Of a stretch of DNA of 64,000 bases, positions 1-64,000 are shown piece by piece (the stretch's first letter is position 1; every line of letters starts with the position of its first letter). The notes under the pieces were generated by a model. It did not search any database. It had not been told where the DNA came from and saw only the letters and a program-made list of their open reading frames with translations. The stretch covers positions 248,001 to 312,000 of the forward strand of contig NZ_JAPMLT010000001.1 in NCBI RefSeq assembly GCF_026410385.1. The letters run 5' to 3'. Position numbers and translations under genes: made by a program. The stretch is from Tumebacillus lacus (lineage in GTDB: Bacteria > Bacillota > Bacilli > Tumebacillales > Tumebacillaceae).

Positions 1-114
1 GGCGACCTGCCGCGTCTGGAAGAGGCGCTGGTCAAAGCATACGGCGACCGCGTCGCGAGCAAGATAATGGGTGCCAACTTCAAGCGCGTCTTGGAGAGCA
101 TCCTGCACGACTAG
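1..114 (+). CDS. C-terminal fragment of a hydrolase, possibly M19 dipeptidase-like
   Basis: Frame 1 is open from the window edge to a TAG at 112-114, giving the last 37 residues of a protein whose start lies outside. The tail contains 'IMGANFKRVLESIL', which resembles the Gly-x-Asn-(Phe/Trp)-x-Arg-Val ending of membrane-dipeptidase (peptidase M19) proteins. That match is from memory of the family and the fragment is short, so other metal-dependent hydrolases are possible. The PHP gene follows after about 58 bases on the same strand. Confidence 0.4.
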   Translation, partial: GDLPRLEEALVKAYGDRVASKIMGANFKRVLESILHD

Positions 115-172
115 TCACGACTCATTCATGATTCGAAGTATCCAGATTCCCCGCAAAGGAGTCGATCCGTAT

Positions 173-994
173 ATGCAGATCGCAGACTTGCACGCGCACA
201 CCACCGCCAGCGACGGGACCTTCACGCCTCGCGAATTGGTTCAGTTGGCGAAGCAAAACGGTCTGACGGCCGTCGCCGTCACCGACCACGACACCACCGA
301 CGGCCTCGCACAAGCCCAAGCGGCAGGCAGGGAAGTGGGCGTCGAGATCGTCCCCGGCATCGAATTGAGCACCGTGTTTGAAGGGCGGGAAGTCCATGTG
401 CTGGGCTACTATTACGATCAGGAGCACGCGGGCCTTCGCGAGTTGATCGATAACATGCGCGAAGACCGTCTGACGCGCCTCGACCGGATGATCGGCAACT
501 TGCAAAAGGCGGGCCTTGAGATCACCCGCGAAGAAGTGTTGGCGGAGGCGGCAGGCTCCGTCGGGCGTCCGCATTTTGCCCGCGTGCTGATCAAGAAAGG
601 CTATGTGCAGGACATCCCCGAGGCGTTTGACCGCTATCTCGGCTCCGGCAAGATCGGCTATGTGCCGCGCTTGAAAGTCACACCGGAAGAAGCGGTGCAA
701 CTGATCGTCGCAGCGGGCGGTTGCCCGGTTGTCGCTCATCCGGGGCTGTTTGACAAAGACTATCTGTTCGACACGCTGGTGCCGCTCGGACTGGTCGGCC
801 TTGAAGCGTACCACCCGGACCATTCGCCGGAAAAGAGGGAACACTACGCCGCGCTCGCAAAACGCCACGGTTTGCTCGCCACCGGCGGTTCCGATTTTCA
901 TGGCGGCGGGGCGGAGCATCGCGGTGATCTCGGCTCGGTGCACGTGCCGATGGAGATCGTGGAGCAACTCAAACAGAAATCCAAGATTCGTTAA
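173..994 (+). CDS. PHP-domain phosphoesterase (YciV/TrpH-like, COG0613)
   Basis: This 273-aa protein carries PHP metal-site motifs: 'DLHAHTTASDG' at the N-terminus, 'TDHDTTDG' near residue 40, 'VAHPG' and the C-terminal 'GGSDFHG'. The family hydrolyses phosphoesters, with characterised members acting as 3',5'-nucleoside bisphosphate phosphatases or 5'-3' RNA exonucleases. The ATG at 173 is chosen because AAAGGAG sits 11 bases upstream and the conserved motif begins 5 residues later. An in-frame ATG at 71 would add 34 residues overlapping the previous gene and without motif support. It is cytoplasmic. The exact substrate cannot be read from sequence. Confidence 0.88.
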   Translation: MQIADLHAHTTASDGTFTPRELVQLAKQNGLTAVAVTDHDTTDGLAQAQAAGREVGVEIVPGIELSTVFEGREVHVLGYYYDQEHAGLRELIDNMREDRLTRLDRMIGNLQKAGLEITREEVLAEAAGSVGRPHFARVLIKKGYVQDIPEAFDRYLGSGKIGYVPRLKVTPEEAVQLIVAAGGCPVVAHPGLFDKDYLFDTLVPLGLVGLEAYHPDHSPEKREHYAALAKRHGLLATGGSDFHGGGAEHRGDLGSVHVPMEIVEQLKQKSKIR

Positions 995-1026
995 GGCCGC
1001 CTGTTTTTACAGGCGGTCTTTCTTTG
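992..1026 (+). terminator. Intrinsic terminator after PHP gene
   Basis: A CCGCCTG/CAGGCGG stem with an A/T loop is followed by TCTTTCTTT directly after the PHP stop codon. Confidence 0.8.
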
Positions 1027-1110
1027 TAGCATGAGAGCGACGAGGGCACGCTACAAACAATCAAATTGTCGCTCTGTCACGACTTCGCTATAATGAGGGG
1101 GAGAATCTGG

Positions 1111-1758
1111 ATGAGCATTCCTGTAGGGGTTTCTGCCCGTCACGTCCATGTCAGCCAAACGGATCTGGAAAAACTGTTTGGCACAGGTGCGGTCTTGCAC
1201 CCGAAAAAAGACCTGTCGCAGCCCGGGCAGTATGCCGCCGACGAGACGGTCGACCTGCAAGGCCCGCGTGGCACGATCCCGCACGTACGCATCCTCGGTC
1301 CGGTCCGCCCGCATACGCAGGTGGAAGTGTCGAGAACGGATGCTTTTAAACTCGGCATCGACGCGCCGGTGCGCGAGTCGGGCGACATCGAAAACACACC
1401 AGGTCTGACCTTGGTCGGGCCGCAGGGCTCGGTGGAGCTGAAAAAAGGCGTGATCGTGGCGATGCGCCACATTCACCTGACTCCGGAAGATGCGCGGGCG
1501 CTCGGCGTTCATGACAAAGAGGAGATCGCCGTGCGTGCGGAAAGCGGCGACCGCAGCTTGATCTTTGACCATGTGGTGGCGCGGGTGAGCCCGTCGTTCA
1601 AGCTTGATTTTCATATCGATACGGACGAAGCCAACGCGGCCGGTTTGCAAACGGGTGATGAAGTGGACCTCGTGGAAATTGAAGATTTCCGAGGCAATGA
1701 GATTCCTCGCCCTGTTTCGACCGAAGCCGCTGTCGATTCGTCTCATTTTGTCAGTTAA
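1111..1758 (+). CDS. pduL: Phosphate propanoyltransferase PduL
   Basis: This 215-aa protein matches the PduL family over its whole length. The 'PVGVSARHVHVS' motif is at the N-terminus and a second metal-binding 'AMRHIHLTPEDA' lies near residue 125, the tandem His motifs that bind the active-site zinc ions. PduL converts propanoyl- or acetyl-CoA plus phosphate to acyl phosphate and CoA, in the Pta role. No microcompartment encapsulation peptide and no shell genes are seen, so a housekeeping phosphotransacetylase-like role is likely. ATG 1111 is preferred over the ATG at 1093 because the purine-rich GAGGGGGAG lies about 8 bases upstream. It is probably co-transcribed with mnmH, 15 bases downstream. 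Confidence 0.92.
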   Translation: MSIPVGVSARHVHVSQTDLEKLFGTGAVLHPKKDLSQPGQYAADETVDLQGPRGTIPHVRILGPVRPHTQVEVSRTDAFKLGIDAPVRESGDIENTPGLTLVGPQGSVELKKGVIVAMRHIHLTPEDARALGVHDKEEIAVRAESGDRSLIFDHVVARVSPSFKLDFHIDTDEANAAGLQTGDEVDLVEIEDFRGNEIPRPVSTEAAVDSSHFVS

Positions 1759-1773
1759 TTGGAGATGGCGAGG

Positions 1774-2892
1774 ATGAGTTTTCAAGAGATCGGCGTACAT
1801 GACATTCACAACCTACAGGAGCGGATCTTGATCGATGTGCGATCCCCCGGCGAATTTGCCGAAGGGACGATCCCCGGCGCGGTCAACGTGCCGCTGTTCA
1901 CCGACGAAGAGCGGGCGATGATCGGCACGGTGTATAAAAGGGAGAGCCCGGCGGCGGCCAGACGACTGGCGATGCTGACCGTCTCGCCGAAGATCCCGCA
2001 GTTGGTCGAGCAGATGGAGCCGTTGCTGGCACAGGGCGAATTGGTGATCTTTTGCTGGCGGGGCGGGATGCGCAGCTTTGCCGCCTGCACGTTTATGGAT
2101 CTGCTGAAATACCCGGTGCGGCGGCTGAAAGGCGGCTATCGCGCTTACCGCCAGATGGTCATTGACTATCTCGACGTGTACAAAGGCCTGACCGCGCCGT
2201 TGATCGTGCTGCACGGCATGACCGGGGTGGGGAAGACTCGCATCTTGCAACTGTTGCAGGAGCGGGGCCAGCAAGTGCTCGATCTGGAAGGCATGGCGAA
2301 CCATCGCGGTTCGGTGTTTGGCGCGATCGGGCTCGGGGAGCCGCATAATCAAAAGACGTTCGACTCGCTGCTGTTCGAGGAGCTGCGCCTGCTCGATCCT
2401 TCCCGCCCCGTGTACATGGAAGCGGAGAGCCGTCGCATCGGCCGTTCGGTGATGCCGGAGTGGCTGGACCGGGACAAAAAAGCAGGTCTGCACGTATTGA
2501 TCGAAGCTCCCATGAACAAGCGCGTGGACCGTCTGTTTGAAGACTATATCCCGCATCAAAACGAAGCGGTGCAGGCCGGCTTGGCAGAAGCGCTGTTATC
2601 CATTCAAAAGCGCATTCGCCGCGAAGACTTCGAGGAGATGCGGGACAAGCTGGAAAACAAGCGCTATGAGGAGTTTTGCGAGCAGATCCTCGGCCTGTAT
2701 TACGACCCCAAGTACCGCCACAAACTGGCGAGCTACGACGGGGAGATCCTGACGGTCGACGCGACCGACCTTGATCGGGCGGTGGCGGAGTTGGAACGCC
2801 TCGGGGGGCAGTTGATCGAGCAGGGGGATCTCGCCGGTTACCGGCAGGGGCTGACAGAAGGTTTGAAGGAGAGAGGAGTTTTGTTGCCATGA
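1774..2892 (+). CDS. mnmH: tRNA 2-selenouridine / geranyl-2-thiouridine synthase MnmH
   Basis: This 372-aa enzyme has an N-terminal rhodanese domain with the catalytic cysteine in 'FCWRGGMRS' (Cys94) and a P-loop domain with 'GMTGVGKT' (residues 148-155), the MnmH/SelU architecture. It replaces sulfur by selenium in wobble 2-thiouridines of tRNA Lys/Glu/Gln, using selenophosphate made by SelD, via a geranylated intermediate. ATG 1774 follows GGAG at 9 bases. Start codons at 1759 (TTG) and 1765 are possible but lack spacing. Its stop overlaps the next start by 4 bases (ATGA). Its presence predicts SelD in the genome, which bears on the UGA-containing gene at 34.7 kb. Confidence 0.93.
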   Translation: MSFQEIGVHDIHNLQERILIDVRSPGEFAEGTIPGAVNVPLFTDEERAMIGTVYKRESPAAARRLAMLTVSPKIPQLVEQMEPLLAQGELVIFCWRGGMRSFAACTFMDLLKYPVRRLKGGYRAYRQMVIDYLDVYKGLTAPLIVLHGMTGVGKTRILQLLQERGQQVLDLEGMANHRGSVFGAIGLGEPHNQKTFDSLLFEELRLLDPSRPVYMEAESRRIGRSVMPEWLDRDKKAGLHVLIEAPMNKRVDRLFEDYIPHQNEAVQAGLAEALLSIQKRIRREDFEEMRDKLENKRYEEFCEQILGLYYDPKYRHKLASYDGEILTVDATDLDRAVAELERLGGQLIEQGDLAGYRQGLTEGLKERGVLLP

Positions 2893-3629
2893 TGAAATTG
2901 CGCATTTTAGGCGAAACGGGCCCGTACCCGGCACCGGGGGGCGCGACCACCGGCTATTTGCTGTCCACGGAGGAAGGCAACGTGCTGATCGACTGCGGCA
3001 GCGCCGTCTTTGCGGAGATGACCCGACACATCGGCATCGCCGATCTGGACGCTGTGATCATCACGCATCACCATGCCGACCACGTGTCCGATATTCCGGT
3101 CCTGCGCTACGGGATCATGATCCAGCGCTTGCACGGCGGTCGCAAAGACCCGCTGACGATCTATGCCAACAAAGAACCGGCGGCCGATTTCCAAGAGCTG
3201 CCGTTCTTGGAACACGTCCAAGCGTCGCCGCTCGATGCCGAGACGGAGATCGAACTGTGCGGCATGAAATTTACGTTCGCCAACACCAAGCACGCGATCC
3301 CGTGTCTGGCCGTTTCGGCGGAATACAAAGGCAAGCGATTTGTCTTTTCCGGGGACTCCGGCCTGTCGGAAAGCTTGGAGCAGTTGGCAGCCGGGGCTGA
3401 TTTTTTCCTGTGCGAGGCATCCTGGCTGCACAAGGACAAAGGCCCGGACCAGATCGGCCACCTCACCGCCAAAGAAGTCGGCGAGATCGGCAAGCGCGTC
3501 GGCGTCAAAACGTTATGCTTGACCCACATCTACCCGGATTACGACCGCTCGCTGCTCAAAGCGGAGGCCGAGGCGGAGTTTGGCCGCGACGTGCTGGTCG
3601 CGGAAAAAGGCGCTGTCTACGAGATCTGA
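2889..3629 (+). CDS. Metallo-beta-lactamase-fold hydrolase (YhfI/RNase Z-like)
   Basis: This 246-aa protein contains the zinc-binding motif 'THHHADH' near residue 60, a later 'GDSG' and a C-terminal 'LTHIYPDY'. It therefore belongs to the metallo-beta-lactamase superfamily, closest in length and layout to Bacillus YhfI and short RNase Z relatives. The substrate is unknown. Its start is translationally coupled to mnmH through an ATGA overlap, with a GGAGAGAGGAG stretch upstream. It has no signal peptide. It ends in front of a strong bidirectional terminator. Confidence 0.85.
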   Translation: MMKLRILGETGPYPAPGGATTGYLLSTEEGNVLIDCGSAVFAEMTRHIGIADLDAVIITHHHADHVSDIPVLRYGIMIQRLHGGRKDPLTIYANKEPAADFQELPFLEHVQASPLDAETEIELCGMKFTFANTKHAIPCLAVSAEYKGKRFVFSGDSGLSESLEQLAAGADFFLCEASWLHKDKGPDQIGHLTAKEVGEIGKRVGVKTLCLTHIYPDYDRSLLKAEAEAEFGRDVLVAEKGAVYEI

Positions 3630-3648
3630 GTCTCTTCATATAAAATAC

Positions 3649-3693
3649 GGAAAAACCCGCGCTGTCCAACGAGACAGCGCGGGTTTTTCCATG
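3649..3693. terminator. Bidirectional intrinsic terminator
   Basis: An 18-bp perfect inverted repeat (GGAAAAACCCGCGCTGTC and its complement) with a 6-base loop has A and T runs on either side. It serves the hydrolase gene and the convergent small gene at 3729-3935. Confidence 0.9.
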
Positions 3694-3728
3694 CCGGGTA
3701 CGGGACCAAAAAGGAGTGCGTCGAAAAA

Positions 3729-3935
3729 TTACTCGCTGGCGTTGCCGATCTTGGCGTGCATCTGACGCTTGAGCGATTTGTGCGTGAAGTCGTTGTGGGT
3801 GTACTGACCCTGTTGCGACTTCATCTCTCTCGGCCGCGGACGTCCTTTCGGTTTGTAAAACTCGGTGGCGAACTCTTCGTGAGCAAAGTCGACTTTGTTC
3901 CGGAAGATATTCTTGTGGTTCGGCATCAGACCCAT
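3729..3935 (-). CDS. Small basic hypothetical protein (68 aa)
   Basis: A minus-strand 68-residue frame starts with ATG after AGGTGGAGGGGG. It encodes a hydrophilic, Lys/Arg/His-rich protein without cysteines, membrane segments or a recognised domain. A second ATG three codons in is also well spaced from the Shine-Dalgarno sequence. It ends just before the shared bidirectional terminator, which supports it being a real transcription unit. Small basic proteins are common among spore core proteins, but no family motif is visible, so function is left open. Confidence 0.6.
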   Translation of the reverse strand: MGLMPNHKNIFRNKVDFAHEEFATEFYKPKGRPRPREMKSQQGQYTHNDFTHKSLKRQMHAKIGNASE

Positions 3936-4021
3936 CCCCCTCCACCTAGAGTGCTGTACCCGCTGCTAGAATGCCCGTTTCACCGCCGCAACATACCGGT
4001 GGCGGCAGGAGTGCGCGATGC

Positions 4022-4028
4022 GATATAA
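4022..4028 (+). promoter_or_regulatory. Candidate -10 element for the histidine kinase gene
   Basis: A perfect TATAAT (4023-4028) lies about 38 bases before the kinase start. No convincing -35 hexamer is seen at the expected spacing. Confidence 0.3.
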
Positions 4029-4065
4029 TGAAGGCATATCATTCGACAAATATTGAGGAATTTTT

Positions 4066-5478
4066 ATGCCGCAGAAGCCGATGAGTTTGGCCCGTTTTTT
4101 TGGACGACTGCTAAAAGATTACAACGGCGGACCGCTGTCAGACGAGTTGGCGGTCCTGATCGACGACATGCCCAACCCTTTTTTGCTGACCGACGCGGCG
4201 GGGGTGTGTCAATATGTGAACCGCAACGCCGTCCTGTACACCGGCTACTCCAGTGAGGATCTGATCGGCAAACCGGTCCTGCAACTCGGCATTTCCTTTT
4301 ACCGTTCACAAGATTTGACCGAGCAGGATCTGACGTACAAGAAAAAGACGGTTCGCACCGCGCCGATCTACGACCGATTTGGGGCTTTGCTCTCGATCCA
4401 TCGCGAAATGGTGCCGCTGACCGGGGCGGACGGCGAGTCGCGCGGCACGATGACGATCGGGTATCCGATGCCAAGCGACGAGGAACAATCGATGATGACG
4501 ATGCAGGACGCCGCGTTTTTAATTGACTCGATGAACTGCGGCATCATCATCGTCGACCGTGCAGGCGTGATCACGACCGTCAACGAGAGCTACCTGACGA
4601 TGTTCGGCACGGCTCGTGAAGAAGTGATCGGTCGTTCCTTTCTTGAACTGTCGAAAGGCTATGACAGCTATCTGACGCGCACGTTGCAAGACGGGGTGGA
4701 GTACCATTCGGTGCAGAGCAACTTCCAAGGCCGCGTGTTTAACGTCAATACGAAATTGCTCCGCAGTGAGCGTGGGGTGTTGCTGGGCGCGACGACGATG
4801 TTTCAGGACATCACGCAGATGCTGCGCTTGGAAAAAATGTCGCTGATCGGCCAGATGGCGGCCGGATTTGCCCATGAGATTCGCAATCCGATGACGACGG
4901 TAAAAGGATTTATCCAAGTGCTGTTCGAGTCACCGGAGCGTGCGGGGGCCTACCGCTCGTTGGTGTTGGAGGAGCTCGACCGGATCAATCGCCTCGTCAA
5001 CGACTTTCTGCTGGCGACCCGGCCGTCCTTTCCGGAGACGCAGCGCGTTCCGGTCAGCGGGGTGATCGCAGAGGCGATCGAATTTATGAAAAATGAAGCG
5101 GCGATGCGCAGCGTGGAGCTGGTCGCCGAACTGCCGGAGTCGTTGCCGTCGGTGGAGATCGATCGTGCGCAGATCAAACAGGTGCTGCTCAATCTGATCA
5201 AAAACGCGATGGAAGCGTTGTCAGGCGGGGGCGAGGTCCGCGTGCGAAGCAAGAGCTGCGGCGGGCAGGTGCGCATCGAGGTCTGCGACAACGGTCCGGG
5301 TATTCCAGAAGTGATCCTGACGCAGGTCGGTCAGCCGTTTTTCACCACCAAAGACACCGGCACCGGCCTTGGCCTCTCGATCTCGCGCCGCATCGTCGAG
5401 GCGCATCGCGGTACGTTGCAGATCGAAAGCGATGCGGGCGGGACGACGGTGACTGTGTATTTGCCTGCTTTGCCTTGA
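4066..5478 (+). CDS. Soluble PAS-domain sensor histidine kinase (sporulation-kinase-like)
   Basis: This 470-aa cytoplasmic kinase has no membrane segment. Two PAS-like segments (about residues 25-140 and 145-250) precede a HisKA domain with the phospho-accepting His270 in 'FAHEIRNPMTTVKG'. A HATPase domain follows with N-box 'NLIKNAMEAL', G1 'DNGPGIP' and G2 'GTGLGLSI'. The H-box sequence resembles KinA/KinE-type kinases that feed the Spo0 phosphorelay and also NtrB-like kinases. No response regulator is adjacent, which fits an orphan phosphorelay kinase. ATG 4066 follows a GAGG about 9 bases upstream. Confidence 0.88.
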   Translation: MPQKPMSLARFFGRLLKDYNGGPLSDELAVLIDDMPNPFLLTDAAGVCQYVNRNAVLYTGYSSEDLIGKPVLQLGISFYRSQDLTEQDLTYKKKTVRTAPIYDRFGALLSIHREMVPLTGADGESRGTMTIGYPMPSDEEQSMMTMQDAAFLIDSMNCGIIIVDRAGVITTVNESYLTMFGTAREEVIGRSFLELSKGYDSYLTRTLQDGVEYHSVQSNFQGRVFNVNTKLLRSERGVLLGATTMFQDITQMLRLEKMSLIGQMAAGFAHEIRNPMTTVKGFIQVLFESPERAGAYRSLVLEELDRINRLVNDFLLATRPSFPETQRVPVSGVIAEAIEFMKNEAAMRSVELVAELPESLPSVEIDRAQIKQVLLNLIKNAMEALSGGGEVRVRSKSCGGQVRIEVCDNGPGIPEVILTQVGQPFFTTKDTGTGLGLSISRRIVEAHRGTLQIESDAGGTTVTVYLPALP

Positions 5479-5499
5479 GGAGCCTGAATGACGAATCTG

Positions 5500-5533
5500 C
5501 CCGCAGACCGCTGTGTCTGCGGGTTTTCTTTTT
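5500..5533 (+). terminator. Intrinsic terminator after histidine kinase
   Basis: A 9-bp stem CCCGCAGAC/GTCTGCGGG with a 6-base loop is followed by TTTTCTTTTT. Confidence 0.85.
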
Positions 5534-5594
5534 GGCTATTTGTGGTACAGTGGGAGTCAGAGGACTTGTAAAAGAGACGTGGAGATGACCGGCA

Positions 5595-6689
5595 ATGAAA
5601 TCTGAGAATCGATGGAGCCGCGGATTGGAGACGGCAGGGATCGCGTTGGCCGGGGCTTTGCTGTTTGTTTGGAGCGGCATCCCGTTGCCGTGGCTCTTGG
5701 GGCCGCTTGCAGCCGTGATGGTGTACAGGCTGATGACGCGGCGGGACCTGTATTGGCCGAACGAGTTTCAGCAATTTGCTTTGATCGTGCTCGGCTATCT
5801 GCTCGGCCGCTCGTTCACTCGCGATACGGCGTGGCAGGTGGTGCATCAACTGCCGTCGATCTTTGTGGCGACGGTCGTGACGATTGGATTTTCGCTGTTT
5901 CTCGGCTATCTCGTCGCACGCGGCTCCAAAGTGGATGTGGAGAGCGCGATATTTGGCAGCGTGCCGGGCGGGCTGTCGCAGATGGCATTTCTCGCCCAGA
6001 GCTATCCGCAGGTTGACGTGACGGTGGTCACATTGATGCAGACGATCCGCTTGATCTCCATCGTGATGGTCGTGCCGTTTCTGACGGTGCACGGTCTCGC
6101 GGGCGGCGAGGTCGATCCGGCGGCAGGCGGGGCCGGGAGCTCGATCTGGGACATCTCGGCGTTACTCGGCTATCCGTGGTACAGCTACCTCGCGTATGCG
6201 GTGGCAGCGGTGCTCGGGGCGTGGGTGGGGAAGAAGGCGCGGATGCCGATCTCCTATCTGACCGGGCCGATGGCCGTGACCGCGCTGGTGGTGCTGTTGC
6301 TCGTGCCGGCCCCGCCGGTGCCGCCTTTGCTGTTGATCGTGCCGCAAGTGATGCTCGGCACGCATCTCGGACTGCTGATGAAGCCGCAGAGTGTCGGCAA
6401 CGTGCGGGCGTTGACCTTGTACACACTGGTCGGCAGCGTGTGTTTGATCGGATTTTCACTGCTGGTCGGCTATGTGCTGTCGGCCGCGCACGGCGAATCG
6501 TTGGCGACCGGGTTTTTGAGCATCGCGCCCGGCGGCATGGCGGAGATGGGGGCGACGGCGGGGTTGGTGCAGGCTGACCTGTCGATCGTCTCGGGGTATC
6601 AATTTTTCCGGCTCTTCTTTATCATGTTCGGCATCCCGCCGCTGTTGAACTGGTGGATGAAGAGCAGAAGAAAGGGGATCGCAGCATGA
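5595..6689 (+). CDS. AbrB-family (AidB regulator type) integral membrane protein
   Basis: This 364-aa, strongly hydrophobic protein has about ten predicted membrane segments and an internal duplication. 'GSVPGGLSQM' in the first half is mirrored by 'SIAPGGMAEMGA' in the second, the hallmark of the AbrB/COG3180 membrane family. Despite the historical name, this is not the DNA-binding AbrB of Bacillus. The family is suspected to be a transporter. ATG 5595 is used, and the gene overlaps the following lipoprotein gene by 4 bases (ATGA), indicating an operon. Confidence 0.85.
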   Translation: MKSENRWSRGLETAGIALAGALLFVWSGIPLPWLLGPLAAVMVYRLMTRRDLYWPNEFQQFALIVLGYLLGRSFTRDTAWQVVHQLPSIFVATVVTIGFSLFLGYLVARGSKVDVESAIFGSVPGGLSQMAFLAQSYPQVDVTVVTLMQTIRLISIVMVVPFLTVHGLAGGEVDPAAGGAGSSIWDISALLGYPWYSYLAYAVAAVLGAWVGKKARMPISYLTGPMAVTALVVLLLVPAPPVPPLLLIVPQVMLGTHLGLLMKPQSVGNVRALTLYTLVGSVCLIGFSLLVGYVLSAAHGESLATGFLSIAPGGMAEMGATAGLVQADLSIVSGYQFFRLFFIMFGIPPLLNWWMKSRRKGIAA

Positions 6690-7078
6690 GACGCAGTTTG
6701 CTTTTGATCGCGATGGCTGCCCTGCTCCTCGGCGGGTGCGCGCGCAGTGACAGTCCGCCGGCTCAGCAGGGCGGCATACACGCCGTGATCGAGACGACGC
6801 CCAAACAGCCGGTGGCGGGTGCTGAGACGACGTTTCGCGTCACCGTGACCAAACAGGAACGGGATGAGGAGATCGCCGGAGCGGACGTGGCGATGTATCT
6901 GGAAATGAAAGAGATGGATCACGGCGAAAACCGGGTCTCCCTCAACGAGACGGCAGAGCCGGGCGTCTACTCGGGCACCGGCACCTTCCCGATGGGCGGG
7001 ATTTGGACAGCCCACGTCCGCGCCTCCGTCGCTGGCGAGACCCGGACGGCCAACGTCGAGCTGAAGGTCAAGGAATAG
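6686..7078 (+). CDS. YtkA-like (FixH-type) lipoprotein
   Basis: This 130-aa protein has a lipoprotein signal ending in 'LLLGGC', so Cys17 should be lipidated. A single beta-sandwich YtkA/FixH-like domain follows, containing 'MEMKEMDHGEN' and 'GTGTFPMGGIWTAHV', with Met/His residues of the kind that can bind copper in this family. It is coupled to the AbrB-type membrane gene by a 4-base overlap and AAAGGGGAT upstream. It acts on the outer face of the cytoplasmic membrane. Its specific role is unknown. Confidence 0.8.
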   Translation: MRRSLLLIAMAALLLGGCARSDSPPAQQGGIHAVIETTPKQPVAGAETTFRVTVTKQERDEEIAGADVAMYLEMKEMDHGENRVSLNETAEPGVYSGTGTFPMGGIWTAHVRASVAGETRTANVELKVKE

Positions 7079-7085
7079 CACAGAT

Positions 7086-7120
7086 GAAAAAGAAGCCGAC
7101 CCGTAGACGGGGCGGCTTCT
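7086..7120 (-). terminator. Minus-strand intrinsic terminator
   Basis: A 12-bp stem (AGAAGCCG/CGGCTTCT plus CCCG/CGGG with a central mismatch) is followed on the minus strand by TTTTT. It fits termination of the small minus-strand gene at 7125-7268. Confidence 0.75.
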
Positions 7121-7124
7121 CACG

Positions 7125-7268
7125 TTACAACAGCGTATTGTTGTGATTTTGCCGATGGACGTCGTCCTCGGCGTGGTAGTCGTGTTGTTGACGGTCGGAG
7201 ATGCTAAGACGGCTGAGCAGAAACATCGCACCTACGCATGCGGCACCGAGCAGGATCATAAACCACAT
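7125..7268 (-). CDS. 47-aa single-pass membrane protein
   Basis: A minus-strand ATG at 7268 sits behind AGGAGGTG with ideal spacing and opens a 47-codon frame. Residues 1-21 are a hydrophobic membrane segment ('MWFMILLGAACVGAMFLL'), followed by a short charged, His/Asp-rich tail. The frame ends five bases before a terminator on the same strand. Strong initiation signals, one membrane segment and a matched terminator support a real gene, but no family is recognised. Confidence 0.7.
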   Translation of the reverse strand: MWFMILLGAACVGAMFLLSRLSISDRQQHDYHAEDDVHRQNHNNTLL

Positions 7269-7400
7269 GGAATTCACCTCCTGACTTTACATACGGGTAA
7301 AGTGACAGAAAGTTTCGCCGAATGTTGTGATTGGAAGGAAATGTTTCAATCGGGTAGAATCAAAGAGAGACACATACACGCAATAGGAGTGGAACTGCAC

Positions 7401-8069
7401 ATGGCGAAGATACAAGCGGTCGTATTTGACTTTGACGGTCTGATCGTCGATACAGAAGTGCAATGGTACAACGCGGTACGGGAGATCTACGCGGAGTACG
7501 GCGCTGATTTTACGTTGGAGATCTTCGGGAGCATCGTCGGCACGCACTCGGGACCCGATTTCATTGAACGCAAACTGGAAGAGCTGATCGGCCGCCCGGT
7601 CGACCGACCGGCTGTCAAAGCGGCGTACCAAGCCCGCCAGAGAGAGCTCTCGAAAGGGCAGCAGCCGCGTCCCGGAGTCGAGGACTACATCCGCGCGGCA
7701 AAGGATCTCGGGTTGAAGATCGGCCTCGCCTCCAGCTCACATCGCGACTGGATCGACCGCCATCTGGAGGAACTCGGTCTCCGTCATCATTTCGTGCACA
7801 TCCGCACCGCCGATGACGTGGAAAAGGTCAAGCCCGACCCGGCGCTGTACCTGCGCGTCCTCGAAGACCTCGGCGTCGAACCCCAGCACGCCATCGCCTT
7901 CGAAGACTCTCCCAACGGCGCCCTTGCCGCTCATCGCGCCGGGATGAACGTCGTCATCGTCCCCAACCTCGTCACCTCGCCGCTCCCGTTCGGCGAGCAC
8001 CACCTGCGCCTGACTTCGATGGCGGAGATGGAGTTGGAAAAGGTGATCGAGCAGATTGAAGGGTTGTAG
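7401..8069 (+). CDS. HAD-superfamily phosphatase / beta-phosphoglucomutase-like
   Basis: This 222-aa protein has the HAD subfamily IA motifs in order: 'FDFDGLIVDTE' (nucleophile Asp), 'ASSSH' (motif II Ser), 'KPDP' (motif III Lys) and 'FEDSPNG' (motif IV acidic pair). The helical cap between motifs I and II fits beta-phosphoglucomutase or sugar-phosphate phosphatase relatives. The ATG at 7401, with AGGAGTGG about 10 bases upstream, is used rather than the open frame extending back to 7143, which overlaps the minus-strand small gene. The substrate is unknown. Confidence 0.88.
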   Translation: MAKIQAVVFDFDGLIVDTEVQWYNAVREIYAEYGADFTLEIFGSIVGTHSGPDFIERKLEELIGRPVDRPAVKAAYQARQRELSKGQQPRPGVEDYIRAAKDLGLKIGLASSSHRDWIDRHLEELGLRHHFVHIRTADDVEKVKPDPALYLRVLEDLGVEPQHAIAFEDSPNGALAAHRAGMNVVIVPNLVTSPLPFGEHHLRLTSMAEMELEKVIEQIEGL

Positions 8070-8079
8070 AAGGAAGAGG

Positions 8080-8116
8080 AAAGACCATCTGTCCGAGCGG
8101 GCAGATGGTCTTTTTA
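8080..8116. terminator. Bidirectional terminator between HAD and YolD genes
   Basis: AAAGACCATCTG pairs perfectly with CAGATGGTCTTT around a 10-base loop and is followed by T residues. It lies between two convergent genes. Confidence 0.88.
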
Positions 8117-8155
8117 GTTGACTGAAATAATAGTTATGTTTTGTTGGCTTCTTGC

Positions 8156-8473
8156 TTACTCCACGCCGACAATATCCAAAAACCTCACCCCCACAGCCTC
8201 GCCGCTCAGGGCCAATCCCCACAGGTGGTCGCCTTTCAGGCGCTTTGGCACCATGCAGACTTCTTCATCAGCGAGAGGGTGGAAGACGGTCAGCGTCACG
8301 AGCCGTCCTTCTTGCACCGCTTCGGAGAGGCTGCGGTTCATCTCTTCCAGTCGGTCTTCATCTAATACGGGACGTTCGCGTTCCATCTGCCGGTCTTCGC
8401 GGGCCAGCATGTAGGCGCGGTGTTCGGGGATGATCATGCGGTGGCCTTCCCAGAGTTTGTTGCCGCGGTTCAT
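8156..8473 (-). CDS. YolD-like family protein, probably SOS-regulated
   Basis: This 105-aa protein resembles the YolD-like family in size and layout: an N-terminal 'NRGNKLWEGHRMIIPEHR' and a beta-rich C-terminal half with 'KGDHLWGLALSGEAVGVRF'. YolD-like proteins often accompany Y-family DNA polymerases (UvrX/DinB-like) in SOS operons, but no polymerase gene is next to this one. ATG 8473 is preferred because GAGGTGAAGAG precedes it by about 8 bases. The earlier in-frame ATG at 8491 lies only a few bases from the predicted transcription start. Two LexA-type boxes lie in its promoter. Confidence 0.75.
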   Translation of the reverse strand: MNRGNKLWEGHRMIIPEHRAYMLAREDRQMERERPVLDEDRLEEMNRSLSEAVQEGRLVTLTVFHPLADEEVCMVPKRLKGDHLWGLALSGEAVGVRFLDIVGVE

Positions 8474-8495
8474 CGTCTCTTCACCTCGCATATTC

Positions 8496-8511
8496 AGAAC
8501 GTTTGTTCTGT
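8496..8511. promoter_or_regulatory. LexA (DinR) box at the YolD-like promoter
   Basis: CAGAACGTTTGTTCTG contains GAAC-N4-GTTC. On the minus strand the core is GAACAAACGTTC, a full match to the Firmicute SOS-box core GAACRNRYGTTC. It covers the predicted transcription start just after the -10. Confidence 0.75.
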
Positions 8512-8512
8512 A

Positions 8513-8542
8513 TTATAACCCCGAACAGAAGTTCTTATCAAG
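8513..8542 (-). promoter_or_regulatory. SigA-type promoter of the YolD-like gene
   Basis: On the minus strand, TTGATA (8542-8537) and a perfect TATAAT (8518-8513) are separated by 18 bases. The two LexA-type boxes flank the -10, so a bound repressor would block RNA polymerase. Confidence 0.75.
8524..8535. promoter_or_regulatory. Second, imperfect LexA-like box
   Basis: GAACAGAAGTTC has the GAAC-N4-GTTC palindrome but deviates from the preferred central bases. It lies in the spacer between -35 and -10, 14 bases upstream of the perfect box. Confidence 0.45.
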
Positions 8543-8810
8543 GCTTACATCTGGAAAATAGGCGTTAAACATAGAGACACCTGCACATTCTTTCCACCCC
8601 CGCATAGGATATAGGGACAGTTGACCCCTATTTCACATGGCTGAAAACGGGAGTGCAGCGACGTAAGTACCGAGTAGAGGGCACCTGCACCAAAGGCAAA
8701 TGTCCCGCATAGAAATGGTACTACTTGCGAGTTCTTTCCAAGGTTCGCAATCGACAAAGGCGATCCGTCCGTTGCCTGCACGTACCTGAACTTCAAGAGG
8801 AGGTAGCTAG
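8543..8810. other. Intergenic region upstream of cotE
   Basis: No convincing gene is seen in either strand. The region contains a SigK-like promoter and several local inverted repeats: ATAGGG/CCCTAT at about 8611-8631, and AAGTACC pairing with GGTACTACTT across about 55 bases. The leader could therefore be structured. No known riboswitch motif was recognised. Confidence 0.4.
8586..8612 (+). promoter_or_regulatory. Candidate SigK promoter for cotE
   Basis: AC, a 16-base spacer and CATAGGATA match the mother-cell SigK consensus (AC-N16-CATAnnnTA). B. subtilis cotE has a late SigK promoter in addition to a SigE promoter. The distance to the start codon (about 200 bases) is long, so this is a candidate only. 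Confidence 0.4.
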
Positions 8811-9347
8811 ATGGCACGCGAAAAAGACTATCGAGCCCGGGAGATCATCACCAGTGCGGTCTGCGGCAAAGGAAGCAAATACTCGCAGACCACGTACACG
8901 ATCCGTCCGGCCAACCGCCCGACGACGATCGGCGGATGCTGGGTCATGAATCATTCCTATGAGGCAGAACTGGTGGGCGACGCGGTGGAAGTGCGCGGGC
9001 GCCTCGATCTGAACGTGTGGTATTCGTACCATGGAAACAGCGAAACGGCGATTGCCAAAGACACCGTCTCCTATCAAGAGGTGGTTCCGCTCCGTGACCT
9101 TGACCCGCATTGCTCCCGTGACGAGGTGCAAACCTACGTCAAGGCGCTCCAACAACCGAACTGCCTGGATGCGACCGTCGTCGACGACGGCTCGGAGATT
9201 CTGGTCCGCGTCGAGAAAGAGCTGGCTGTGGAAATCGTCGGCAAAACCAAAGTGTGGGTGCTGACGATCGATGCGCCGATCTATAAAGACGACGAAGAAG
9301 ATATCGAGGAAGAGATCTTCGAAGAGGACGAAGACTTCGAGGATTAA
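8811..9347 (+). CDS. cotE: Outer spore coat morphogenetic protein CotE
   Basis: This 178-aa protein aligns with CotE throughout: an N-terminal 'REIITSAVCGKG', 'WVMNHSYEAE', 'LNVWYSYHGNSETA', 'LQQPNCLDATV' and an acidic C-terminal tail (about 20 Asp/Glu). CotE assembles at the outer face of the inner coat in the mother cell and recruits outer coat proteins. ATG 8811 follows AAGAGGAGGTAG at good spacing. The gene is monocistronic here, bounded by a terminator. The Bacillus neighbours ymcA and mutS are absent. Confidence 0.93.
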   Translation: MAREKDYRAREIITSAVCGKGSKYSQTTYTIRPANRPTTIGGCWVMNHSYEAELVGDAVEVRGRLDLNVWYSYHGNSETAIAKDTVSYQEVVPLRDLDPHCSRDEVQTYVKALQQPNCLDATVVDDGSEILVRVEKELAVEIVGKTKVWVLTIDAPIYKDDEEDIEEEIFEEDEDFED

Positions 9348-9352
9348 TCGGG

Positions 9353-9382
9353 CGACGCCGTCATGGCGTCGTCTATTTTTTT
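9353..9382 (+). terminator. Intrinsic terminator after cotE
   Basis: CGACGCC/GGCGTCG stem with a 5-base loop followed by a run of seven T, immediately after the cotE stop. Confidence 0.85.
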
Positions 9383-9442
9383 GGAGAACTGCCAAGATTT
9401 GAGCGTTGGAGGGAGCGGGCGGTTCCATTACAATAAAGCTAA

Positions 9443-9535
9443 CTTCAAACGGAATGGGCAAACTTGTCGAAAGGCAAGGACGCAAAGCCGTGGGTCTTCG
9501 GATCGAGAGATCGATCAAAGATTGCCAGGTTGCAA
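9443..9535 (+). ncRNA. Cyclic-di-GMP-I (GEMM) riboswitch aptamer
   Basis: The stretch has the GEMM-I core. GGGCAAAC leads a stem capped by a GAAA tetraloop (CTTGTC-GAAA-GGCAAG). The near-invariant GGACGCAAAGCC follows, then a second hairpin and the tetraloop-receptor strand GCCAGGTTGC. Order and spacing match the class. The aptamer lies about 90 bases before the start codon of the DUF5667 gene, with a terminator hairpin between. That is the arrangement for transcription control by c-di-GMP. The direction of control (on or off) cannot be decided by eye. Confidence 0.9.
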
Positions 9536-9561
9536 CGGAGCGGTGCCGGACGGCATCGCAA

Positions 9562-9597
9562 AGGGCCCTTTTCCGGTGGAGAGGGCTTATTTTTTCT
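9562..9597 (+). terminator. Riboswitch expression-platform terminator
   Basis: GCCCTTTTC pairs with GGAGAGGGC around a 4-base loop and is followed by TTATTTTTTCTT. It is placed between the c-di-GMP aptamer and the ribosome binding site. Confidence 0.75.
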
Positions 9598-9621
9598 TAT
9601 CCATCAGGAGGCGTGATCATC

Positions 9622-10929
9622 ATGAACAAATGGCTCGTAACGAGTGCGCTCGCTGTGCTGCTGCTCTCGGGCGGCGTCGCACAAGCAGAAGGCGACGAAG
9701 GAACGGTCACCACGACCGAGTCCGGCACGACGGCAGAGACCGGAACTGCAACCGAAAACGGGACTGCGACTGAAAACGGAACTGCAACCGAAAACGGAAC
9801 CGCAACCGAAAGTGAAACTGAGACCGAAAGCGGCACCGCAACCGAATCCGACGCTGAAGAACCGGCCGCGGAAGAGGGGGCGACCCCGGATGAGACGTTT
9901 GCTTATTTCTTCGACCGTCTCGGTGAAACGCTGCAGTTGCTGATCACCTTCGATGACCAGAAAGAGGCAGAACTGCTGCTCCAACAAGCGCAAGAGCGCC
10001 TCGCCGAAGCGGAAGCGATGGCTGAGCAGGGCGAGACGGAGCAAGTCGCAGAACTGATGACCGCCTACCAAGAAGTCCTCGCTGAAGCGGTCGCCAAAAT
10101 CACCGAATCATCGGCCGACGGCGAAGTCGACGCAGCCAAGCAAGAAGAGCTGTCGAAACTGCTGGCCGAGTCGAGCAGCATCACCGAAGAGCTCGTGACG
10201 CATCTTGGCGAGCAAGAGCAGACCGAACTGGAGGAGCAGCAGCAAGAAGCGGTGATCCTCGCCCGCGTCGTGCAAGGTCTCGACCCGGCGCAGGTGCAAG
10301 CGATGCACGATCAGGGCCTCGGCTACGGCCAGATCGCCAAGATCTTCGCCCTCGCGGATCTTACCGGCAAAACGGTCGATGAAGTGGCAGGCCTCGTCAC
10401 GAGCGGCGAGCACGGCGGATTTGGCAAGCTCGCGCAGGAACTCGGTGTGAAGCCGAAAGAGTTGGCACAGAAAGTAAAAGAGCAAAAGAAATCGGTGAAG
10501 AACGGCCAAGAGTCCAACGAAGAGGACGAGATCGAGACCGAAACGGAAACGGAAACTCCGGAAGCCACCGAATCGACCGACACTGCTGTGACCGACCCGG
10601 CAGCAGCGGCCACCATTACCCAAAAGTCGGACAAGCAACAACCGTCCCACTCCGGCAAACAACCGGAACAAGCAAAGCCGGAACAAACCCACAAACAAAA
10701 GACCGAACAACCGAAGACTGAAAAGCAGCAAAAGACCGAGCAACCGAAATCCGAAAAAGAAAAGTCCGAAAAAGAAAAGTCTGAAAAACAAAAGTCCGAA
10801 AAACAAAAGTCTGAAAAACAAAAGTCTGAAAAACAAAAGTCTGAAAAAGAAAAAGCTGAGAAAGCTGAAAAAGAAAAAGAAAAGTCTGAAAAAGAAGAGT
10901 CCGAAAAAGAGAAATCGGAAAAGGACTAA
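9622..10929 (+). CDS. Secreted DUF5667 protein with Thr/Glu and Lys/Ser/Glu repeats
   Basis: This 435-aa protein starts at ATG 9622 behind AGGAGG, with a signal peptide ending near 'GGVAQA'. Residues of about 40-75 are low complexity with a repeated 'TATENG' hexapeptide. A helical DUF5667-type domain follows ('LLLQQAQERLAEAEAMAEQG', about residues 90-170), then an acidic helical middle. The final 80 residues are almost only Lys, Ser, Glu and Gln in 'KSEKQ/KSEKE' pentapeptides. No cell-wall anchor is seen, but the basic tail could bind teichoic acids or other polyanions. Control by a c-di-GMP riboswitch suggests a role in surface attachment, biofilm or sessile growth. This is inference. Confidence 0.85.
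   Translation: MNKWLVTSALAVLLLSGGVAQAEGDEGTVTTTESGTTAETGTATENGTATENGTATENGTATESETETESGTATESDAEEPAAEEGATPDETFAYFFDRLGETLQLLITFDDQKEAELLLQQAQERLAEAEAMAEQGETEQVAELMTAYQEVLAEAVAKITESSADGEVDAAKQEELSKLLAESSSITEELVTHLGEQEQTELEEQQQEAVILARVVQGLDPAQVQAMHDQGLGYGQIAKIFALADLTGKTVDEVAGLVTSGEHGGFGKLAQELGVKPKELAQKVKEQKKSVKNGQESNEEDEIETETETETPEATESTDTAVTDPAAAATITQKSDKQQPSHSGKQPEQAKPEQTHKQKTEQPKTEKQQKTEQPKSEKEKSEKEKSEKQKSEKQKSEKQKSEKQKSEKEKAEKAEKEKEKSEKEESEKEKSEKD
9749..9826 (+). repeat. 18-base tandem repeats encoding TATENG
   Basis: About four near-identical 18-base units of the form ACCGAAAACGGAACTGCA occur in tandem inside the DUF5667 gene. They can expand or contract by slippage without breaking the frame. 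Confidence 0.8.
10746..10905 (+). repeat. 15-base tandem repeats encoding KSEKQ/KSEKE
   Basis: A run of near-identical units (AAGTCTGAAAAACAA) encodes the Lys/Ser/Glu tail. Exact neighbouring copies make length polymorphism likely. Confidence 0.85.
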
Positions 10930-11040
10930 CCCCGATTTTTCCACAAACACAACATTTCAACCTCGCTCGCGTCGTGATTCTCCCCAAGATCACGATCCCC
11001 ACCTGCAAAAGGGACAGCTCCCCCAAGCTGTCCCCGCCCT
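10930..11040. other. Intergenic with two small hairpins
   Basis: CGTGAT/ATCACG (10973-10994) and GGGACAGC/GCTGTCCC (11011-11034) form hairpins without T-runs. No gene is seen. Confidence 0.4.
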
Positions 11041-11070
11041 AGACCCCGTCGACGAACGGGGTCTTTTTTC
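11041..11070 (+). terminator. Intrinsic terminator after DUF5667 gene
   Basis: GACCCCGT/ACGGGGTC stem with a 6-base loop followed by TTTTTT. It separates the riboswitch-controlled gene from the ATP-grasp genes. Confidence 0.85.
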
Positions 11071-11120
11071 ATATACATAGATGCCCGCATTTTTTTCACT
11101 CAAAAAGGAGAGATGCTTTC

Positions 11121-12512
11121 ATGGCACAGACACCGCTCGGAACGGTTTCGATCTCCACTTGGCCCGGCTCGGATCAAGCGATCCTCTCCTTGCCAGGCGA
11201 GTGGCACCCGCACCTGCGCCTTGGCACCCGCGACCGAATCACGATCCGCGCCGGCAACCGCCGCATCACCGCCGAAGCGGTGTTCACCGACGAGCAGGAG
11301 GTGCAACTGACCGACCGTATCCGCAAATCGCTCTACCTGCCGCGCGGCACCGTCTCCGTCAAAGCCCAAGACGGCGAGCTGTGCTTTGGCCCGTGCATCG
11401 GGCTGTACGCGCTCCCGTCCCGCGACCCGAAAAAACCGTTCGGCGAACTGACCGCCGTCTTTCGCGATCAGATGGAGATCGCCCGCAGAGAAGGCGTGCT
11501 CCTCTACGTCTTTTCCCCGGGAGACGCCGACTGGGACAGCGGCTTCACCACCGCTTATGTCTGGCAAAACAACTCCTGGCAGCGCACCAAGCGACCGCTG
11601 CCCGACCTCGTGCTTCCGAAGATCATGGGCACGCCGCCGCTCTGGCGCGAAAAGATGCGCCGCGACCAAGCCCAGATGTCGCGCCGCGTGCCCTACGGCA
11701 CGTTTTCCCTCGCCGTCGGCAGCAAATGGGAGGTCCACCAAACGCTCGAAAAACGCGCCGACACCCGCGACCTGCTCCCGGATACGCGCCTCGTGCGCTC
11801 GCCGCTCGATATCGAAGACTTGCTGCGCCGCCACACCGCCGTCTACGTCAAACCGTCATACGGCACCCAAGGCCGCTCCATCTACCGACTGGAGCAAGAC
11901 CCGCGCGGCATCCGCGTTCAATACACAGCGGGCGGTCAGACCCAAAACCGCCGCATGAACCGGGGCAGCTCCGTCTGGCAGTCCTTCCTTACCAAAAAAT
12001 TCTGCGGCCGACGTCCATTTCTCGTTCAACAAGCCCTGGAACTGGTTAAAGCCCAAGGCACTCGTCCCGTCGACTTTCGCTGGCTGATTCAAAAAGACGG
12101 CCAAAACCGCTGGGTGATCACCGCCCGCGTCGCTCGCGTCGGCCCGCGTGCCAGCATCACCACCAACCTGCACACCGGCGGCAACGCGGTGCTCGCCGAG
12201 ACCTTCTTGACACAAAACGGCTACCCAAAGGAGGCGAACCGCCGCGAACTGCTCCAGCGCTTCGACCAAGCGGCCGTCCGCATCGCGGAAGCCTTAGAAC
12301 AAAAAGCAGGACGGATCGGCGAGATCGGCATCGACTTTGGCCTGACGCAAGGGGAGCGGATCTACCTGATCGAAGTCAATCCGCGCCCCGGACGCCAGAT
12401 GCTCAAAGACACATCGCCGCAGACCCGCTCGCTGTCCCTGCGCCGCAACCTGGAGTTCGCCAAGCTCGTCACCGGCTTTGGCAAGGGCGTTGACACATCG
12501 GAAGACGCCTGA
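11121..12512 (+). CDS. YheC/YheD-family ATP-grasp protein (copy A)
   Basis: This 463-aa protein has the YheC/YheD layout: a variable N-terminal half and a C-terminal ATP-grasp domain. ATP-grasp elements seen are the Lys strand 'VYVKPSYGTQGRSIYRL', 'VDFRWLIQKD', and the metal-binding 'GEIGIDFGL ... LIEVNPRPGR' near residue 430. Family members are described as endospore coat-associated. Their chemistry is unproven, but ATP-grasp enzymes join carboxylates to amines through acyl phosphates. ATG 11121 follows AAAGGAGAG at 9 bases. It is first of a three-gene run with copy B and the amidoligase. Confidence 0.85.
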   Translation: MAQTPLGTVSISTWPGSDQAILSLPGEWHPHLRLGTRDRITIRAGNRRITAEAVFTDEQEVQLTDRIRKSLYLPRGTVSVKAQDGELCFGPCIGLYALPSRDPKKPFGELTAVFRDQMEIARREGVLLYVFSPGDADWDSGFTTAYVWQNNSWQRTKRPLPDLVLPKIMGTPPLWREKMRRDQAQMSRRVPYGTFSLAVGSKWEVHQTLEKRADTRDLLPDTRLVRSPLDIEDLLRRHTAVYVKPSYGTQGRSIYRLEQDPRGIRVQYTAGGQTQNRRMNRGSSVWQSFLTKKFCGRRPFLVQQALELVKAQGTRPVDFRWLIQKDGQNRWVITARVARVGPRASITTNLHTGGNAVLAETFLTQNGYPKEANRRELLQRFDQAAVRIAEALEQKAGRIGEIGIDFGLTQGERIYLIEVNPRPGRQMLKDTSPQTRSLSLRRNLEFAKLVTGFGKGVDTSEDA

Positions 12513-12563
12513 ATATGCTGATCACACATGAAGCACCCCTCTGCTTGGAAAGGAGGACGGGGA

Positions 12564-13961
12564 ATGGCTCTTCCGAAAAAAATCCGAGTCGAAGCGGCTG
12601 CCCCGTCAGTACGCGGGACGCTCTTTCTGCCGCGAACTGTGCTCAAAGAGCTGAGTCTTGGCAATGGCTCGTATCCGCTGTCGTTCGGCGCGAAACGGAT
12701 GACGGTGACCGTCCGCGAACTGGAATCCTTGCCGGAGCGCGGCGGCAAGGGCGGCGACCCGATCGCGCTCGTGTCGCCTGATGTGCTCCACGAACTCCAC
12801 CTGCCGGAAAAAAAACTGTCGCTCCACAAAAGCGGTCCCGGGCTGCGCTTTGGCTACGTCCTCGGCATCCTCGCCAACGTCAAGGCGGAAGGCGAGCGCG
12901 TCACCGGCCAGCAGCAACAGACCTTTCGCAACCTGCTGACAGCCGCCACCCAGACCGGGATGCACGGCTACGTGTTCTCGCCGCTGGACATCGACTGGGA
13001 AGACCTCTCCGTCACCGGCTACTGGCTCGACGGCAAGCGCTGGACCAAGTCCCGCGTCCCGCTGCCCGACGTGCTGTACGACCAGATCATCTCCCGCACC
13101 TACGAGAACCGCTCCGACGTGGCACCGGAGCGGCAACGATTGTATAAACTGTTGGCACCGCGCTGTTTCAACCCCGGCTATTTTGACAAATGGCAAGTCC
13201 ATCAGTGGCTGCAAGGCAGTGACCGCACCAAATCGTACGTGCCGGACGCTGCGATCTTTCAATCGGTCGAGCAGGCGGCGGGCTTTCTGTACCGCCATCC
13301 AGACGTGTACATGAAACCGGTGCACGGGAGCCTTGGCATCGGCATCATCCGCGTGCAAAGGCGGTCGGACGGGCGCGTCAATTACCAGATGAAGACCAAG
13401 GAGGGCGGTCTGCGCCAAGGGCAGGCCGGCACGATCTCCACGTTTCTCAAACGCTATCAGGGCCGCTTGAAAAAAGGGCCGTATCTCTTGCAAAAAGCGT
13501 TGTGGCTGCGCACCTACCAAGGGCGGCCGTTCGACATCCGGCTGCTCCTGCAAAAGGACAGCACCGGACGTTGGCAGCGCACCAAATCCTTTTGCCGCAT
13601 CGCGCAGCAAGGGCAGATCACCAGCAACCTCTCGACCGGCGGCGACGCGCTGGCCGTCAAACAACTGCTCAAAGACGTGTTGCGCGATGACAAGAAAGTC
13701 ACCAAAGTGATGAAAAGCCTGAACGCGATCGCAGAAGCGGTGCCGGCCGTGATCGAGAAAGAGGTCGGCGGCACGCTCGGTGAACTGGGACTCGATCTCG
13801 GACTCGACGACTACGGTCGCATCTGGGTGATCGAAGTCAATGCCAAGCCGTGGAAAAAACCGAACACGCAAGAAGGGGAGTGGAAAGACCTCGCTCTGCT
13901 GGCGTTTCAGCGACCCGTTCAGTATGCGCTCTATCTGTGCAAACAACATCTTGAGGGCTGA
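12564..13961 (+). CDS. YheC/YheD-family ATP-grasp protein (copy B)
   Basis: This 465-aa paralogue of copy A has ATP-grasp motifs 'VYMKPVHGSLGIGIIRV', 'FDIRLLLQKD' and 'GELGLDLGL ... VIEVNAKPWKK', so the nucleotide- and magnesium-binding residues look intact. ATG 12564 is chosen because AAAGGAGGACGGGG lies just upstream. The in-frame ATG at 12528 has no ribosome site. It lies 51 bases after copy A and 36 before the amidoligase. Like its paralogues it lacks a signal peptide or membrane segment and probably works in the mother cell, but this is inferred from the family. Confidence 0.85.
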   Translation: MALPKKIRVEAAAPSVRGTLFLPRTVLKELSLGNGSYPLSFGAKRMTVTVRELESLPERGGKGGDPIALVSPDVLHELHLPEKKLSLHKSGPGLRFGYVLGILANVKAEGERVTGQQQQTFRNLLTAATQTGMHGYVFSPLDIDWEDLSVTGYWLDGKRWTKSRVPLPDVLYDQIISRTYENRSDVAPERQRLYKLLAPRCFNPGYFDKWQVHQWLQGSDRTKSYVPDAAIFQSVEQAAGFLYRHPDVYMKPVHGSLGIGIIRVQRRSDGRVNYQMKTKEGGLRQGQAGTISTFLKRYQGRLKKGPYLLQKALWLRTYQGRPFDIRLLLQKDSTGRWQRTKSFCRIAQQGQITSNLSTGGDALAVKQLLKDVLRDDKKVTKVMKSLNAIAEAVPAVIEKEVGGTLGELGLDLGLDDYGRIWVIEVNAKPWKKPNTQEGEWKDLALLAFQRPVQYALYLCKQHLEG

Positions 13962-13997
13962 TCACCCCTCAATGCTCAACGGAAAGGAGACGTGGCT

Positions 13998-15545
13998 ATG
14001 GGTTACTGGCTGTTGCATTCGGGGCAACCGAGCGCCAAGCGCCTGCTGAAGCGCGTCGAGGAGTGCACCGGCGTCGAACACGTAAACCCGGTGGCCAGTC
14101 AGGATGTGGTGATTCGCTGGGGGAACGTGCAGGGCAGCGACAGTCGTGCCGCATGGACGCTCAACCCCCGCCAGGCGATAGTAAATACATCGAATCGCAC
14201 GCGCATGTTGCGCATCTTGAAACTAAACGGGGTGTACGCGCCGCTCTCGACCAGCGACCTGTCGTCCGAACTGGCCGACTACGTCACGCTCGACAGCGGC
14301 AAGCGGGTTAAAGTGATGCGCCATTACCGCGTGCCGCTCTTCGACCTGCAACCGCTCGCCTTATTTCGAGCGGACAGCAAATCGGTCTGGTTGAAGCAGG
14401 GCATGGGCCGGGCGCAGGATCGATTTAAAGAAGTGCCGTTCGACGAAGACGTCTATGCCGAGCGGGCGGTGCGCCTCGCTTTGCGCTCCCTGCATGCGCT
14501 GGGGCTGGACTTTGGCGTCGTCAACATCGGCATCACAGCCCGCGACCGCACGATCTGCCTCAACGTCAATCCAGCGCCCGTGCTGCAAGGGCGGATGCTC
14601 GATTTGTATGAAGACGCCTTGCAAGCGTTCATCACCCGCGACCGGGCGGAGGAGCGCGTGTGGGACGCGGACGGTCGCAACAACCGGCCGTTCCTCATGG
14701 GCACCGACTTGGAGTTCATGCTGCGGTCGCCGCGCGGCAAAATGGTGCTCGCCTCCAAATTTTTGCCGCGAAAAGGGCGCGTCGGTTGCGACGACCGCAG
14801 CATCAACCTCGACCAAAAGCGGTTCCCGCTGGCGGAGTTGCGACCCGATCCGGCCCGCACACCGGAGGATCTCGTCGCGAACATCCGCGAAACGCTGACC
14901 GAGGCGCAGCGGCTGATCACCTCCCGCGAGTTGCAGTGGCTGGCGGGCAGCATGCCCTTCCCGAACTATTCGTTGGGCGGCCACGTACATTTCTCCGACC
15001 TCGCCTTCTCTTCGCGGCTCGTCAAGGCGCTCGACAACTATCTCGGATTTCCCGTCTTGATGATCGAAGCGTCTAGCACAGCGGTGAAGCGGCGTCCGAA
15101 GTACGGATTTTTAGGCGACGTCCGGTTCAAATCGCACGGCGGATTTGAATACCGCACGCCGGGGAGCTGGCTGATCACCCCGGAGATCACCCATGCCGTG
15201 CTGGCGTTGGCGTACGTGGTGGCGGTGCATTACCGCGACCTGTCGCTCGACATCTTCAGCAACCCGCGCAAACAGCGGATGTTCTACACCTGCGACAAAC
15301 TCGGTCTGATGGCCGATTTCCGCCGCGTCTGGCGCGAGGTCGAAGACACCTCGACCTACCGCCGCTACCAAGGCGTTCTGCGCGTCATCCCCGAGATGGT
15401 GGAGCAGGGGATCGCCTGGAACGAGGGAGTCGACATCAAACGCTCTTGGGGGCTGCCCCAAGAAACTGCCAGGCGAAGTTCCGGTGCTCAGCCTGCGGTG
15501 AAAGCAAATCGGAAAAAAGTACGGCGCAACAGGCAAGCCAGGTAG
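13998..15545 (+). CDS. Amidoligase (COOH-NH2 ligase type 2) with N-terminal ATP-grasp-like region
   Basis: This 515-aa protein has two parts. Residues 1-215 look like a shortened ATP-grasp-type region ending in 'ICLNVNPAPVLQGR'. Residues of about 225-480 carry the signature of the phiEco32-like COOH-NH2 ligase (glutamine-synthetase-fold amidoligase): 'MGTDLEFML', 'LAELRPDPARTPEDL', 'LGGHVHFS' and 'FEYRTPGSWL'. The C-terminus is basic ('RRNRQAR'). Amidoligases form amide or peptide bonds using ATP, and the family has been predicted to modify proteins or make peptide-like metabolites. ATG 13998 follows AAAGGAGA at 7 bases. The substrate is unknown. Confidence 0.8.
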   Translation: MGYWLLHSGQPSAKRLLKRVEECTGVEHVNPVASQDVVIRWGNVQGSDSRAAWTLNPRQAIVNTSNRTRMLRILKLNGVYAPLSTSDLSSELADYVTLDSGKRVKVMRHYRVPLFDLQPLALFRADSKSVWLKQGMGRAQDRFKEVPFDEDVYAERAVRLALRSLHALGLDFGVVNIGITARDRTICLNVNPAPVLQGRMLDLYEDALQAFITRDRAEERVWDADGRNNRPFLMGTDLEFMLRSPRGKMVLASKFLPRKGRVGCDDRSINLDQKRFPLAELRPDPARTPEDLVANIRETLTEAQRLITSRELQWLAGSMPFPNYSLGGHVHFSDLAFSSRLVKALDNYLGFPVLMIEASSTAVKRRPKYGFLGDVRFKSHGGFEYRTPGSWLITPEITHAVLALAYVVAVHYRDLSLDIFSNPRKQRMFYTCDKLGLMADFRRVWREVEDTSTYRRYQGVLRVIPEMVEQGIAWNEGVDIKRSWGLPQETARRSSGAQPAVKANRKKVRRNRQAR

Positions 15546-15582
15546 CCTCCTTTTTGCAGGGAGGTTATCTGGCTCTTTTTCG
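15536..15582 (+). terminator. Intrinsic terminator after amidoligase gene
   Basis: A 14-bp stem (GCCAGGTAGCCTCC with GGAGGTTATCTGGC, two G-U pairs) is followed by TCTTTTT. Its left arm overlaps the stop codon. Confidence 0.88.
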
Positions 15583-15624
15583 TTGCGGGGGGAGATACTG
15601 AGCAGGAGAGAAGGAGGTGACAAA

Positions 15625-16428
15625 ATGTCTTTACCTGTAAACACGGCCTACATCACTCATCCTGCGAACAGAAGCAACCGCAAGCGAACGGAAACTCGCT
15701 ACCTCGTCCTGCACGAGACCGTATCAAACGCAGATGCCCGCAGGCAACTGAACTATTTCAACACCGGCGACAGAGGGGCAAACTGTCACGTCTTCATCGA
15801 CTGGAAAGAGGTGCTGGTCACGTTGCCCCTCGACGAGGTCGGCTGGCATGTAGGTCCGAAAGCGAATGCGTTCACCGAGGGCGTGGAACTGTGTCGGGCT
15901 GCGAATGCGGCCGATTTTAAGAAGCAATGGGACGGGGCCGTCGAGTGGTTCACCTACCGCTGCCAAGTGTACGGGCGAGGCACGGACATGATCCTGTCGC
16001 ACCACGAAGTAGGGAAGAAATTCGGCGGGACGGACCACACCGACCCGGACGAGTACTTTGCCATGTTCGGCAAAACCGTCAACGACTTCCGCAACGCCGT
16101 CGCAGCCGAGCTCGCGAAGAATACCGCACCCGCCGCGTCGCTCAAAATCGCCCCCGACGCCGCCCGCGAAGCCATCCTGCAAATGCAATCCCTCACCCGC
16201 ACCGCCGACAAAGACGCGAGGATCGCCTACAACTACGCCGCCAACGCTGCCCGCAAAGGGGCACAGATCACAGTGGAGCAAGTGCTGGGCGTCCCGCAGA
16301 GAGAAGATGCAGAGCGCGTCTGCGACATCCTCGGCGACCTCTGGCACCTCACAGACCGCGCCGACGTACGCGTGGCGTACAGCGTCATGGCCGACGCGTT
16401 AAGGGATGCAACGGGGTTGCCGCATTAG
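15625..16428 (+). CDS. N-acetylmuramoyl-L-alanine amidase (Amidase_2 type)
   Basis: This 267-aa protein has an Amidase_2/PGRP-like catalytic domain in residues 1-165. Putative zinc ligands are the His of 'LVLHETVS', the His of 'ILSHHEVGKKFGGTDH' and a final His/Asp pair. It cleaves the lactyl-amide bond between MurNAc and L-Ala of peptidoglycan. The C-terminal 100 residues are Ala-rich and helical without a recognised wall-binding repeat. No signal peptide is seen, so export would be holin-like or by cell lysis, as for phage endolysins or mother-cell lysis enzymes. ATG 15625 follows AAGGAGGTGA. Confidence 0.82.
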   Translation: MSLPVNTAYITHPANRSNRKRTETRYLVLHETVSNADARRQLNYFNTGDRGANCHVFIDWKEVLVTLPLDEVGWHVGPKANAFTEGVELCRAANAADFKKQWDGAVEWFTYRCQVYGRGTDMILSHHEVGKKFGGTDHTDPDEYFAMFGKTVNDFRNAVAAELAKNTAPAASLKIAPDAAREAILQMQSLTRTADKDARIAYNYAANAARKGAQITVEQVLGVPQREDAERVCDILGDLWHLTDRADVRVAYSVMADALRDATGLPH

Positions 16429-16448
16429 GAAAAGGTATCGGTCATTCG

Positions 16449-16480
16449 AGCTCTCGGCTTTTCCAGCCGGGGGCTTTTAA
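16449..16480 (+). terminator. Intrinsic terminator after amidase
   Basis: AGCTCTCGGCT pairs with AGCCGGGGGCT (two G-U pairs) around TTTCC and is followed by TTTT. Confidence 0.75.
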
Positions 16481-16520
16481 CTTGTCAGACACGGAACGGG
16501 CTGCGTCGATCCTCTCAGGG

Positions 16521-17024
16521 ATGGACAATCTACTGATGACGATTCAGTTGGAGATCCATAACGCCTCGCTGTATGTTCAGGCGAGTCGTGTGCCGGAAGC
16601 GGAAGCGATGTTGATTCGAGCGATTCAAAAGTCGGAAGCGATCGGCGACAAGGAGACAATCGGGATGGCCCACGCTGAGTTCGCTCATGTTTATTTGTGC
16701 AAAGAAGAGCTTGAAAAGGCAGAAAGTGCGTGCCACCAAGCTCAGACCCTCTTGCCGGTGCCCCATCTGTATCAAGCCAAAGTCAACCGAACGCTGGCAG
16801 GGATCGCAGAGGCTCGCGGCCAAATGGAAGAAGCGACTCGTCGCTATCAGTTGGCTTCGGAAGGATTTAAGCAGTTGGACGAGGCGTTGGAGTACGATCA
16901 AACGATGCACGCGCTGTCTCAGGTTTATCGCATCCAGGGCGACTTTGAGCGGGTGGCTGATGTGCTGGAGAAGATGCGAGCGGTCACGCATGAGACGTTG
17001 TCGAAGAGGGGAATCGCGCTGTGA
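16521..17024 (+). CDS. TPR-repeat protein, possibly an N-terminally truncated remnant
   Basis: The frame encodes about 167 residues of helical tetratricopeptide-like repeats, with 'EAMLIRAIQKSEAIGD', 'HAEFAHVYLCKEELEKAE' and 'ALSQVYRIQGDFERV'. These resemble the C-terminal repeat half of helix-turn-helix/TPR quorum-type regulators. No DNA-binding N-terminus is present, because the preceding terminator leaves no room for one. The ATG at 16521 has only a weak CAGGG site, and a TTG at 16482 is also open. It may be a short TPR adaptor or the decayed tail of a larger regulator. Confidence 0.5.
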   Translation: MDNLLMTIQLEIHNASLYVQASRVPEAEAMLIRAIQKSEAIGDKETIGMAHAEFAHVYLCKEELEKAESACHQAQTLLPVPHLYQAKVNRTLAGIAEARGQMEEATRRYQLASEGFKQLDEALEYDQTMHALSQVYRIQGDFERVADVLEKMRAVTHETLSKRGIAL

Positions 17025-17040
17025 AGTGGATAGAAGCATT

Positions 17041-17078
17041 CGCGGGAGAAGAAGCTGGACTCTCCCGCTATTTCTACT
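17041..17078 (+). terminator. Possible terminator after TPR gene
   Basis: GCGGGAGA/TCTCCCGC stem with an 11-base loop is followed by a weak T-rich tract (TATTTCT). Confidence 0.5.
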
Positions 17079-17096
17079 GTCCAATAAGGTCTACTT

Positions 17097-17110
17097 ACTA
17101 GTATACTAGT
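17097..17110. promoter_or_regulatory. 14-bp perfect palindrome, candidate operator
   Basis: ACTAGTATACTAGT is a perfect palindrome in the AT-rich leader 42 bases before the toxin gene. It contains a TATACT that could serve as a -10. No known operator class is matched. Confidence 0.35.
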
Positions 17111-17136
17111 CTTATTATTTTAAATAAGAATCATAT

Positions 17137-17149
17137 AAGGGAGGGCACC
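17137..17149 (+). repeat. Left copy of 13-bp direct repeat bounding the toxin island
   Basis: AAGGGAGGGCACC occurs here and again at 20443-20455, each time just before a gene start. The toxin/immunity genes lie exactly between the copies. Confidence 0.6.
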
Positions 17150-17151
17150 CC

Positions 17152-18741
17152 TTGATCACAGCCGACCCAAGCACTCTGCGATACGGTGCTCAGCGATTTG
17201 CCGCAGCCGCGCAAGAGATGCAGAGAAATGCTGATCGACTCCTCGAAACGACAACCAGCGTCCGTCAAGGACAAGAGGGCTGGTCTGGTGAGGGCGCGCA
17301 ATCCTTTCAACTTCGGGGTGAACGACTCGCAGCAGACGTAAAACAGGCCAGCAGTGCCTTTACGAGCATCGCGAACACGATGAGTCGGTTCGCGATGCGA
17401 ATGGAGCGCGTACTCGAACTCCGGCTGCGTGCTGATCATCTCGACCAGCGCGCATTCGAGTACGGTGACGACACCCTCGACAGTATCCACACCCGCCAAC
17501 ACCTCCGCCATCAAGCGGCGCAACTGCGGTATCAAGCTGACTCAGAGGCGAGCCTAGCAGACTCGCAGGCATCCGCTGAGTTTCAGATGATCGCGAAGAT
17601 GATACCTGCCACGCTCATACCGGGGGCTGATGCGAGTACCGCTTTGCTTGACGGACTTCCGAAACACTGGCAGGATTACTATCGCCGTCACCCGGAACTG
17701 TTGAAGGAGGAGAAGATCGCTCCTACACTCACGATGGGTTCATACAAACGCGCGGATGCAGTAGGAGTCCAAGAGTATGTTGAGGATCATCAGCAGGACG
17801 ACCAGTCGATTCTGGATAAAATGCAAGGATTCATCGCGGGCGGCGTGGATGGAGAAAAGGAACTGCTTTTCGGTCTCATTACCGCTGTTTCTCATCCTAT
17901 CGATACCGTACAGGACATCGCCTATGCGGTCACTCATCCTGATCTCGTCGTCGCGAGTCTCGTTCGTAAGAAAGACGAGTTCGTATCCGATTGGAAACGA
18001 GGCAATACCTACGGATGGAGCAAGACATTTCACGAGATCATCTGGAGTGTAATCGGTTTAAAGGGAGCAGGGGTGACCGAGGAAGGTGCAGAACTCGCAT
18101 CAATCGCCGTAAAGTCGAAAATTGAGTTGTTTGGCAATATCCTCACCCCGTCCCCAAAAGTGATTTTCTCAGACGGCACAGTCATTCGTGTGTCTGATCG
18201 TGTGATTCAGTCCAACGAGGAACTGTTATCGTATTTCAAGGGTGAACAGTCTTCGGATAGCGCAAACGTATCAGTTGGGGCAACTGAGCGGGTTTCAGAT
18301 GACTTCGTTGGGACATTAAAGGGCGAAAAGGTTCACCTTGAGGGTGTGAAAGTAAAAGAGATCATCTATTCAAAGAGATTTCCAGACGAAACAGCTAAAC
18401 TTCGTAAAGAATTCGATAGTTCTGTGAGGAAGGAATATCTTCGACAGTTGGCTAATGCACCTCAGAAAGTCGAACAACTCCGTATCGCAGGCTTGGCAGA
18501 AACTGATATAGCAAGAATGAGGGATGGATATAACCCGAAAGGATGGCAGGTGCATCACAAATTGCCATTAGATGATGGGGGGACAAATGCCCTTGATAAT
18601 TTGATTCTAATAAGAAATGACCCGTACCATAAGGCAATAACCAATGAACAAAACGCTCTAACCAGAGATTTAGCTCCAGGTCAAAATAAAATGATAAACT
18701 GGCCGATACCGGAGGGTGATATTTACCCTTCAGGCAAATAA
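17152..18741 (+). CDS. WXG-type polymorphic toxin with C-terminal HNH nuclease domain
   Basis: This 529-aa protein begins with a WXG100/LXG-like helical hairpin ('EGWSGEGAQSF', about residues 40-50). The middle region is linker-like. The C-terminus carries an HNH-superfamily nuclease motif, 'GWQVHHKLPLDDGGTN' followed by 'LDNLILI' and a later His. This is the modular plan of contact-dependent toxins exported by the type VII (Esx) pathway. The toxin domain should cut nucleic acid in rivals and is neutralised by SUKH proteins encoded next to it. Start is TTG 17152 with GGGAGGG upstream. Base composition of the 3' half is clearly AT-richer than the neighbours, suggesting transfer. Confidence 0.82.
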   Translation: MITADPSTLRYGAQRFAAAAQEMQRNADRLLETTTSVRQGQEGWSGEGAQSFQLRGERLAADVKQASSAFTSIANTMSRFAMRMERVLELRLRADHLDQRAFEYGDDTLDSIHTRQHLRHQAAQLRYQADSEASLADSQASAEFQMIAKMIPATLIPGADASTALLDGLPKHWQDYYRRHPELLKEEKIAPTLTMGSYKRADAVGVQEYVEDHQQDDQSILDKMQGFIAGGVDGEKELLFGLITAVSHPIDTVQDIAYAVTHPDLVVASLVRKKDEFVSDWKRGNTYGWSKTFHEIIWSVIGLKGAGVTEEGAELASIAVKSKIELFGNILTPSPKVIFSDGTVIRVSDRVIQSNEELLSYFKGEQSSDSANVSVGATERVSDDFVGTLKGEKVHLEGVKVKEIIYSKRFPDETAKLRKEFDSSVRKEYLRQLANAPQKVEQLRIAGLAETDIARMRDGYNPKGWQVHHKLPLDDGGTNALDNLILIRNDPYHKAITNEQNALTRDLAPGQNKMINWPIPEGDIYPSGK

Positions 18742-18766
18742 GTTGATTGACGGGGAGGAATTCATA

Positions 18767-19222
18767 GTGTGGGAACTATTCTTGTCAGAGATTCAGAAAA
18801 TTGAAGAGAGGTATGGCGGGGCTCTTCGTAAACCTGCAAAGATTCAGGAATTAACGAAGATGAAACAGGAGTTCGAGTTGAAGTTCCGCCATTTTGAGGT
18901 GTCGGATCGATACATCGAGTTCCTCAAACTCGTAAATGGGCTGGATTTTAATGGATTGGTGCTGTACGGGGTTGATCGTGAATTGCAGGAACCGGAAACG
19001 GATGATGAAGTTCAGGGATTTATTGAAATGAATGAGCTTTGGTATGAGAACGAATGGCAGCAGCAGTACGTGTTTTTCGGGGATTCGGATTCGGCTTGGT
19101 ACTGCTATGACAGAATGAATCGAGTGTTTGTAGAACTGGATAAGCCTTCTGGTACTGTAATGAATACATTCGTCGCCTTTGACACTATGTTGGAGGAAGC
19201 ACTCAAAACAAGTCTTCAATAG
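18767..19222 (+). CDS. SUKH-like (SMI1/KNR4, YrhA-type) immunity protein 1
   Basis: This 151-aa acidic protein resembles YrhA/SMI1-KNR4 proteins: 'RYIEFLKLVNGLDFNGLVLYGV', then 'FFGDSDSAWYCYD', the beta-sheet core of the SUKH fold. SUKH proteins bind and inactivate nuclease toxins. GTG 18767 is chosen because GGGGAGG lies about 10 bases upstream. The frame is open further back into the toxin's 3' end, but without a ribosome site. It lies 25 bases after the toxin stop and is AT-rich like it. Confidence 0.72.
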   Translation: MWELFLSEIQKIEERYGGALRKPAKIQELTKMKQEFELKFRHFEVSDRYIEFLKLVNGLDFNGLVLYGVDRELQEPETDDEVQGFIEMNELWYENEWQQQYVFFGDSDSAWYCYDRMNRVFVELDKPSGTVMNTFVAFDTMLEEALKTSLQ

Positions 19223-19249
19223 TCATCACTATAACGGGGGGTGTGTAGG

Positions 19250-19708
19250 ATGGCGAAGATCGGGAACTCTCATGAAAAACTTTCGTTGGAGCAGGTCGAG
19301 CAATTCGAAGCCGTTCAGGGCGTGATTTTACCATTGAAATACAAAACGTTCTTGCTCCAATGGAATGGTGGATATCCTGAACTGAACGTTTTTAAAATCT
19401 CGGATGAACAAGGCACAAGTGTCCTCAACGTATTAAATGGAATCGGCGACATGTATGATAACTTAGAAAAGGTCATGGATATCTACGAAGACAGATTGCC
19501 AACCGGCTTCATACCGATCGGAGATGACCCAGGCGGAAACGTCATTTGTGTAGGAACCAAAGAGCCGTACTATGAGCAAATTTACTTCTGGGATCATGAG
19601 CAAGAATCGGATGAGCCTGATGATATGACCAATATGTATTTACTTGCTCGCGATATTTATGAATTTTTGGAACGATTGTACGACGATACAGATGACGCAA
19701 AAAGGTGA
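19250..19708 (+). CDS. SUKH-1 (SMI1/KNR4) immunity protein 2
   Basis: This 152-aa protein has the classical SMI1/KNR4 pattern: 'EQFEAVQGVILPLKYKTFLLQWNGG', 'FIPIGDDPGGNVICVG' and 'IYFWDHE'. It is acidic and cytoplasmic. ATG 19250 lies behind GGGGGGTGTG. The GTG at 19241 is less likely. It sits in tandem with other SUKH genes, typical of immunity arrays that store protection against several toxin variants. Confidence 0.82.
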   Translation: MAKIGNSHEKLSLEQVEQFEAVQGVILPLKYKTFLLQWNGGYPELNVFKISDEQGTSVLNVLNGIGDMYDNLEKVMDIYEDRLPTGFIPIGDDPGGNVICVGTKEPYYEQIYFWDHEQESDEPDDMTNMYLLARDIYEFLERLYDDTDDAKR

Positions 19709-19716
19709 ACCAGCCT

Positions 19717-19923
19717 ATGAATCATGACATTCGGCACCTTAGTGACTTGTTGTATAGTGAGGAAAGAGTTGGCCCGATTACGGCTTTGATTGAAAAATAT
19801 TTTGAAGAATATCCTGACAATCCGATGTGAATAGACCAAGACGGAATTATAACATTCGAGGTTGTCGATTTTGGAATTTGTGTCAATGATTGGGGAGATG
19901 GTGTAGGCAGTGAACAGCCTTGA
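19717..19923 (+). pseudogene. Broken small gene with in-frame TGA in the immunity array
   Basis: An ATG at 19717 (with AAAAGGTGAA upstream) opens 37 codons to a TGA at 19828-19830. The same frame then continues for 30 more codons to a TGA at 19921-19923, just overlapping the next gene's start. The second part encodes a sensible acidic/aromatic stretch ('FEVVDFGICVNDWGDG'). This suggests a 68-aa gene disrupted by one nonsense change. A selenocysteine reading is unlikely because no stable hairpin follows. A genuine 37-aa peptide is an alternative. Confidence 0.5.
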
Positions 19924-20356
19924 GTTGAAGACCTTTATCCAGAAAAACGCAGATGATACCGACTTTACTGGTGGTATTCCGGATGAGCATATAAAAAGTA
20001 TTGAAGAAGAATTAGGTGTGCGTTTCCCTGAGAGTTACAAATGGTTTCTGAGGAACTTTGGCTCTGGAGGGTTGTTTGGCGTAGATATTCTTGGTTGTGG
20101 GAAATCAACCATTCCCTCTGTGATTTCTTACACGGAACGCCTTCGTCAGTACGGACTACCCGAAGCGTTCATTGTCATTGAGGATTGCGATGAATTTTAC
20201 TATTGCCTTGATACTCGAGATTTTTCAGACACCGAATGTCCGGTCATCTCTTGGGATCGAATAGCAGGGTTCAGTGGGAAACGAGCAGACCATTTTCATG
20301 ATTTCTTCGTGACCAGACTCGTGGAAGCGAAGGAAAACTGGGAGGAAGAAATGTAA
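19910..20356 (+). CDS. SUKH (SMI1/KNR4) immunity protein 3
   Basis: This 148-aa protein contains 'IKSIEEELGVRFPESYKWFL', 'FGSGGLFGVDILG', 'AFIVIEDCDEFYYCLDT' and a C-terminal helix, a clear SMI1/KNR4 domain. Start is GTG 19910 with GGGGAG about 11 bases upstream. It closes the toxin-immunity array and is followed by a strong terminator. It is probably immunity to a related, absent toxin or a backup for the adjacent HNH toxin. Confidence 0.82.
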   Translation: MNSLELKTFIQKNADDTDFTGGIPDEHIKSIEEELGVRFPESYKWFLRNFGSGGLFGVDILGCGKSTIPSVISYTERLRQYGLPEAFIVIEDCDEFYYCLDTRDFSDTECPVISWDRIAGFSGKRADHFHDFFVTRLVEAKENWEEEM

Positions 20357-20388
20357 AAAAGCCAAGGCGCCATGCCTTGGCTTTTTCC
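20355..20388 (+). terminator. Intrinsic terminator ending the toxin island
   Basis: GCCAAGGC/GCCTTGGC stem, 5-base loop, flanked by A6 and T5. Confidence 0.88.
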
Positions 20389-20442
20389 CATCTAACAGAG
20401 ACCGCCACAACCCATCCTGCATATCATACACAATCACGACCA

Positions 20443-20455
20443 AAGGGAGGGCACC
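20443..20455 (+). repeat. Right copy of 13-bp direct repeat bounding the toxin island
   Basis: AAGGGAGGGCACC, identical to 17137-17149, lies immediately before the start codon of ATP-grasp copy C. Confidence 0.6.
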
Positions 20456-20458
20456 TTT

Positions 20459-21724
20459 GTGGATCAATTGAACCGGCCTCAATCCTCGCTTCGCAAATCG
20501 CACAACTCCCTGACATTGTCTGTTCCGCGCGCGAGACTGCGCGAGTGGGGCCTGCAGGAGGGGCGTCCGGTGATCGGCATCTTGACGACGGGGGTGCGGC
20601 AGGACGGACAGCGCCCGGTCGGCGGTCGCACGGGGCTGTTGGGCGACTTTGTGCGGGCGGCTCGCAGGTGGAACGCGCTCTGTTACATCTTCAACGCGAG
20701 CGACATCGACCGCGCGGGCAAGACGATCCGCGGGGTGACGCTGGTCGGTCCGCCCGGTCGGGAGCGGTGGCGGTTTTACCGGTTTCCGCTGCCGGATGTC
20801 GTCTATAACCGCGCCCCGCACCGCAAGGCGGAAGGGGCTCCGGCGGTGATGGCCGCCAAAAAATATTTTGAACAAAACAGCATCCCGCTCTTCAACGAGC
20901 GGTTTCTGAGCAAACGCGAGATGTACGGCTGGCTGCTCGGCGATCCGCGTTCCAAAGATTTGACCCCCGCGACGCAACGGCTGACGACGGCGGAGGGTCT
21001 GGACAAATTTACCCGCACGCACGATCTCGTCTTTCTCAAACCTGCCGGGGGGAGTCTTGGCATGGGGATCTACCGCGTGGAACGCACCGGCGATCGCTAC
21101 AGCGTGCGCTACAAGCGGGGGAAGGAGCACGTCACCCGGCTGTTCTACAGCGCGACGCAGCTCGATCTCTTCGTGAAAAAGAACAACCCGCGCTCCACCT
21201 ACATCATGCAGCAAGGCATCCGGCTGATGCGCTACCAAGGCAGTTTGACCGATTTCCGCATGCACATGCACAAAAACGGCCAGGGGCGCTGGGAGGCATG
21301 CGGCATCGGCGGCAAGGTGGCGGGCAAGGCGGCCGTCACCACGCACGTGCACAACGGCGGCCGGGTGATCGCGGGAGATGACGTCCTGCGAGCATGGTAC
21401 GGCGAGAACGCCTCCCAGATGCGGGAAAAAATGATCGAGGCGTCGGTGCGCATCTGCCAAGTCCTCGAAGGCCATCTCAAAGGGCCGACGGCGGAGTTCG
21501 GCCTCGATGTCGGCCTCGATGAGCAAGGGCGGGTGTGGGTGTTCGAAGGCAATGCCAAGCCCGGCCGCGCCATCTTCCGCCATCGGGATCTCAAGGAGGC
21601 AGGGCGGCGTTCGGCCAGCCGCATCGTCGAGTATGCGGCCTATCTGATCGGACGGCCGATGACGGGCGGAGTCTCGCCCGCACAGCCCCCCCTGACCGGA
21701 AAGGAGGAAGAGGATGAACCGTAA
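20459..21724 (+). CDS. YheC/YheD-family ATP-grasp protein (copy C)
   Basis: This 421-aa paralogue of copies A and B has ATP-grasp motifs 'VFLKPAGGSLGMGIYRV', 'TDFRMHMHKN' and 'AEFGLDVGL ... VFEGNAKPGR'. In the last motif the Glu-x-Asn metal site is kept as 'EGNAKP'. Start is GTG 20459 with AAGGGAGGG upstream. Its 3' end overlaps copy D by 11 bases, so the two form an operon. High GC returns here, in contrast to the toxin island just before. Confidence 0.83.
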   Translation: MDQLNRPQSSLRKSHNSLTLSVPRARLREWGLQEGRPVIGILTTGVRQDGQRPVGGRTGLLGDFVRAARRWNALCYIFNASDIDRAGKTIRGVTLVGPPGRERWRFYRFPLPDVVYNRAPHRKAEGAPAVMAAKKYFEQNSIPLFNERFLSKREMYGWLLGDPRSKDLTPATQRLTTAEGLDKFTRTHDLVFLKPAGGSLGMGIYRVERTGDRYSVRYKRGKEHVTRLFYSATQLDLFVKKNNPRSTYIMQQGIRLMRYQGSLTDFRMHMHKNGQGRWEACGIGGKVAGKAAVTTHVHNGGRVIAGDDVLRAWYGENASQMREKMIEASVRICQVLEGHLKGPTAEFGLDVGLDEQGRVWVFEGNAKPGRAIFRHRDLKEAGRRSASRIVEYAAYLIGRPMTGGVSPAQPPLTGKEEEDEP

Positions 21725-23090
21725 GGACATCATCCACATCGGCGTGCGGGCCCACCCGGACGGTGGCCCCGCACACGCCGCCAAAGACCCGGCGCGGCAC
21801 TGGTATCTCTCCATCTCCGAGACGGCCCGCCGCGAGATGCGGCTCCCGTATCACAAGCGGCTGCGCGTGCGCCTGAGCCCGCACGGATCGCCGGTGATCT
21901 TGCCCGTCGTTCCGACGTGGCGGACGGCTGTTCACGCGGAGGACACCCTGCTCCCGGTTCGAGTCTCGAAAAACAAACAGGGCATCGTGCTTGGTCCGAT
22001 CATCGGCATCTTGACGGTCAAACGCCCGGGAGCGACGACGTTTCGCGGCAACCGCGCCAATTTTCGCGACATCGCCAAAATGGGCAAGCGGCTCGGGTTG
22101 ACCGTCGCGGTCTTTACCCCCGAGGGTCTCGCCAAAGGCGGCGACTCGGTCCTCGGCTACATCCATGCCGGACCGCGCAAAGGAGCGACCGGCACGAAAT
22201 GGCGGCAGGTGGTGCTCCCGTTGCCGTCAGTCGTCTACAACCGCGTGCCGGACCGCGAATCGGAGGCGCGGGCGGACGTGGTGCGGGCGAAAAAGTGGCT
22301 GGCCGAGCGGGGCATCCCTCTCTTTAACAACGGATTTTTCAACAAAGCCGATCTCTACCGCTGGCTCCAAGACGACCAGGAGACCGCGCCCTACCTGCCG
22401 CGCACGGCACCATTGGAGAGCCACGACCAACTGCGCCGCTGGGTGAGACAGCATGAACTGCTATACGTAAAGCCTGTCGACGGCAAAGCGGGCGACGGCA
22501 TCATTCAAGTCCGCCGCGAAGGAGAGCGCTTCCGAGTCACCTACCAAAACAACGGCAAACGCTCGCACACGACGCACAAAAATCGCCAAGACGCAGCCGA
22601 CGCGGTCTGGAGTCGGACGCGGGGGAGGGACTATTTGCTCCAGCAGGGCATTTACCTGACCTCGCATGCCGGGCGGCACTTCGATCTGCGGTTGCTTTTG
22701 CAGAAAAATCGCTACGGCAACTGGCAGGTGACCGGCATGGGGGCTCGGATCGCCGATGCGGACGGGATCACCACCCACGTCCCGAACGGGGGGCAGATCG
22801 AGAAGGCGGATAAGCTGCTCCGCGCGAGCTTTGGCCGCCAGAAGGGCGACGAGGTGGGGAACAAGGTCAAGCAGACGGCACTTCGGCTCGCGGAGACGAT
22901 CGAGCGGGCCGCCACTCGCGACGGCGGGCTGATCGGTGAGATGTCGATGGACATCGGGCTCGCCAGCGACGGCAAGCTGTGGTTTTTCGAAGCCAATGCC
23001 AAGCCGATGAAATTTGATGAACCCTACATTCGCGCCAAATCGTTGATGCGGCTGTTGCATTATTGTGAGTTTTTGACGAGGTCGAATTGA
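21714..23090 (+). CDS. YheC/YheD-family ATP-grasp protein (copy D)
   Basis: This 458-aa paralogue has an N-terminal beta-rich domain followed by ATP-grasp motifs 'LYVKPVDGKAGDGIIQV', 'FDLRLLLQKN' and 'GEMSMDIGL ... FFEANAKPMK'. ATG 21714 follows GGAAAGGAGGAAGAGG, which lies inside copy C. The catalytic metal ligands (Glu, Asn) look intact. With copies A-C and the amidoligase it forms a five-gene ligase set interrupted by the toxin island. Confidence 0.84.
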   Translation: MNRKDIIHIGVRAHPDGGPAHAAKDPARHWYLSISETARREMRLPYHKRLRVRLSPHGSPVILPVVPTWRTAVHAEDTLLPVRVSKNKQGIVLGPIIGILTVKRPGATTFRGNRANFRDIAKMGKRLGLTVAVFTPEGLAKGGDSVLGYIHAGPRKGATGTKWRQVVLPLPSVVYNRVPDRESEARADVVRAKKWLAERGIPLFNNGFFNKADLYRWLQDDQETAPYLPRTAPLESHDQLRRWVRQHELLYVKPVDGKAGDGIIQVRREGERFRVTYQNNGKRSHTTHKNRQDAADAVWSRTRGRDYLLQQGIYLTSHAGRHFDLRLLLQKNRYGNWQVTGMGARIADADGITTHVPNGGQIEKADKLLRASFGRQKGDEVGNKVKQTALRLAETIERAATRDGGLIGEMSMDIGLASDGKLWFFEANAKPMKFDEPYIRAKSLMRLLHYCEFLTRSN

Positions 23091-23093
23091 AAC

Positions 23094-23141
23094 GTAAAAA
23101 TCCCGGTTCTCCATGAAATTCAGAGAACCGGGATTTTTTAT
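23094..23141. terminator. Bidirectional terminator between ATP-grasp operon and fdhD
   Basis: A 16-bp perfect stem (AAAAATCCCGGTTCTC and its complement) with an 11-base loop lies between convergent genes. Confidence 0.9.
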
Positions 23142-23149
23142 GATTTCAC

Positions 23150-23962
23150 TTACTCCAACTCCCGCACCATTATCCGCTCCGGGTGCGTGTACACGTTCAA
23201 CGATCCGCCTCGGATAAACCCGACCGCCGTGATGCCCAGTTCATCCGCCATCTCCAGGGCCAATTCGGTCGGAGCCGATTTGGAGAGCACGACTTCGCAG
23301 CCGATCTTGGCGACTTTGAGGAGCACTTCCGACGAGATGCGGCCGCTGAAGACGATGATCTTGTCGTCGACGGGGATGCCGTTTTGCAGGCAATGGCCGT
23401 AGATCTTGTCCAAGGCGTTGTGCCGCCCGATATCCGTCCTCGTCAGCAACACGCCTTGACTGTCGCACAGCGCCGCATTGTGCACGCCGCCCGTCTCCTG
23501 AAAGACTGTCGCACCGTCCTGCATCTGGCGCATCAGTGCCAAACAGTCCTCCGGGGAGACCGTCACATTCCGCGACGTGATCGTTTTCGCCGTCCGGGCA
23601 TCGTTGTAAAAATAAAAACTTTGCCTGCTCTTTCCGCAGCAGGAGGTGATATACCGTTTGGAATAGAGTTGATGGTTTAATTTCACCACTTGTTCCGTCT
23701 CGACGTACGCGAGCCCTTGGTTTTCATCCAATGTCACGCTCTTGATATCCTCATATCTCCGCACGACACCCTCCGACGCCAAAAAGCCGATCACCATTTC
23801 CTCGAGATGCTCAGGCGTGCAGACCATCGTGGCAAATTCTTCGCTGTTTAAATAGATCGTGACGGGGTACTCGGTCACGATCCGGTCTTGCACCTCCAGC
23901 AGTGCGCCGTTGTGATAGGAGAGGATCTTGCGCGTTTTCACGACCGGTTGCAACGAGGGCAC
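23150..23962 (-). CDS. fdhD: Formate dehydrogenase accessory sulfurtransferase FdhD
   Basis: This 270-aa protein (from GTG 23962) matches FdhD: 'NSEEFATMVCTPEHLEEM', 'GFLASEGVV', the cysteine motif 'TSCCGKS', 'ETGGVHNAALCD', 'DIGRHNALDKIYG' and 'SGRISSEVLLKVAKIGC'. FdhD carries sulfur from a cysteine desulfurase to the molybdenum cofactor, which is essential for formate dehydrogenase activity. The GTG is chosen because AGAGGAAAGG precedes it. The frame extends to a TTG at 24013 without such a site. It is divergent from the formate dehydrogenase operon, so a shared control region lies between them. Confidence 0.92.
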   Translation of the reverse strand: MPSLQPVVKTRKILSYHNGALLEVQDRIVTEYPVTIYLNSEEFATMVCTPEHLEEMVIGFLASEGVVRRYEDIKSVTLDENQGLAYVETEQVVKLNHQLYSKRYITSCCGKSRQSFYFYNDARTAKTITSRNVTVSPEDCLALMRQMQDGATVFQETGGVHNAALCDSQGVLLTRTDIGRHNALDKIYGHCLQNGIPVDDKIIVFSGRISSEVLLKVAKIGCEVVLSKSAPTELALEMADELGITAVGFIRGGSLNVYTHPERIMVRELE

Positions 23963-24094
23963 CGCCTTTCCTCTGTGTACTCTCCATTCTACTGCACCTG
24001 CCGGGATTGTCAAAACCTGTGAATCTTCCCATCCGGGCAGGTCATACTACCAAAGACCGCTATCCCGTACAACATCAGGTGGTGACCCCGACTC

Positions 24095-27082
24095 ATGATG
24101 AACGACCAGTACCCGAAATCCACGATCCGCATGAATGACAAGGACTTTCCTTTCTCAGAGGGGCAGAGCATCCTCGAGATCGCCGAGTCCCAAGATTATT
24201 ACCTGCCGCACGTCTGCTATCACAACGCCCTCGGTCCGATCCAGTCCTGTGACACGTGCTTGGTCGAGGTGAACGGCGAACTGGTGCGGTCCTGCTCGAC
24301 GAAAGCGCGTCCGGGCGACGTGATCAACAGCGTGTCTGAGCGGGCCAAGGCGGCGCAGCTCGAAGCGATGCAGCGCCTTTTAAAAAATCACGAGCTGTAC
24401 TGCACCGTCTGTGACAACAACAACGGCAACTGCACGTTGCACAACACGGCCGAATATCTGCAAGTCGAGCACCAAAAATATGAATTTCAACCCAAGCCGT
24501 ACCCGCCCGACACCACGCATCCGTTCTACCGCTACGAGCCGGATCAATGCATCCTCTGCGGCCGTTGCGTGGAAGCCTGCCAAGACCTGCAGGTCAACGA
24601 GACGCTCACTATCGACTGGAGCATGGAACACCCGCGCGTCCTGTGGGACGGCGGTGCGCCCATCGACCAGTCTTCCTGCGTCTCCTGCGGGCATTGCGTG
24701 ACCGTCTGCCCGTGCAACGCCTTGATGGAAAAAACGATGCTCGGCGAAGCGGGCTATCTCACCGACATCCCGAATGACATGCTCCTGCCGATGATCGATT
24801 TGACCAAAGCGGTGGAGCCGGGTTATCAGGAGATCTTTGCGATCTCCGAGGTGGAGGCGGCGATGCGCACCTCCCGGATCAAGCGCACGAAAACGGTCTG
24901 CACCTACTGCGGGGTCGGCTGCTCCTTTGAGGTCTGGACGAAAGGGCGCAAGATCCTCAAGATCGAACCGCAGGCGGAAGCGCCGGTCAACTCGATCTCC
25001 ACCTGCGTCAAAGGCAAATTTGGCTGGGACTTTGTGAACAGCGAGGAGCGGCTGACACATCCGTTGATCCGCAAAGGGGACAGATTTGTCGAAGCCACGT
25101 GGGACGAAGCGCTCGACCTGATCGCCTCCAAACTGGGCGAGATCAAGCAGAAATACGGCCCGGACTCCATCGGGGTGATCGCCTCTTCGAAGTGCAGCAA
25201 CGAAGAAAACTACATCGCCCAAAAATTTGCCAGGGCGGTGATCGGAACGAACAACGTAGACAACTGTTCGCGCTACTGCCAATCTCCGGCGACCGCGGGC
25301 CTGATGCGCACCGTCGGGATCGGCGGTGACGCGGGCACGATTCACGACATCGCCTCGGCGGGCCTCGTGATCGTCGTCGGGGCCAATCCGGCCGAGTCGC
25401 ATCCCGTGCTGGCCACCCGCGTCAAGCGGGCGCACAAACTGCGCGACCAAAAGCTGATCGTCTTCGATCTGCGCCGTCATGAACTCGGTGAGCGGGCCGA
25501 CCTGTACATTCATCCGACCCCTGGCACCGACCTGATCTGGATGTCGGCGGTGACGAAGTACATCATCGACCAAGGCTGGCACGATCAAGCGTTTCTCCGC
25601 GACCGCGTCAACGGCTGGGAGGAGTATGTGGCGTCGCTCGAACGCTACACCCTCGACTACGCGGCGGAGAGGACAGGGATCGCACGCGAGCAGTTGATTC
25701 AGATCGCCGCGATGATCCACGAGGCGGACGGCACGTGCATTCTGTGGGCGATGGGCGTCACTCAGCATATGGGCGGCACCGACACCTCGACGGCGATTGC
25801 CAATCTGCTGCTCGTCACCGGCAACTTTGGCCGACCCAACGCCGGAGCCTATCCGTTGCGCGGGCACAACAACGTGCAGGGCGCGTGCGACTTTGGCACG
25901 ATGCCGGCGTGGATGCCGGGCTACGAGGCGGTGCAGGACGAAAAAGTGCGCGCCAAATACGAACGGGCGTGGGGCGTGAAATTGCCGGAGCAGCCCGGCC
26001 TGAACAACCACCAGATGGTCGAAGCGATCACCAAAGGCAAGCTGAAGGCGATGTATCTGTTTGGCGAAGAGATGGCACTCGTCGACTCCAATTCGAACCA
26101 TGTGGAGCATTCCTTTGAACAATTGGAGTTCTTCGTGGTGCAGGATCTCTTTTTCACCCGTACCGCGCAGTACGCGGACGTGGTGCTGCCCGCCGCTCCG
26201 AGCCTGGAAAAGGACGGCACGTTCACCAACACGGAACGGCGCGTCCAACGCTTTTACCAAGCACTCCAGCCGCTCGGCGACTCCAAGCCGGACTGGGAGA
26301 TCCTCCAACTGGTCGCCAACCGCATGGGCGCAGCTTGGAACTACCGGCACCCGAGCGAGTTGATGGCGGAAGCGGCCAGCCTCGCGCCGATCTTCGCCGG
26401 TGTGACCTACGAGCGGCTGGAAGGGTGGCAGAGTCTGCTCTGGCCGGTGGCGGCGGACGGGAGTGACACGCCGCTGCTCTACAAAGAGCGATTTGCCTTC
26501 CCGGACGGCAAGGCCCGCCTGTTCCCGGTGGAGTGGACCCAACCGTTCCATCCGGGCGAGGAGTACGATCTGCACTTGAACAACGGCCGCCTGCTGGAAC
26601 ATTTCCACGAAGGCAACATGACGTACAGATCGGAAGGGCTCACCCACAAAGTACCCCGCGAATGGCTGGAGGTCTCGACCGAACTGGCCAAAGAGCGGGG
26701 GTTGGAATCCGGTTCGCTGGTGCGGCTGACCTCGCCGTACGGTCACGTCAAAGTGCGCGTGGAAGTCACCGACACGGTACAGGGCAAAGAGTTGTACCTG
26801 ACGATGAATACCCGTGACCCGGAGGCGGCGATCAACCGCCTGACCTCCTCCTACCACGACAAGATCACGCACACGCCGAACTACAAGGAGATGAGCGTGA
26901 AGATGGAGGTCTTGGAAGACAAAGGGCCCAAGCCTCTGCCGACGTGGAACCATCGCTTCGGCCATCGCACGCCGCAGATCGGGGTGCGGGTGGAGGAAAA
27001 GTGGAAGCGTGATGACTACATCCCGATCTCCCAGGTGATCGACGGAGGTGACACACATGGCAAAGGCCATCACACACATTGA
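24095..27082 (+). CDS. Formate dehydrogenase, catalytic (alpha) subunit, YjgC/YrhE type
   Basis: This 995-aa molybdopterin enzyme starts with a 2Fe-2S ferredoxin domain ('SCDTCLVEV'). A His/Cys cluster ('CTVCDNNNGNC') and two 4Fe-4S motifs ('CILCGRCVEAC', 'CVSCGHCVTVC') follow, then the Fe4S4-Mopterin domain ('CTYCGVGC', about residue 270). Cys395 in 'NCSRYCQSP' takes the position of selenocysteine in E. coli FdhF. It oxidises formate to CO2. The large N-terminal Fe-S module matches cytosolic NAD-type Bacillus enzymes. The next gene begins inside its 3' end. Confidence 0.92.
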   Translation: MMNDQYPKSTIRMNDKDFPFSEGQSILEIAESQDYYLPHVCYHNALGPIQSCDTCLVEVNGELVRSCSTKARPGDVINSVSERAKAAQLEAMQRLLKNHELYCTVCDNNNGNCTLHNTAEYLQVEHQKYEFQPKPYPPDTTHPFYRYEPDQCILCGRCVEACQDLQVNETLTIDWSMEHPRVLWDGGAPIDQSSCVSCGHCVTVCPCNALMEKTMLGEAGYLTDIPNDMLLPMIDLTKAVEPGYQEIFAISEVEAAMRTSRIKRTKTVCTYCGVGCSFEVWTKGRKILKIEPQAEAPVNSISTCVKGKFGWDFVNSEERLTHPLIRKGDRFVEATWDEALDLIASKLGEIKQKYGPDSIGVIASSKCSNEENYIAQKFARAVIGTNNVDNCSRYCQSPATAGLMRTVGIGGDAGTIHDIASAGLVIVVGANPAESHPVLATRVKRAHKLRDQKLIVFDLRRHELGERADLYIHPTPGTDLIWMSAVTKYIIDQGWHDQAFLRDRVNGWEEYVASLERYTLDYAAERTGIAREQLIQIAAMIHEADGTCILWAMGVTQHMGGTDTSTAIANLLLVTGNFGRPNAGAYPLRGHNNVQGACDFGTMPAWMPGYEAVQDEKVRAKYERAWGVKLPEQPGLNNHQMVEAITKGKLKAMYLFGEEMALVDSNSNHVEHSFEQLEFFVVQDLFFTRTAQYADVVLPAAPSLEKDGTFTNTERRVQRFYQALQPLGDSKPDWEILQLVANRMGAAWNYRHPSELMAEAASLAPIFAGVTYERLEGWQSLLWPVAADGSDTPLLYKERFAFPDGKARLFPVEWTQPFHPGEEYDLHLNNGRLLEHFHEGNMTYRSEGLTHKVPREWLEVSTELAKERGLESGSLVRLTSPYGHVKVRVEVTDTVQGKELYLTMNTRDPEAAINRLTSSYHDKITHTPNYKEMSVKMEVLEDKGPKPLPTWNHRFGHRTPQIGVRVEEKWKRDDYIPISQVIDGGDTHGKGHHTH

Positions 27083-27536
27083 GAAACGGGTGCCGAACGC
27101 GGAAGAGGAGCAAGCGCAGGCGATCCAAGAGATCCTGACGGCAGCCGCCGCGAACAAAGAAGCGCTGCTGATCCTGATCGACGTGGTGAACCAACTGCAT
27201 CAGGCGGGCCTGTTGGAGATGGCGCAAGGCTTTTTGACCAACCGTCACAAGATCGGCCTGATCGGTCTGCACCAACTGAACAAATCGGGTGCGCAACGGA
27301 TCATCAAAAACGGCATGGGCGCGGTGCAGTTTCTGAGCCGGCTCGACCCGGCGAAACTGGAGACCTTGCTCGGCGCGGTGGCGACAGGCGTCGACGAGGC
27401 GTCGGAAGCGAAGGAAGAGCACACACACCTCGGGATGATGGGTCTGTTCAAATCGATGCGTGACCCCGAAGTGCAGACTTCGCTTGGCGTGATGATGAAT
27501 TTCCTGCGCGGCATGGGAAAGGGATTGAGAGCATGA
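27057..27536 (+). CDS. DUF1641 protein (YjgD-like formate dehydrogenase partner)
   Basis: This 159-aa, all-helical protein has 'EALLILIDVVNQLHQAGLLEMAQGFL' and 'GLFKSMRDPEVQTSLGVMMNFLRGMG', the DUF1641 signature. It is the genomic partner of formate dehydrogenase in Bacillus (YjgC-YjgD). Its biochemical role is not established, but assembly or electron-transfer support is plausible. ATG 27057 follows GGAGGTGACACAC and overlaps the dehydrogenase end by 26 bases. Confidence 0.85.
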   Translation: MAKAITHIEKRVPNAEEEQAQAIQEILTAAAANKEALLILIDVVNQLHQAGLLEMAQGFLTNRHKIGLIGLHQLNKSGAQRIIKNGMGAVQFLSRLDPAKLETLLGAVATGVDEASEAKEEHTHLGMMGLFKSMRDPEVQTSLGVMMNFLRGMGKGLRA

Positions 27537-27757
27537 CGACGCGAAAGATTCAGATTCAAGGCATGACCGCAAAAGAAGACGTGGAGCGGGTGGAAGCGGC
27601 GATCCGCGGCGTCTGGGGCATCCAGGAAGTCGCGATCTGGCCGGACAGAGCGGAGGTCACCTTTTCCTACGACGAGCGGGCGGCCCGATACGAAGACTTT
27701 AAAACGGCGGTGCTGGATCGCGGCTACGGCGTCGTCGACGGCGAACCGAATCTCTGA
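27533..27757 (+). CDS. HMA-like domain protein lacking the metal-binding cysteines
   Basis: This 74-aa protein has the ferredoxin-like fold pattern of heavy-metal-associated domains (CopZ-like), with 'IQIQGMTAKEDVERVEAAI' and a final 'ILDRGYGV'-like strand. The usual GMTCxxC is replaced by 'GMTAKED', so classical copper binding is impossible. The start overlaps the DUF1641 stop (ATGA). Its conserved place in a formate dehydrogenase operon suggests a structural or regulatory role. This is inference. Confidence 0.75.
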   Translation: MTTRKIQIQGMTAKEDVERVEAAIRGVWGIQEVAIWPDRAEVTFSYDERAARYEDFKTAVLDRGYGVVDGEPNL

Positions 27758-27771
27758 GAGGAGGGACCCGC

Positions 27772-27912
27772 ATGGCCAATCTCTGCGAAGTGTGCGGACA
27801 GATCGAAGACGAGACGATGGAGACGAGCGAACTGATGGCCGAGACGCTCCACGTCTGCGCGTCATGCCGAAAAGACCGGAAGGAGAGCGGCGCGGAGGAG
27901 ATCGGCATGTAG
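27772..27912 (+). CDS. 46-aa zinc-ribbon-like protein
   Basis: An ATG at 27772 follows GAGAGGAGGGACCCGC and opens 46 codons. Two CxxC knuckles ('CEVCG' near residue 5 and 'CASC' near residue 33) are separated by 24 residues, a minimal zinc or Fe-S binding module. It is the last gene of the formate dehydrogenase operon, directly before a terminator. No named family was recognised. Confidence 0.72.
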   Translation: MANLCEVCGQIEDETMETSELMAETLHVCASCRKDRKESGAEEIGM

Positions 27913-27913
27913 A

Positions 27914-27946
27914 AGAGAACGGCCTGCCGGCCGTTCTCTTTTTCCT
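27914..27946 (+). terminator. Terminator of the formate dehydrogenase operon
   Basis: GAGAACGGCC/GGCCGTTCTC stem with a 4-base loop followed by TTTTTCC. Confidence 0.9.
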
Positions 27947-28011
27947 TTCTCTCATAAAAATCTGAGCTTGTTGTCATGGTAAATGGAGCCAATCGGCCGT
28001 ACACTGACTCC

Positions 28012-29976
28012 ATGAAAAAGAAACTGAAAACGTGGGTCCTCACGGGATGTGTCGTGCTTTTGGCCGTGGCCGGGGGCTTGTTTGCCATGGGGAAGACGGC
28101 GTCGCCGGAAGCGGCAATCGATGGATTTATGCAAGCGTGGCAGCAGAAGGACTATGCCGCGATGTACGGCTATCTGTCCGAGGATGCCAAAGGAACGATC
28201 ACAGAAGAGGAATTTGTCAAGCGGCATCAGGCGATCTATGAAGGGATCGAAGCGGCCCGTCTGACTGTCGGTCGCCAAAAAGAAGGAAGGGAGAGGCGTA
28301 AAGGGCCGTCGCAAGAGTTTCACTTCCGCCTGCGGATGGACACGGTGGCGGGGCACGTCGAGTACGACCAAAAAGGCGTCGCGACACGCGAAGGCCGCAG
28401 ATGGGGAGTCAATTGGCATCCGGGCTACCTCCACCCGGAACTGAGCGAGGGCGATACGATCCGCGTTCAAACGCTCACCGCCGACCGGGGCGAGATCCTC
28501 GACCGCAACGGCAAGGGGTTGGCTGTCAATGCAGAGCAGGTCGAGATCGGCCTCGTCCCGGCAAAACTGGGTGCTGCTTCGGTCGCCACGCTCGCGAAAC
28601 AGTTGCGAGTCAGCGAATCGCACATCAACCAAAAGCTCAAAGCACCGTGGGTGCAACCGGACTATTTTGTCCCGATTACCGTCTTGCCGAAAAACGATAC
28701 GCGCCTCGCGGGCCTCTACGACATCCCCGGCGTGACGTCGCAGGTCAAAAAGGTGCGCTTCTACCCGCTCTCGGAAGCGGCCGCTCACCTTGTCGGCTAT
28801 ATCAGCGACGGGGTCGGCAAAACGGGGCTCGAAGTCCTTTATGAAGACAAACTGCACGGCACAAACGGCGCGGTCCTCACGATCCACGACCGCGCAGGCA
28901 ACGAAAAGATGGTCATCGTCAAAAAAGAAGCGAAAAACGGGGAGACGATCAAACTGACGCTCGACGCCGATCTGCAAACATCCGCCTATGAGCAGATCAA
29001 AACGGACGTCGGCGGGGTGGCCGCCCTCCATCCGATGACCGGCGAGGTGCTGGCTCTCGTCAGTGCGCCGTCTTACGATCCAAACGAGATGGTGCGCGGC
29101 GTGAGCGAGGAACTGTGGAAGCGGTGGAACGAAGACCCGCATCGCCCGTTCCTCAACCGCTTCGCCAGCCTCTACTCGCCGGGCTCCGCGTTCAAGCCGG
29201 TCACAGCCGCCCTCGCGTTGGATGACCGGGCGATCACGCCGGAGCAGACGTTCACGATCAAAGGGCTCCACTGGCAAAAGGACGCCTCGTGGGGCAACTA
29301 CCGGGTAACCCGAGTCTCCGAGCGGTACTCCGAGGTCGATCTGGAAAAAGCGCTGCTCACCTCCGACAACATCTACTTTGCAAAAGCAGCGCTGGCGATG
29401 GGGGAGAGCACGTTTACCGCAGCGGCGACTCGATTCGGCTTTGGCGAAAAATTGCCTTTGCCCTACCCGATCGATCCTTCGACGCTGGCGAACGACGGCA
29501 TCAAAAACGAGATCCAGCTCGCCGACTCCGGCTACGGCCAAGGTGAGGTGTTGATGAGTCCGCTACATGTCGCCGTCACCTATACCGCTTTTCTTAACAA
29601 AGGCAGTCTGCTCGCTCCGGAACTGCTCGACAAAGAAGGGGAGTCCACCGGACGGATCTGGAAGCAAAACGCGTTCTCCGCGGAGAGCGCCGACACCGTC
29701 GCCCGCGATCTGATCCAGGTGATCGAGCACCCGGCGGGCACCGGACACGCTGCCCGAATCAACGGTTTGAAACTGGCGGGCAAGACCGGCACCGCCGAAC
29801 TCAAGTCTGAGCAGGGCAAGACCGGTACCGAATACGGCTGGTTTGTCGCCTTTGACGCGGAGCATCCGCAGTTGCTCGTCGTGATGATGATCGAACAGGT
29901 GCAAAACAAAGGCGGCAGTCACTATCTGGCGCCCAAGATCCGCCGTCTCTATCAAACGCGGTTGTTGGATCGCTGA
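28012..29976 (+). CDS. MecA_N-type penicillin-binding protein (class B transpeptidase, PBP3-like)
   Basis: This 654-aa protein has an N-terminal membrane anchor (residues 6-27) and an NTF2-like MecA_N domain ('AAIDGFMQAWQQKDYAAMY', about 35-140). A PBP dimer domain starting 'ADRGEILDRNG' follows. The transpeptidase domain has the nucleophile Ser392 in 'SPGSAFKP', then 'SDN' and 'KTGTAEL'. It cross-links peptidoglycan outside the membrane. B. subtilis PbpC and staphylococcal MecA share this plan, but resistance cannot be inferred. ATG 28012 directly precedes the anchor but has no good ribosome site. The upstream ATG at 27976 is also poorly supported. Confidence 0.85.
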   Translation: MKKKLKTWVLTGCVVLLAVAGGLFAMGKTASPEAAIDGFMQAWQQKDYAAMYGYLSEDAKGTITEEEFVKRHQAIYEGIEAARLTVGRQKEGRERRKGPSQEFHFRLRMDTVAGHVEYDQKGVATREGRRWGVNWHPGYLHPELSEGDTIRVQTLTADRGEILDRNGKGLAVNAEQVEIGLVPAKLGAASVATLAKQLRVSESHINQKLKAPWVQPDYFVPITVLPKNDTRLAGLYDIPGVTSQVKKVRFYPLSEAAAHLVGYISDGVGKTGLEVLYEDKLHGTNGAVLTIHDRAGNEKMVIVKKEAKNGETIKLTLDADLQTSAYEQIKTDVGGVAALHPMTGEVLALVSAPSYDPNEMVRGVSEELWKRWNEDPHRPFLNRFASLYSPGSAFKPVTAALALDDRAITPEQTFTIKGLHWQKDASWGNYRVTRVSERYSEVDLEKALLTSDNIYFAKAALAMGESTFTAAATRFGFGEKLPLPYPIDPSTLANDGIKNEIQLADSGYGQGEVLMSPLHVAVTYTAFLNKGSLLAPELLDKEGESTGRIWKQNAFSAESADTVARDLIQVIEHPAGTGHAARINGLKLAGKTGTAELKSEQGKTGTEYGWFVAFDAEHPQLLVVMMIEQVQNKGGSHYLAPKIRRLYQTRLLDR

Positions 29977-30028
29977 GTTTTCAGTATGATGGGAGAAAGT
30001 GAACAGCGAGAGAGGAGATCAGAGACAC

Positions 30029-30706
30029 GTGGAACCATTCGCTTGTCTGTATGTAGAAAAAGGAGAGCCCTATCAACCGGGCGCTTGCCTCTTCCTCGAA
30101 GCGGATGAAACGGTGATCGGCCGCCCCGCCCAGCAGGCGGTGCCCGACATCCCGTTTGCCAACGCGTACATCTCCCGTCGACATGCGGCGATCCGGCGCG
30201 AGGGCGGCCGGGTGTTGCTCTATGACCTTGGCAGCAAGCACGGGACGGAGGTCAGCGGCGAGATCGTCGCGCCGTTTACACCGTTTCCGTTGCGCACGTC
30301 CGATGTGATCCGGCTGGCCGGCGGCATGATCGTGCTGCGGTTTTCGCACACGTTTGCCGACCAGACGTTGGAACTCGAACCGCTGACCCTCCCGGCGGAG
30401 GGGCTGCGCATCGACCGCGACCGGCGGCTTTGCTATGTGAACGGCGAGCCGATCCCCATGTCCGACAAGGAATGGCGGCTGCTGGTGACGCTGCAGGAGA
30501 GGGAGGAAGCGCTGGTATCTCTGGAGGCGATCAAGCGGGCCGTCTGGCCGGAGCGCGCCGTGGAGGAAGGCGGCGTGCCGGACGTCGGCACCGACGAGCT
30601 CAGTTCGCTCGTCTACCGCCTGCGCAAAAAGATGCAAGACAGCGGCTATCAGATCCAAACGATCCGCGGCCAAGGCTTTCTGTTTGAACGAACGGGCTCC
30701 CGATAA
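30029..30706 (+). CDS. FHA-domain protein with C-terminal winged-helix DNA-binding domain
   Basis: This 225-aa protein has an N-terminal FHA domain ('VIGRP', 'ISRRHAAIRREGG', 'YDLGSKHGTEV', about residues 25-115). A C-terminal OmpR/PhoB-type winged helix follows ('MSDKEWRLLVTLQEREEAL', 'LSSLVYRLRKKMQD', 'IQTIRGQGFLFE'). FHA domains bind phosphothreonine, so this looks like a regulator controlled by a Ser/Thr kinase, in the reverse order of actinobacterial EmbR. GTG 30029 is chosen after GAGAGGAGATC. An earlier GTG at 29999 lacks a site. The partner kinase is unknown. Confidence 0.82.
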   Translation: MEPFACLYVEKGEPYQPGACLFLEADETVIGRPAQQAVPDIPFANAYISRRHAAIRREGGRVLLYDLGSKHGTEVSGEIVAPFTPFPLRTSDVIRLAGGMIVLRFSHTFADQTLELEPLTLPAEGLRIDRDRRLCYVNGEPIPMSDKEWRLLVTLQEREEALVSLEAIKRAVWPERAVEEGGVPDVGTDELSSLVYRLRKKMQDSGYQIQTIRGQGFLFERTGSR

Positions 30707-30724
30707 GGGGGCCTTTTCTTTTAC
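30694..30724 (+). terminator. Intrinsic terminator after FHA gene
   Basis: GGCTCCC/GGGGGCC stem with a short loop overlapping the stop codon, then TTTTCTTTT. Confidence 0.7.
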
Positions 30725-30802
30725 TCAGGAAGGTGATTTTGTAAAGGGGCACGAAATAGTTATTTAGTAAATCGGAGACAGCATTAAGGAGGATTCGCAA
30801 CA

Positions 30803-31711
30803 ATGACGCAAATCCGAATCTATCAAGTCAACGCCTTTACACACCTTCCGTTCGGCGGCAATCCGGCCGGTGTCGTGGCCGATGCGGACGGGTTGACCGA
30901 GCGGGAGATGCAACAGATCGCCCGCGAGATGAACTGTACGGAGACTGCGTTTGTCCTGTCGAGCGAGGTGCCGAACGCCGACCTGCGCGTCCGCTATTTC
31001 ACCCCGCAGGAAGAGGTCGATCTGTGCGGACATGCCACGATCTCGGCGTTTGCCGCGCTCGGGCTGGAACAGCGCTTTGGCGGCGAACTGCCGCGCACGG
31101 TGATCATCGAGACCAAGGCCGGACTGTTGCCGGTCATGCTCTCCCGCGACGCCGAAGAGAGGCTACAGGTGGTGGTGACGCAGGCCGCGCCGCAGTTTCG
31201 CCCGTGCGACCTGACACGGGCGGAGGCGGCGACGCTGCTCGGGCTCGACGAGTCGGACCTCGACCCGGAACGGCCGCTGGGGCTGGCCTACACCGGGCTG
31301 TGGGATCTGATGATCCCGATCCGCACGCTGGATGCTTTTCAGCGGATGCGTCCCGATCTCGACGCGATTGCGGCCAGCAACCGGCGACTCGGCGTGACCA
31401 GCACGCATTGCTATTCCTTTGAGACGGTGGAGCCGACTTCGCACCTGCATACGCGAAACTTCTCCCCGGCAGTCGGCATCCCGGAGGACCCGGCATCCGG
31501 CACGGCCAACGGCGCACTGGCCGCCTTTTTGCTCCAGCACGGCGTGCTCACGCCGGAGCGGGAACAGGTGCGGCTGATCGTCGAGCAGGGTTTTGAATGC
31601 GACCGCCCGAGTTTCATCCATGTCGAACTGGACGGCGAGCCGCGCAGCCCGCGCACCGCCCGTGTCGGCGGGGGGGCGCGACCGGTCTTTCAAGGCACGA
31701 TGTCGTTCTGA
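30803..31711 (+). CDS. PhzF-family isomerase/epimerase
   Basis: This 302-aa protein matches the PhzF fold: 'QVNAFTHLPFGGNPAGVV', 'MNCTETAFVL', 'YFTPQEEVDLCGHATISA' and, in the second half, 'NFSPAVGIPEDPASGTANGAL'. The catalytic Glu of the family corresponds to the one in 'MNCTETAF'. Phenazine genes are absent, so a general isomerase role (as for YddE-like proteins) is more likely than phenazine synthesis. ATG 30803 follows TAAGGAGGATTCG. Monocistronic. Confidence 0.87.
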   Translation: MTQIRIYQVNAFTHLPFGGNPAGVVADADGLTEREMQQIAREMNCTETAFVLSSEVPNADLRVRYFTPQEEVDLCGHATISAFAALGLEQRFGGELPRTVIIETKAGLLPVMLSRDAEERLQVVVTQAAPQFRPCDLTRAEAATLLGLDESDLDPERPLGLAYTGLWDLMIPIRTLDAFQRMRPDLDAIAASNRRLGVTSTHCYSFETVEPTSHLHTRNFSPAVGIPEDPASGTANGALAAFLLQHGVLTPEREQVRLIVEQGFECDRPSFIHVELDGEPRSPRTARVGGGARPVFQGTMSF

Positions 31712-31785
31712 TTCCTTTACGTTTTGGCTAGAATGCTGTAATCTGCTAATGATACAGGATAAACCAGTCGACAGCGGAGGAACAG

Positions 31786-32631
31786 ATGAACGATCGCGTG
31801 CAGCTTGCTTTAATGAACCTCATTCCGAAAAATACGATCTCCCGCCTCGCCGGGAGCTTTGCGAAAAGTTCGATCTCACGGGGCTTTATCCCCGGCTATG
31901 TAAAAAAATTCGACATCAACGTCGCCGAGGCGGAGAAGAGCATCGCGGAGTATCCCAACCTCGTCGAGTTCTTCATTCGCCGCCTCAAGCCGGGCTTGCG
32001 ACCTGTCGACGAACGGCTGACCAGCGTGGTCTCGCCTGTCGACGGCAAAGTGTCGCAGGTCGGGCCGATCCGCGAAGGGCAGATCGTGCAAGCGAAGGGC
32101 ACTTCCTACACCGTCTCCGACCTGCTCGGCGGCGATACCGAGCGGGCGCGCCGTTATGACGGCGGCACGTTCCTCACCGTCTATTTGAGCCCGACCGACT
32201 ACCATCGCATCCACACGCCGCTGGCCGGTCGCGTCACCGCCTACACCTACGTGCCGGGCACCTTGTTCCCGGTCAACCCGTTCGGTGTCCGGGCGGTGCA
32301 GGGCCTGTTTGCCAAAAACGAACGCCTGATCACTTATTTTGACACGGAAGCGGGCGAAGTGGCGCTGGTGAAAGTCGGCGCGACCATCGTCGGCTCGGTC
32401 AAAGTGGAGTACGATGTCAAGGCCGGCACGAACATCAAAGGCGGCCGCCTCCAGCATCAGGAACTGGAAAACGGACCGGTGTACGGCAAAGGGGACGAGG
32501 TCGGCCGCTTCGAATTTGGCTCGACGATCATTCTGCTCTTTGAGCCGGGCCGCGTCGAACTGGAGGAGCGTCTGAAACCGGAAGCTGTCGTCCGCATGGG
32601 CGAGGCGCTCGGTCATATCGTGGCCAAATAA
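31786..32631 (+). CDS. psd: Phosphatidylserine decarboxylase proenzyme
   Basis: This 281-aa protein has 'VSPVDGKVSQVG', 'YLSPTDYHRIHTP' and the self-cleavage site 'EFGSTIILL', where the Gly-Ser bond is cut to make the pyruvoyl cofactor on the small subunit. It converts phosphatidylserine to phosphatidylethanolamine at the membrane. pssA is not adjacent. ATG 31786 follows GCGGAGGAACAG. A terminator follows directly. Confidence 0.93.
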   Translation: MNDRVQLALMNLIPKNTISRLAGSFAKSSISRGFIPGYVKKFDINVAEAEKSIAEYPNLVEFFIRRLKPGLRPVDERLTSVVSPVDGKVSQVGPIREGQIVQAKGTSYTVSDLLGGDTERARRYDGGTFLTVYLSPTDYHRIHTPLAGRVTAYTYVPGTLFPVNPFGVRAVQGLFAKNERLITYFDTEAGEVALVKVGATIVGSVKVEYDVKAGTNIKGGRLQHQELENGPVYGKGDEVGRFEFGSTIILLFEPGRVELEERLKPEAVVRMGEALGHIVAK

Positions 32632-32638
32632 GCAGAGA

Positions 32639-32675
32639 GAGGAGCCGACTGTAAGGTCGGCTTCTTTCTTTTTGG
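32639..32675 (+). terminator. Intrinsic terminator after psd
   Basis: AGCCGAC/GTCGGCT stem with a 6-base loop followed by TCTTTCTTTTT. Confidence 0.85.
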
Positions 32676-32759
32676 CATGGGTCGGAGTATGATGGGCATA
32701 TACTAAAAAAATTGCAGTCTTTTATCAGTTGAAAGACGGTGCAGAGAGGAGTCTGGTAC

Positions 32760-33128
32760 ATGAATCGGTTTATCAATGTCAAGCCGCTGTCCGGAGAGCT
32801 CAAACGGACAGAGATCCGTCGAGGTACCGGGTATCGCCTCACCGACAAAGAATTTATCTTGCTGCGCGACGACATCTCCTATCACATCCTGCTCGACGAC
32901 ATCCTCGGGGTCATCTCGCGGGACGAAGACGGGTTTGACGACGTGGTCGAAACGTACGGCGACACGAACGTCACCCGCCAGTTCGGCGGCATGACCTACA
33001 AGATCGTGGCGATGAAGATGCGGATCTACAACCGCAGCGGCGTCTTTGAAAAAGGCTCCTCCACGCTGTTTACCCAACTGTCTGCCGGCATGACCGAGCA
33101 ATTGGTCAACATGCTGAACAAACGTTAA
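32760..33128 (+). CDS. Hypothetical protein (122 aa)
   Basis: A 122-aa soluble protein with mixed alpha/beta predicted content ('ILLRDDISYHILLDDILGVISRDEDG') and a C-terminal helix. No signal peptide, cysteines or known domain are seen. ATG 32760 is selected because GAGAGGAG lies about 10 bases upstream. The frame also opens at 32739. It stands between psd and a small Cys-rich gene. Function unknown. Confidence 0.7.
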   Translation: MNRFINVKPLSGELKRTEIRRGTGYRLTDKEFILLRDDISYHILLDDILGVISRDEDGFDDVVETYGDTNVTRQFGGMTYKIVAMKMRIYNRSGVFEKGSSTLFTQLSAGMTEQLVNMLNKR

Positions 33129-33233
33129 AAATCTGTCGGTTTCCTTCTCCTTGCCTGTCGCGTCGTGACAGACGCCTGCATACGATATCTCAGCAAAAAG
33201 GGATGTCAGACAGCGGGAAAGGTGAGGGGTGCG

Positions 33234-33431
33234 ATGGCAGGGAAAAAACCGGCAGCAAAAAAGAAAAAGGTTGTACTGGATGGGCAGCGGCAACAGCAGA
33301 TGCCGATTGTGACGGTCGATGTCTGTTTGAAATGCCCGAGCGTCTGCGCTCGCGGGCAAGCGTACATGGAGAAGATGAGCCAGCCTGGCGCCATCGGATT
33401 CGGCGTGCCTTGCATCCTGCGGCGCAAGTGA
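33234..33431 (+). CDS. Small Lys-rich, cysteine-containing hypothetical protein (65 aa)
   Basis: The N-terminus is strongly basic ('AGKKPAAKKKK') and the C-terminal half holds 'DVCLKCPSVCARG' plus one more Cys near the end ('VPCILRRK'), four in all and a possible metal site. ATG 33234 follows GGAAAGGTGAGGGG. An in-frame opening further upstream lacks a site. A nucleic-acid-binding zinc protein is conceivable, but this is speculative. Confidence 0.62.
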   Translation: MAGKKPAAKKKKVVLDGQRQQQMPIVTVDVCLKCPSVCARGQAYMEKMSQPGAIGFGVPCILRRK

Positions 33432-33494
33432 AACGCATGCCGCGCTCTTCCGTATACGATCTTGTAAAGACTCCAGCGGAAGAGGGAATCCTTG

Positions 33495-34166
33495 ATGGAA
33501 CTATCGGCCGAACAACTGAACGAATGGATCAAAGGGGTGCGCGTGCGTTCGGTGAACCCGCGCGACCCGGTTCATGTTATCTCCCACCCGGACTCGTGGC
33601 GGGTGATCGGCGTCGGCAACTCAGCCGCCGTCTTTCAACCCAAAGACCATCCGGAACTGGCGGTCAAAGTGTTTGCCGAAACGTTCGAGCACATCGCAAC
33701 GCAGGAAGCGGGCATCTATGAGCAACTCGGACAGTCCGACTATTTTCCCAAATATTACGGGCGGGGCGACAACTATCTCGTGATCCAGTTTCGCCCCGGA
33801 CGCAACTTATATGACTGCCTGCTCCAAGGCACGGAGATCCCGGAGCAGGTGATCCACGATGTCGATACGGCGATCGGGTATGCCCGCGACATCGGGCTGA
33901 ACCCGGCCGACATTCACCTAAAAAACGTGCTGCTCCATGAAGGGCGAGGCTATCTGGTCGACGTGTCCGACTATGGCAAGGTGGACGAATGCGCCCGATG
34001 GGAGACGCTGAAAAAGGCGTACTACGACTACTACCGCGACATGTACGTGCCGGGCATGCCGGTGCCGTCCTGGGTGCTGGAAACGATTCGCAAATGGTAC
34101 AAAGCGACAGAGGGTGAAAGCAACATCGCCGCTTTTGCCGAGCGGATCAAGCGGATGTTTTTCTGA
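33495..34166 (+). CDS. Atypical small Ser/Thr protein kinase-like protein
   Basis: This 223-aa protein has a minimal kinase fold: a glycine-loop-like 'GVGNSAAVF', the ATP Lys in 'LAVKVF', a hinge 'LVIQFRPGRNLYDCL', and a catalytic-loop equivalent 'PADIHLKNVLL'. 'VDVSDYGK' stands in place of DFG. Small Rio/YrzF-like kinases in Bacilli have this size. The usual HRD Asp is preserved as the Asp in 'ADIHLKN'. ATG 33495 follows AGAGGG. It is cytoplasmic. Its target is unknown, although an FHA protein is encoded 3 kb upstream. Confidence 0.75.
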   Translation: MELSAEQLNEWIKGVRVRSVNPRDPVHVISHPDSWRVIGVGNSAAVFQPKDHPELAVKVFAETFEHIATQEAGIYEQLGQSDYFPKYYGRGDNYLVIQFRPGRNLYDCLLQGTEIPEQVIHDVDTAIGYARDIGLNPADIHLKNVLLHEGRGYLVDVSDYGKVDECARWETLKKAYYDYYRDMYVPGMPVPSWVLETIRKWYKATEGESNIAAFAERIKRMFF

Positions 34167-34220
34167 TCGGCCCCTGTAAACGTTTTGAAACTATTTCCTG
34201 AGGCAAACTTACGTTTTTCG

Positions 34221-34229
34221 TGGTACAAT
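34221..34229 (+). promoter_or_regulatory. Extended -10 promoter
   Basis: TGGTACAAT fits an extended -10 (TGn-TAnAAT). It lies about 45 bases before a terminator and no gene starts in between, suggesting a short RNA. Confidence 0.5.
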
Positions 34230-34235
34230 ACAGAG

Positions 34236-34308
34236 GTAACTCACTTCTTCAACTCGAACACTTCCTTGAGACTCCGCTTGGTGGAAAAAGCGGAGTTCTT
34301 CTTTTTGT
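34236..34308 (+). ncRNA. Candidate small RNA between promoter and terminator
   Basis: An extended -10 promoter and the terminator at 34271-34308 delimit a transcript of about 73 bases with no credible reading frame. It may be a small regulatory RNA or only an attenuated leader. No Rfam-like motif was recognised. Confidence 0.3.
34271..34308 (+). terminator. Plus-strand intrinsic terminator
   Basis: ACTCCGCTT/AAGCGGAGT stem with an 8-base loop, then TCTTCTTTTTG. It could also serve the kinase gene about 100 bases upstream. Confidence 0.8.
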
Positions 34309-34320
34309 ACTTTTTGTACA

Positions 34321-34353
34321 TAAAAAAAGCACCGGCATTAAAGCTCGGTGCTG
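34321..34353 (-). terminator. Minus-strand intrinsic terminator
   Basis: AGCACCG/CGGTGCT stem followed on the minus strand by TTTTTTT. It terminates the 105-aa minus-strand gene. Confidence 0.82.
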
Positions 34354-34655
34354 ATCCAATATTGAATCTGGTTGCCGCCTTTGTAGGTGACGACGAGTTG
34401 GTAACGGGCTGCTTCCAGCGAGTATTCGATGCGTTGTGCGTCGTGAAGCACGATCGCGACGCCGTCGTCCTCGTTGTCGGAAGCGATCAGGACCGCATCC
34501 AGTTCGTGATCCTGTTCTTCGATGTGGACTTCGACGTTTTTCAGGTGGAACGTGCAGGAGACTTCTTTGCCTTTGAGGGCAACGGAGAGATCCTTGCCGT
34601 TCAGTTTGTTCAGTTCGGCCACCGCCTGCTCGACGGTGATTTCAGTCAAGGTCAT
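34338..34655 (-). CDS. Hypothetical protein (105 aa)
   Basis: A 105-residue acidic, beta-rich protein ('SCTFHLKNVEVHIEEQDHEL', 'YQLVVTYKGGNQIQYWI') without membrane segments or a known domain. ATG 34655 follows AAGGAG at about 13 bases. The stop lies within the stem of a minus-strand terminator. It is divergent from the UGA-containing HesB-like gene. Function unknown. Confidence 0.68.
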   Translation of the reverse strand: MTLTEITVEQAVAELNKLNGKDLSVALKGKEVSCTFHLKNVEVHIEEQDHELDAVLIASDNEDDGVAIVLHDAQRIEYSLEAARYQLVVTYKGGNQIQYWISTEL

Positions 34656-34747
34656 GGAAGACTGTCAACTCCTTCTGTATGTATGCGCTTATTGTATCGC
34701 ATCTGGACATGCTTATGCTATCATGACTTGGAGCGAGGTGAAACGGA

Positions 34748-35053
34748 ATGATCTCGATTGACATCAGCATGTATGCCACGGAGCGCATCGAACAGATGCT
34801 GGCCGAGTCCGGCCGGGATGATCTGGGCGTGCGTGTTCGCATCACCCCTGGTTGAGGCGGTCCCGAGTACAGGTTGGCTCTGGATGAGCCGACGCCGCAA
34901 GATGAGCGGGTGGAGGAGGAGGGCATCCTGTTCCTCTTTGACCCGAAGGCTGCCACGTTGATCGGCGACCTCGTCATCGATTACGATGACGGTCCCGGCT
35001 TTACGCTGTATGACGAGTCCTTGGGCGGCGGCCCGAGCAACACCGATTGCTAA
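34748..35053 (+). CDS. HesB/IscA-like protein with in-frame UGA, putative selenoprotein
   Basis: The ATG at 34748 (GAGGTG upstream) opens a frame of 101 codons read through one TGA at 34853-34855 (codon 36). Across the TGA the product reads 'RVRITPG-U-GGPEYRLALDEP', then 'GILFLFDPKAATLIGDLVIDY', a HesB/IscA (A-type Fe-S carrier) domain. In homologues the UGA position is a Cys in a GCGGP-like motif. HesB-like proteins are a known bacterial selenoprotein family with Sec at this point. A SECIS-like hairpin starts 18 bases after the UGA. MnmH in the same window supports selenium use. Otherwise the gene would be a pseudogene with one nonsense codon. Confidence 0.72.
34873..34893 (+). promoter_or_regulatory. 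Bacterial SECIS-like hairpin inside the HesB-like gene
   Basis: GTTGGCTC pairs with GAGCCGAC (one G-U) around the 5-base loop UGGAU. The loop starts 25 bases after the UGA and has a G among its first two positions. Both properties fit the described bacterial SECIS consensus recognised by SelB. Confidence 0.65.
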
Positions 35054-35077
35054 GGAGAATGCCTGCTGGAAAGTCCG

Positions 35078-35113
35078 AAGCTCTGATCGACATTCGATCA
35101 GAGCTTTTTTTCG
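35078..35113 (+). terminator. Intrinsic terminator after HesB-like gene
   Basis: A 12-bp perfect stem AAGCTCTGATCG and complement, 5-base loop, T7 tail. Its placement 24 bases after the TAA at 35051-35053 supports translation to that stop. Confidence 0.92.
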
Positions 35114-35171
35114 ATTTCGCATACATCACGGAGCAATTTGGAAAAATGATGAATGGAAGGAGTGTGCCACC

Positions 35172-36857
35172 ATGTCATTCTCATCCCATTCCCCTCAATC
35201 CGCTTCCACGTCTCCCAACCCATTGATCGTCCAGTCGGACGGCACGATGCTGGTGGAGGCGGGTCATCCTGACTACCCGCTGCTCCGGGAGATGCTGCTG
35301 ACGTTTGCTGAGTTGCTCAAAAGCCCGGAAGGCTTTCATACCTACCGCCTGAGCCGCCTGTCGCTGTGGAATGCAGCGTCGACGGGGCAGACCCCGGCCG
35401 ATGTGCTCGGCGTGCTCCATCGGTACAGCCGCTACCCGCTGCCGCTCGACCTGCAGCAGCTCGTGTTGGCGGAGATGAACAAATACGGCTCGCTGGTGCT
35501 GACGTCAGGAGGCGGTTGTCACGTCTTGCAGGGCGACAGGGACATGCTCGATGCGATCCGGCAGTTGGACGGCCTGAAAGAGCATCTGCACGGCCGCAAG
35601 CGCACCGTGCTGGAGTGTAAGCCCGCCTCCCGCGGTGCGGTCAAGCGACTGCTCGCCGCGCACGGCTATCCGGTGCTCGACCGCGTCGGCTACATCGACG
35701 GGCAGCCGCTACCGGTGTCGCTCCAAAACAAGACCCGTTCCGGAGCCGCCTTTTTGCTCCGGCCCTACCAGCAGGCGGCCGTCGACGCGTTTCTTTCTGA
35801 CGGGCCGGACGGTGGCAGCGGCGTGGTCGTGCTCCCGTGCGGCGCAGGCAAGACGGTGGTCGGCATCGCGGCGATCTCCGCCGTGTCGGCGCACACGCTG
35901 GTGCTCACCCCGAATGTCGTCGCCGCCCGACAGTGGATGCGGGAATTGCTCGACAAGACCGACCTCGACCCGGCTTGGGTCGGCGAGTACTCGGCTGACA
36001 AAAAGGAGATCAAGCCGATCACCGTCACCACCTACCAGATGCTCACGTACCGCCGGGGAGAGGAGCACCCGCATTTTGCCCGGCTGAACGGCGAAAAGTG
36101 GGGGTTGATCGTCTATGACGAGGTGCATCTGCTCCCGGCCCCGATCTTTCGCCTGACCGCCGATGTGCAGAGCACGCGGCGGCTGGGGCTGACGGCGACG
36201 CTGGTGCGCGAAGACGGGGCGGAGAGCGATGTGTTTTCTTTGATCGGCCCGAAAAAATACGAGGTGCCGTGGAAGGAGATGGAGCAGGGCGGCTATATCG
36301 CGCCCACGACCTGCTACGAGGTGGCGGTCGGCCTGCCGCACGATCTGCGGGTGCGCTACACCAAAGCCCTCCCCAAACAAAAATACCGGCTCGCCAGCAC
36401 CAACCCGCGCAAATACGACGTGATCGCGTCGCTTTTGGAGAAGCACCGCGGCGACCGCATCCTGATCATCGGGCAGTATCTCGAACAGCTCGACGAGGTC
36501 GGGGAGCGATTCTGCGCGCCGGTGTTGACCGGCAAGACGCCGATGCCGGAGCGGGAACGCCTCTATGACCAGTTTCGCCGGGGGGAGCTGTCGGTGCTGA
36601 TCGTGTCCAAAGTCGCCAACGTCGCCATCGACCTGCCCGACGCCAACGTGGCGATCCAGATCTCCGGCTCGTTCGGCTCGCGGCAGGAGGAGGCGCAGCG
36701 GATCGGCCGTCTCCTGCGGCCCAAACCGGACGGCGGCGGATCACATTTTTACACGGTCGTCTCCAAAGACACGGTCGACTGGGAGATGGCGACGCACCGA
36801 CAGCTGTTTTTGACCGAGCAGGGCTATACGTATCACGTGCTGGATATGGAGGGATAA
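35172..36857 (+). CDS. XPB/Ssl2-type DNA helicase
   Basis: This 561-aa superfamily 2 helicase has an N-terminal non-catalytic region (about 1-190) containing an XPB-like damage-recognition segment. The helicase motifs are Q-like 'LRPYQQAAVDAFL', Walker A 'PCGAGKT', motif Ia 'LTPNVVAARQW', DEVH ('IVYDEVHLLPA'), 'GLTATLVREDG', and in domain 2 'IIGQYLEQL', 'VSKVANVAIDLP' and 'QRIGRLLRP'. Bacterial XPB proteins are 3'-5' helicases linked to DNA repair. ATG 35172 follows GGAAGGAGTG. The next gene starts 3 bases after its stop. Confidence 0.88.
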   Translation: MSFSSHSPQSASTSPNPLIVQSDGTMLVEAGHPDYPLLREMLLTFAELLKSPEGFHTYRLSRLSLWNAASTGQTPADVLGVLHRYSRYPLPLDLQQLVLAEMNKYGSLVLTSGGGCHVLQGDRDMLDAIRQLDGLKEHLHGRKRTVLECKPASRGAVKRLLAAHGYPVLDRVGYIDGQPLPVSLQNKTRSGAAFLLRPYQQAAVDAFLSDGPDGGSGVVVLPCGAGKTVVGIAAISAVSAHTLVLTPNVVAARQWMRELLDKTDLDPAWVGEYSADKKEIKPITVTTYQMLTYRRGEEHPHFARLNGEKWGLIVYDEVHLLPAPIFRLTADVQSTRRLGLTATLVREDGAESDVFSLIGPKKYEVPWKEMEQGGYIAPTTCYEVAVGLPHDLRVRYTKALPKQKYRLASTNPRKYDVIASLLEKHRGDRILIIGQYLEQLDEVGERFCAPVLTGKTPMPERERLYDQFRRGELSVLIVSKVANVAIDLPDANVAIQISGSFGSRQEEAQRIGRLLRPKPDGGGSHFYTVVSKDTVDWEMATHRQLFLTEQGYTYHVLDMEG

Positions 36858-36860
36858 GCG

Positions 36861-38264
36861 ATGAGACTCGCCGAATGCCTGAACTCGTCAGACATCAACA
36901 CGCTGCGCCAGATCGCGGACGCGTACAATTTTGAGTGCCAAAAGAGCTCGAAGAATGCGCTGATGCAGGAGATCATCGCGCATTTTAACGACCGTCGTTT
37001 TATCAGCAAATCGTTCACCGGCATCCGGGAAGCCGTGCTGCGCGAGGCCGTCTCGCAACTGATGCTCGACAATCGACGGGAGTTTTCCCGTGAGGAAGTG
37101 CTCGCCGCCGTCCGCCGTGCCGGGACGGACAAAGAGGGCGACGATTTGAAATGGATGAACCGCCTGCTCGCCGAGGGCTGGCTGTTCCAGCTCCACGCAA
37201 AAGGCGGTCGCCAATTTTACTTCGTCCCCGAGGATCTGCGCAAATCGATCCGCACCTGTCTGACGGAGAGCCTGAAACAGCGTGTGCAAGTGGCCGACTC
37301 GCAGCCGATCATCTACCGGGACGAAGGCATGGCGTTGGTGCGCGACACGACCGTCTTTCTCCAGTTCCTCGCCAAGTACGAGGTGCGGATCACCAAGGAC
37401 GGCACGATCCTCAAACGCCAGCTCGGACAGATCCTCTCCCTCTTCGAAATCAAAGAGGAGCCGCTCGGCAAAGTGTCGTGGCGGTTCGGCTACGGACGCC
37501 GTTTTCACGACTATCCGGACCGTTTTGCTTTGATCTACGACTACTGCCACGCCAGAGAGTTGATCGTCGAGACGGCGGACGGGGAACTGCTCCTGCACCA
37601 AAAGGCACAGCAGTGGATCTCCCGTGAGGAGAAAGAGCGGGCGGTCGATGTGTTCCGGTACTGGCGGTTGCTCTACCGCCGTCCGATCCCGAAATTGAAA
37701 CACTGCATCGCCACGCTTTCGCAGGCGGCACGGGAGGACTGGGTGCACGTCGAGTCGATGAACGCTCTGCTCGCGGCGTATGTGAACGACTATTACTTTG
37801 ACAAAGCTCCGACGGTCATGGAGCAGCGCATCTACGGCATGCTTGTCCACCAAGGGCTGCTCGCACACGGGCAGCTCGCCGACGGGACAGCGGTGGTGAA
37901 AGTGACCGCGCTGGGTCGGGAACTCTTATTGGAAGAAAAAGGGGAACTCGGCGGTTCGCCAAGTCAGGAGAAGGCGGAGGAACAACTGCCGCGCATGCCG
38001 CTGATCCTGCAGCCGAACTTTGACCTGCTGGTGCCTGTGGAGGCGTTCGCGCAGGTGGAGAGGAAACTGGACGAGCTGACCGACTTGATCCGCGTCGATA
38101 CGATGCGGGTGCACCGCTTGACCAAGTCCAGCGTGCGACGCGCCTTGAACAGCGGCTGGACGGGGGAGACGGTGTTGCAATTTCTGCGCGACCAGACGGC
38201 CGGTATGGTGCCGGGCAACGTCGAGCGGATGATCGAACAGTGGTGCCAGACAGAAGCGATCTGA
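36861..38264 (+). CDS. XPB-helicase-associated protein
   Basis: This 467-aa protein follows the XPB helicase after 3 bases, a pairing seen in other Firmicutes. It has an N-terminal SAP/winged-helix-like region ('LNTLRQIADAYNFECQKSS'-like, 'FSREEVLAAVRRAG'). Its C-terminal third matches the helicase-associated (Helicase_C_3-like) region: 'LILQPNFDLLVPVEA', 'RVHRLTKSSVRRALNSGW' and 'VPGNVERMIEQW'. It carries no helicase motifs, so it is probably a DNA-binding or regulatory partner of the helicase, comparable to Bax1 in archaea by analogy only. ATG 36861. Confidence 0.78.
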   Translation: MRLAECLNSSDINTLRQIADAYNFECQKSSKNALMQEIIAHFNDRRFISKSFTGIREAVLREAVSQLMLDNRREFSREEVLAAVRRAGTDKEGDDLKWMNRLLAEGWLFQLHAKGGRQFYFVPEDLRKSIRTCLTESLKQRVQVADSQPIIYRDEGMALVRDTTVFLQFLAKYEVRITKDGTILKRQLGQILSLFEIKEEPLGKVSWRFGYGRRFHDYPDRFALIYDYCHARELIVETADGELLLHQKAQQWISREEKERAVDVFRYWRLLYRRPIPKLKHCIATLSQAAREDWVHVESMNALLAAYVNDYYFDKAPTVMEQRIYGMLVHQGLLAHGQLADGTAVVKVTALGRELLLEEKGELGGSPSQEKAEEQLPRMPLILQPNFDLLVPVEAFAQVERKLDELTDLIRVDTMRVHRLTKSSVRRALNSGWTGETVLQFLRDQTAGMVPGNVERMIEQWCQTEAI

Positions 38265-38304
38265 GAGCAGACCTCCGCCGGGGAGGTCTGCTCTTTGTTT
38301 TTCC
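38264..38304 (+). terminator. Terminator of the helicase operon
   Basis: A 12-bp stem GAGCAGACCTCC/GGAGGTCTGCTC, 5-base loop, then TTTGTTTTT. Confidence 0.9.
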
Positions 38305-38521
38305 TCCATTTCCCCCTTCACAGACAATCTTACGGTGACATACAATAGAATCACAGAACGCACACAGGACTTGGGCTTTTACACAATCTTCACTTTCTCA
38401 AGAAAAAGAGGAAATCTACAAGCTCTGCCGAATATAATACAGTAACACCTCAACTTTCAGAATTTTCGATGTTGTTTGTAATCCTTAAAGGATGATGGAT
38501 AAAGAGAAGGAGGGTACGATG

Positions 38522-39076
38522 ATGAGTGAAGTGATTACGATTGCCGAGAAGAAGACGTTTATCAAATGGTTTCTAGAGAAGTACGAACTGCAGAACCGCG
38601 AGGCTGAATGGCTCTTGCAATATATGGCCTCTTCCGACCAGTTGCTTGAGCGCGTTCACTTCATCGACAACTTCCGGAACCTCCCGAAAACCATTTTGCT
38701 CTCGACGAAATGCGTGCAGATGACGCCGTTCAAATTTTATAAAAACAAGCGTGTGACCTCCGACGTGGAGAAAGCATTCCTCGATATTCACAACAACCCC
38801 ACCGAAGATATCTACATCGGCCTCTTCTTCAAAGAGCGTTCCGTGTCGCCTGAGTACGCAGCGGTTCTGGAGCAAAACCCGATGGACGACACTCGCGAGT
38901 CGATCGACGCGCTGGTCTCCTTGCAAGCGGAGATGGTGCTCGACTACGCGATCAAACACCATCGCCTCGAATCGCTGTACAAACAGATCGACGAAGCGCT
39001 GGACCGCGGCGACAAGAAGACGTTCCGTCAACTCACCGCCGAACTGAATCAGGTGCTGGAGATCGGCTCTCACTGA
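38522..39076 (+). CDS. ypiB: UPF0302 family protein YpiB
   Basis: This 184-aa protein aligns with YpiB: 'FIKWFLEKYELQNREAEWLLQYMASSDQLLERVHFID', 'FKFYKNKRVTSDVEKAFLDIH' and the C-terminal 'IDEALDRGDKKTFRQLTAELN'. In B. subtilis ypiB lies just upstream of the qcr operon. Here a creatininase homologue separates them. It is thought to matter for QcrA/complex stability or proteolysis-related control in relatives, but the role is unclear. ATG 38522 (or 38519) follows AAGGAGG. Cytoplasmic. Confidence 0.88.
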   Translation: MSEVITIAEKKTFIKWFLEKYELQNREAEWLLQYMASSDQLLERVHFIDNFRNLPKTILLSTKCVQMTPFKFYKNKRVTSDVEKAFLDIHNNPTEDIYIGLFFKERSVSPEYAAVLEQNPMDDTRESIDALVSLQAEMVLDYAIKHHRLESLYKQIDEALDRGDKKTFRQLTAELNQVLEIGSH

Positions 39077-39093
39077 GGGGGCCGGTTTTTTTA
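39062..39093 (+). terminator. Intrinsic terminator after ypiB
   Basis: CGGCTCTC pairs with GAGGGGCCG-like bases with G-U pairs, overlapping the stop, and is followed by T7. Confidence 0.65.
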
Positions 39094-39181
39094 TTGTTCA
39101 CAGAACTGTAGATGTACACGGAGCCGAACATTCGTCCATAATAAAGAGGACCGCCAGGAACGGGAAGGGGGGACAGAACTA

Positions 39182-39895
39182 TTGAAACTGACGCATGTAC
39201 ATATGAAAAACTTCGAAGAATACCGCCCCTACGTCGATACGATGGTGCTGCCGATCGGCACGATTGAAGCGCACGGTCCGCACGCGCCGCTCGGCACCGA
39301 TGTGCTGATCCCGCGCAAGTTGGCCGAGTATATCGAAAGCAAACTGATGGGACGGATCTGGACGGCGCCGGAGATCGCCTACGGGTCGACGTGGGCCTTG
39401 CAGGACTTCCCAGGCTCCATCGACGTGCCGGGACGCGTGTTTGCCGATTATGTCCACGCTGTCGTGTCGTCGTTTGCGCGCTGGGGTGTAAAAAACGTCG
39501 TGTTGCTCAACGGCCACGGCGGCAACATCCAGCCGCTGCAAGAGGCGGCCAATCGACTCGTCGACGAAGGGCTGAACGTGTGGATCAGCAACTACTGGGT
39601 CGACTACCGGGACGAGATCAAGACGATCACGCCAGGCGTCGGCCACGGCGGTGAGGATGAGACCTCGCTGGTGATGACGGTCGACCGATCCATCGTCGAT
39701 CTGTCGCTGGCCAAAGAGCGGCACGAACCGGAGCATCCGGCACACAAATACCCCGGCATGGGCCGCACGCTCTATCCGGACGGCTACTCGGGCGACCCGG
39801 CATCCGCTTCCGTGGAAAAGGGCGAGCGATTGGTCGAGCTGATCGGGGAGCGGTTGTTGGCCGGCATCACCAAGATGTGGGAGACAAACTCGTAA
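39182..39895 (+). CDS. Creatininase-family amidohydrolase
   Basis: This 237-aa protein has the family metal-site motifs 'LPIGTIEAHGPHAPLGTD' (Glu, His, Asp ligands), 'LNGHGGN' and 'GVGHGGEDETSLVM'. Members hydrolyse cyclic or linear amides (creatinine, formamidopyrimidines, peptide-like precursors), so the substrate is uncertain. Start is TTG 39182, with GGAAGGGGGG about 12 bases upstream. It lies between ypiB and the qcr operon, in place of ypiF of B. subtilis. Confidence 0.85.
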   Translation: MKLTHVHMKNFEEYRPYVDTMVLPIGTIEAHGPHAPLGTDVLIPRKLAEYIESKLMGRIWTAPEIAYGSTWALQDFPGSIDVPGRVFADYVHAVVSSFARWGVKNVVLLNGHGGNIQPLQEAANRLVDEGLNVWISNYWVDYRDEIKTITPGVGHGGEDETSLVMTVDRSIVDLSLAKERHEPEHPAHKYPGMGRTLYPDGYSGDPASASVEKGERLVELIGERLLAGITKMWETNS

Positions 39896-40223
39896 CATTT
39901 TGTGACAGTTTCAAACAAGATTCGCCAGTGTTGCCAGCTCCCGAATAGGTTACAAAGCTCCGGGAGAAACTAGAAAAGCCCAGTTGTGACAGGGCATTGA
40001 ACAACGTTTTGCCTATGAGAAAAATTGCACATGACTTGCTTGACACTCAATAGGGCAGAATGTAAGATTGAAACGAGATGTTCGGGTCATTTTATCTAAA
40101 CATACCTATTAATCCGCGCTTGGGTTAATTCGCCGCGAGAGAAATGGGTTCGCGGTTTTGGTATGATCCTCTAGTTAAATGACTGTTCGAATTTTTGTCT
40201 GGTAGGGAGGTTTAGATGCACTC
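39896..40223. other. Intergenic control region upstream of qcrA
   Basis: This 328-base gene-free region is AT-richer than its surroundings. It contains an inverted repeat CTCCCG/CGGGAG (about 39939-39968), a consensus SigA promoter and a long leader of about 150 bases before qcrA. No protein gene other than a 3-codon frame at its end is seen. Confidence 0.6.
40040..40068 (+). promoter_or_regulatory. SigA promoter of the qcr operon
   Basis: TTGACA and TAAGAT are separated by exactly 17 bases, a near-consensus vegetative promoter about 155 bases before qcrA. Confidence 0.82.
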
Positions 40224-40227
40224 ATGA
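40216..40227 (+). CDS. 3-codon upstream frame coupled to qcrA
   Basis: AGGGAGG with 5-base spacing precedes ATG-CAC-TCA-TGA. Its stop overlaps the qcrA start as ATGA. The Shine-Dalgarno sequence is better placed for this minigene than for qcrA (13 bases). A coupling or regulatory role is possible. It may equally be chance. Confidence 0.35.
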   Translation: MHS

Positions 40228-40772
40228 GCGATCAGAGAGGTAAAGAGGGGAAACAAGGCCTCACCCGCCGTCAATTCCTGAACTATGCGCTCGGCGGCAC
40301 CGGTGCTTTCATGGCCGCGACCATCGCAGCACCTCTGGTTCCGTTCGCTATTGACCCGCTCACCCGCAGCTCCGGTGGCAACTTCTTTGACACCGGTATC
40401 GCAGAAGCGGACGTAAAGTCCGACTTCCCGCTGATGGCTGAGTTTAAGGTTCACCGCAAGGATGGCTGGGTTGAAGAGAACGTCAAGGTCCGTGCATGGC
40501 TGATCAAGGACGAGGCAGGTCAAGTCCTCGCGATGTCCCCGATCTGCACCCACCTGGGCTGTCAGGTTGCCGGTTCGGTCGATGCAAGCGGAAACCCGGA
40601 ACCGTCGAAAGACGGCGAATGGTGGTTCCACTGCCCGTGCCACGGCGGCCGTTTCACTGTCCATGGGATTAACGACCCGGCGAAACCGCCGCAACGTCCG
40701 CTTGACGTCTATGAAGTCAAGATCGAGGGCGGCAAAGTTATGCTGGGCAACTTGAAGCAGCGTAAAGTGTAA
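40224..40772 (+). CDS. qcrA: Menaquinol:cytochrome c reductase Rieske subunit QcrA
   Basis: This 182-aa protein has a twin-arginine signal ('TRRQFLNYALGG') that stays as a membrane anchor. The C-terminal Rieske domain has 2Fe-2S ligand motifs 'CTHLGC' and 'CPCHGG'. It takes electrons from menaquinol and passes them to the cytochrome c part of the bc complex on the outer face of the membrane. It is first gene of the qcrA-qcrB-qcrC operon, with a SigA promoter upstream. Confidence 0.95.
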   Translation: MSDQRGKEGKQGLTRRQFLNYALGGTGAFMAATIAAPLVPFAIDPLTRSSGGNFFDTGIAEADVKSDFPLMAEFKVHRKDGWVEENVKVRAWLIKDEAGQVLAMSPICTHLGCQVAGSVDASGNPEPSKDGEWWFHCPCHGGRFTVHGINDPAKPPQRPLDVYEVKIEGGKVMLGNLKQRKV

Positions 40773-40792
40773 ATGGAAGTAGGTGAGAACGA

Positions 40793-41464
40793 ATGCTGAA
40801 AAAGACTTACGATTGGATTGACGAGCGTCTGAACATCACTCCGATCTGGCGCGACTTCGCGGATCATGATGTCCCGGCTCACGTAAACCCGGCGAACAAA
40901 ATGTCTGCGTTTGTCTACTGCTTCGGCGGTCTGACGTTCTTGATCATCGTCACCCAGATCCTGTCCGGTATGTTCTTGGCGATGTATTATGTTCCGGATA
41001 TTGTCAACGCTTACCGCTCCGTCCAGTACATCACGGACGAAGTTCTGCTCGGGAACATCGTTCGCGGCATGCACTTCTGGGGCGCAAGTTTGGTCATCAT
41101 CATGATGTTCCTGCATATGTTGCGCGTCTTCTTTACCGGTGCCTACAAGGCTCCGCGTGAGCTGAACTGGGTGGTTGGCGTCCTGATCTTCTTCGTCGTC
41201 ATGGGCTTTGGCTTTACCGGCTACCTGCTCCCGTGGGACCAAAAGGCTTACTGGGCGACCGCCGTCGGTGCACAGATCGCAGAGACCGTTCCGGTCCTCG
41301 GTCCGTACATCAAGACCCTGCTCGTAGGCGGCGACATCCTCGGCGCGCTGACGCTGACTCGCTTCTTCGCGATTCACGTCTTCTTCCTGCCGGCCGCACT
41401 TCTCGGCCTGTTGGGCTTGCACTTCATCATGATCCGTAAGCAAGGCATCGCGGGTCCGCTGTAA
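40793..41464 (+). CDS. qcrB: Menaquinol:cytochrome c reductase cytochrome b subunit QcrB
   Basis: This 223-aa cytochrome b6-type protein has four membrane helices carrying the haem-ligand His pairs ('GMHFWGASLVIIMMFLHMLR' and 'IHVFFLPAALLGLLGLHFI') and the quinol-site motif 'LPWDQKAYWA'. The length matches the split b6/subunit IV arrangement of Bacilli. ATG 40793 lies 20 bases after qcrA with GGTGAG upstream. Confidence 0.95.
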   Translation: MLKKTYDWIDERLNITPIWRDFADHDVPAHVNPANKMSAFVYCFGGLTFLIIVTQILSGMFLAMYYVPDIVNAYRSVQYITDEVLLGNIVRGMHFWGASLVIIMMFLHMLRVFFTGAYKAPRELNWVVGVLIFFVVMGFGFTGYLLPWDQKAYWATAVGAQIAETVPVLGPYIKTLLVGGDILGALTLTRFFAIHVFFLPAALLGLLGLHFIMIRKQGIAGPL

Positions 41465-41516
41465 GAAGTTTATGCACGTAAAAAGCTCAACTGCATGGAG
41501 AAGGAGGTAAACAGAA

Positions 41517-42278
41517 ATGGGACAAGATTTTTACCGTGACCGGATTCCCGGCACACCCCGTTTTCGCGAAAAAGACAAAAAGAAGCCGATCGGATCTGAA
41601 CCGTTCTGGCCGAACTTCCTTCTGAAGGAATGGATCGTCGGCGCACTGTTCCTGGTCGCTTTCACGATTTGGATCATCTTCAACCCGGTGCATCTCTCTG
41701 ATGTTGCCGACCCGAACCCGTCGGGTTACATCCCGATGCCGGACTGGTACTTCCTGTTCCTGTATCAGCTTTTGAAATACTTCCCGGGCAAAATGGTCTG
41801 GATGGGTACCGTTGTCATCCCTGGCATCGCGGTCACCCTCCTGATCCTCGCTCCGTGGCTGGATAACTCCAAAGCGCGTCATCCGTTCAAGCGTCCGGTC
41901 GCTACGACCTCGATGATCTTGACTCTGCTCCTGATGATCTGGATGACCTACGAAGCGGACGTTCAGCACGAAGAGGCGCTGGCTCACCTGCCGAAGCAGG
42001 TCGACAAGTCGGCGATGCCGACCGACACCGCACTGGTGGACGAAGCAGACCCGGGTGCAAAGATCTACTCGGCATCTTGCGCAGGCTGCCACGGTGCAGA
42101 CCTCAAAGGCTCTGTAGGTCCGTTCCTGCTCGGCATCGGCAACAAGCATGACGCTGCCAAGTTGGAAGAAGTCATTACCAAGGGCTTCCCGCCGAACATG
42201 CCGGCTGGTGGCGGTCTGACCAAACCGGAAGACATCAAAGCTGTCGCCGAATGGCTCGGAAAGCAAAAGCAACAGTAA
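41517..42278 (+). CDS. qcrC: Menaquinol:cytochrome c reductase subunit IV/cytochrome c fusion QcrC
   Basis: This 253-aa protein combines a subunit IV-like part (three membrane helices with 'IPMPDWYFLFLYQLLKY', the PEWY-type quinol motif as PDWY) with a C-terminal cytochrome c domain. That domain has the haem site 'CAGCH' and the later Met-containing loop 'PPNMPAGG'. This fusion is typical of Bacillus-type bc complexes. ATG 41517 follows GAAGGAGGTAAACAG. It is last gene of the operon before a strong terminator. Confidence 0.95.
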   Translation: MGQDFYRDRIPGTPRFREKDKKKPIGSEPFWPNFLLKEWIVGALFLVAFTIWIIFNPVHLSDVADPNPSGYIPMPDWYFLFLYQLLKYFPGKMVWMGTVVIPGIAVTLLILAPWLDNSKARHPFKRPVATTSMILTLLLMIWMTYEADVQHEEALAHLPKQVDKSAMPTDTALVDEADPGAKIYSASCAGCHGADLKGSVGPFLLGIGNKHDAAKLEEVITKGFPPNMPAGGGLTKPEDIKAVAEWLGKQKQQ

Positions 42279-42285
42279 TGGAATC

Positions 42286-42318
42286 AAAAAGACCGACCCC
42301 GATGGGTCGGTTTTTTTG
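42286..42318 (+). terminator. Terminator of the qcr operon
   Basis: CCGACCC/GGGTCGG stem, 4-base loop, flanked by A5 and T7. Confidence 0.92.
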
Positions 42319-42340
42319 AAATTTGCAGGAGGTTGCAGCT

Positions 42341-42943
42341 GTGAATTGGAGTACTCCTTTGCTTCGCACCACCTTGGACAGCCGACCGTTCCTTTGGTTT
42401 CTGTTCATTGCCAACTTGCTCGGCTCGATCTACGGCTTTATCTGGTACGGAGATCAACTCGCCGACACGCCGTGGCTGTGGAACTTTTTCGTGCCGGACA
42501 GCCCGACTTCGTCGTCCTTGTTTACCCTCGTCGTTTTGCTCTGGTTGCTCGGCAAACACTCGCCGGTGCTGGAGATGCTGTCGATGGTTACGAACATCAA
42601 GTACGGCATCTGGGCATGCGGCGTGATCGTTACATACTGGATCGCCGACAAAGAGGTCCATCCGGCCAATCTGATGCTGCTCGCGTCGCACGGTGCGATG
42701 GCGTTTGAGGTACTGCTGTACAACTACCGCTACCGCTTTACGTGGAGCGTGTTGTGGATCGGGGCCGTGTGGCTGTTGTTTAACGACTTTGTCGACTACG
42801 TGTACGGCATCCATCCGTGGCTGCAGGACAACCGTTTCTTGCCGGAAGTGACGTTCTGGACGATCATCTTGAGCCTTGCGACGCTGACGCTGGTCGCGGT
42901 GCTGCGTCCGAAAGAAATCACCAGGCTGGCTCGTCTGAAATAG
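42341..42943 (+). CDS. ypjA: DUF1405 membrane protein YpjA
   Basis: This 200-aa, Trp-rich protein has about six membrane segments ('FLWFLFIANLLGSIYGFIWYG', 'LLWLLGKHSPVLEML', 'HGAMAFEVLLY') matching DUF1405/YpjA. It always sits near qcr genes in Bacilli. Its function is unknown. GTG 42341 is chosen with CAGGAGGTTGCAGCT upstream. Confidence 0.88.
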   Translation: MNWSTPLLRTTLDSRPFLWFLFIANLLGSIYGFIWYGDQLADTPWLWNFFVPDSPTSSSLFTLVVLLWLLGKHSPVLEMLSMVTNIKYGIWACGVIVTYWIADKEVHPANLMLLASHGAMAFEVLLYNYRYRFTWSVLWIGAVWLLFNDFVDYVYGIHPWLQDNRFLPEVTFWTIILSLATLTLVAVLRPKEITRLARLK

Positions 42944-42954
42944 CATGTCTAAAT

Positions 42955-42995
42955 GATCGCCCCCACCCATAAATTGTTGGTGGAGGCGATTTTGT
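42955..42995 (+). promoter_or_regulatory. Hairpin sequestering the ypjB ribosome binding site / terminator
   Basis: ATCGCCCCCACC (42956-42967) pairs with GGTGGAGGCGAT (42979-42990) with one mismatch. The right arm contains the GGTGGAGG ribosome site of ypjB and is followed by TTTTG. It could act as a leaky terminator after ypjA or hide the ypjB start. Confidence 0.6.
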
Positions 42996-42996
42996 T

Positions 42997-43788
42997 ATGT
43001 GGCAGCGATGGATAGGGTTGCTGTTGGTCATTTTCGTGGTGCTGTCGGCCGCTCCGGTGCAGGCGGCGGAGTCCGTGCACCCAATCGAACTGTATCAACA
43101 GACGGTCAAGGTGGAGAACATGATCCGTCAAGCGGACGCGCCTGCAAAAGTGTTGGCGGAACTGGATGCGCTGTCCGACATGTATACCCGCTTGCAGGTG
43201 GGTGATGTCCATCAGCGGATCGAAGGGGTACAGGCGATCTCGGCGGAGTTGGTCGGCTTGAAAGCGATGTACGCGGCGGCCAAAGGACCGGAGCAGGCGG
43301 TGGCGGAGTTTCGTATTCACCGCGTCACGGTCGCTTTCGATTCGCTCGCGTATCCGAACTCGCCGGCGTGGTTGCCGATTGCCCGTTCGCTGGAAAACCA
43401 CCTCGACAAAAGCATCGAGGCGGTCGGAAAAGGCGATCAAAAGGCAGCCAAGGCGATGTTTGCCAAAGCGCGTCAAGAGCGCGATCAGATCTGGTTGGCG
43501 ATGCAACTGCACGGCGACCCGAGCGAATTGAATCTGCAGGTGTCGGCCCATCGCTTTGTCGAGGGACAAATCGCGATGGACCAGATGACCGACAAACAAG
43601 GCTGCCTCGACTCGCTGGGGGCGTACAAGGCGTCGGTCGGCAAAGTGTCGGCGAGCATTCAGATGATGGAAGAGCCGCCGCTGTTGCCGGTGCTGCACGT
43701 CACGCTCACGCCGTGGACGTACGGGTCGCTCGGCAGCGCGTTGATGCTGCTGGTCGGCTGGCGGGTCCTGCGCAAAAAGAAAAACTAG
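42997..43788 (+). CDS. ypjB: Sporulation protein YpjB
   Basis: This 263-aa protein has an N-terminal signal peptide (cleavage near 'APVQAAE'), an all-helical extracytoplasmic domain and a C-terminal membrane anchor ('LGSALMLLVGWRVLRKKK'). Motifs such as 'LPIARSLENHLDKSIEAVGKGD' and the position after ypjA identify YpjB. Its exact part in sporulation is not defined. ATG 42997 follows the hairpin-embedded GGTGGAGG. Confidence 0.85.
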   Translation: MWQRWIGLLLVIFVVLSAAPVQAAESVHPIELYQQTVKVENMIRQADAPAKVLAELDALSDMYTRLQVGDVHQRIEGVQAISAELVGLKAMYAAAKGPEQAVAEFRIHRVTVAFDSLAYPNSPAWLPIARSLENHLDKSIEAVGKGDQKAAKAMFAKARQERDQIWLAMQLHGDPSELNLQVSAHRFVEGQIAMDQMTDKQGCLDSLGAYKASVGKVSASIQMMEEPPLLPVLHVTLTPWTYGSLGSALMLLVGWRVLRKKKN

Positions 43789-43816
43789 GAATCCGTGTCG
43801 GACTCCTAGTTTTTCG
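43780..43816. terminator. Bidirectional terminator between ypjB and YitT-family gene
   Basis: AAAAACTAGGA/TCCTAGTTTTT stem with an inner TCCG/CGGA and T-runs on both strands, between convergent genes. Confidence 0.9.
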
Positions 43817-43818
43817 CT

Positions 43819-44667
43819 TTATCGCTGTTTGGCCAGCGGGTTGAACCCTTCACCGAGCACGTCGTGGACATCGTTCACGACGAGGAAAGCGGTCGGGTCG
43901 ATCTCGCGGCACATCTCTTGGATGCGGGCGATCTCCTCGCGGGAGACGACGACGTACAGGACTTCCTTGTCCTGGCCGGTGTAGCCGCCGATGCCTTTGA
44001 GCAGCGTCGTGCCGCGCTCGAGCTCGGTGTGGATCTTGTCGGCGATCGCCTGCGGGTCGGTGGAGATGATGAACATCGCCTTGGAGTTCGACACCCCTTC
44101 GACGACCACGTCGATGACGCGAGCGGCCACGAAGAGGGCGACCAGCGAGTACATGGCGTTGTCGATGCCGACGATGAAGGCGATGGCGGTGATGACGATC
44201 ACGTCGACCGCAAAGATCGTGCGGCCCATGCTCCAGCCAAAGCGGTGGTTGACGATCCGGGCGATGATGTCTACGCCGCCGGTCGTGCCGCCGCAGCGGA
44301 AGATCAGGCCGAGGCCGAGACCCGCAAAGACGCCGCCGTAGAGACCGGCGAGCAACCGGTCCTGCACGCCCATCTGGAACCAGCCCTGCGTCACTTCGGA
44401 GGCGACGGAGACGGCCACGACGCCGACGATCGTTTTGACGATGAACTGCCGGCCGAAACGACGCCACCCGATGAAGAACAACGGGATGTTCAAGGCGAGG
44501 AACGACAAGCCCAGCGGAATGTCGAACTGGTAGAGGAGCAGCAGGGACACGCCGACAAAGCCGCCTTCTGCCAGTTTGTTCGCGATGATAAAGTTATTGA
44601 GGCCGAACGTAAACAAAAAGGCACCTGCGATGATGCCCAGCAGCGAAAGGATATGTTTTTGTTGCAT
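43819..44667 (-). CDS. YitT-family membrane protein (YpjC-like, DUF2179)
   Basis: This 282-aa protein has five membrane segments ('LAEGGFVGVSLLLLYQF', 'FRCGGTTGGVDIIARI' motif) and a C-terminal cytoplasmic DUF2179 domain ('SNSKAMFIISTDPQAIADKI', 'LYVVVSREEIARI'). The CGGTTGG motif is a family hallmark. B. subtilis YpjC lies next to ypjB, so this is probably its orthologue, although inverted. The transported substrate is unknown. ATG follows AAAGGCGG. Confidence 0.88.
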   Translation of the reverse strand: MQQKHILSLLGIIAGAFLFTFGLNNFIIANKLAEGGFVGVSLLLLYQFDIPLGLSFLALNIPLFFIGWRRFGRQFIVKTIVGVVAVSVASEVTQGWFQMGVQDRLLAGLYGGVFAGLGLGLIFRCGGTTGGVDIIARIVNHRFGWSMGRTIFAVDVIVITAIAFIVGIDNAMYSLVALFVAARVIDVVVEGVSNSKAMFIISTDPQAIADKIHTELERGTTLLKGIGGYTGQDKEVLYVVVSREEIARIQEMCREIDPTAFLVVNDVHDVLGEGFNPLAKQR

Positions 44668-44752
44668 GTTGGTACCGCCTTTCTATTCTAGCATATCCTG
44701 CATTCCTACCTAGTGTACCTGAAACTCTCAGACTTCGAAAGGGGAGAATGCT

Positions 44753-45712
44753 TTGAAACGAGCGCACGGAATCGGGCGCAAAATCCAGTTTGGCGGGGCG
44801 ATCTTGCTGGTCGCCGTCTACCTCCAGGAAGTGTTGCTCACCCTGTCGTCAATCACGTGGCGAAAAGACGATGACGGACTGTGGCACGTGTTGATCGACG
44901 CGGCCAAGGTGTCGAAACTGTGGTCGTTTATCGGACTGATGTGTTTGTTCGCCGGCCTGCTCGTCTTTTTGATCGGGTGGATGTTCAAGCGAAGGCGGCG
45001 CAAAGAGCCGGCACAGCCGCCGTGCAGCCGGTTGACGATCTATGACATGCTGGTGTCCTACGGCTGGGTGGGGCTGCTGTTTTTCGGCGGCATGCTCCTG
45101 TACTATTCCGGGTTTGGCCTGCTGATCCCGGAGGCGTTTCGCAACTCTTCCGCCGGGTCGGCCATCGGCGGCGTGTCGATGCAGTTGGTCGCGATGGCTG
45201 TGATCCCGATTTATTTCCGCAAACGTTTGAGCGAGATCGGGCTGAGACGCCCGATGATCACGTGGAAGATGGCCGGGTATGTGCTGATGTTCTTTGTCTT
45301 CACCTACGCGATGTCGCTGGTCAGCGCCCATCTTGGGACATGGCTTGGGGTCAACACCGACTCCTACCGTGAGCAGCACATCTCCGAGGAGTTGCACGGC
45401 GCGTTGAAAGACGGCCTGCTGCTGTCCTTGATGCCGATCCTCGCCACGTCGTTGATCGCGCCGGTCGGGGAAGAACTGCTGTTCCGGGGTGTGCTCCAGT
45501 CGGTGCTGACCGTCCGGTTCGGCGCTGTGATTGGGTTGGTGGCATCAGCGTTTTTGTTTGCCTTGATCCACGCGGATGTGGTGCTGTTCTTGCCGATTTT
45601 CTGCATGGGGCTGTTGTTCGGCTGGCTGTACCGGATCACCGGTTCGCTGTGGGCGCCGATCTGGCTGCATATGTTAAACAATCTGTTTGCGAGTTTGATG
45701 GATCTTTTCTAG
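44753..45712 (+). CDS. CPBP-family intramembrane metalloprotease
   Basis: This 319-aa protein has about eight membrane segments. The catalytic motifs are 'APVGEELLFRGVLQ' (EExxxR), 'FALIHADV' (His) and 'WLHMLNNLF' (HxxxN), the CPBP/Abi (Rce1-like) signature. Such proteases act within the membrane and are used in bacteriocin immunity or signal processing. Start is TTG 44753 with GAAAGGGGAGAA upstream. Monocistronic. A bidirectional terminator follows. Confidence 0.88.
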   Translation: MKRAHGIGRKIQFGGAILLVAVYLQEVLLTLSSITWRKDDDGLWHVLIDAAKVSKLWSFIGLMCLFAGLLVFLIGWMFKRRRRKEPAQPPCSRLTIYDMLVSYGWVGLLFFGGMLLYYSGFGLLIPEAFRNSSAGSAIGGVSMQLVAMAVIPIYFRKRLSEIGLRRPMITWKMAGYVLMFFVFTYAMSLVSAHLGTWLGVNTDSYREQHISEELHGALKDGLLLSLMPILATSLIAPVGEELLFRGVLQSVLTVRFGAVIGLVASAFLFALIHADVVLFLPIFCMGLLFGWLYRITGSLWAPIWLHMLNNLFASLMDLF

Positions 45713-45719
45713 AACGGAA

Positions 45720-45752
45720 TGAAAAAAGACGGCCGCGGGCCGTCTTTTTTAT
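45720..45752. terminator. Bidirectional terminator between CPBP and DedA genes
   Basis: AAAAAAGACGGCC/GGCCGTCTTTTTT stem with a 3-base loop lies between convergent genes. Confidence 0.9.
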
Positions 45753-45757
45753 GTACT

Positions 45758-46360
45758 CTATTTGGCAGATCGCGTTTTACGCCAGAAGACCAGTCCGTAG
45801 AAGAGTCCTCCAACGGCGGCGATCACGACGGCCCAGAGCATAAAGCGGTGGGTGAGCGCGGTCACCTGCGTCCAGTGCACGCCGAGCAGCTTGCCGAGCG
45901 TCACGAAGGTCAGCGACCAGATCAGGCCGCCAGTGTAGGCGTAGACAGCGAAAGAGCCGAACGGCATCCGGCTCACCCCGGCGGCGAAGGCGGTGACGTG
46001 CCGGACGCCGGGGATAAAGTATCCGATCATCAACACGATCTTGCCAAATCGAGTGTACCAGCCGTTCACCCGCTGGAGCCGCACTTCCGTGATGCCGACG
46101 CGCCGTCCGTAGCGTTCCACCAGCGGGAGGCCGAAGCGCAGCCCGAGCCAGTAGGAGAGCGTGATGCCGACGACACTGCCGGAAAAAGCGGTGGCGAGCG
46201 TGGCGAAGTAGTCCAGACGTTGTTGGGAGACCAAAAATCCGCAGTAGGTCATCAAGATCTCATCGGGGATCGGCAGGCCGACGATGCCGAGCACCAGGGA
46301 GATAAACAGCCCATAGTACCCGTAGTCGGTTACGAGTTGCAAGACGGTTTCTTTGATCAT
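45758..46360 (-). CDS. DedA-family membrane protein
   Basis: This 200-aa protein has the DedA features: an N-terminal 'GIVGLPIPDEILMTYCGFLV' (acidic residue in the reentrant loop), 'GSVVGITLSYWLG' and 'RFGKIVLMIGYFIPGVRHVTAFAAGVSRMPF' with the conserved Gly/Arg pair. DedA proteins take part in undecaprenyl phosphate or phospholipid flipping. UppP, a second enzyme of the C55 cycle, is encoded nearby at 47.6 kb. ATG follows GAGGAGGAACT. Confidence 0.9.
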   Translation of the reverse strand: MIKETVLQLVTDYGYYGLFISLVLGIVGLPIPDEILMTYCGFLVSQQRLDYFATLATAFSGSVVGITLSYWLGLRFGLPLVERYGRRVGITEVRLQRVNGWYTRFGKIVLMIGYFIPGVRHVTAFAAGVSRMPFGSFAVYAYTGGLIWSLTFVTLGKLLGVHWTQVTALTHRFMLWAVVIAAVGGLFYGLVFWRKTRSAK

Positions 46361-46413
46361 AGTTCCTCCTCAAGCGCAGCCTTATCTAGAATAGCATATT
46401 GCGCCGAGTGCGC

Positions 46414-47466
46414 TCAAACCTTATTTCGGAAGAGATGGCGGGGCCACAGCAACAAGAGGAGCAAAAGGAAGCTCAGGTGGCCAAAGACCGGGTACAGATA
46501 GTGGACGATGTTGGAGAACCCGACCTGTGCAACAAAAAAGGCGGCGGTGAGGATCAGGATGGTGATCAGATGAGCCTGCATCGGACTGCGCTGTGCGGCG
46601 AGTTGTGAGCCGAGTCCAAATACGTTGGCGATCAGGGTCGAGTAGATCTCCCCCCACAGCGCGACGATGAACAACGCCTGCATCAGCGGGTTGAACGTCG
46701 AGGAGAGAAAGCCCATCGGCACCTCATACTCCAAGATCATCGGCATCCGCGTCGACATCGCATACTGCGCGCCGAGCAGCATCAGGCCAAGCCCTGCCGC
46801 GCCGAGCAGCCCGCCGAGTTTCAGCGCTTTGGTGCTCTTGATCTCGCCGCCCAGCGGGATCAGCACCGACACGGCGAGGCCGAGATTGAGCGCTGCATAG
46901 GAGATGCCGGAGAGCACCCAGCGCCACGGCTCGACCCCGGTGTTGACGACCGTCGGCAGGTGATCGGTCTGCAGATAGCTCTGGACGAAGATCGTCAGGA
47001 TCACCGTCAGCATCACCGGGACGATGATCGTGTTGGCGATCATGATCCCTTTCATGCCGCGCAGGATCGTCAGGAACGTCAGCACCATCGTAAACAGCAC
47101 GCCGAGTTGGAAGGAGAGGTGCAACTGCTCCTCAAACAAAGCCCCGACCCCGGCCAGCATCGCGACTGTGACGAAGAACAGCATGATCATCATAAATGTG
47201 TCGATGACAGCGGCGAACTTTGGCCCAAACAGATACGCGGTCAGCTCCCGGTAAGAGCGGGCGTTCAGTTTGCGGCCGAGGGTGAGGATCTGGGTGCCGA
47301 CCCATGCAAATAAAAAGGTGGCCAAAAGGATGCCAGGGTAGGCCCACGGCCCGAGCATCGTAAAGAAGGTGACGATCTCCTGCCCGGAAGCAAATCCGGC
47401 GCCGACGACCGTACCGATGTACGTAAAGGCGACCTGTAACGCGAGTCGTATTTCTGTTCGTGTCAT
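46414..47466 (-). CDS. YkvI-family membrane protein
   Basis: This 350-aa protein has about ten membrane segments. It opens with 'YIGTVVGAGFASGQEIVTFF', the helix-break motif of the APC/LeuT-related YkvI family, and contains 'GGEIKSTKALKLGG' midway. It is likely a secondary transporter of unknown substrate. ATG 47466 follows GAGGGGAAAAGCT. It is divergent from uppP and lies 53 bases upstream of the dedA start on the same strand. Confidence 0.85.
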   Translation of the reverse strand: MTRTEIRLALQVAFTYIGTVVGAGFASGQEIVTFFTMLGPWAYPGILLATFLFAWVGTQILTLGRKLNARSYRELTAYLFGPKFAAVIDTFMMIMLFFVTVAMLAGVGALFEEQLHLSFQLGVLFTMVLTFLTILRGMKGIMIANTIIVPVMLTVILTIFVQSYLQTDHLPTVVNTGVEPWRWVLSGISYAALNLGLAVSVLIPLGGEIKSTKALKLGGLLGAAGLGLMLLGAQYAMSTRMPMILEYEVPMGFLSSTFNPLMQALFIVALWGEIYSTLIANVFGLGSQLAAQRSPMQAHLITILILTAAFFVAQVGFSNIVHYLYPVFGHLSFLLLLLLLWPRHLFRNKV

Positions 47467-47609
47467 AGCTTTTCCCCTCCTCTTGCAACCTTATTACCTC
47501 TTTGTCCAATTTATGTGAGGAACGGGCACAACTTGTCTTGGAACTTGCGGGACGGGCATAGGCATAGAGGGATGAATGATTTTTTGGAAACGAGAGAGGA
47601 GGAATCGCG

Positions 47610-48401
47610 TTGTCTCTGTGGGAGGCTCTCTTCCTCGGGATCGTGCAAGGGTTGACCGAATTTTTGCCGATCTCGAGCTCCGGGCACCTCGTGCTGTTTC
47701 AAAAGCTGTTTGGTCTGGAGGAAGGTGCGCTCAGTTTTGACATCCTGTTGCACTTCGGCACGCTGCTCGCCGTCCTTGCCGTCTACTGGCGGGACATCGT
47801 GGAGATCGTGAGGAACCCGTTCGGCAAGCTCGGCCGCCTGATCCTCGTGGCGGCGATCCCGACGGCGGCGATCGGCCTATTGTTCAAAGACTACTTTGAC
47901 GAAGTGTTTGCGTCCGGCGAGACGCTCGGGGTCGAGTTTATCCTGACCGGCCTCGTCATCTGGTGGGCGGACGCAGCCCGTCGCGGCTACAAGAAAGAGC
48001 GGGAGATGGGCTATGGAGACGCCCTGATCATCGGCACGCTGCAAGGGGCGGCGATCCTGCCGGCACTGTCTCGTTCGGGGCTCACGATCATGGGCTCGCT
48101 GTTCCGGGGACTGGATCGGGAGTTTGCCGCCAAGTTTTCGTTCCTGATCTCCGTGCCGGTCATCCTTGGCGCCAACCTGCTGCACCTGAACGACCTCGCA
48201 CAAGGCGAGGGAGGCGCGGCGATGAGCTTTGGTCTGCCGGAACTGGCCGGGACGCTGGCGGCGGCTGTGGCCGGATTTTGGGCGATCAAGTACATGATCC
48301 GCCTGATCGTAAACAAGGGCATGCGGATGTTCGCGTGGTACGTATGGGTGCTCGGGGCGTTAATCCTGATCGATCAGTATGTGACGAAGTGGTATTTTTA
48401 A
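47610..48401 (+). CDS. uppP: Undecaprenyl-diphosphatase UppP (BacA)
   Basis: This 263-aa integral membrane enzyme has the catalytic motifs 'QGLTEFLPISSSGHL' and 'LPALSRSGLTIMGSLFRG' (Glu, Ser and Arg of the active site). It dephosphorylates undecaprenyl diphosphate to recycle the lipid carrier for peptidoglycan synthesis and gives bacitracin tolerance when abundant. Start is TTG 47610 behind AGAGAGGAGGAATCGCG. A terminator follows. Confidence 0.94.
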   Translation: MSLWEALFLGIVQGLTEFLPISSSGHLVLFQKLFGLEEGALSFDILLHFGTLLAVLAVYWRDIVEIVRNPFGKLGRLILVAAIPTAAIGLLFKDYFDEVFASGETLGVEFILTGLVIWWADAARRGYKKEREMGYGDALIIGTLQGAAILPALSRSGLTIMGSLFRGLDREFAAKFSFLISVPVILGANLLHLNDLAQGEGGAAMSFGLPELAGTLAAAVAGFWAIKYMIRLIVNKGMRMFAWYVWVLGALILIDQYVTKWYF

Positions 48402-48418
48402 ATGGAAGGAATAGACGA

Positions 48419-48450
48419 AAGAAAAAACCCCTCTCACGAGGGGTTTTTCT
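48419..48450. terminator. Bidirectional terminator between uppP and ylbJ
   Basis: AAAAAACCCCTC/GAGGGGTTTTT stem, 4-base loop, between convergent genes. Confidence 0.9.
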
Positions 48451-49728
48451 CTATCTTCTGCGACCCGACGAGGAGCGGCTGCTCCAAGCGACGACGCGGG
48501 CTTGGCGGAAGAAGTGCCAGATCAGGGAGACGGCGATGACACCGCCAAAGAGGAGGAACCAGTTGCGCAGGACGATCAGGGACAGGCCCCAATGCTGCTG
48601 GCTGGGATCGGCGACCGCTGCCATCATCGGCATGATCGGCGCCATCACGGCTTGGGCAGATTGGCCCCAGCCCATGTTGTAGAAGATCAAGGTGAACGCG
48701 CCTGCCAGCACGGCGTGCATCAGGCGAGCGACCATGTACGGCTTCATGCGGATGTCGGTGCCGGTGAGGACCGACGCGACCTGGGCGTGGACGGAGAGGC
48801 CGGACCACGCAATGATGAAGGAGACGATGATCAGCTGTTCGACGAGCGGTGCTTGGGTGGCAGCCGCAGCGGCCGAACCGATATCGATCTCGAACAGGCC
48901 GGCGATGAACGGCTCGACGAGCGAGACGTCCAGGCCAAAGACCATGAACAGCGCCGTGAACGGAATCGCCAGCAGCGGCACGATGCCGACCAGCGACAGG
49001 ACTTTGAACAGAACAGCGAAGAAGACGATGAAACCGGCGATCATAAACAGAGTCTTCATCGAATCGCTGACGGCGTCGCCGAGCAGCTTGCCAAACGGAC
49101 GGCCGTCTTCTTCGCGAGCTTTCATCATCTCGCGGAAGGCGCGGCGGAAGATATTGCCTTTGACCACAGGCGCCTGCACCACTTCGTCATCGTCGCGGGA
49201 CGTTTTGCCGATGCCGTAAAACTTGAACGCCACGCCGACGAGGAAGGCCCCGACGTAGTGAGCGAGCGCGAGCAGCATCCCGAGCTGCGGCGAGTGGAAC
49301 ATCCCGACTGCGACCGCGCCGAACATAAACAGGGGATCGGCGGTGTTGGTGAAGGCGAGCAGTCGCTCCCCTTCGATGCGGGTGCACATTTTTGCTTTGC
49401 GGAACTTGCCGGTGATGACTGCATCCATCGGATACCCGGCGGCCAAACCCATCGACAGGGCAAACGCCCCGACGCCCGGCACGCTGAACAGCGGGCGCAT
49501 CAGCGGTTCGAGCAGCACCCCGAGCGCGTGCACCACCCCGACGCCGAGCATCACCTCACAGAGGATGAAAAACGGCAGCAGCGAGGGAAACACGACGTCC
49601 CAGAACAATTTCAGCCCGGCGATCCCGGCCTTGAATCCAGCTTCCGGATACAAGACGAGGGAGAGGGTCAACATCACGACCGCTGTCGCCAGGAGTGTTG
49701 TCGAGGTGCGCTTTCGTCTGCTAGACAT
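48451..49728 (-). CDS. ylbJ: Sporulation integral membrane protein YlbJ
   Basis: This 425-aa protein has about eight membrane segments, with 'GLKLFWDVVFPSLLPFFILCEVMLG' and 'LSMGLAAGYPMDAVITGKFRKAK' (nucleoside-transporter Gate motif), as in YlbJ. YlbJ is needed for cortex formation and is made in the mother cell under SigE in B. subtilis. The ATG at 49728 has AAGGAG 12 bases upstream. Frames opening at 49740 and 49752 are less well spaced. The C-terminus is Arg/Ser-rich. Confidence 0.88.
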   Translation of the reverse strand: MSSRRKRTSTTLLATAVVMLTLSLVLYPEAGFKAGIAGLKLFWDVVFPSLLPFFILCEVMLGVGVVHALGVLLEPLMRPLFSVPGVGAFALSMGLAAGYPMDAVITGKFRKAKMCTRIEGERLLAFTNTADPLFMFGAVAVGMFHSPQLGMLLALAHYVGAFLVGVAFKFYGIGKTSRDDDEVVQAPVVKGNIFRRAFREMMKAREEDGRPFGKLLGDAVSDSMKTLFMIAGFIVFFAVLFKVLSLVGIVPLLAIPFTALFMVFGLDVSLVEPFIAGLFEIDIGSAAAAATQAPLVEQLIIVSFIIAWSGLSVHAQVASVLTGTDIRMKPYMVARLMHAVLAGAFTLIFYNMGWGQSAQAVMAPIMPMMAAVADPSQQHWGLSLIVLRNWFLLFGGVIAVSLIWHFFRQARVVAWSSRSSSGRRR

Positions 49729-49842
49729 TGCGTGCCTCATCTCCTTTTCCAAATGTACGGACTACTCTTAGACATACATATGGACGACCCGGCTTGTTTA
49801 TGTTTGGGAGGAAGAGTATGCTGGACAAAGAGGTGAGATTTT

Positions 49843-50388
49843 ATGGTATTAATGGGTGAGAGGGTATTTATTAAGCCGATGACGCTGGATGTTGCGCAGG
49901 AACTGTATGAACTGCGCAAACGCAATCAGGAGTTTTTCACTGCTTATGAGCCGTATCGGCCGGAGTCGTTCACGTTGGATTGGATACGGGCGGACATTGA
50001 GCGGTTCGTACTTGCTGCCTTGGAAGATAAGAACTACGCGCTGGGGATTTATTTGAAGGAAACGAACGAGTTGATCGGACGGATCACGGTGAACATCATA
50101 GCTCGGGGCATTCACCAAGGGGCGCATATCGGGTATTACATCGGGCAGGAGCACAACGGCAAGGGATATATGACGGAGGCCGTGCGGCTGACTTTGAAAT
50201 ACGCGTTTGATGTGCTGGATCTGCACCGAGTAGAGGCGAACGTGATGCCCCGCAATAAGCGGTCGGCACGGGTGCTGGAGAAGGTGGGATTCCGGTATGA
50301 AGGGCTGTGCAAGGGGTTTTTGAAGATCAACGATGTGTGGGAAGACCATGACCGGTACGCGATGACGGTGGAGGAGTATCGGAAATAA
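49843..50388 (+). CDS. RimJ/YdaF-type GNAT acetyltransferase
   Basis: This 181-aa protein is a GNAT N-acetyltransferase with the acetyl-CoA site 'IGQEHNGKGYMTEAV' (Q/RxxGxG/A equivalent) and 'HRVEANVMPRNKRSARVLEKVGF', typical of RimJ/RimL and YdaF. Likely targets are protein N-termini or small amines, not determinable here. ATG 49843 has GAGGTGAG upstream. Monocistronic between terminators. Confidence 0.9.
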   Translation: MVLMGERVFIKPMTLDVAQELYELRKRNQEFFTAYEPYRPESFTLDWIRADIERFVLAALEDKNYALGIYLKETNELIGRITVNIIARGIHQGAHIGYYIGQEHNGKGYMTEAVRLTLKYAFDVLDLHRVEANVMPRNKRSARVLEKVGFRYEGLCKGFLKINDVWEDHDRYAMTVEEYRK

Positions 50389-50429
50389 AGAAAAACCCAC
50401 ACCCTTATTTTTAAGGGTGTGGGTCTTTG
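50389..50429. terminator. Bidirectional terminator after GNAT gene
   Basis: ACCCACACCCTT/AAGGGTGTGGGT stem with a 6-base loop. The right arm also encodes the C-terminus of the convergent 61-aa gene. Confidence 0.88.
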
Positions 50430-50596
50430 CCTTGCGCTTCCAGCGTTTCTTCCAAGATTTCTTTCGAGGTCATCGGGTTGGACGTCGTATTGGTGCCCGC
50501 TTCATCTGAGCGGGTCGCCTGATCGAAGTCGGGATGATAGAATGTGCCCAACTGAATGCCACCCGGCGGGATGGCGGTGTTGCGGTTGTCCGACAT
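50411..50596 (-). CDS. Small hypothetical protein (61 aa)
   Basis: ATG 50596 lies 8 bases behind AAAGGAG on the minus strand. The product is hydrophilic and acidic, with 'IPPGGIQLGTFYHPDFDQA' and a Thr/Ser/Asn-rich middle, without cysteines or membrane segments. Its last codons lie inside the terminator stem. No family is recognised. A small spore or stress protein is possible but unsupported. Confidence 0.62.
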   Translation of the reverse strand: MSDNRNTAIPPGGIQLGTFYHPDFDQATRSDEAGTNTTSNPMTSKEILEETLEAQGKDPHP

Positions 50597-50685
50597 GGTG
50601 ATCACTCCTTTCCAAGTTTAGCATTGCTCGGCAGGAACTGTTATAATCGAGGGAAACGCAACCAGAGAGAGGAGATAGTGGAATT

Positions 50686-51024
50686 TTGGCTGATTTGACG
50701 ATCAAAGGGATGCAGAAGGAAGTCGACGACTACATCTCTCAATTTAAAGAAGGCTATTTCAAGCCGCTGTCGTTGATCGCGCGGATGACCGAGGAGCTCG
50801 GGGAGCTGTCGCGTGAGGTCAACCATACATATGGAGAGAAACCGAAGAAGAAGGAAGAGGCGGAAGGCTCCATCGCGTTGGAGCTGGCCGATCTGATGTT
50901 TGTCATCACCTGCATGGCCAACTCGCTCGACATCGATCTGGAAGAGGCGCACAAGGCCGTCATGCATAAATTCAACACGCGGGATGCCAACCGGTGGACG
51001 CGAAAGGATACGGAGGAGAAGTAA
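50686..51024 (+). CDS. ypjD: MazG-like nucleotide pyrophosphohydrolase YpjD
   Basis: This 112-aa all-alpha protein has the MazG metal motifs 'RMTEELGELSREV' (ExxE) and 'ALELADLMFVI' (ExxD). Such enzymes hydrolyse NTPs or damaged dNTPs to monophosphates. The position directly before dapB matches B. subtilis ypjD. Start is TTG 50686 with GAGAGGAGATAG upstream. The dapB start follows 3 bases after the stop. Confidence 0.9.
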   Translation: MADLTIKGMQKEVDDYISQFKEGYFKPLSLIARMTEELGELSREVNHTYGEKPKKKEEAEGSIALELADLMFVITCMANSLDIDLEEAHKAVMHKFNTRDANRWTRKDTEEK

Positions 51025-51026
51025 TC

Positions 51027-51833
51027 ATGGGTGAAGAGAAAATCCGCGTCGTTGTCGTCGGCGCGAAAGGCAAGATGGGCCGCGAGACGGTCAAAGCGGT
51101 GATGAACGATCCGGAGTTGGACTTTGTCGGCGCGGTCGACCGCACGCTGGACGGGGTGCAGGTGTCGGAGGTGCTCGGGTTTGATTGCGGCGAGGCTGCT
51201 TTCTACAACGATCTCGGCAAAGCGCTGATCGACACGAACGCGACGGTGATGATCGATTTCACCAATCCGTCTGTCGTGAAAGGCAACCTCGACAAAGCGA
51301 TTGAACTCGGCGTGCGTCCGGTCGTCGGCACGACGGGGATGACGCCGGAGGAGATCGCAAACTGGGATCGCGAGTGCCGAGAGCGGGAGATCGGCGGGCT
51401 GATCGCGCCGAACTTTGCGATCGGCGCGATCTTGATGATGCGCTTCTCGGCGATGGCGGCGAAGTATATGCCGCATGTGGAGATCATCGAGATGCATCAC
51501 GACCAAAAGCTCGATGCCCCGTCCGGCACCGCGCTGAAAACGCTGGAGCTGATCGCGAAGGAACGCGAGGCGATGGGACAAGGCCATCCGAACGAGCACG
51601 AGACGATCACCGGCTCACGCGGCGGCGACTATGAAGGCATGCGCGTGCACAGCGTACGTCTGCCAGGCTATGTGGCGCATCAGCAGGTGATCTTCGGCGG
51701 GCTCGGACAGACGTTGACCCTGCGCCATGACTCGATCAACCGCGAGTCGTTCATGCCGGGCGTGGTGATGTCCTGCAAAATGGTGATGAACTACACGGGG
51801 CTGGTCTACGGCCTCGAAAACCTGTTGGACTAA
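51027..51833 (+). CDS. dapB: 4-hydroxy-tetrahydrodipicolinate reductase DapB
   Basis: This 268-aa enzyme has an N-terminal Rossmann motif 'VVVVGAKGKMGRE' and the substrate loop 'EMHHDQKLDAPSGTA' with the catalytic His/Lys. It reduces hydroxy-tetrahydrodipicolinate with NAD(P)H in the lysine/diaminopimelate pathway, which also feeds spore dipicolinate. ATG 51027 is used, with GGAGGAGAAG upstream. It is part of ypjD-dapB-mgsA-cca. Confidence 0.95.
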   Translation: MGEEKIRVVVVGAKGKMGRETVKAVMNDPELDFVGAVDRTLDGVQVSEVLGFDCGEAAFYNDLGKALIDTNATVMIDFTNPSVVKGNLDKAIELGVRPVVGTTGMTPEEIANWDRECREREIGGLIAPNFAIGAILMMRFSAMAAKYMPHVEIIEMHHDQKLDAPSGTALKTLELIAKEREAMGQGHPNEHETITGSRGGDYEGMRVHSVRLPGYVAHQQVIFGGLGQTLTLRHDSINRESFMPGVVMSCKMVMNYTGLVYGLENLLD

Positions 51834-51848
51834 AGGAGGGGCGAGATC

Positions 51849-52241
51849 ATGAACATCGCCTTGATCGCCCACGATAAAAAGAAGGACACGCTGGTCAATT
51901 TTGCCGTGGCGTACAAGCACATTTTTGAAAAAGCGACGCTGTACGCCACCGGCACGACGGGGCTGCGGATCATGGAAGCGACAGGAATGACGATCAATCG
52001 GTTTCTGTCCGGGCCGCTCGGCGGCGACCAACAGATCGGCGCGTTGATCGCGGAGGACCGGATGGATCTGGTGCTGTTTTTCCGCGACCCGTTGGCGGCG
52101 CAACCGCATGAGCCGGACATTCTCGCGTTGCTGCGTTTGTGCGATGTCCACGACATCCCGGTCGCGACCAACATCGCGACGGCAGAGATTTTGGTGAAGG
52201 CGCTCGAGCGCGGCGATTTTGCGTGGAGGGAAGTGAAGTAG
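51849..52241 (+). CDS. mgsA: Methylglyoxal synthase MgsA
   Basis: This 130-aa protein has '[13 protein letters not shown]', '[10 protein letters not shown]', '[16 protein letters not shown]' and 'LVLFFRDPL', with the catalytic Asp and phosphate-binding residues. It converts dihydroxyacetone phosphate to methylglyoxal plus phosphate. ATG 51849 follows AAAGGAGGGGCGAG. In B. subtilis bshB1 and bshA separate mgsA from cca. Here they are missing. Confidence 0.95.
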
Positions 52242-52243
52242 GC

Positions 52244-53506
52244 TTGACACCGATGGAACGGGATGCGTGGGCAGTGGTGGCGGAGTTGGAGCGGGCCGGG
52301 CATGAGGCGTATCTGGTCGGCGGGTGCGTGCGGGACAAGCGTCTCGGGCGCGACGTGTACGACTATGACATCACCACGTCTGCGCTCCCGGAGGCGGTGC
52401 AAGCCTTGTTTCCGCATACGGTACCGACCGGGATCAAGCACGGGACGGTGTCGGTACTGACCGATCATGCCCGCTACGAGGTGACGACGTTTCGCACCGA
52501 CGGCGACTATGAGGACGGACGTCGACCCCATGAGGTGGTGTTTGTCCGTTCGTTGCGGGAGGATCTGGCGAGGCGCGACTTTACGATCAATGCGATGGCG
52601 CTGGGGCGTGACGGAACGCTCCACGATCCGTTCGGCGGGAGAGAGGATCTGGAGAACAAAATCATCTGCGCCGTCGGAGATCCGTTTCGGCGGTTTGAGG
52701 AAGACGCGCTGCGGATGCTCCGGGCGATCCGGTTTGCGGCGCAGCTCGGGTTTGTGATCGAGGAGGAGACGCTGCGGGCGATCACGTATGAGTCGCAATC
52801 GCTGCGCCGCATCTCCCGCGAGCGCATCCGCGACGAGTGGCAAAAGATGCTGTTGTCAGCACCCGATGCGGCGATCCCGCTGCTCCAGCAGACCGATGCC
52901 TTGCGCTATGTGTTGTCACGGCCGCAGACGTTCGATGTGCGGGTGAACGACCCGTGGGGGCTCGGCATCGATCCATGGCTTCTGGCCGGGCGATGGGCGG
53001 CAGATGCGCCGCGTGATTTCGCCGTGCGGCTGGTCGTCGTGTTGCGGGCGGTGCAGACCGATAGTGCCCGGATGGAAAAGACGGTGCAGGATCTCAAGCT
53101 GTCCGGTGAGGTGAAATCGCAGATCCGCGGGGCGTGGCAGATGCAGGAGTACGGCGACCCGCGGCGATGGAGCGCCGAACAGTGGCGGCAGGTGTTTTAC
53201 CGACATGGGTATGAGACGGTGAAACGAGGCTGTCAGGCGTTTGCCGCGCTGGAAGCGGGGAAGACCGGGAAGCGGGACTTCGACTGGGAGCGGTTGATCG
53301 AGGAGCAGGCCGAACGGCAACCCCTCTGGTCGTTGCAGGATCTGGCGGTGAGCGGGCAGGATCTGCTCAACGCCGGTGTCCCGACCGGGCCGATGCTCGG
53401 CAAGATGCTGAACCGGCTGGCTCAACTCGTGCTCCGGGAGCCGGAGCGAAATCGGCGGGAGGAACTGTTGCGGGAACTGACTCTGGATGAAGGAGAGGGT
53501 GGATGA
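52244..53506 (+). CDS. cca: CCA tRNA nucleotidyltransferase
   Basis: This 420-aa class II enzyme has 'LVGGCVRDKRLGRDVYDYDITT' (metal-binding Asp pair), 'RRDFTINAMA', 'EDALRMLRAIRFAAQLGF' and 'RISRERIRDEW'. It adds or repairs the 3' CCA of tRNAs. TTG 52244 lies directly after the mgsA stop with GGAGGGAAG upstream. ATG 52253 is three codons later and also possible. Confidence 0.93.
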   Translation: MTPMERDAWAVVAELERAGHEAYLVGGCVRDKRLGRDVYDYDITTSALPEAVQALFPHTVPTGIKHGTVSVLTDHARYEVTTFRTDGDYEDGRRPHEVVFVRSLREDLARRDFTINAMALGRDGTLHDPFGGREDLENKIICAVGDPFRRFEEDALRMLRAIRFAAQLGFVIEEETLRAITYESQSLRRISRERIRDEWQKMLLSAPDAAIPLLQQTDALRYVLSRPQTFDVRVNDPWGLGIDPWLLAGRWAADAPRDFAVRLVVVLRAVQTDSARMEKTVQDLKLSGEVKSQIRGAWQMQEYGDPRRWSAEQWRQVFYRHGYETVKRGCQAFAALEAGKTGKRDFDWERLIEEQAERQPLWSLQDLAVSGQDLLNAGVPTGPMLGKMLNRLAQLVLREPERNRREELLRELTLDEGEGG

Positions 53507-53507
53507 C

Positions 53508-53852
53508 GTGTCGACAGCGTTGTTTGTCTTGGTTTATTTCTCCTTGCAGTGGTGGCTGGAAGCGACGTTCGATGTGATGCGGGTACATCCCTTGCTGACC
53601 TATCTGACCTCGTTTTTGATCCTCGCGCCGCTCTACTGGCTCTATCTGGAGTACTTCTCCCCGGCCGCCCGCTGGTCGAGACGATTGGACCGTCTCCACG
53701 CAGAGATCGAGGCTGCCGACCGCCGCCGGGAGCAGTTTGGCCCGGAGTCGGAGATCTATGTGTTTGAGACAGAAGTGATGAAGCGGTTGCTGGCTGAGCG
53801 GGACGCATGGTTGGCGAAGCGGGTGAAGAAGAGGACCTATCGACAGGGGTAA
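53508..53852 (+). CDS. Two-pass membrane protein with coiled-coil tail (114 aa)
   Basis: Two hydrophobic segments ('ALFVLVYFSLQWWLEATF' and 'YLTSFLILAPLYWLYLEYF') are followed by a charged helix 'RLDRLHAEIEAADRRREQ' and a basic tail. No family is recognised. GTG 53508 is preferred because AAGGAGAGG, inside the end of cca, lies 10 bases upstream. An ATG at 53487 would overlap that site. Probably co-transcribed with cca. Confidence 0.68.
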   Translation: MSTALFVLVYFSLQWWLEATFDVMRVHPLLTYLTSFLILAPLYWLYLEYFSPAARWSRRLDRLHAEIEAADRRREQFGPESEIYVFETEVMKRLLAERDAWLAKRVKKRTYRQG

Positions 53853-53859
53853 TGGCGAG

Positions 53860-54258
53860 ATGAGAGACGGGTGGAAGACGGTCTTCGTGGGATGTGCGTT
53901 GCTGATGATCTTGATCTTGTCAGGATGTCTGACGAATGAAGGAAAATATGTGCACGGGAAAGACACGATGCATATATTCGGAGACGACGGGCAATATTCA
54001 ATCGTCCGGGCGGGTGACGGTCGGACCAAGATGCTGGACAATCAAGGCAATAAAGGCAATAAAGATCAAACCGAACGATTCATTGACACACATGTGCAAA
54101 AATATCGGGAGATCGGTCAGAAGGGGTACGTGATCGGTGATGCTTTTACGTTGATCGATGTGCCGACCGGGACGTATGAGCAGCACGATCAGATCGCGGA
54201 GTTTGCCGACCCCGATGACAGAGAACAATTTCTTCTGCTCAAGAGAGACGCTCCATAA
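53860..54258 (+). CDS. Hypothetical lipoprotein (132 aa)
   Basis: The N-terminus has a lipoprotein signal with lipobox 'ILSGC' (Cys23), then a hydrophilic domain with a repeated 'NKGNK' and no recognised fold. ATG 53860 has only weak ribosome signals and lies 7 bases after the previous stop. It is AT-richer than its upstream neighbours. Anchored on the outer membrane face of the cell. Function unknown. Confidence 0.7.
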   Translation: MRDGWKTVFVGCALLMILILSGCLTNEGKYVHGKDTMHIFGDDGQYSIVRAGDGRTKMLDNQGNKGNKDQTERFIDTHVQKYREIGQKGYVIGDAFTLIDVPTGTYEQHDQIAEFADPDDREQFLLLKRDAP

Positions 54259-54263
54259 GTGAG

Positions 54264-54302
54264 GAAAAGAACCCAGTTGGTGATAACTGGGTTCTTTTTT
54301 TG
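54264..54302 (+). terminator. Intrinsic terminator after lipoprotein gene
   Basis: A 12-bp stem AAGAACCCAGTT/AACTGGGTTCTT, 6-base loop, then T7. Confidence 0.92.
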
Positions 54303-54372
54303 TCGAAACGGCAGGATTTTGATCCTTTTAGTCATATATATTCAGATAAGCAACTGGAGAGGGTGAAGATCA

Positions 54373-56706
54373 TTGAATCAAAAAGGGATGAAGTTCGTGT
54401 CGAACCTGTTGGCGACGGCGTTGATTTTGACGACGGTTGTGCCGACTACGTTCGCTGAGACCGGGACGGGCTCGACCGAAACCGCAACGTCCACCACTGT
54501 CACCACCGGAGCAGCCGCTCCGACCGATACACAAGCAACAAATGAAAGTGCGGAACAGCAGGTTGTCGTACAGGAGGTACCGGCTCGAATCGTCGTGCCT
54601 GTGTTAGACAAAGTGTTGGTCGGCAATGAAGCGACCTTGCAGGCAAAGCTGGTCAGAGCCAACGGCACGGTTGTCGAGACGGCCACTGACGAGGTGGCTT
54701 TGGAGCTCGTTCGCGGCTATTCCGGCCGTGTCACGGTCACGGATCAAAACGGTGCGCCAGCGAAAATCGTCAATGGCAAGTACGTCGTAGCGGCGGTAGA
54801 CGGCATCGCGACGTTCCGCATTTCAAAAAGCGATGCGGGTATAGTCAATCTCAGATTGAGCGACCTCACCAACCCATCTGTGTCCTCGCCGGCTCAACCT
54901 CTAGCTGTTTTTGTGAAACTGAAGTCCTTGTCGGTGAGCCAAACGATCGCTCCGACCGGCTCTTTGCTCGGCAACAGCTCAGCTAAATTTGTGGTCAAAG
55001 CGATGGATTCGTCGTACCCGAGCGCAGGTCTTGGAAATTACCAGGTCTGGCTGTCGCTCCCGGCAGGCAGCATCGGCACGGCAAAGGTCGGCGAGGAATC
55101 ACTCGACACCACGCCGAAGCCGTTCACGACCAGCCCAGACGGCGAGGTCACAGTCACTTTCACGACACCTGAAATGCTGCCGATCACAGGCGGCACTGCA
55201 CGGGTTGTCGTCCAAGACAAAGCGGTGAGTCCGACGATGTTAAAGACCGCCACCTATACGTACTCGCCGCTTGGCAGCCTCGTGCTCTCGCCGACGATTA
55301 TCGCGACGACCGGCAGCCTGCGTCCGAATGAAACCAAGGAGCTCAAGCTCAAAGCAACCGGCAGATCGAACACGACATTTGGCAAGGTAGAAGTGTTTCT
55401 GGCCGTAAAAAAAGCGGTGGATGGCGGTACCGTGACCGTCAATGGCCGCATGGTGGGGGAGACTCCTGAGGCGTTCCAAACGGATGACTTGGGCAATATG
55501 ACCATTGAATACACCGCTTCCGGCTTGTTCCCGAACGGCGGCACCGATACGCTCCAAGTGTTCGATTCGCCGATCAGCGTCCGTCCGAAAGCGTCTGCGA
55601 GCTACACCTACGCCAGTGTGTCTCGTGTCGTATTTGTCCCGTCGCGTTTCGTCGCGGATACAGGCACGTTGCAACCTGCAGAAACAAAGCGCCTCGCTGT
55701 CAACGTGACCGGAACGAACCAAAAGGCGTTCCCGTACGGGAAGGTCTGGCTGTCGATTGCCCAAACGGGCGGTGGCGGCACCGCATGGGTCAACGGCACA
55801 GAACTGACGAACGTTCCGCAGGAGTTCACGGCCAATCAATTCGGGCAAGTCGTCGTGGATTACACCGCTCCGGCTGAGTTGCCGAACGGTGGTACCGATA
55901 CGATCAAAGTGCAAGATAAGCAAGTGAATCCGAAATCCACCAGTTCCATTTCCTACACCTACACGGCGATGAAAGAAGTGATTATGCCGCAATACATCGC
56001 CGCATCGGGCACTTTGGCACCGGGCACGACCAAAACGGTCGATCTCGTTGTCTATGATTCGAAGGTCCAGGCGATGAAAAATACGCCCGTCTATCTGACG
56101 CTCAACGCACAGAGCAAAGCGACGGCAGAGTCTGGCGGAGTCGCATTGACGCCGGGCGTGCCCACGTTGGTACGCACCGACTCGACCGGGTCGATCTCGA
56201 TCGACTACAAGACGCCGATGTACTTGCCGGCTGCAGCTTTGGTAGACACGATCTTGGTGCAAAACCAAGCGGTGAACCCGTCGATCACGAAAAAGATCAC
56301 CTATACCTATAAAGGTGTGAATCAACTTGAGGCGAGCACCTCTTTGATTGCGAAAACTGGGTCTCTCGCAGCCGGAACGACGATCCCGAAAGGTCCGTTG
56401 CACTTCGTTGCTTGGGAATCAAAGCGAATCAATTACACCAGTCCGTACACGGCTGTCTATCTCACCGCTTCGAACTCCGTAACGGTCGATAAAGAAACGG
56501 TGGGTCAGGCATATGTCCTGGTAAACGGCCAATCGATTCTGTTGACGAAGGTGCCGCTGGAAGTGATCACGGACAATCAAGGATATGTCGACGTGATCTA
56601 TTCGACACCGTCTGTTCTGCCGAGCAGATCGTCCACCGACACGATCAGGATGCAAAAGGCGGCCAACTCCACGAGCGGTTCTGTCTTCATGAGATACACC
56701 TATTAG
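54373..56706 (+). CDS. Secreted protein with tandem Ig-like (Big) repeats
   Basis: This 777-aa protein has a signal peptide (to about 'PTTFAE'), a Thr-rich stretch, and then about six beta-sandwich units of 110-120 residues. Each unit shares an opening pattern like 'ATTGSLRPNETKEL', a middle 'GTVTVNG' and an end 'LPNGGTDTIKVQDK ... YTYT'. These resemble bacterial Ig-like domains of invasin/intimin-type or S-layer-associated proteins. There is no LPxTG motif or S-layer homology domain. Start is TTG 54373 with GGAGAGGGTGAAG upstream. It may be adhesin or matrix protein. Binding partner unknown. Confidence 0.78.
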   Translation: MNQKGMKFVSNLLATALILTTVVPTTFAETGTGSTETATSTTVTTGAAAPTDTQATNESAEQQVVVQEVPARIVVPVLDKVLVGNEATLQAKLVRANGTVVETATDEVALELVRGYSGRVTVTDQNGAPAKIVNGKYVVAAVDGIATFRISKSDAGIVNLRLSDLTNPSVSSPAQPLAVFVKLKSLSVSQTIAPTGSLLGNSSAKFVVKAMDSSYPSAGLGNYQVWLSLPAGSIGTAKVGEESLDTTPKPFTTSPDGEVTVTFTTPEMLPITGGTARVVVQDKAVSPTMLKTATYTYSPLGSLVLSPTIIATTGSLRPNETKELKLKATGRSNTTFGKVEVFLAVKKAVDGGTVTVNGRMVGETPEAFQTDDLGNMTIEYTASGLFPNGGTDTLQVFDSPISVRPKASASYTYASVSRVVFVPSRFVADTGTLQPAETKRLAVNVTGTNQKAFPYGKVWLSIAQTGGGGTAWVNGTELTNVPQEFTANQFGQVVVDYTAPAELPNGGTDTIKVQDKQVNPKSTSSISYTYTAMKEVIMPQYIAASGTLAPGTTKTVDLVVYDSKVQAMKNTPVYLTLNAQSKATAESGGVALTPGVPTLVRTDSTGSISIDYKTPMYLPAAALVDTILVQNQAVNPSITKKITYTYKGVNQLEASTSLIAKTGSLAAGTTIPKGPLHFVAWESKRINYTSPYTAVYLTASNSVTVDKETVGQAYVLVNGQSILLTKVPLEVITDNQGYVDVIYSTPSVLPSRSSTDTIRMQKAANSTSGSVFMRYTY
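54950..56640 (+). repeat. Tandem Ig-like protein repeats
   Basis: Consecutive units of about 330-350 bases encode related beta-sandwich domains. Each ends with a Gly-Gly-Thr-Asp-like motif and 'YTY'. Similarity is clear at protein level but limited at DNA level. Confidence 0.65.
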
Positions 56707-56734
56707 AGACCATCAATAACCACATTATTAACCG

Positions 56735-56768
56735 AAAGACTTGGCGATTGAGCCAAGTCTTTTTTTCT
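56735..56768 (+). terminator. Intrinsic terminator after Ig-repeat gene
   Basis: AGACTTGGC/GCCAAGTCT stem with a 6-base loop, then T7. Confidence 0.92.
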
Positions 56769-56881
56769 CCCTTTTTGCAAAACAACCGTTTTTTAATTTC
56801 GGTCTAAATGATATAAATAAAGAGGGGGAAAGATCGGTCGAACCGATTTGAGTGTTTATGTGTGAGAGGGGATTATGGGGG

Positions 56882-58558
56882 ATGAAAAAGAAAGTGGTCA
56901 TTCTGGGGGGCGGCGTGGCTGGAATGAGCGCCGCACATGAATTGATCGAACGCGGGTTTGACGTGGCTCTCTATGAATACAAGAAGATTCCGGGCGGCAA
57001 GGCGCGTTCCATGCCGGTGCCGGGCTCGGGAACGGACGGTCGTTTCGATCTGCCGGGTGAGCACGGATTTCGATTTTTCCCCGGATTTTATCGACATATC
57101 ACCGATACGATGAAGCGCATTCCATACGGTCAAAACGAAAACGGAGTTTTTGACAATCTGGTCCCGGTGCCGCGCATGGGGATGGCTCGCTTTGACCATC
57201 CGCTGACCGTACTTTTGTCCAGTTTCCCGTCCTCCATCGAGGATCTCAAGACGGCGCTGCGGTCGATCATCGACAGCGACCTCAACCTCAGCGAAGACGA
57301 GATCGAACTGGCCGCGGCAAAGACCTGGCAAGTGATGTCATCCTGCCGCGAGCGCAAACTGCTCGAATACCAAAACATCTCGTGGTGGGAGTTTATCGAC
57401 GCGGAAAATCAATCGGTCCACTACCAAAAGTTTTTCGCCACGATCACCCGCACGCTGGTCGCTGCCAAAGCGAAAGAGTCGAATACAAAGACGATCGGCG
57501 ATGTGGCGGCCGCTTTGTTTCTGGATATGCTGACGCCGGGCGTAACGAACGACCGCGTGTTGAACGGTCCGACCAACGATGTGTGGATCGGGCCGTGGTT
57601 GCACTTTTTACAAGAAAAAGGCGTCGACTATCACCTCGGCGCGGAAGTGACGTCGATCCAGTGCAAAAACAACGCGATCACGTCGGTCACCGTCGTGGAA
57701 AACGGCGAGACGCACACGGTCGGCGGCGACTATTTCCTCTCCGCCTTGCCGGTCGAGGTGTTTGCCAAGCTGATCTCCGACGAGATGCTGGTCGAAGCGC
57801 CCAACTTGGCGGCGATCCAAAAGTTATCGACGTCGGTGCAATGGATGACCGGCATTCAATATTATTTGAAGGAAGACGTCGAGGTCGTGCGCGGTCACGT
57901 CGCCTACATGGACTCGCCCTGGGCGCTGACCTCGATCTCGCAGATCCAGTTCTGGGACGGCTATGACATCAGGAACCGCGGTGACGGCACGGTGAAGGGT
58001 ATCCTCTCCGTCGACGTCTCCGACTGGACCACGCCGGGCATCCTCTTTGGCAAAACGGCGATGGAGTGCACGAAGGAAGAGATCCATCAAGAGGTGTGGG
58101 AGCAGATCAAACGCAGCCTCAACCATACCGAGGTCGTGCTCGATGACGAAATGCTGCACAGCTCTTTCCTTGATCCGGATATTCAATTCCTCAATCCGCG
58201 GGATAAGATCAACCTCGAACCTCTGCTGGTCAACAACGTCCACACGTTCGACCTGCGTCCGTTCGCTTACACCCGCATTCCGAATCTGTTTCTCGCGTCC
58301 GACTATGTGCGCACCAACACCGACCTCGCGTCGATGGAAGCGGCCAACGAAGCGGCTCGGCGTGCGGTCAACTGCATTCTGGATGCGGCAGATTCGGACG
58401 CGCCGCCCTGCGAGATCTTTGAGATGTATGAGCATGACTTGCTGACACTTTGGCACAAACACGACAAAAAGCGCTTTGAACAAGGGCTGCCCTGGGAAGG
58501 AAAAATCCTCGACACCAAGCGTTTCTCGATCCACGCGCTGGCAGAGATCCTGTTCTAA
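56882..58558 (+). CDS. FAD-dependent amine-oxidase/phytoene-desaturase-type oxidoreductase
   Basis: This 558-aa protein begins with the dinucleotide-binding 'VVILGGGVAGMSAAHELIERG' fold, then 'YEYKKIPGGKARS' and 'GEHGFRFFPGFYRHI'. It ends with 'LFLASDYVRTNTDLASMEAANEAARRAV', the C-terminal FAD motif of phytoene desaturases and squalene-type dehydrogenases. The substrate is probably an isoprenoid or lipid but cannot be fixed. ATG 56882 is selected, with GAGGGGATTATGGGGG upstream. It lies 30 bases before the giant kinase/cyclase gene and is probably co-transcribed with it. Confidence 0.82.
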   Translation: MKKKVVILGGGVAGMSAAHELIERGFDVALYEYKKIPGGKARSMPVPGSGTDGRFDLPGEHGFRFFPGFYRHITDTMKRIPYGQNENGVFDNLVPVPRMGMARFDHPLTVLLSSFPSSIEDLKTALRSIIDSDLNLSEDEIELAAAKTWQVMSSCRERKLLEYQNISWWEFIDAENQSVHYQKFFATITRTLVAAKAKESNTKTIGDVAAALFLDMLTPGVTNDRVLNGPTNDVWIGPWLHFLQEKGVDYHLGAEVTSIQCKNNAITSVTVVENGETHTVGGDYFLSALPVEVFAKLISDEMLVEAPNLAAIQKLSTSVQWMTGIQYYLKEDVEVVRGHVAYMDSPWALTSISQIQFWDGYDIRNRGDGTVKGILSVDVSDWTTPGILFGKTAMECTKEEIHQEVWEQIKRSLNHTEVVLDDEMLHSSFLDPDIQFLNPRDKINLEPLLVNNVHTFDLRPFAYTRIPNLFLASDYVRTNTDLASMEAANEAARRAVNCILDAADSDAPPCEIFEMYEHDLLTLWHKHDKKRFEQGLPWEGKILDTKRFSIHALAEILF

Positions 58559-58588
58559 GCGACTCTTACACAAAGAAGGAAGAAAGCC

Positions 58589-61500
58589 ATGTTGTTTGCG
58601 ATCGCCGACTACGAGATCGTCGAGGAGCTCTATGAAGGGAACAAGGCGGTCGTCTATCGGGCCCTGCATGCCCCAACGCAAGAGCGCGTGATCGTCAAAG
58701 CGCTGAAGGCAGAATATCCGCCTTTGGACGACATCGCCAAATACAAGCGCGAGTACGAGATCGCCAAAGGAATCGAGCACGACGGGGTCATCCGCTCGCT
58801 CGATCTCATCCCGTTTGGCAACGGGGTGGCGATCGTCTTCCAAGACACCGGCGGTGTCGCGCTCAGCCAGGTGCTGACCGCAGAGCCTCCTGACATCACG
58901 ACGTTTCTCTCGTTCGCCATCCAGCTCGCCGACGCGCTCGGCGCGCTCCACCAGCGGCAGGTGATCCATAAGGATCTCAAGCCGCAAAACTTGATCGTCT
59001 CCCCGAACGGCGGGGGCATCAAGATCACCGACTTTGGCATCGCCTCGCTCCTGACCGGGGAGCAGCAGGAGATGTTGACCCCGGAGCAACTGGAGGGCAC
59101 GCTGCCCTACATGTCGCCGGAGCAGACCGGGCGAATGAATCGCGCCATCGACTACCGGACCGACTTTTACTCGCTCGGGGTGACGTTTTATGAAATGTTG
59201 GCCGGGCAGCTGCCGTTTGCGGCGGAAGACCCGGTCGAGATGATCCACTGCCACATCGCTCGCCAGCCCGTGTCGCCCTGTCTGGTCAATCCGGCCGTGC
59301 CCAAGCCCTTGTCCGACATCGTGATGCGCTGTCTCGCCAAGGACGCCGAAGACCGCTACCAGAGCGCCTACGGGCTGAAGCGCGATCTGGAGTATTGCCT
59401 GCACCGGATGGCGGAGACCGGCGAGATCGCTGAGTTTCCCATCGGTCAAGCGGACAAATCGGAGATGTTCCTCATCCCGGCCAAGCTCTACGGCCGCGAT
59501 CAGGATCTGAACGAACTGCTGGCCGCGTACGACCTCGCCTCGCAAGGGATGAGCGAGTTGGTGCTGGTCAGCGGCTTTTCCGGGATCGGCAAATCGGCGC
59601 TGGTCGGCGAGATGCACAAGACGGTGCTCCGCGAGCGCGGCTTTTTCATCTCCGGCAAATTTGACCAATTCAAACGTCACATCCCGTATCATGCGCTGAT
59701 CCAAGCGCTGCGTCAGTTGATGAACCAACTGCTGACCGAGAGCGAGGAAGCGATTTCGCTGTGGCGTGAGCGCATGTTGCACTCGCTCGGCGGCATCGGG
59801 AAGGTCATCATCGACGTAATCCCGGAGCTGGAGATGATCATTGGCAAACAGCCGGCCGTGCCTAAACTGCCGCCGTTGGAGACGCAGGTGAGATTTCAAC
59901 TGGCGATGCAAAATCTGCTCTCCGTGTTCACGAAACGGGAACATCCGCTGGTGATGTTTCTCGACGACCTGCAGTGGGCTGACCCGGCGTCGCTGAATTT
60001 GATGGAATATTTTCTGTCGGAGGTGGAGACGTCCTATCTGCTGTTCATCGGGGCGTACCGCGACAACGAAGTGTCCGCTTCCGACCGGCTCGCTCTGATG
60101 ATCGAGGAGATGCGCCGCAAAAAGCGCTCGCTCCGCCAGATCTTGCTGACACCGCTCTATCACGCGAACGTCCGGCAGTTGATCGCCGCCACGTTGCAAT
60201 GTGAGGAGGAGCGGAGCGACGGCCTGACGGAGATCGTCATGCAAAAGACGGGGGGCAACCCGTTTTTCGTGCGCCAATTTATGCAGTCGCTGTATGCGGA
60301 CCGCCATCTCTACTTCGATCATGAGCAAGGGGAATGGTGTTGGGACCTCGCCGGCATCGAGATCTTGGAGATCACCGACGATCTCGTCAATTTCATGCTG
60401 GAAAAGGTCAAAGCTCTGCCGCCGTACACGCAAGAGGTGCTGAAGGTCGCTGCTTGCATCGGCTCGACGTTTGATTTTCAAACGCTCTGCGCCGCGCTCA
60501 ACCAAACGCGGCAGGAGACGGCCGACGATTTGTGGAGCGCGTTGCAGGACGGACTGGTCGTGCCGGTCGGCACGTCGTACAAACTGCTCTACGGCACGCA
60601 AGGTCCGGGATCGGTGCTGCCGGACGAATTTAACGTGTCGTTCAAATTTCTGCATGACCGGGTGCAACAGGTCGCCTATTCGCTGCTGCCGGAGACGGAG
60701 CGCAAGTCGGTGCACTGGAAGATCGGCAGCCTGATGCTGGACACGTACGCGAATCGGCAGGAGGAGTGGGAGGACCGCGTGTTTGACATGGTCAACCACC
60801 TCAATGTCGGTCGTGAGTTTATGGCCACCCGCGAGCAACTCGAGAAATTGATCTCGCTCAATCTCCTCGCCGGGCAGCGGGCAAAATTCTCGACCGCATA
60901 TGAGCCGGCCTTGAAATATCTTCGTCAAGGCGTGTCTTTGCTGGAGGCTGACTGCTGGACGGCGCAATACGAGACGGCGTATGCGCTGTATATCGAGCGT
61001 TCCGAGGTCGAGTATCTGTGCGGCCATTTTGAGACGGCGGAGCAGTGTTTTGACCTGATCATGCAAAACGCCCGCACGGTGCTGGAGCAGGCGCATCTCT
61101 ATCAGATCAAGACGACGCTGTTCCTCGCCAAAGGGCTGTACGAAGAGGTCATTCGCCTCGGGCTCGAATGCATCAATTTGCTCGGCATCCGCTTGCACGG
61201 CAAGACGGGCGCGTGGCGGATCGCCCTCGAGATGTTGCTCGTCAAATGGAATCTGAAGTGGAAACTGCAGGGTGGCGAGGTCGAGGACCTGCTGCACCTG
61301 CCGACCGTCACCGACCCGTACCGGACGGAAGCGATGAAGATCATGTTCAACGTCGCAACGGCCGCCTATTTCACCAACCAGAACCTGTTTGCGTTGCTCT
61401 CGCTCAAATCGTTGAACATGTCGCTCAAACACGGCAACTCCATCGTCGGTTCGCTGGCGTACGGCGGCTACAGCGTCCTGCTTGGAGTGGGGTTTGGCGA

Positions 61501-63958
61501 TCATAAAAACGGCTATCGGTTTGCCAAGCTCGCCACCGCTTTTAACGACCGCTATTATCCGGAGATGAAGAGCAAGAGCGATTTTTCCTTTGCGACGTTC
61601 TCCAATCACTGGCTCAATCCGATCAGCACCTCGATCGACCATTACAAGATCGGCTTTCAAAGTTCCCTTGAGTCGGGGGATGTGCTCTACGCCTTTTTCA
61701 CGCTGGTCCAGATGTTGCAATGCCGGTTGATCGCAGGAGATCCGCTGGTCGATGTGCAGCGCGAGATGCGCGCTTATATGGATTTTGCCAATCGGGCGAG
61801 GATGTTTGATTTCCATGACAACTACCTCATCTTGAAGGCGATGGTGTCCAATCTCACCGGCGAGACGGCGGGGAAATGCTCGCTTCGGGACGCTGACTTT
61901 GACGAAGAGACGTATCTGGAAAAACTGGCGGAGGACGACCATCTGCGCCGGCAAAGCTATTATTTCCTCTATAAGCTAAAGGCGAATTATCTCTTTGGCG
62001 AGTACGAAGGCGCGCTGAAAATGGCGCAGGGGATGGAGGAGATCTTGGGGTCGTTTCTGGCTCAACCGCAGGTGCCGGAGTATGTGTTTTACCACGCGTT
62101 GACCCTTTGCGCGCTTTATCCTTGTGCCAAAAAAGGCGAGCAAAAAGGGTACCGGAAAAAACTGAAAAGCCTCCTGCGCCAGTTGAAGAAGTGGTCGGTG
62201 AACGGACCAGAGAACTTTTTGCATAAATACTGGCTGATCAGCGCGGAGATCGAACGGATCGAAGGACGAGATCTGACGGCGATGGAACTGTACGATCGGG
62301 CGATTGAATCGGCACTGGAGCATGGTTTCATCCAAAACGCCGCCATCGCGCAGGAGTGCGCCGGACGCTACTATCTGAAATGCGGCCGGGAAAAGGTGGC
62401 CAAAGCCTATCTGACCGATGCGCTGTATACCTATTTAAAATGGGGGGCGACGGCAAAGGCGAGCGATCTGTCGGAGCAATACGGGCATCTGTTGACCCAC
62501 CTGTGGGAGATGGACGCGTCCCGCGCCGAATTGGCGATGACGTCGTCCACGCATCAGACTTCGGAAGGCGGGCGGCAGATCGACCTCGTGACGCTGATGA
62601 AAGCATCGCGGGCGATCTCCGGCGAGATCGTGCTGGACAAACTGCTGGAAAATCTGATCAACATCGTCGTGGAAAACGCAGGTGCGCAAAAGGGCGTGCT
62701 GTTGGTCAAGCGGGGTCCTGAACTGTTCATCGAAGCGGAGAAAATGGATGGCGAAACGGTCGAAGTGTTGCAATCGGTGCCGCTCAGCAAACGCGGCGAT
62801 CTGCCGGTCAGCGTCTTGCAGTATGTGCGACGGATGAAAGAGCAGGTCGTGTTGCACGATGCTTCGGAGAGCGACATCTTTGCCAAGGACGTCTATTTCC
62901 GGGACGTGCGGCCCAAGTCGGTGCTGTGCATGCCCTTTCTCAATCAGAGTCGTCTGGTCGGCGTGCTCTATCTGGAGAACAACCTGACCACGGGAGCGTT
63001 TACCGCCGACCGCTTTGAACTGCTCAACCTGCTTTCGACGCAGATCGCAGCGGCGATTGAAAATGCCAAGCTGTATCGGCGTCAAGTGGAGCTGAGCGAG
63101 GCGTACGGCAAATTTGTGCCGCATCAGTTCCTGCAACTGCTCAACAAGCAGAGCATTACCGACATCACGGTCGGCGATCATGTATCGGCGGAGATGACGG
63201 TGTTGTTTTCCGACATCCGCTCCTTTACGACGATGGCGGAAAAGATGACGCCGGAGGAGACGTTCCGTTTTCTCAACGAGTATCTGAGCCGCATGGAGCC
63301 GTGCGTGATCGAAAACCGCGGCTTTATCGACAAGTACGTGGGTGACGGGATCATGTCGCTGTTCGATAAAGGGGCGGACGACGCGCTGCGAGCCGCGATT
63401 GCGATGCAGCATCGGGTGTATGAGTACAATCGCGAACGCGTCGATGCGGGAGAAGAGCCGATTGAGATCGGCATCGGAATCAACACCGGGCGGCTGATGC
63501 TCGGCACGCTGGGCGGTCTGCGCCGGATGGACTCGACGGTCATCTCTGACGCGGTCAATCTCGCCTCGCGGATCGAAGGGCTGACCAAACTGTACGGCGT
63601 GTCGTTGCTGATCGCGGAGGCGACGCTGCGGCGGCTGCAAGATCCGGCCCGGTACTCGATCCGCCTGCTCGACCGCGTGCGCGTGCGGGGCAAGACGGCA
63701 GAGATCGTGCTGTACGAAGTGTTTGATGCCGACCCGGACGACGTGCGCGAGGGCAAGCGACAGACGAAACTGCGCTATGAGACGGCGATCCGGCTGTTCC
63801 AACGGGGCGAGACGGAGGTCGCAAAAGAGATGTTTGCCGACTGTCTCGCCACCGTGCCGAATGACCGCATGGCCCGGATCTGGATGGAGCGTTGTTCGCA
63901 GCCGACAGGGCGCGGTTATGAGGCCAGCCAGACGGTACTGCTCGACGAGGGAGTTTGA
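58589..63958 (+). CDS. 1789-aa kinase/AAA ATPase/GAF/nucleotidyl cyclase fusion protein
   Basis: Order of domains: a Ser/Thr kinase (residues 1-270; Lys37, 'IHKDLKPQN' with Asp129, 'DFGIA' with Asp148), an AAA_16-type ATPase ('SGFSGIGKSALVGEM' near 328, 'FLDDLQWADP'), a long helical TPR-like region (about 650-1270), and a GAF domain (about 1330-1490). The C-terminus is a class III cyclase with metal Asp1542 and Asp1586, 'DKYVGDG', and Asn1657/Arg1661 in 'DAVNLASRIEG', so it should be active. It likely makes cAMP or cGMP. There is no membrane segment. Class III cyclases in such fusions are rare in Bacilli and commoner in cyanobacteria, myxobacteria and Chloroflexi. The gene is followed by a possible terminator. 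Confidence 0.9.
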   Translation: MLFAIADYEIVEELYEGNKAVVYRALHAPTQERVIVKALKAEYPPLDDIAKYKREYEIAKGIEHDGVIRSLDLIPFGNGVAIVFQDTGGVALSQVLTAEPPDITTFLSFAIQLADALGALHQRQVIHKDLKPQNLIVSPNGGGIKITDFGIASLLTGEQQEMLTPEQLEGTLPYMSPEQTGRMNRAIDYRTDFYSLGVTFYEMLAGQLPFAAEDPVEMIHCHIARQPVSPCLVNPAVPKPLSDIVMRCLAKDAEDRYQSAYGLKRDLEYCLHRMAETGEIAEFPIGQADKSEMFLIPAKLYGRDQDLNELLAAYDLASQGMSELVLVSGFSGIGKSALVGEMHKTVLRERGFFISGKFDQFKRHIPYHALIQALRQLMNQLLTESEEAISLWRERMLHSLGGIGKVIIDVIPELEMIIGKQPAVPKLPPLETQVRFQLAMQNLLSVFTKREHPLVMFLDDLQWADPASLNLMEYFLSEVETSYLLFIGAYRDNEVSASDRLALMIEEMRRKKRSLRQILLTPLYHANVRQLIAATLQCEEERSDGLTEIVMQKTGGNPFFVRQFMQSLYADRHLYFDHEQGEWCWDLAGIEILEITDDLVNFMLEKVKALPPYTQEVLKVAACIGSTFDFQTLCAALNQTRQETADDLWSALQDGLVVPVGTSYKLLYGTQGPGSVLPDEFNVSFKFLHDRVQQVAYSLLPETERKSVHWKIGSLMLDTYANRQEEWEDRVFDMVNHLNVGREFMATREQLEKLISLNLLAGQRAKFSTAYEPALKYLRQGVSLLEADCWTAQYETAYALYIERSEVEYLCGHFETAEQCFDLIMQNARTVLEQAHLYQIKTTLFLAKGLYEEVIRLGLECINLLGIRLHGKTGAWRIALEMLLVKWNLKWKLQGGEVEDLLHLPTVTDPYRTEAMKIMFNVATAAYFTNQNLFALLSLKSLNMSLKHGNSIVGSLAYGGYSVLLGVGFGDHKNGYRFAKLATAFNDRYYPEMKSKSDFSFATFSNHWLNPISTSIDHYKIGFQSSLESGDVLYAFFTLVQMLQCRLIAGDPLVDVQREMRAYMDFANRARMFDFHDNYLILKAMVSNLTGETAGKCSLRDADFDEETYLEKLAEDDHLRRQSYYFLYKLKANYLFGEYEGALKMAQGMEEILGSFLAQPQVPEYVFYHALTLCALYPCAKKGEQKGYRKKLKSLLRQLKKWSVNGPENFLHKYWLISAEIERIEGRDLTAMELYDRAIESALEHGFIQNAAIAQECAGRYYLKCGREKVAKAYLTDALYTYLKWGATAKASDLSEQYGHLLTHLWEMDASRAELAMTSSTHQTSEGGRQIDLVTLMKASRAISGEIVLDKLLENLINIVVENAGAQKGVLLVKRGPELFIEAEKMDGETVEVLQSVPLSKRGDLPVSVLQYVRRMKEQVVLHDASESDIFAKDVYFRDVRPKSVLCMPFLNQSRLVGVLYLENNLTTGAFTADRFELLNLLSTQIAAAIENAKLYRRQVELSEAYGKFVPHQFLQLLNKQSITDITVGDHVSAEMTVLFSDIRSFTTMAEKMTPEETFRFLNEYLSRMEPCVIENRGFIDKYVGDGIMSLFDKGADDALRAAIAMQHRVYEYNRERVDAGEEPIEIGIGINTGRLMLGTLGGLRRMDSTVISDAVNLASRIEGLTKLYGVSLLIAEATLRRLQDPARYSIRLLDRVRVRGKTAEIVLYEVFDADPDDVREGKRQTKLRYETAIRLFQRGETEVAKEMFADCLATVPNDRMARIWMERCSQPTGRGYEASQTVLLDEGV

Positions 63959-63959
63959 T

Positions 63960-64000
63960 GGACGACGAAAGAGGGGACGTTTACTACGCGTCGTTTTTAT
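63960..64000 (+). terminator. Possible terminator after cyclase gene
   Basis: ACGACG (63962-63967) pairs with CGTCGT (63989-63994) around a long loop and is followed by TTTTAT at the window edge. Confidence 0.45.

Follow-up and report, generated by a model that had tools for sequence, protein, structure and literature searches.

Catalogues of HesB-like selenoproteins date back to 2005-2006 (PMC1242214, PMC1794560), and by 2016 their number had reached 90 in 86 organisms (PMC5029168); the preliminary description of the locus studied here, which had called them an established selenoprotein family, is in line with these reports. The HesB-like selenoprotein of Methanococcus maripaludis was identified in 2024 by mutagenesis and 75Se labelling (PMC11097638). 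Its disruption mutant still fixes nitrogen and its function is not clear (PMC11097638), and the selenoprotein members of A-type iron-sulphur proteins in general have no known function yet (PMC11097638, PMC13188914).

Here we describe a gene located in a 64,000-nucleotide stretch of Tumebacillus DNA (the whole stretch analysed is called the window below), which very probably encodes a HesB/IscA-type selenoprotein whose UGA codon is decoded as selenocysteine (Sec). With the HesB-like selenoproteins reported so far (PMC1794560; PMC5029168; PMC13188914) it has in common a HesB/IscA domain whose first ligand-Cys column holds the predicted Sec, a UGGP motif (UxGP type), a bSECIS-like hairpin just downstream and a Sec pathway in the genome. 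Judging from this motif, the product is a putative HesB-like selenoprotein in the broad sense. The A-type carriers IscA and ErpA have three ligand cysteines, the last two of which form a C-terminal CxC, whereas the clade of the window protein lacks the CxC and has one nearly invariant last Cys instead. The protein also stays beneath the NCBI subfamily models: it reaches 28.1 bits with TIGR01911 (HesB_rel_seleno; curated cut-off 66.35) and 43.8 bits with the best-scoring model, NF038090 (IscA_HesB_Se; cut-off 85), to which the whole domain aligns. The paralogues and relatives tested are likewise below both cut-offs, and the ErpA (33.2 bits vs a cut-off of 117) and IscA models are both far from reached. 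As the scores are below the subfamily cut-offs and the CxC is absent, we regard the window clade as a divergent one of a known kind, so far found only in its family. The M. maripaludis protein (PMC11097638) is similarly a distant relative of IscA with an unclear function, although it is archaeal and is likened here by description.

Reading frame and conservation of the TGA codon

The candidate gene lies at 34748-35053 on the plus strand, where the frame, a Pfam match, orthologues and differences by codon position all point to a HesB/IscA-like (Fe-S_biosyn) protein of 101 residues. Its 101-codon frame starts with ATG at 34748, ends with TAA at 35051-35053 and contains a single in-frame TGA (34853-34855), which is codon 36 and would place Sec36 in the motif PGUGGP. 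A Shine-Dalgarno-like stretch, GCGAGGTG, is read directly at 34733-34740 (plus strand), 7 to 8 bases 5' of the ATG, and a GAGGTG-type stretch precedes several of the orthologues as well. When the TGA is translated as Cys, the product scores 27.8 bits with Pfam Fe-S_biosyn (PF01521), above the gathering score of 26.3; an AlphaFold2 model from a two-row alignment was of no use (mean pLDDT 37.5). On the same strand, at 35077-35107, there is an intrinsic-terminator-like hairpin of 14 pairs followed by a T run, which is a consensus match only, about 0.9 such sites being expected per shuffle. The preliminary description had thus been right about an ATG with a ribosome site opening a frame with one TGA, and about this frame remaining open through a HesB-like domain to a TAA, while the terminator it had placed 24 bases past the stop is present as the consensus match just mentioned. 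A gene caller taking the UGA as a stop would miss this gene or cut its product at residue 35.

It had also been proposed that column 36 should hold Cys or Sec in relatives, and this is what we found. In a phmmer search residues 3-79 align to E. coli IscA (PDB 1s98, 1r94), with residue 36 falling on the cysteine of 'TSGCSGMAY', so that the window protein would have Sec for Cys35 of IscA; Cys likewise occupies the column of U36 in the TGA-free homologues. Each of the six further genomes examined from the family contains an orthologue with 57-64% identity, which has exactly one TGA, always at the same codon (seven of seven with the window gene); in the tree these six orthologues and the window gene form one clade with a support of 100/99. 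TGA-containing HesB-like genes were found in 14/14 genomes in an order-wide search, and a class-wide sample contained further ones in another family.

Past the TGA, the 21 pairs taken together differ 212 times at the first codon position, 162 times at the second and 565 times at the third, and dN is lower than dS downstream of the TGA in all 21 pairs, with dS near saturation in many of them. This pattern indicates purifying selection on the part after the TGA, no less strict than that upstream. We also observed that six of the seven orthologues (L024-L029) end with Cys-UGA, the window gene ending with TAA, so that in those short genes UGA would serve as both Sec codon and stop.

A SECIS-like hairpin downstream of the TGA

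The bSECIS-like hairpin anticipated earlier, with a UGGAU loop 25 bases from the UGA and a G in the first two loop positions, is present on the plus strand at 34873-34893, where direct reading, folding, covariation and RNAalifold agree. Its stem of 8 pairs is made of 34873-34880 and 34886-34893 and starts 18 nt after the UGA; the loop (34881-34885, TGGAT on the DNA) starts 25 nt after it. Published rules for bSECIS elements name a loop of 3-9 nt, an upper stem of 4-16 bp, a G within the loop's first two positions and a distance of 16-37 nt from the UGA (PMC13188914), and the 5-nt loop, 8 bp, G at position 2 and 25 nt seen here agree with every one of them. Taken as a single sequence the hairpin is only moderately unusual, as a stem of this length arose in 460 of 20000 synonymous recodings (2.3%). 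For a 60-nt fragment containing the UGA a different fold is preferred (single-sequence folding z -1.34), and the 52 nt after the UGA fold into the SECIS-like hairpin.

Stronger evidence comes from comparison. Across 21 aligned TGA-containing homologues, 88% of cells are paired, versus 16-44% when the partners are slid, and changes on both sides that keep the pairing occur in 16 cells versus 5.5 in shuffles, none of 500 shuffles being as high; kinship inflates such covariation counts, but the slid controls preserve it. Compensatory exchanges in the stem are of the G-C/A-U and C-G/U-A kinds, and the variants GGCUC/GAGCC, GACUC/GAGUC and GGUUC/GAACC also alter the amino acids encoded (ALDEP, TLDES, VLDEP). 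RNAalifold recovers the same hairpin unaided, with six core pairs. Since the hairpin overlies the conserved coding motif LALDEP, the protein accounts for part of the hairpin's conservation. The leucine codon (or its counterpart) is CUG in all the TGA genes listed, versus CUU, UUG, CUC or UUU in Cys-coding homologues. In one orthologue (L029) the stem includes a single C-A mismatch. Across the 4.18 Mb genome the 16-mer TGGCTCTGGATGAGCC has just two exact matches, one in the window gene and one in a TGA-containing paralogue.

Selenocysteine decoding genes and the reading of the UGA

The genome of the window (26 contigs) was searched for selA, selB, selC and selD, as the preliminary description had advised, and all four were found. 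SelA scores 614 bits, SelB 389 bits with 578 of 581 positions covered, and SelD 414 bits; tRNA-Sec (selC) was detected with a tca anticodon. The selD gene (L020, G000:C21) adjoins selA, about 50 bases after it, and has an in-frame TGA of its own, in the motif GUGCK, which we take to be the usual Sec position in Sec-containing SelD. Among order relatives, selA is present in 13 of the 13 tested, and all 13 have TGA-containing HesB-like genes. As selA, selB, tRNA-Sec and the TGA-bearing selD are all there, the main objection to a selenoprotein, an absence of selA, selB or selC, fails. As far as the genes can tell, the organism would decode UGA as Sec. The papers searched include no relevant one connecting Tumebacillus with selenocysteine.

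It might be argued that the TGA is a nonsense mutation in a decaying pseudogene or a misread TGC or TGG, TGA being a stop in the standard bacterial code. This is the sole point in favour of that idea, and it is difficult to reconcile with the identical codon in seven separately sequenced species genomes and in paralogous clades, or with dN below dS past the TGA, so that we give it practically no credence. Another possibility is that a Trp, Cys or near-cognate tRNA reads through the UGA without selenium, yielding a short and a long product. Indeed, a 35-residue truncated product would always be made too, and decoding as Sec in vivo is something that we infer. However, the genome has the full Sec pathway, the UGA stands exactly at the redox/ligand Cys column, a covarying SECIS-like hairpin follows it, and UGA is the gene's own stop in six of seven orthologues, which means that it is not a sense codon in general. 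Read-through of this kind seems very improbable to us. Taken together, the Sec genes, the kept TGA, selection, the Cys column and the covarying hairpin make a pseudogene, a sequencing error and general UGA read-through unlikely.

One may also ask whether it is the opposite strand that codes, where there is a long open frame (34721-35122, 133 aa), or whether the region is non-coding. Homology, purifying selection and third-position bias all favour the plus frame (homologues were sought for the plus frame only), and a frame like the one on the minus strand is presumably a usual by-product of G+C-rich coding DNA; we find this reading scarcely credible.

We thus return to a HesB/IscA-type selenoprotein. 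Decoding of the UGA at 34853 as Sec is inferred from the conservation of this codon together with the known bacterial pathway, whose genes are present. SelA and SelD would charge tRNA-Sec, and SelB would bring it to the ribosome and bind the hairpin that begins 18 nt past the UGA; the codon would then be decoded as Sec, and translation would run on to the TAA. Of the three ligand cysteines known from A-type iron-sulphur carriers, the first would be replaced by Sec in this protein, where the single C-terminal Cys would also stand for the CxC of the carriers. What the protein does is suggested by homology only. The likeliest role is a joint one for the selenolate and the terminal Cys, as metal/iron-sulphur ligands or as a redox pair; our guess, drawing on the known ligand set of IscA, is that they could serve as iron, zinc or cluster ligands, or form a selenenylsulphide. 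Gene order, compared by eye between the window and the Tumebacillus avium orthologue, has no evident shared neighbours, and so context gives no functional clue.

Paralogues and spread in the lineage

Three TGA-containing HesB/IscA-like genes are present in the genome of the window, the other two being L003 (G000:C22, 1498-1785), which has one in-frame TGA and the same 16-mer hairpin, and L002 (G000:C22, about 1497-1803), also with one in-frame TGA. L002 is less sure, because its tree branch of 2.35 marks it as very divergent and because it has an interrupted hairpin. Compared with the 90 HesB-like selenoproteins in 86 organisms (PMC5029168), the Bacilli of the window clade have three HesB/IscA-like TGA genes per genome, and this number is the more unusual point. 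In one relative (G010) we noted four HesB/IscA-like loci, each having a single TGA. A search for plasmids found nothing.

The gene is a solid but ordinary addition, good annotation rather than a surprise, as such selenoproteins are known already: comparative evidence supports it, and the HesB-like selenoproteins gain a divergent clade beneath the NCBI model cut-offs. The lineage is rich in such genes. A wider proposal would be that paralogues of A-type carriers multiplied as selenoproteins in this order of Bacilli (three to four TGA genes in each genome, including, in one genus, the CGC-bearing ErpA/IscA-type gene), all with near-identical UGGAU SECIS elements, and that the window clade, with Sec36 and a single terminal Cys, represents a new functional type of carrier or redox protein; we consider this rather doubtful as it stands.

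The ErpA/IscA-type gene with the CGC motif has Cys in the genome of the window (L001, G000:C3), whereas a relative within the order (L058, G009:C32) has TGA, with GCACTGGATCGTGCC instead of GCACTCGACCGTGCA. The pair represents a natural Sec/Cys exchange in which a SECIS element may have been gained or have decayed, and such an exchange could be used to probe the role of selenium in A-type iron-sulphur proteins. Elsewhere in the window, a c-di-GMP-I riboswitch was detected at 9447-9537 on the plus strand (73.5 bits).
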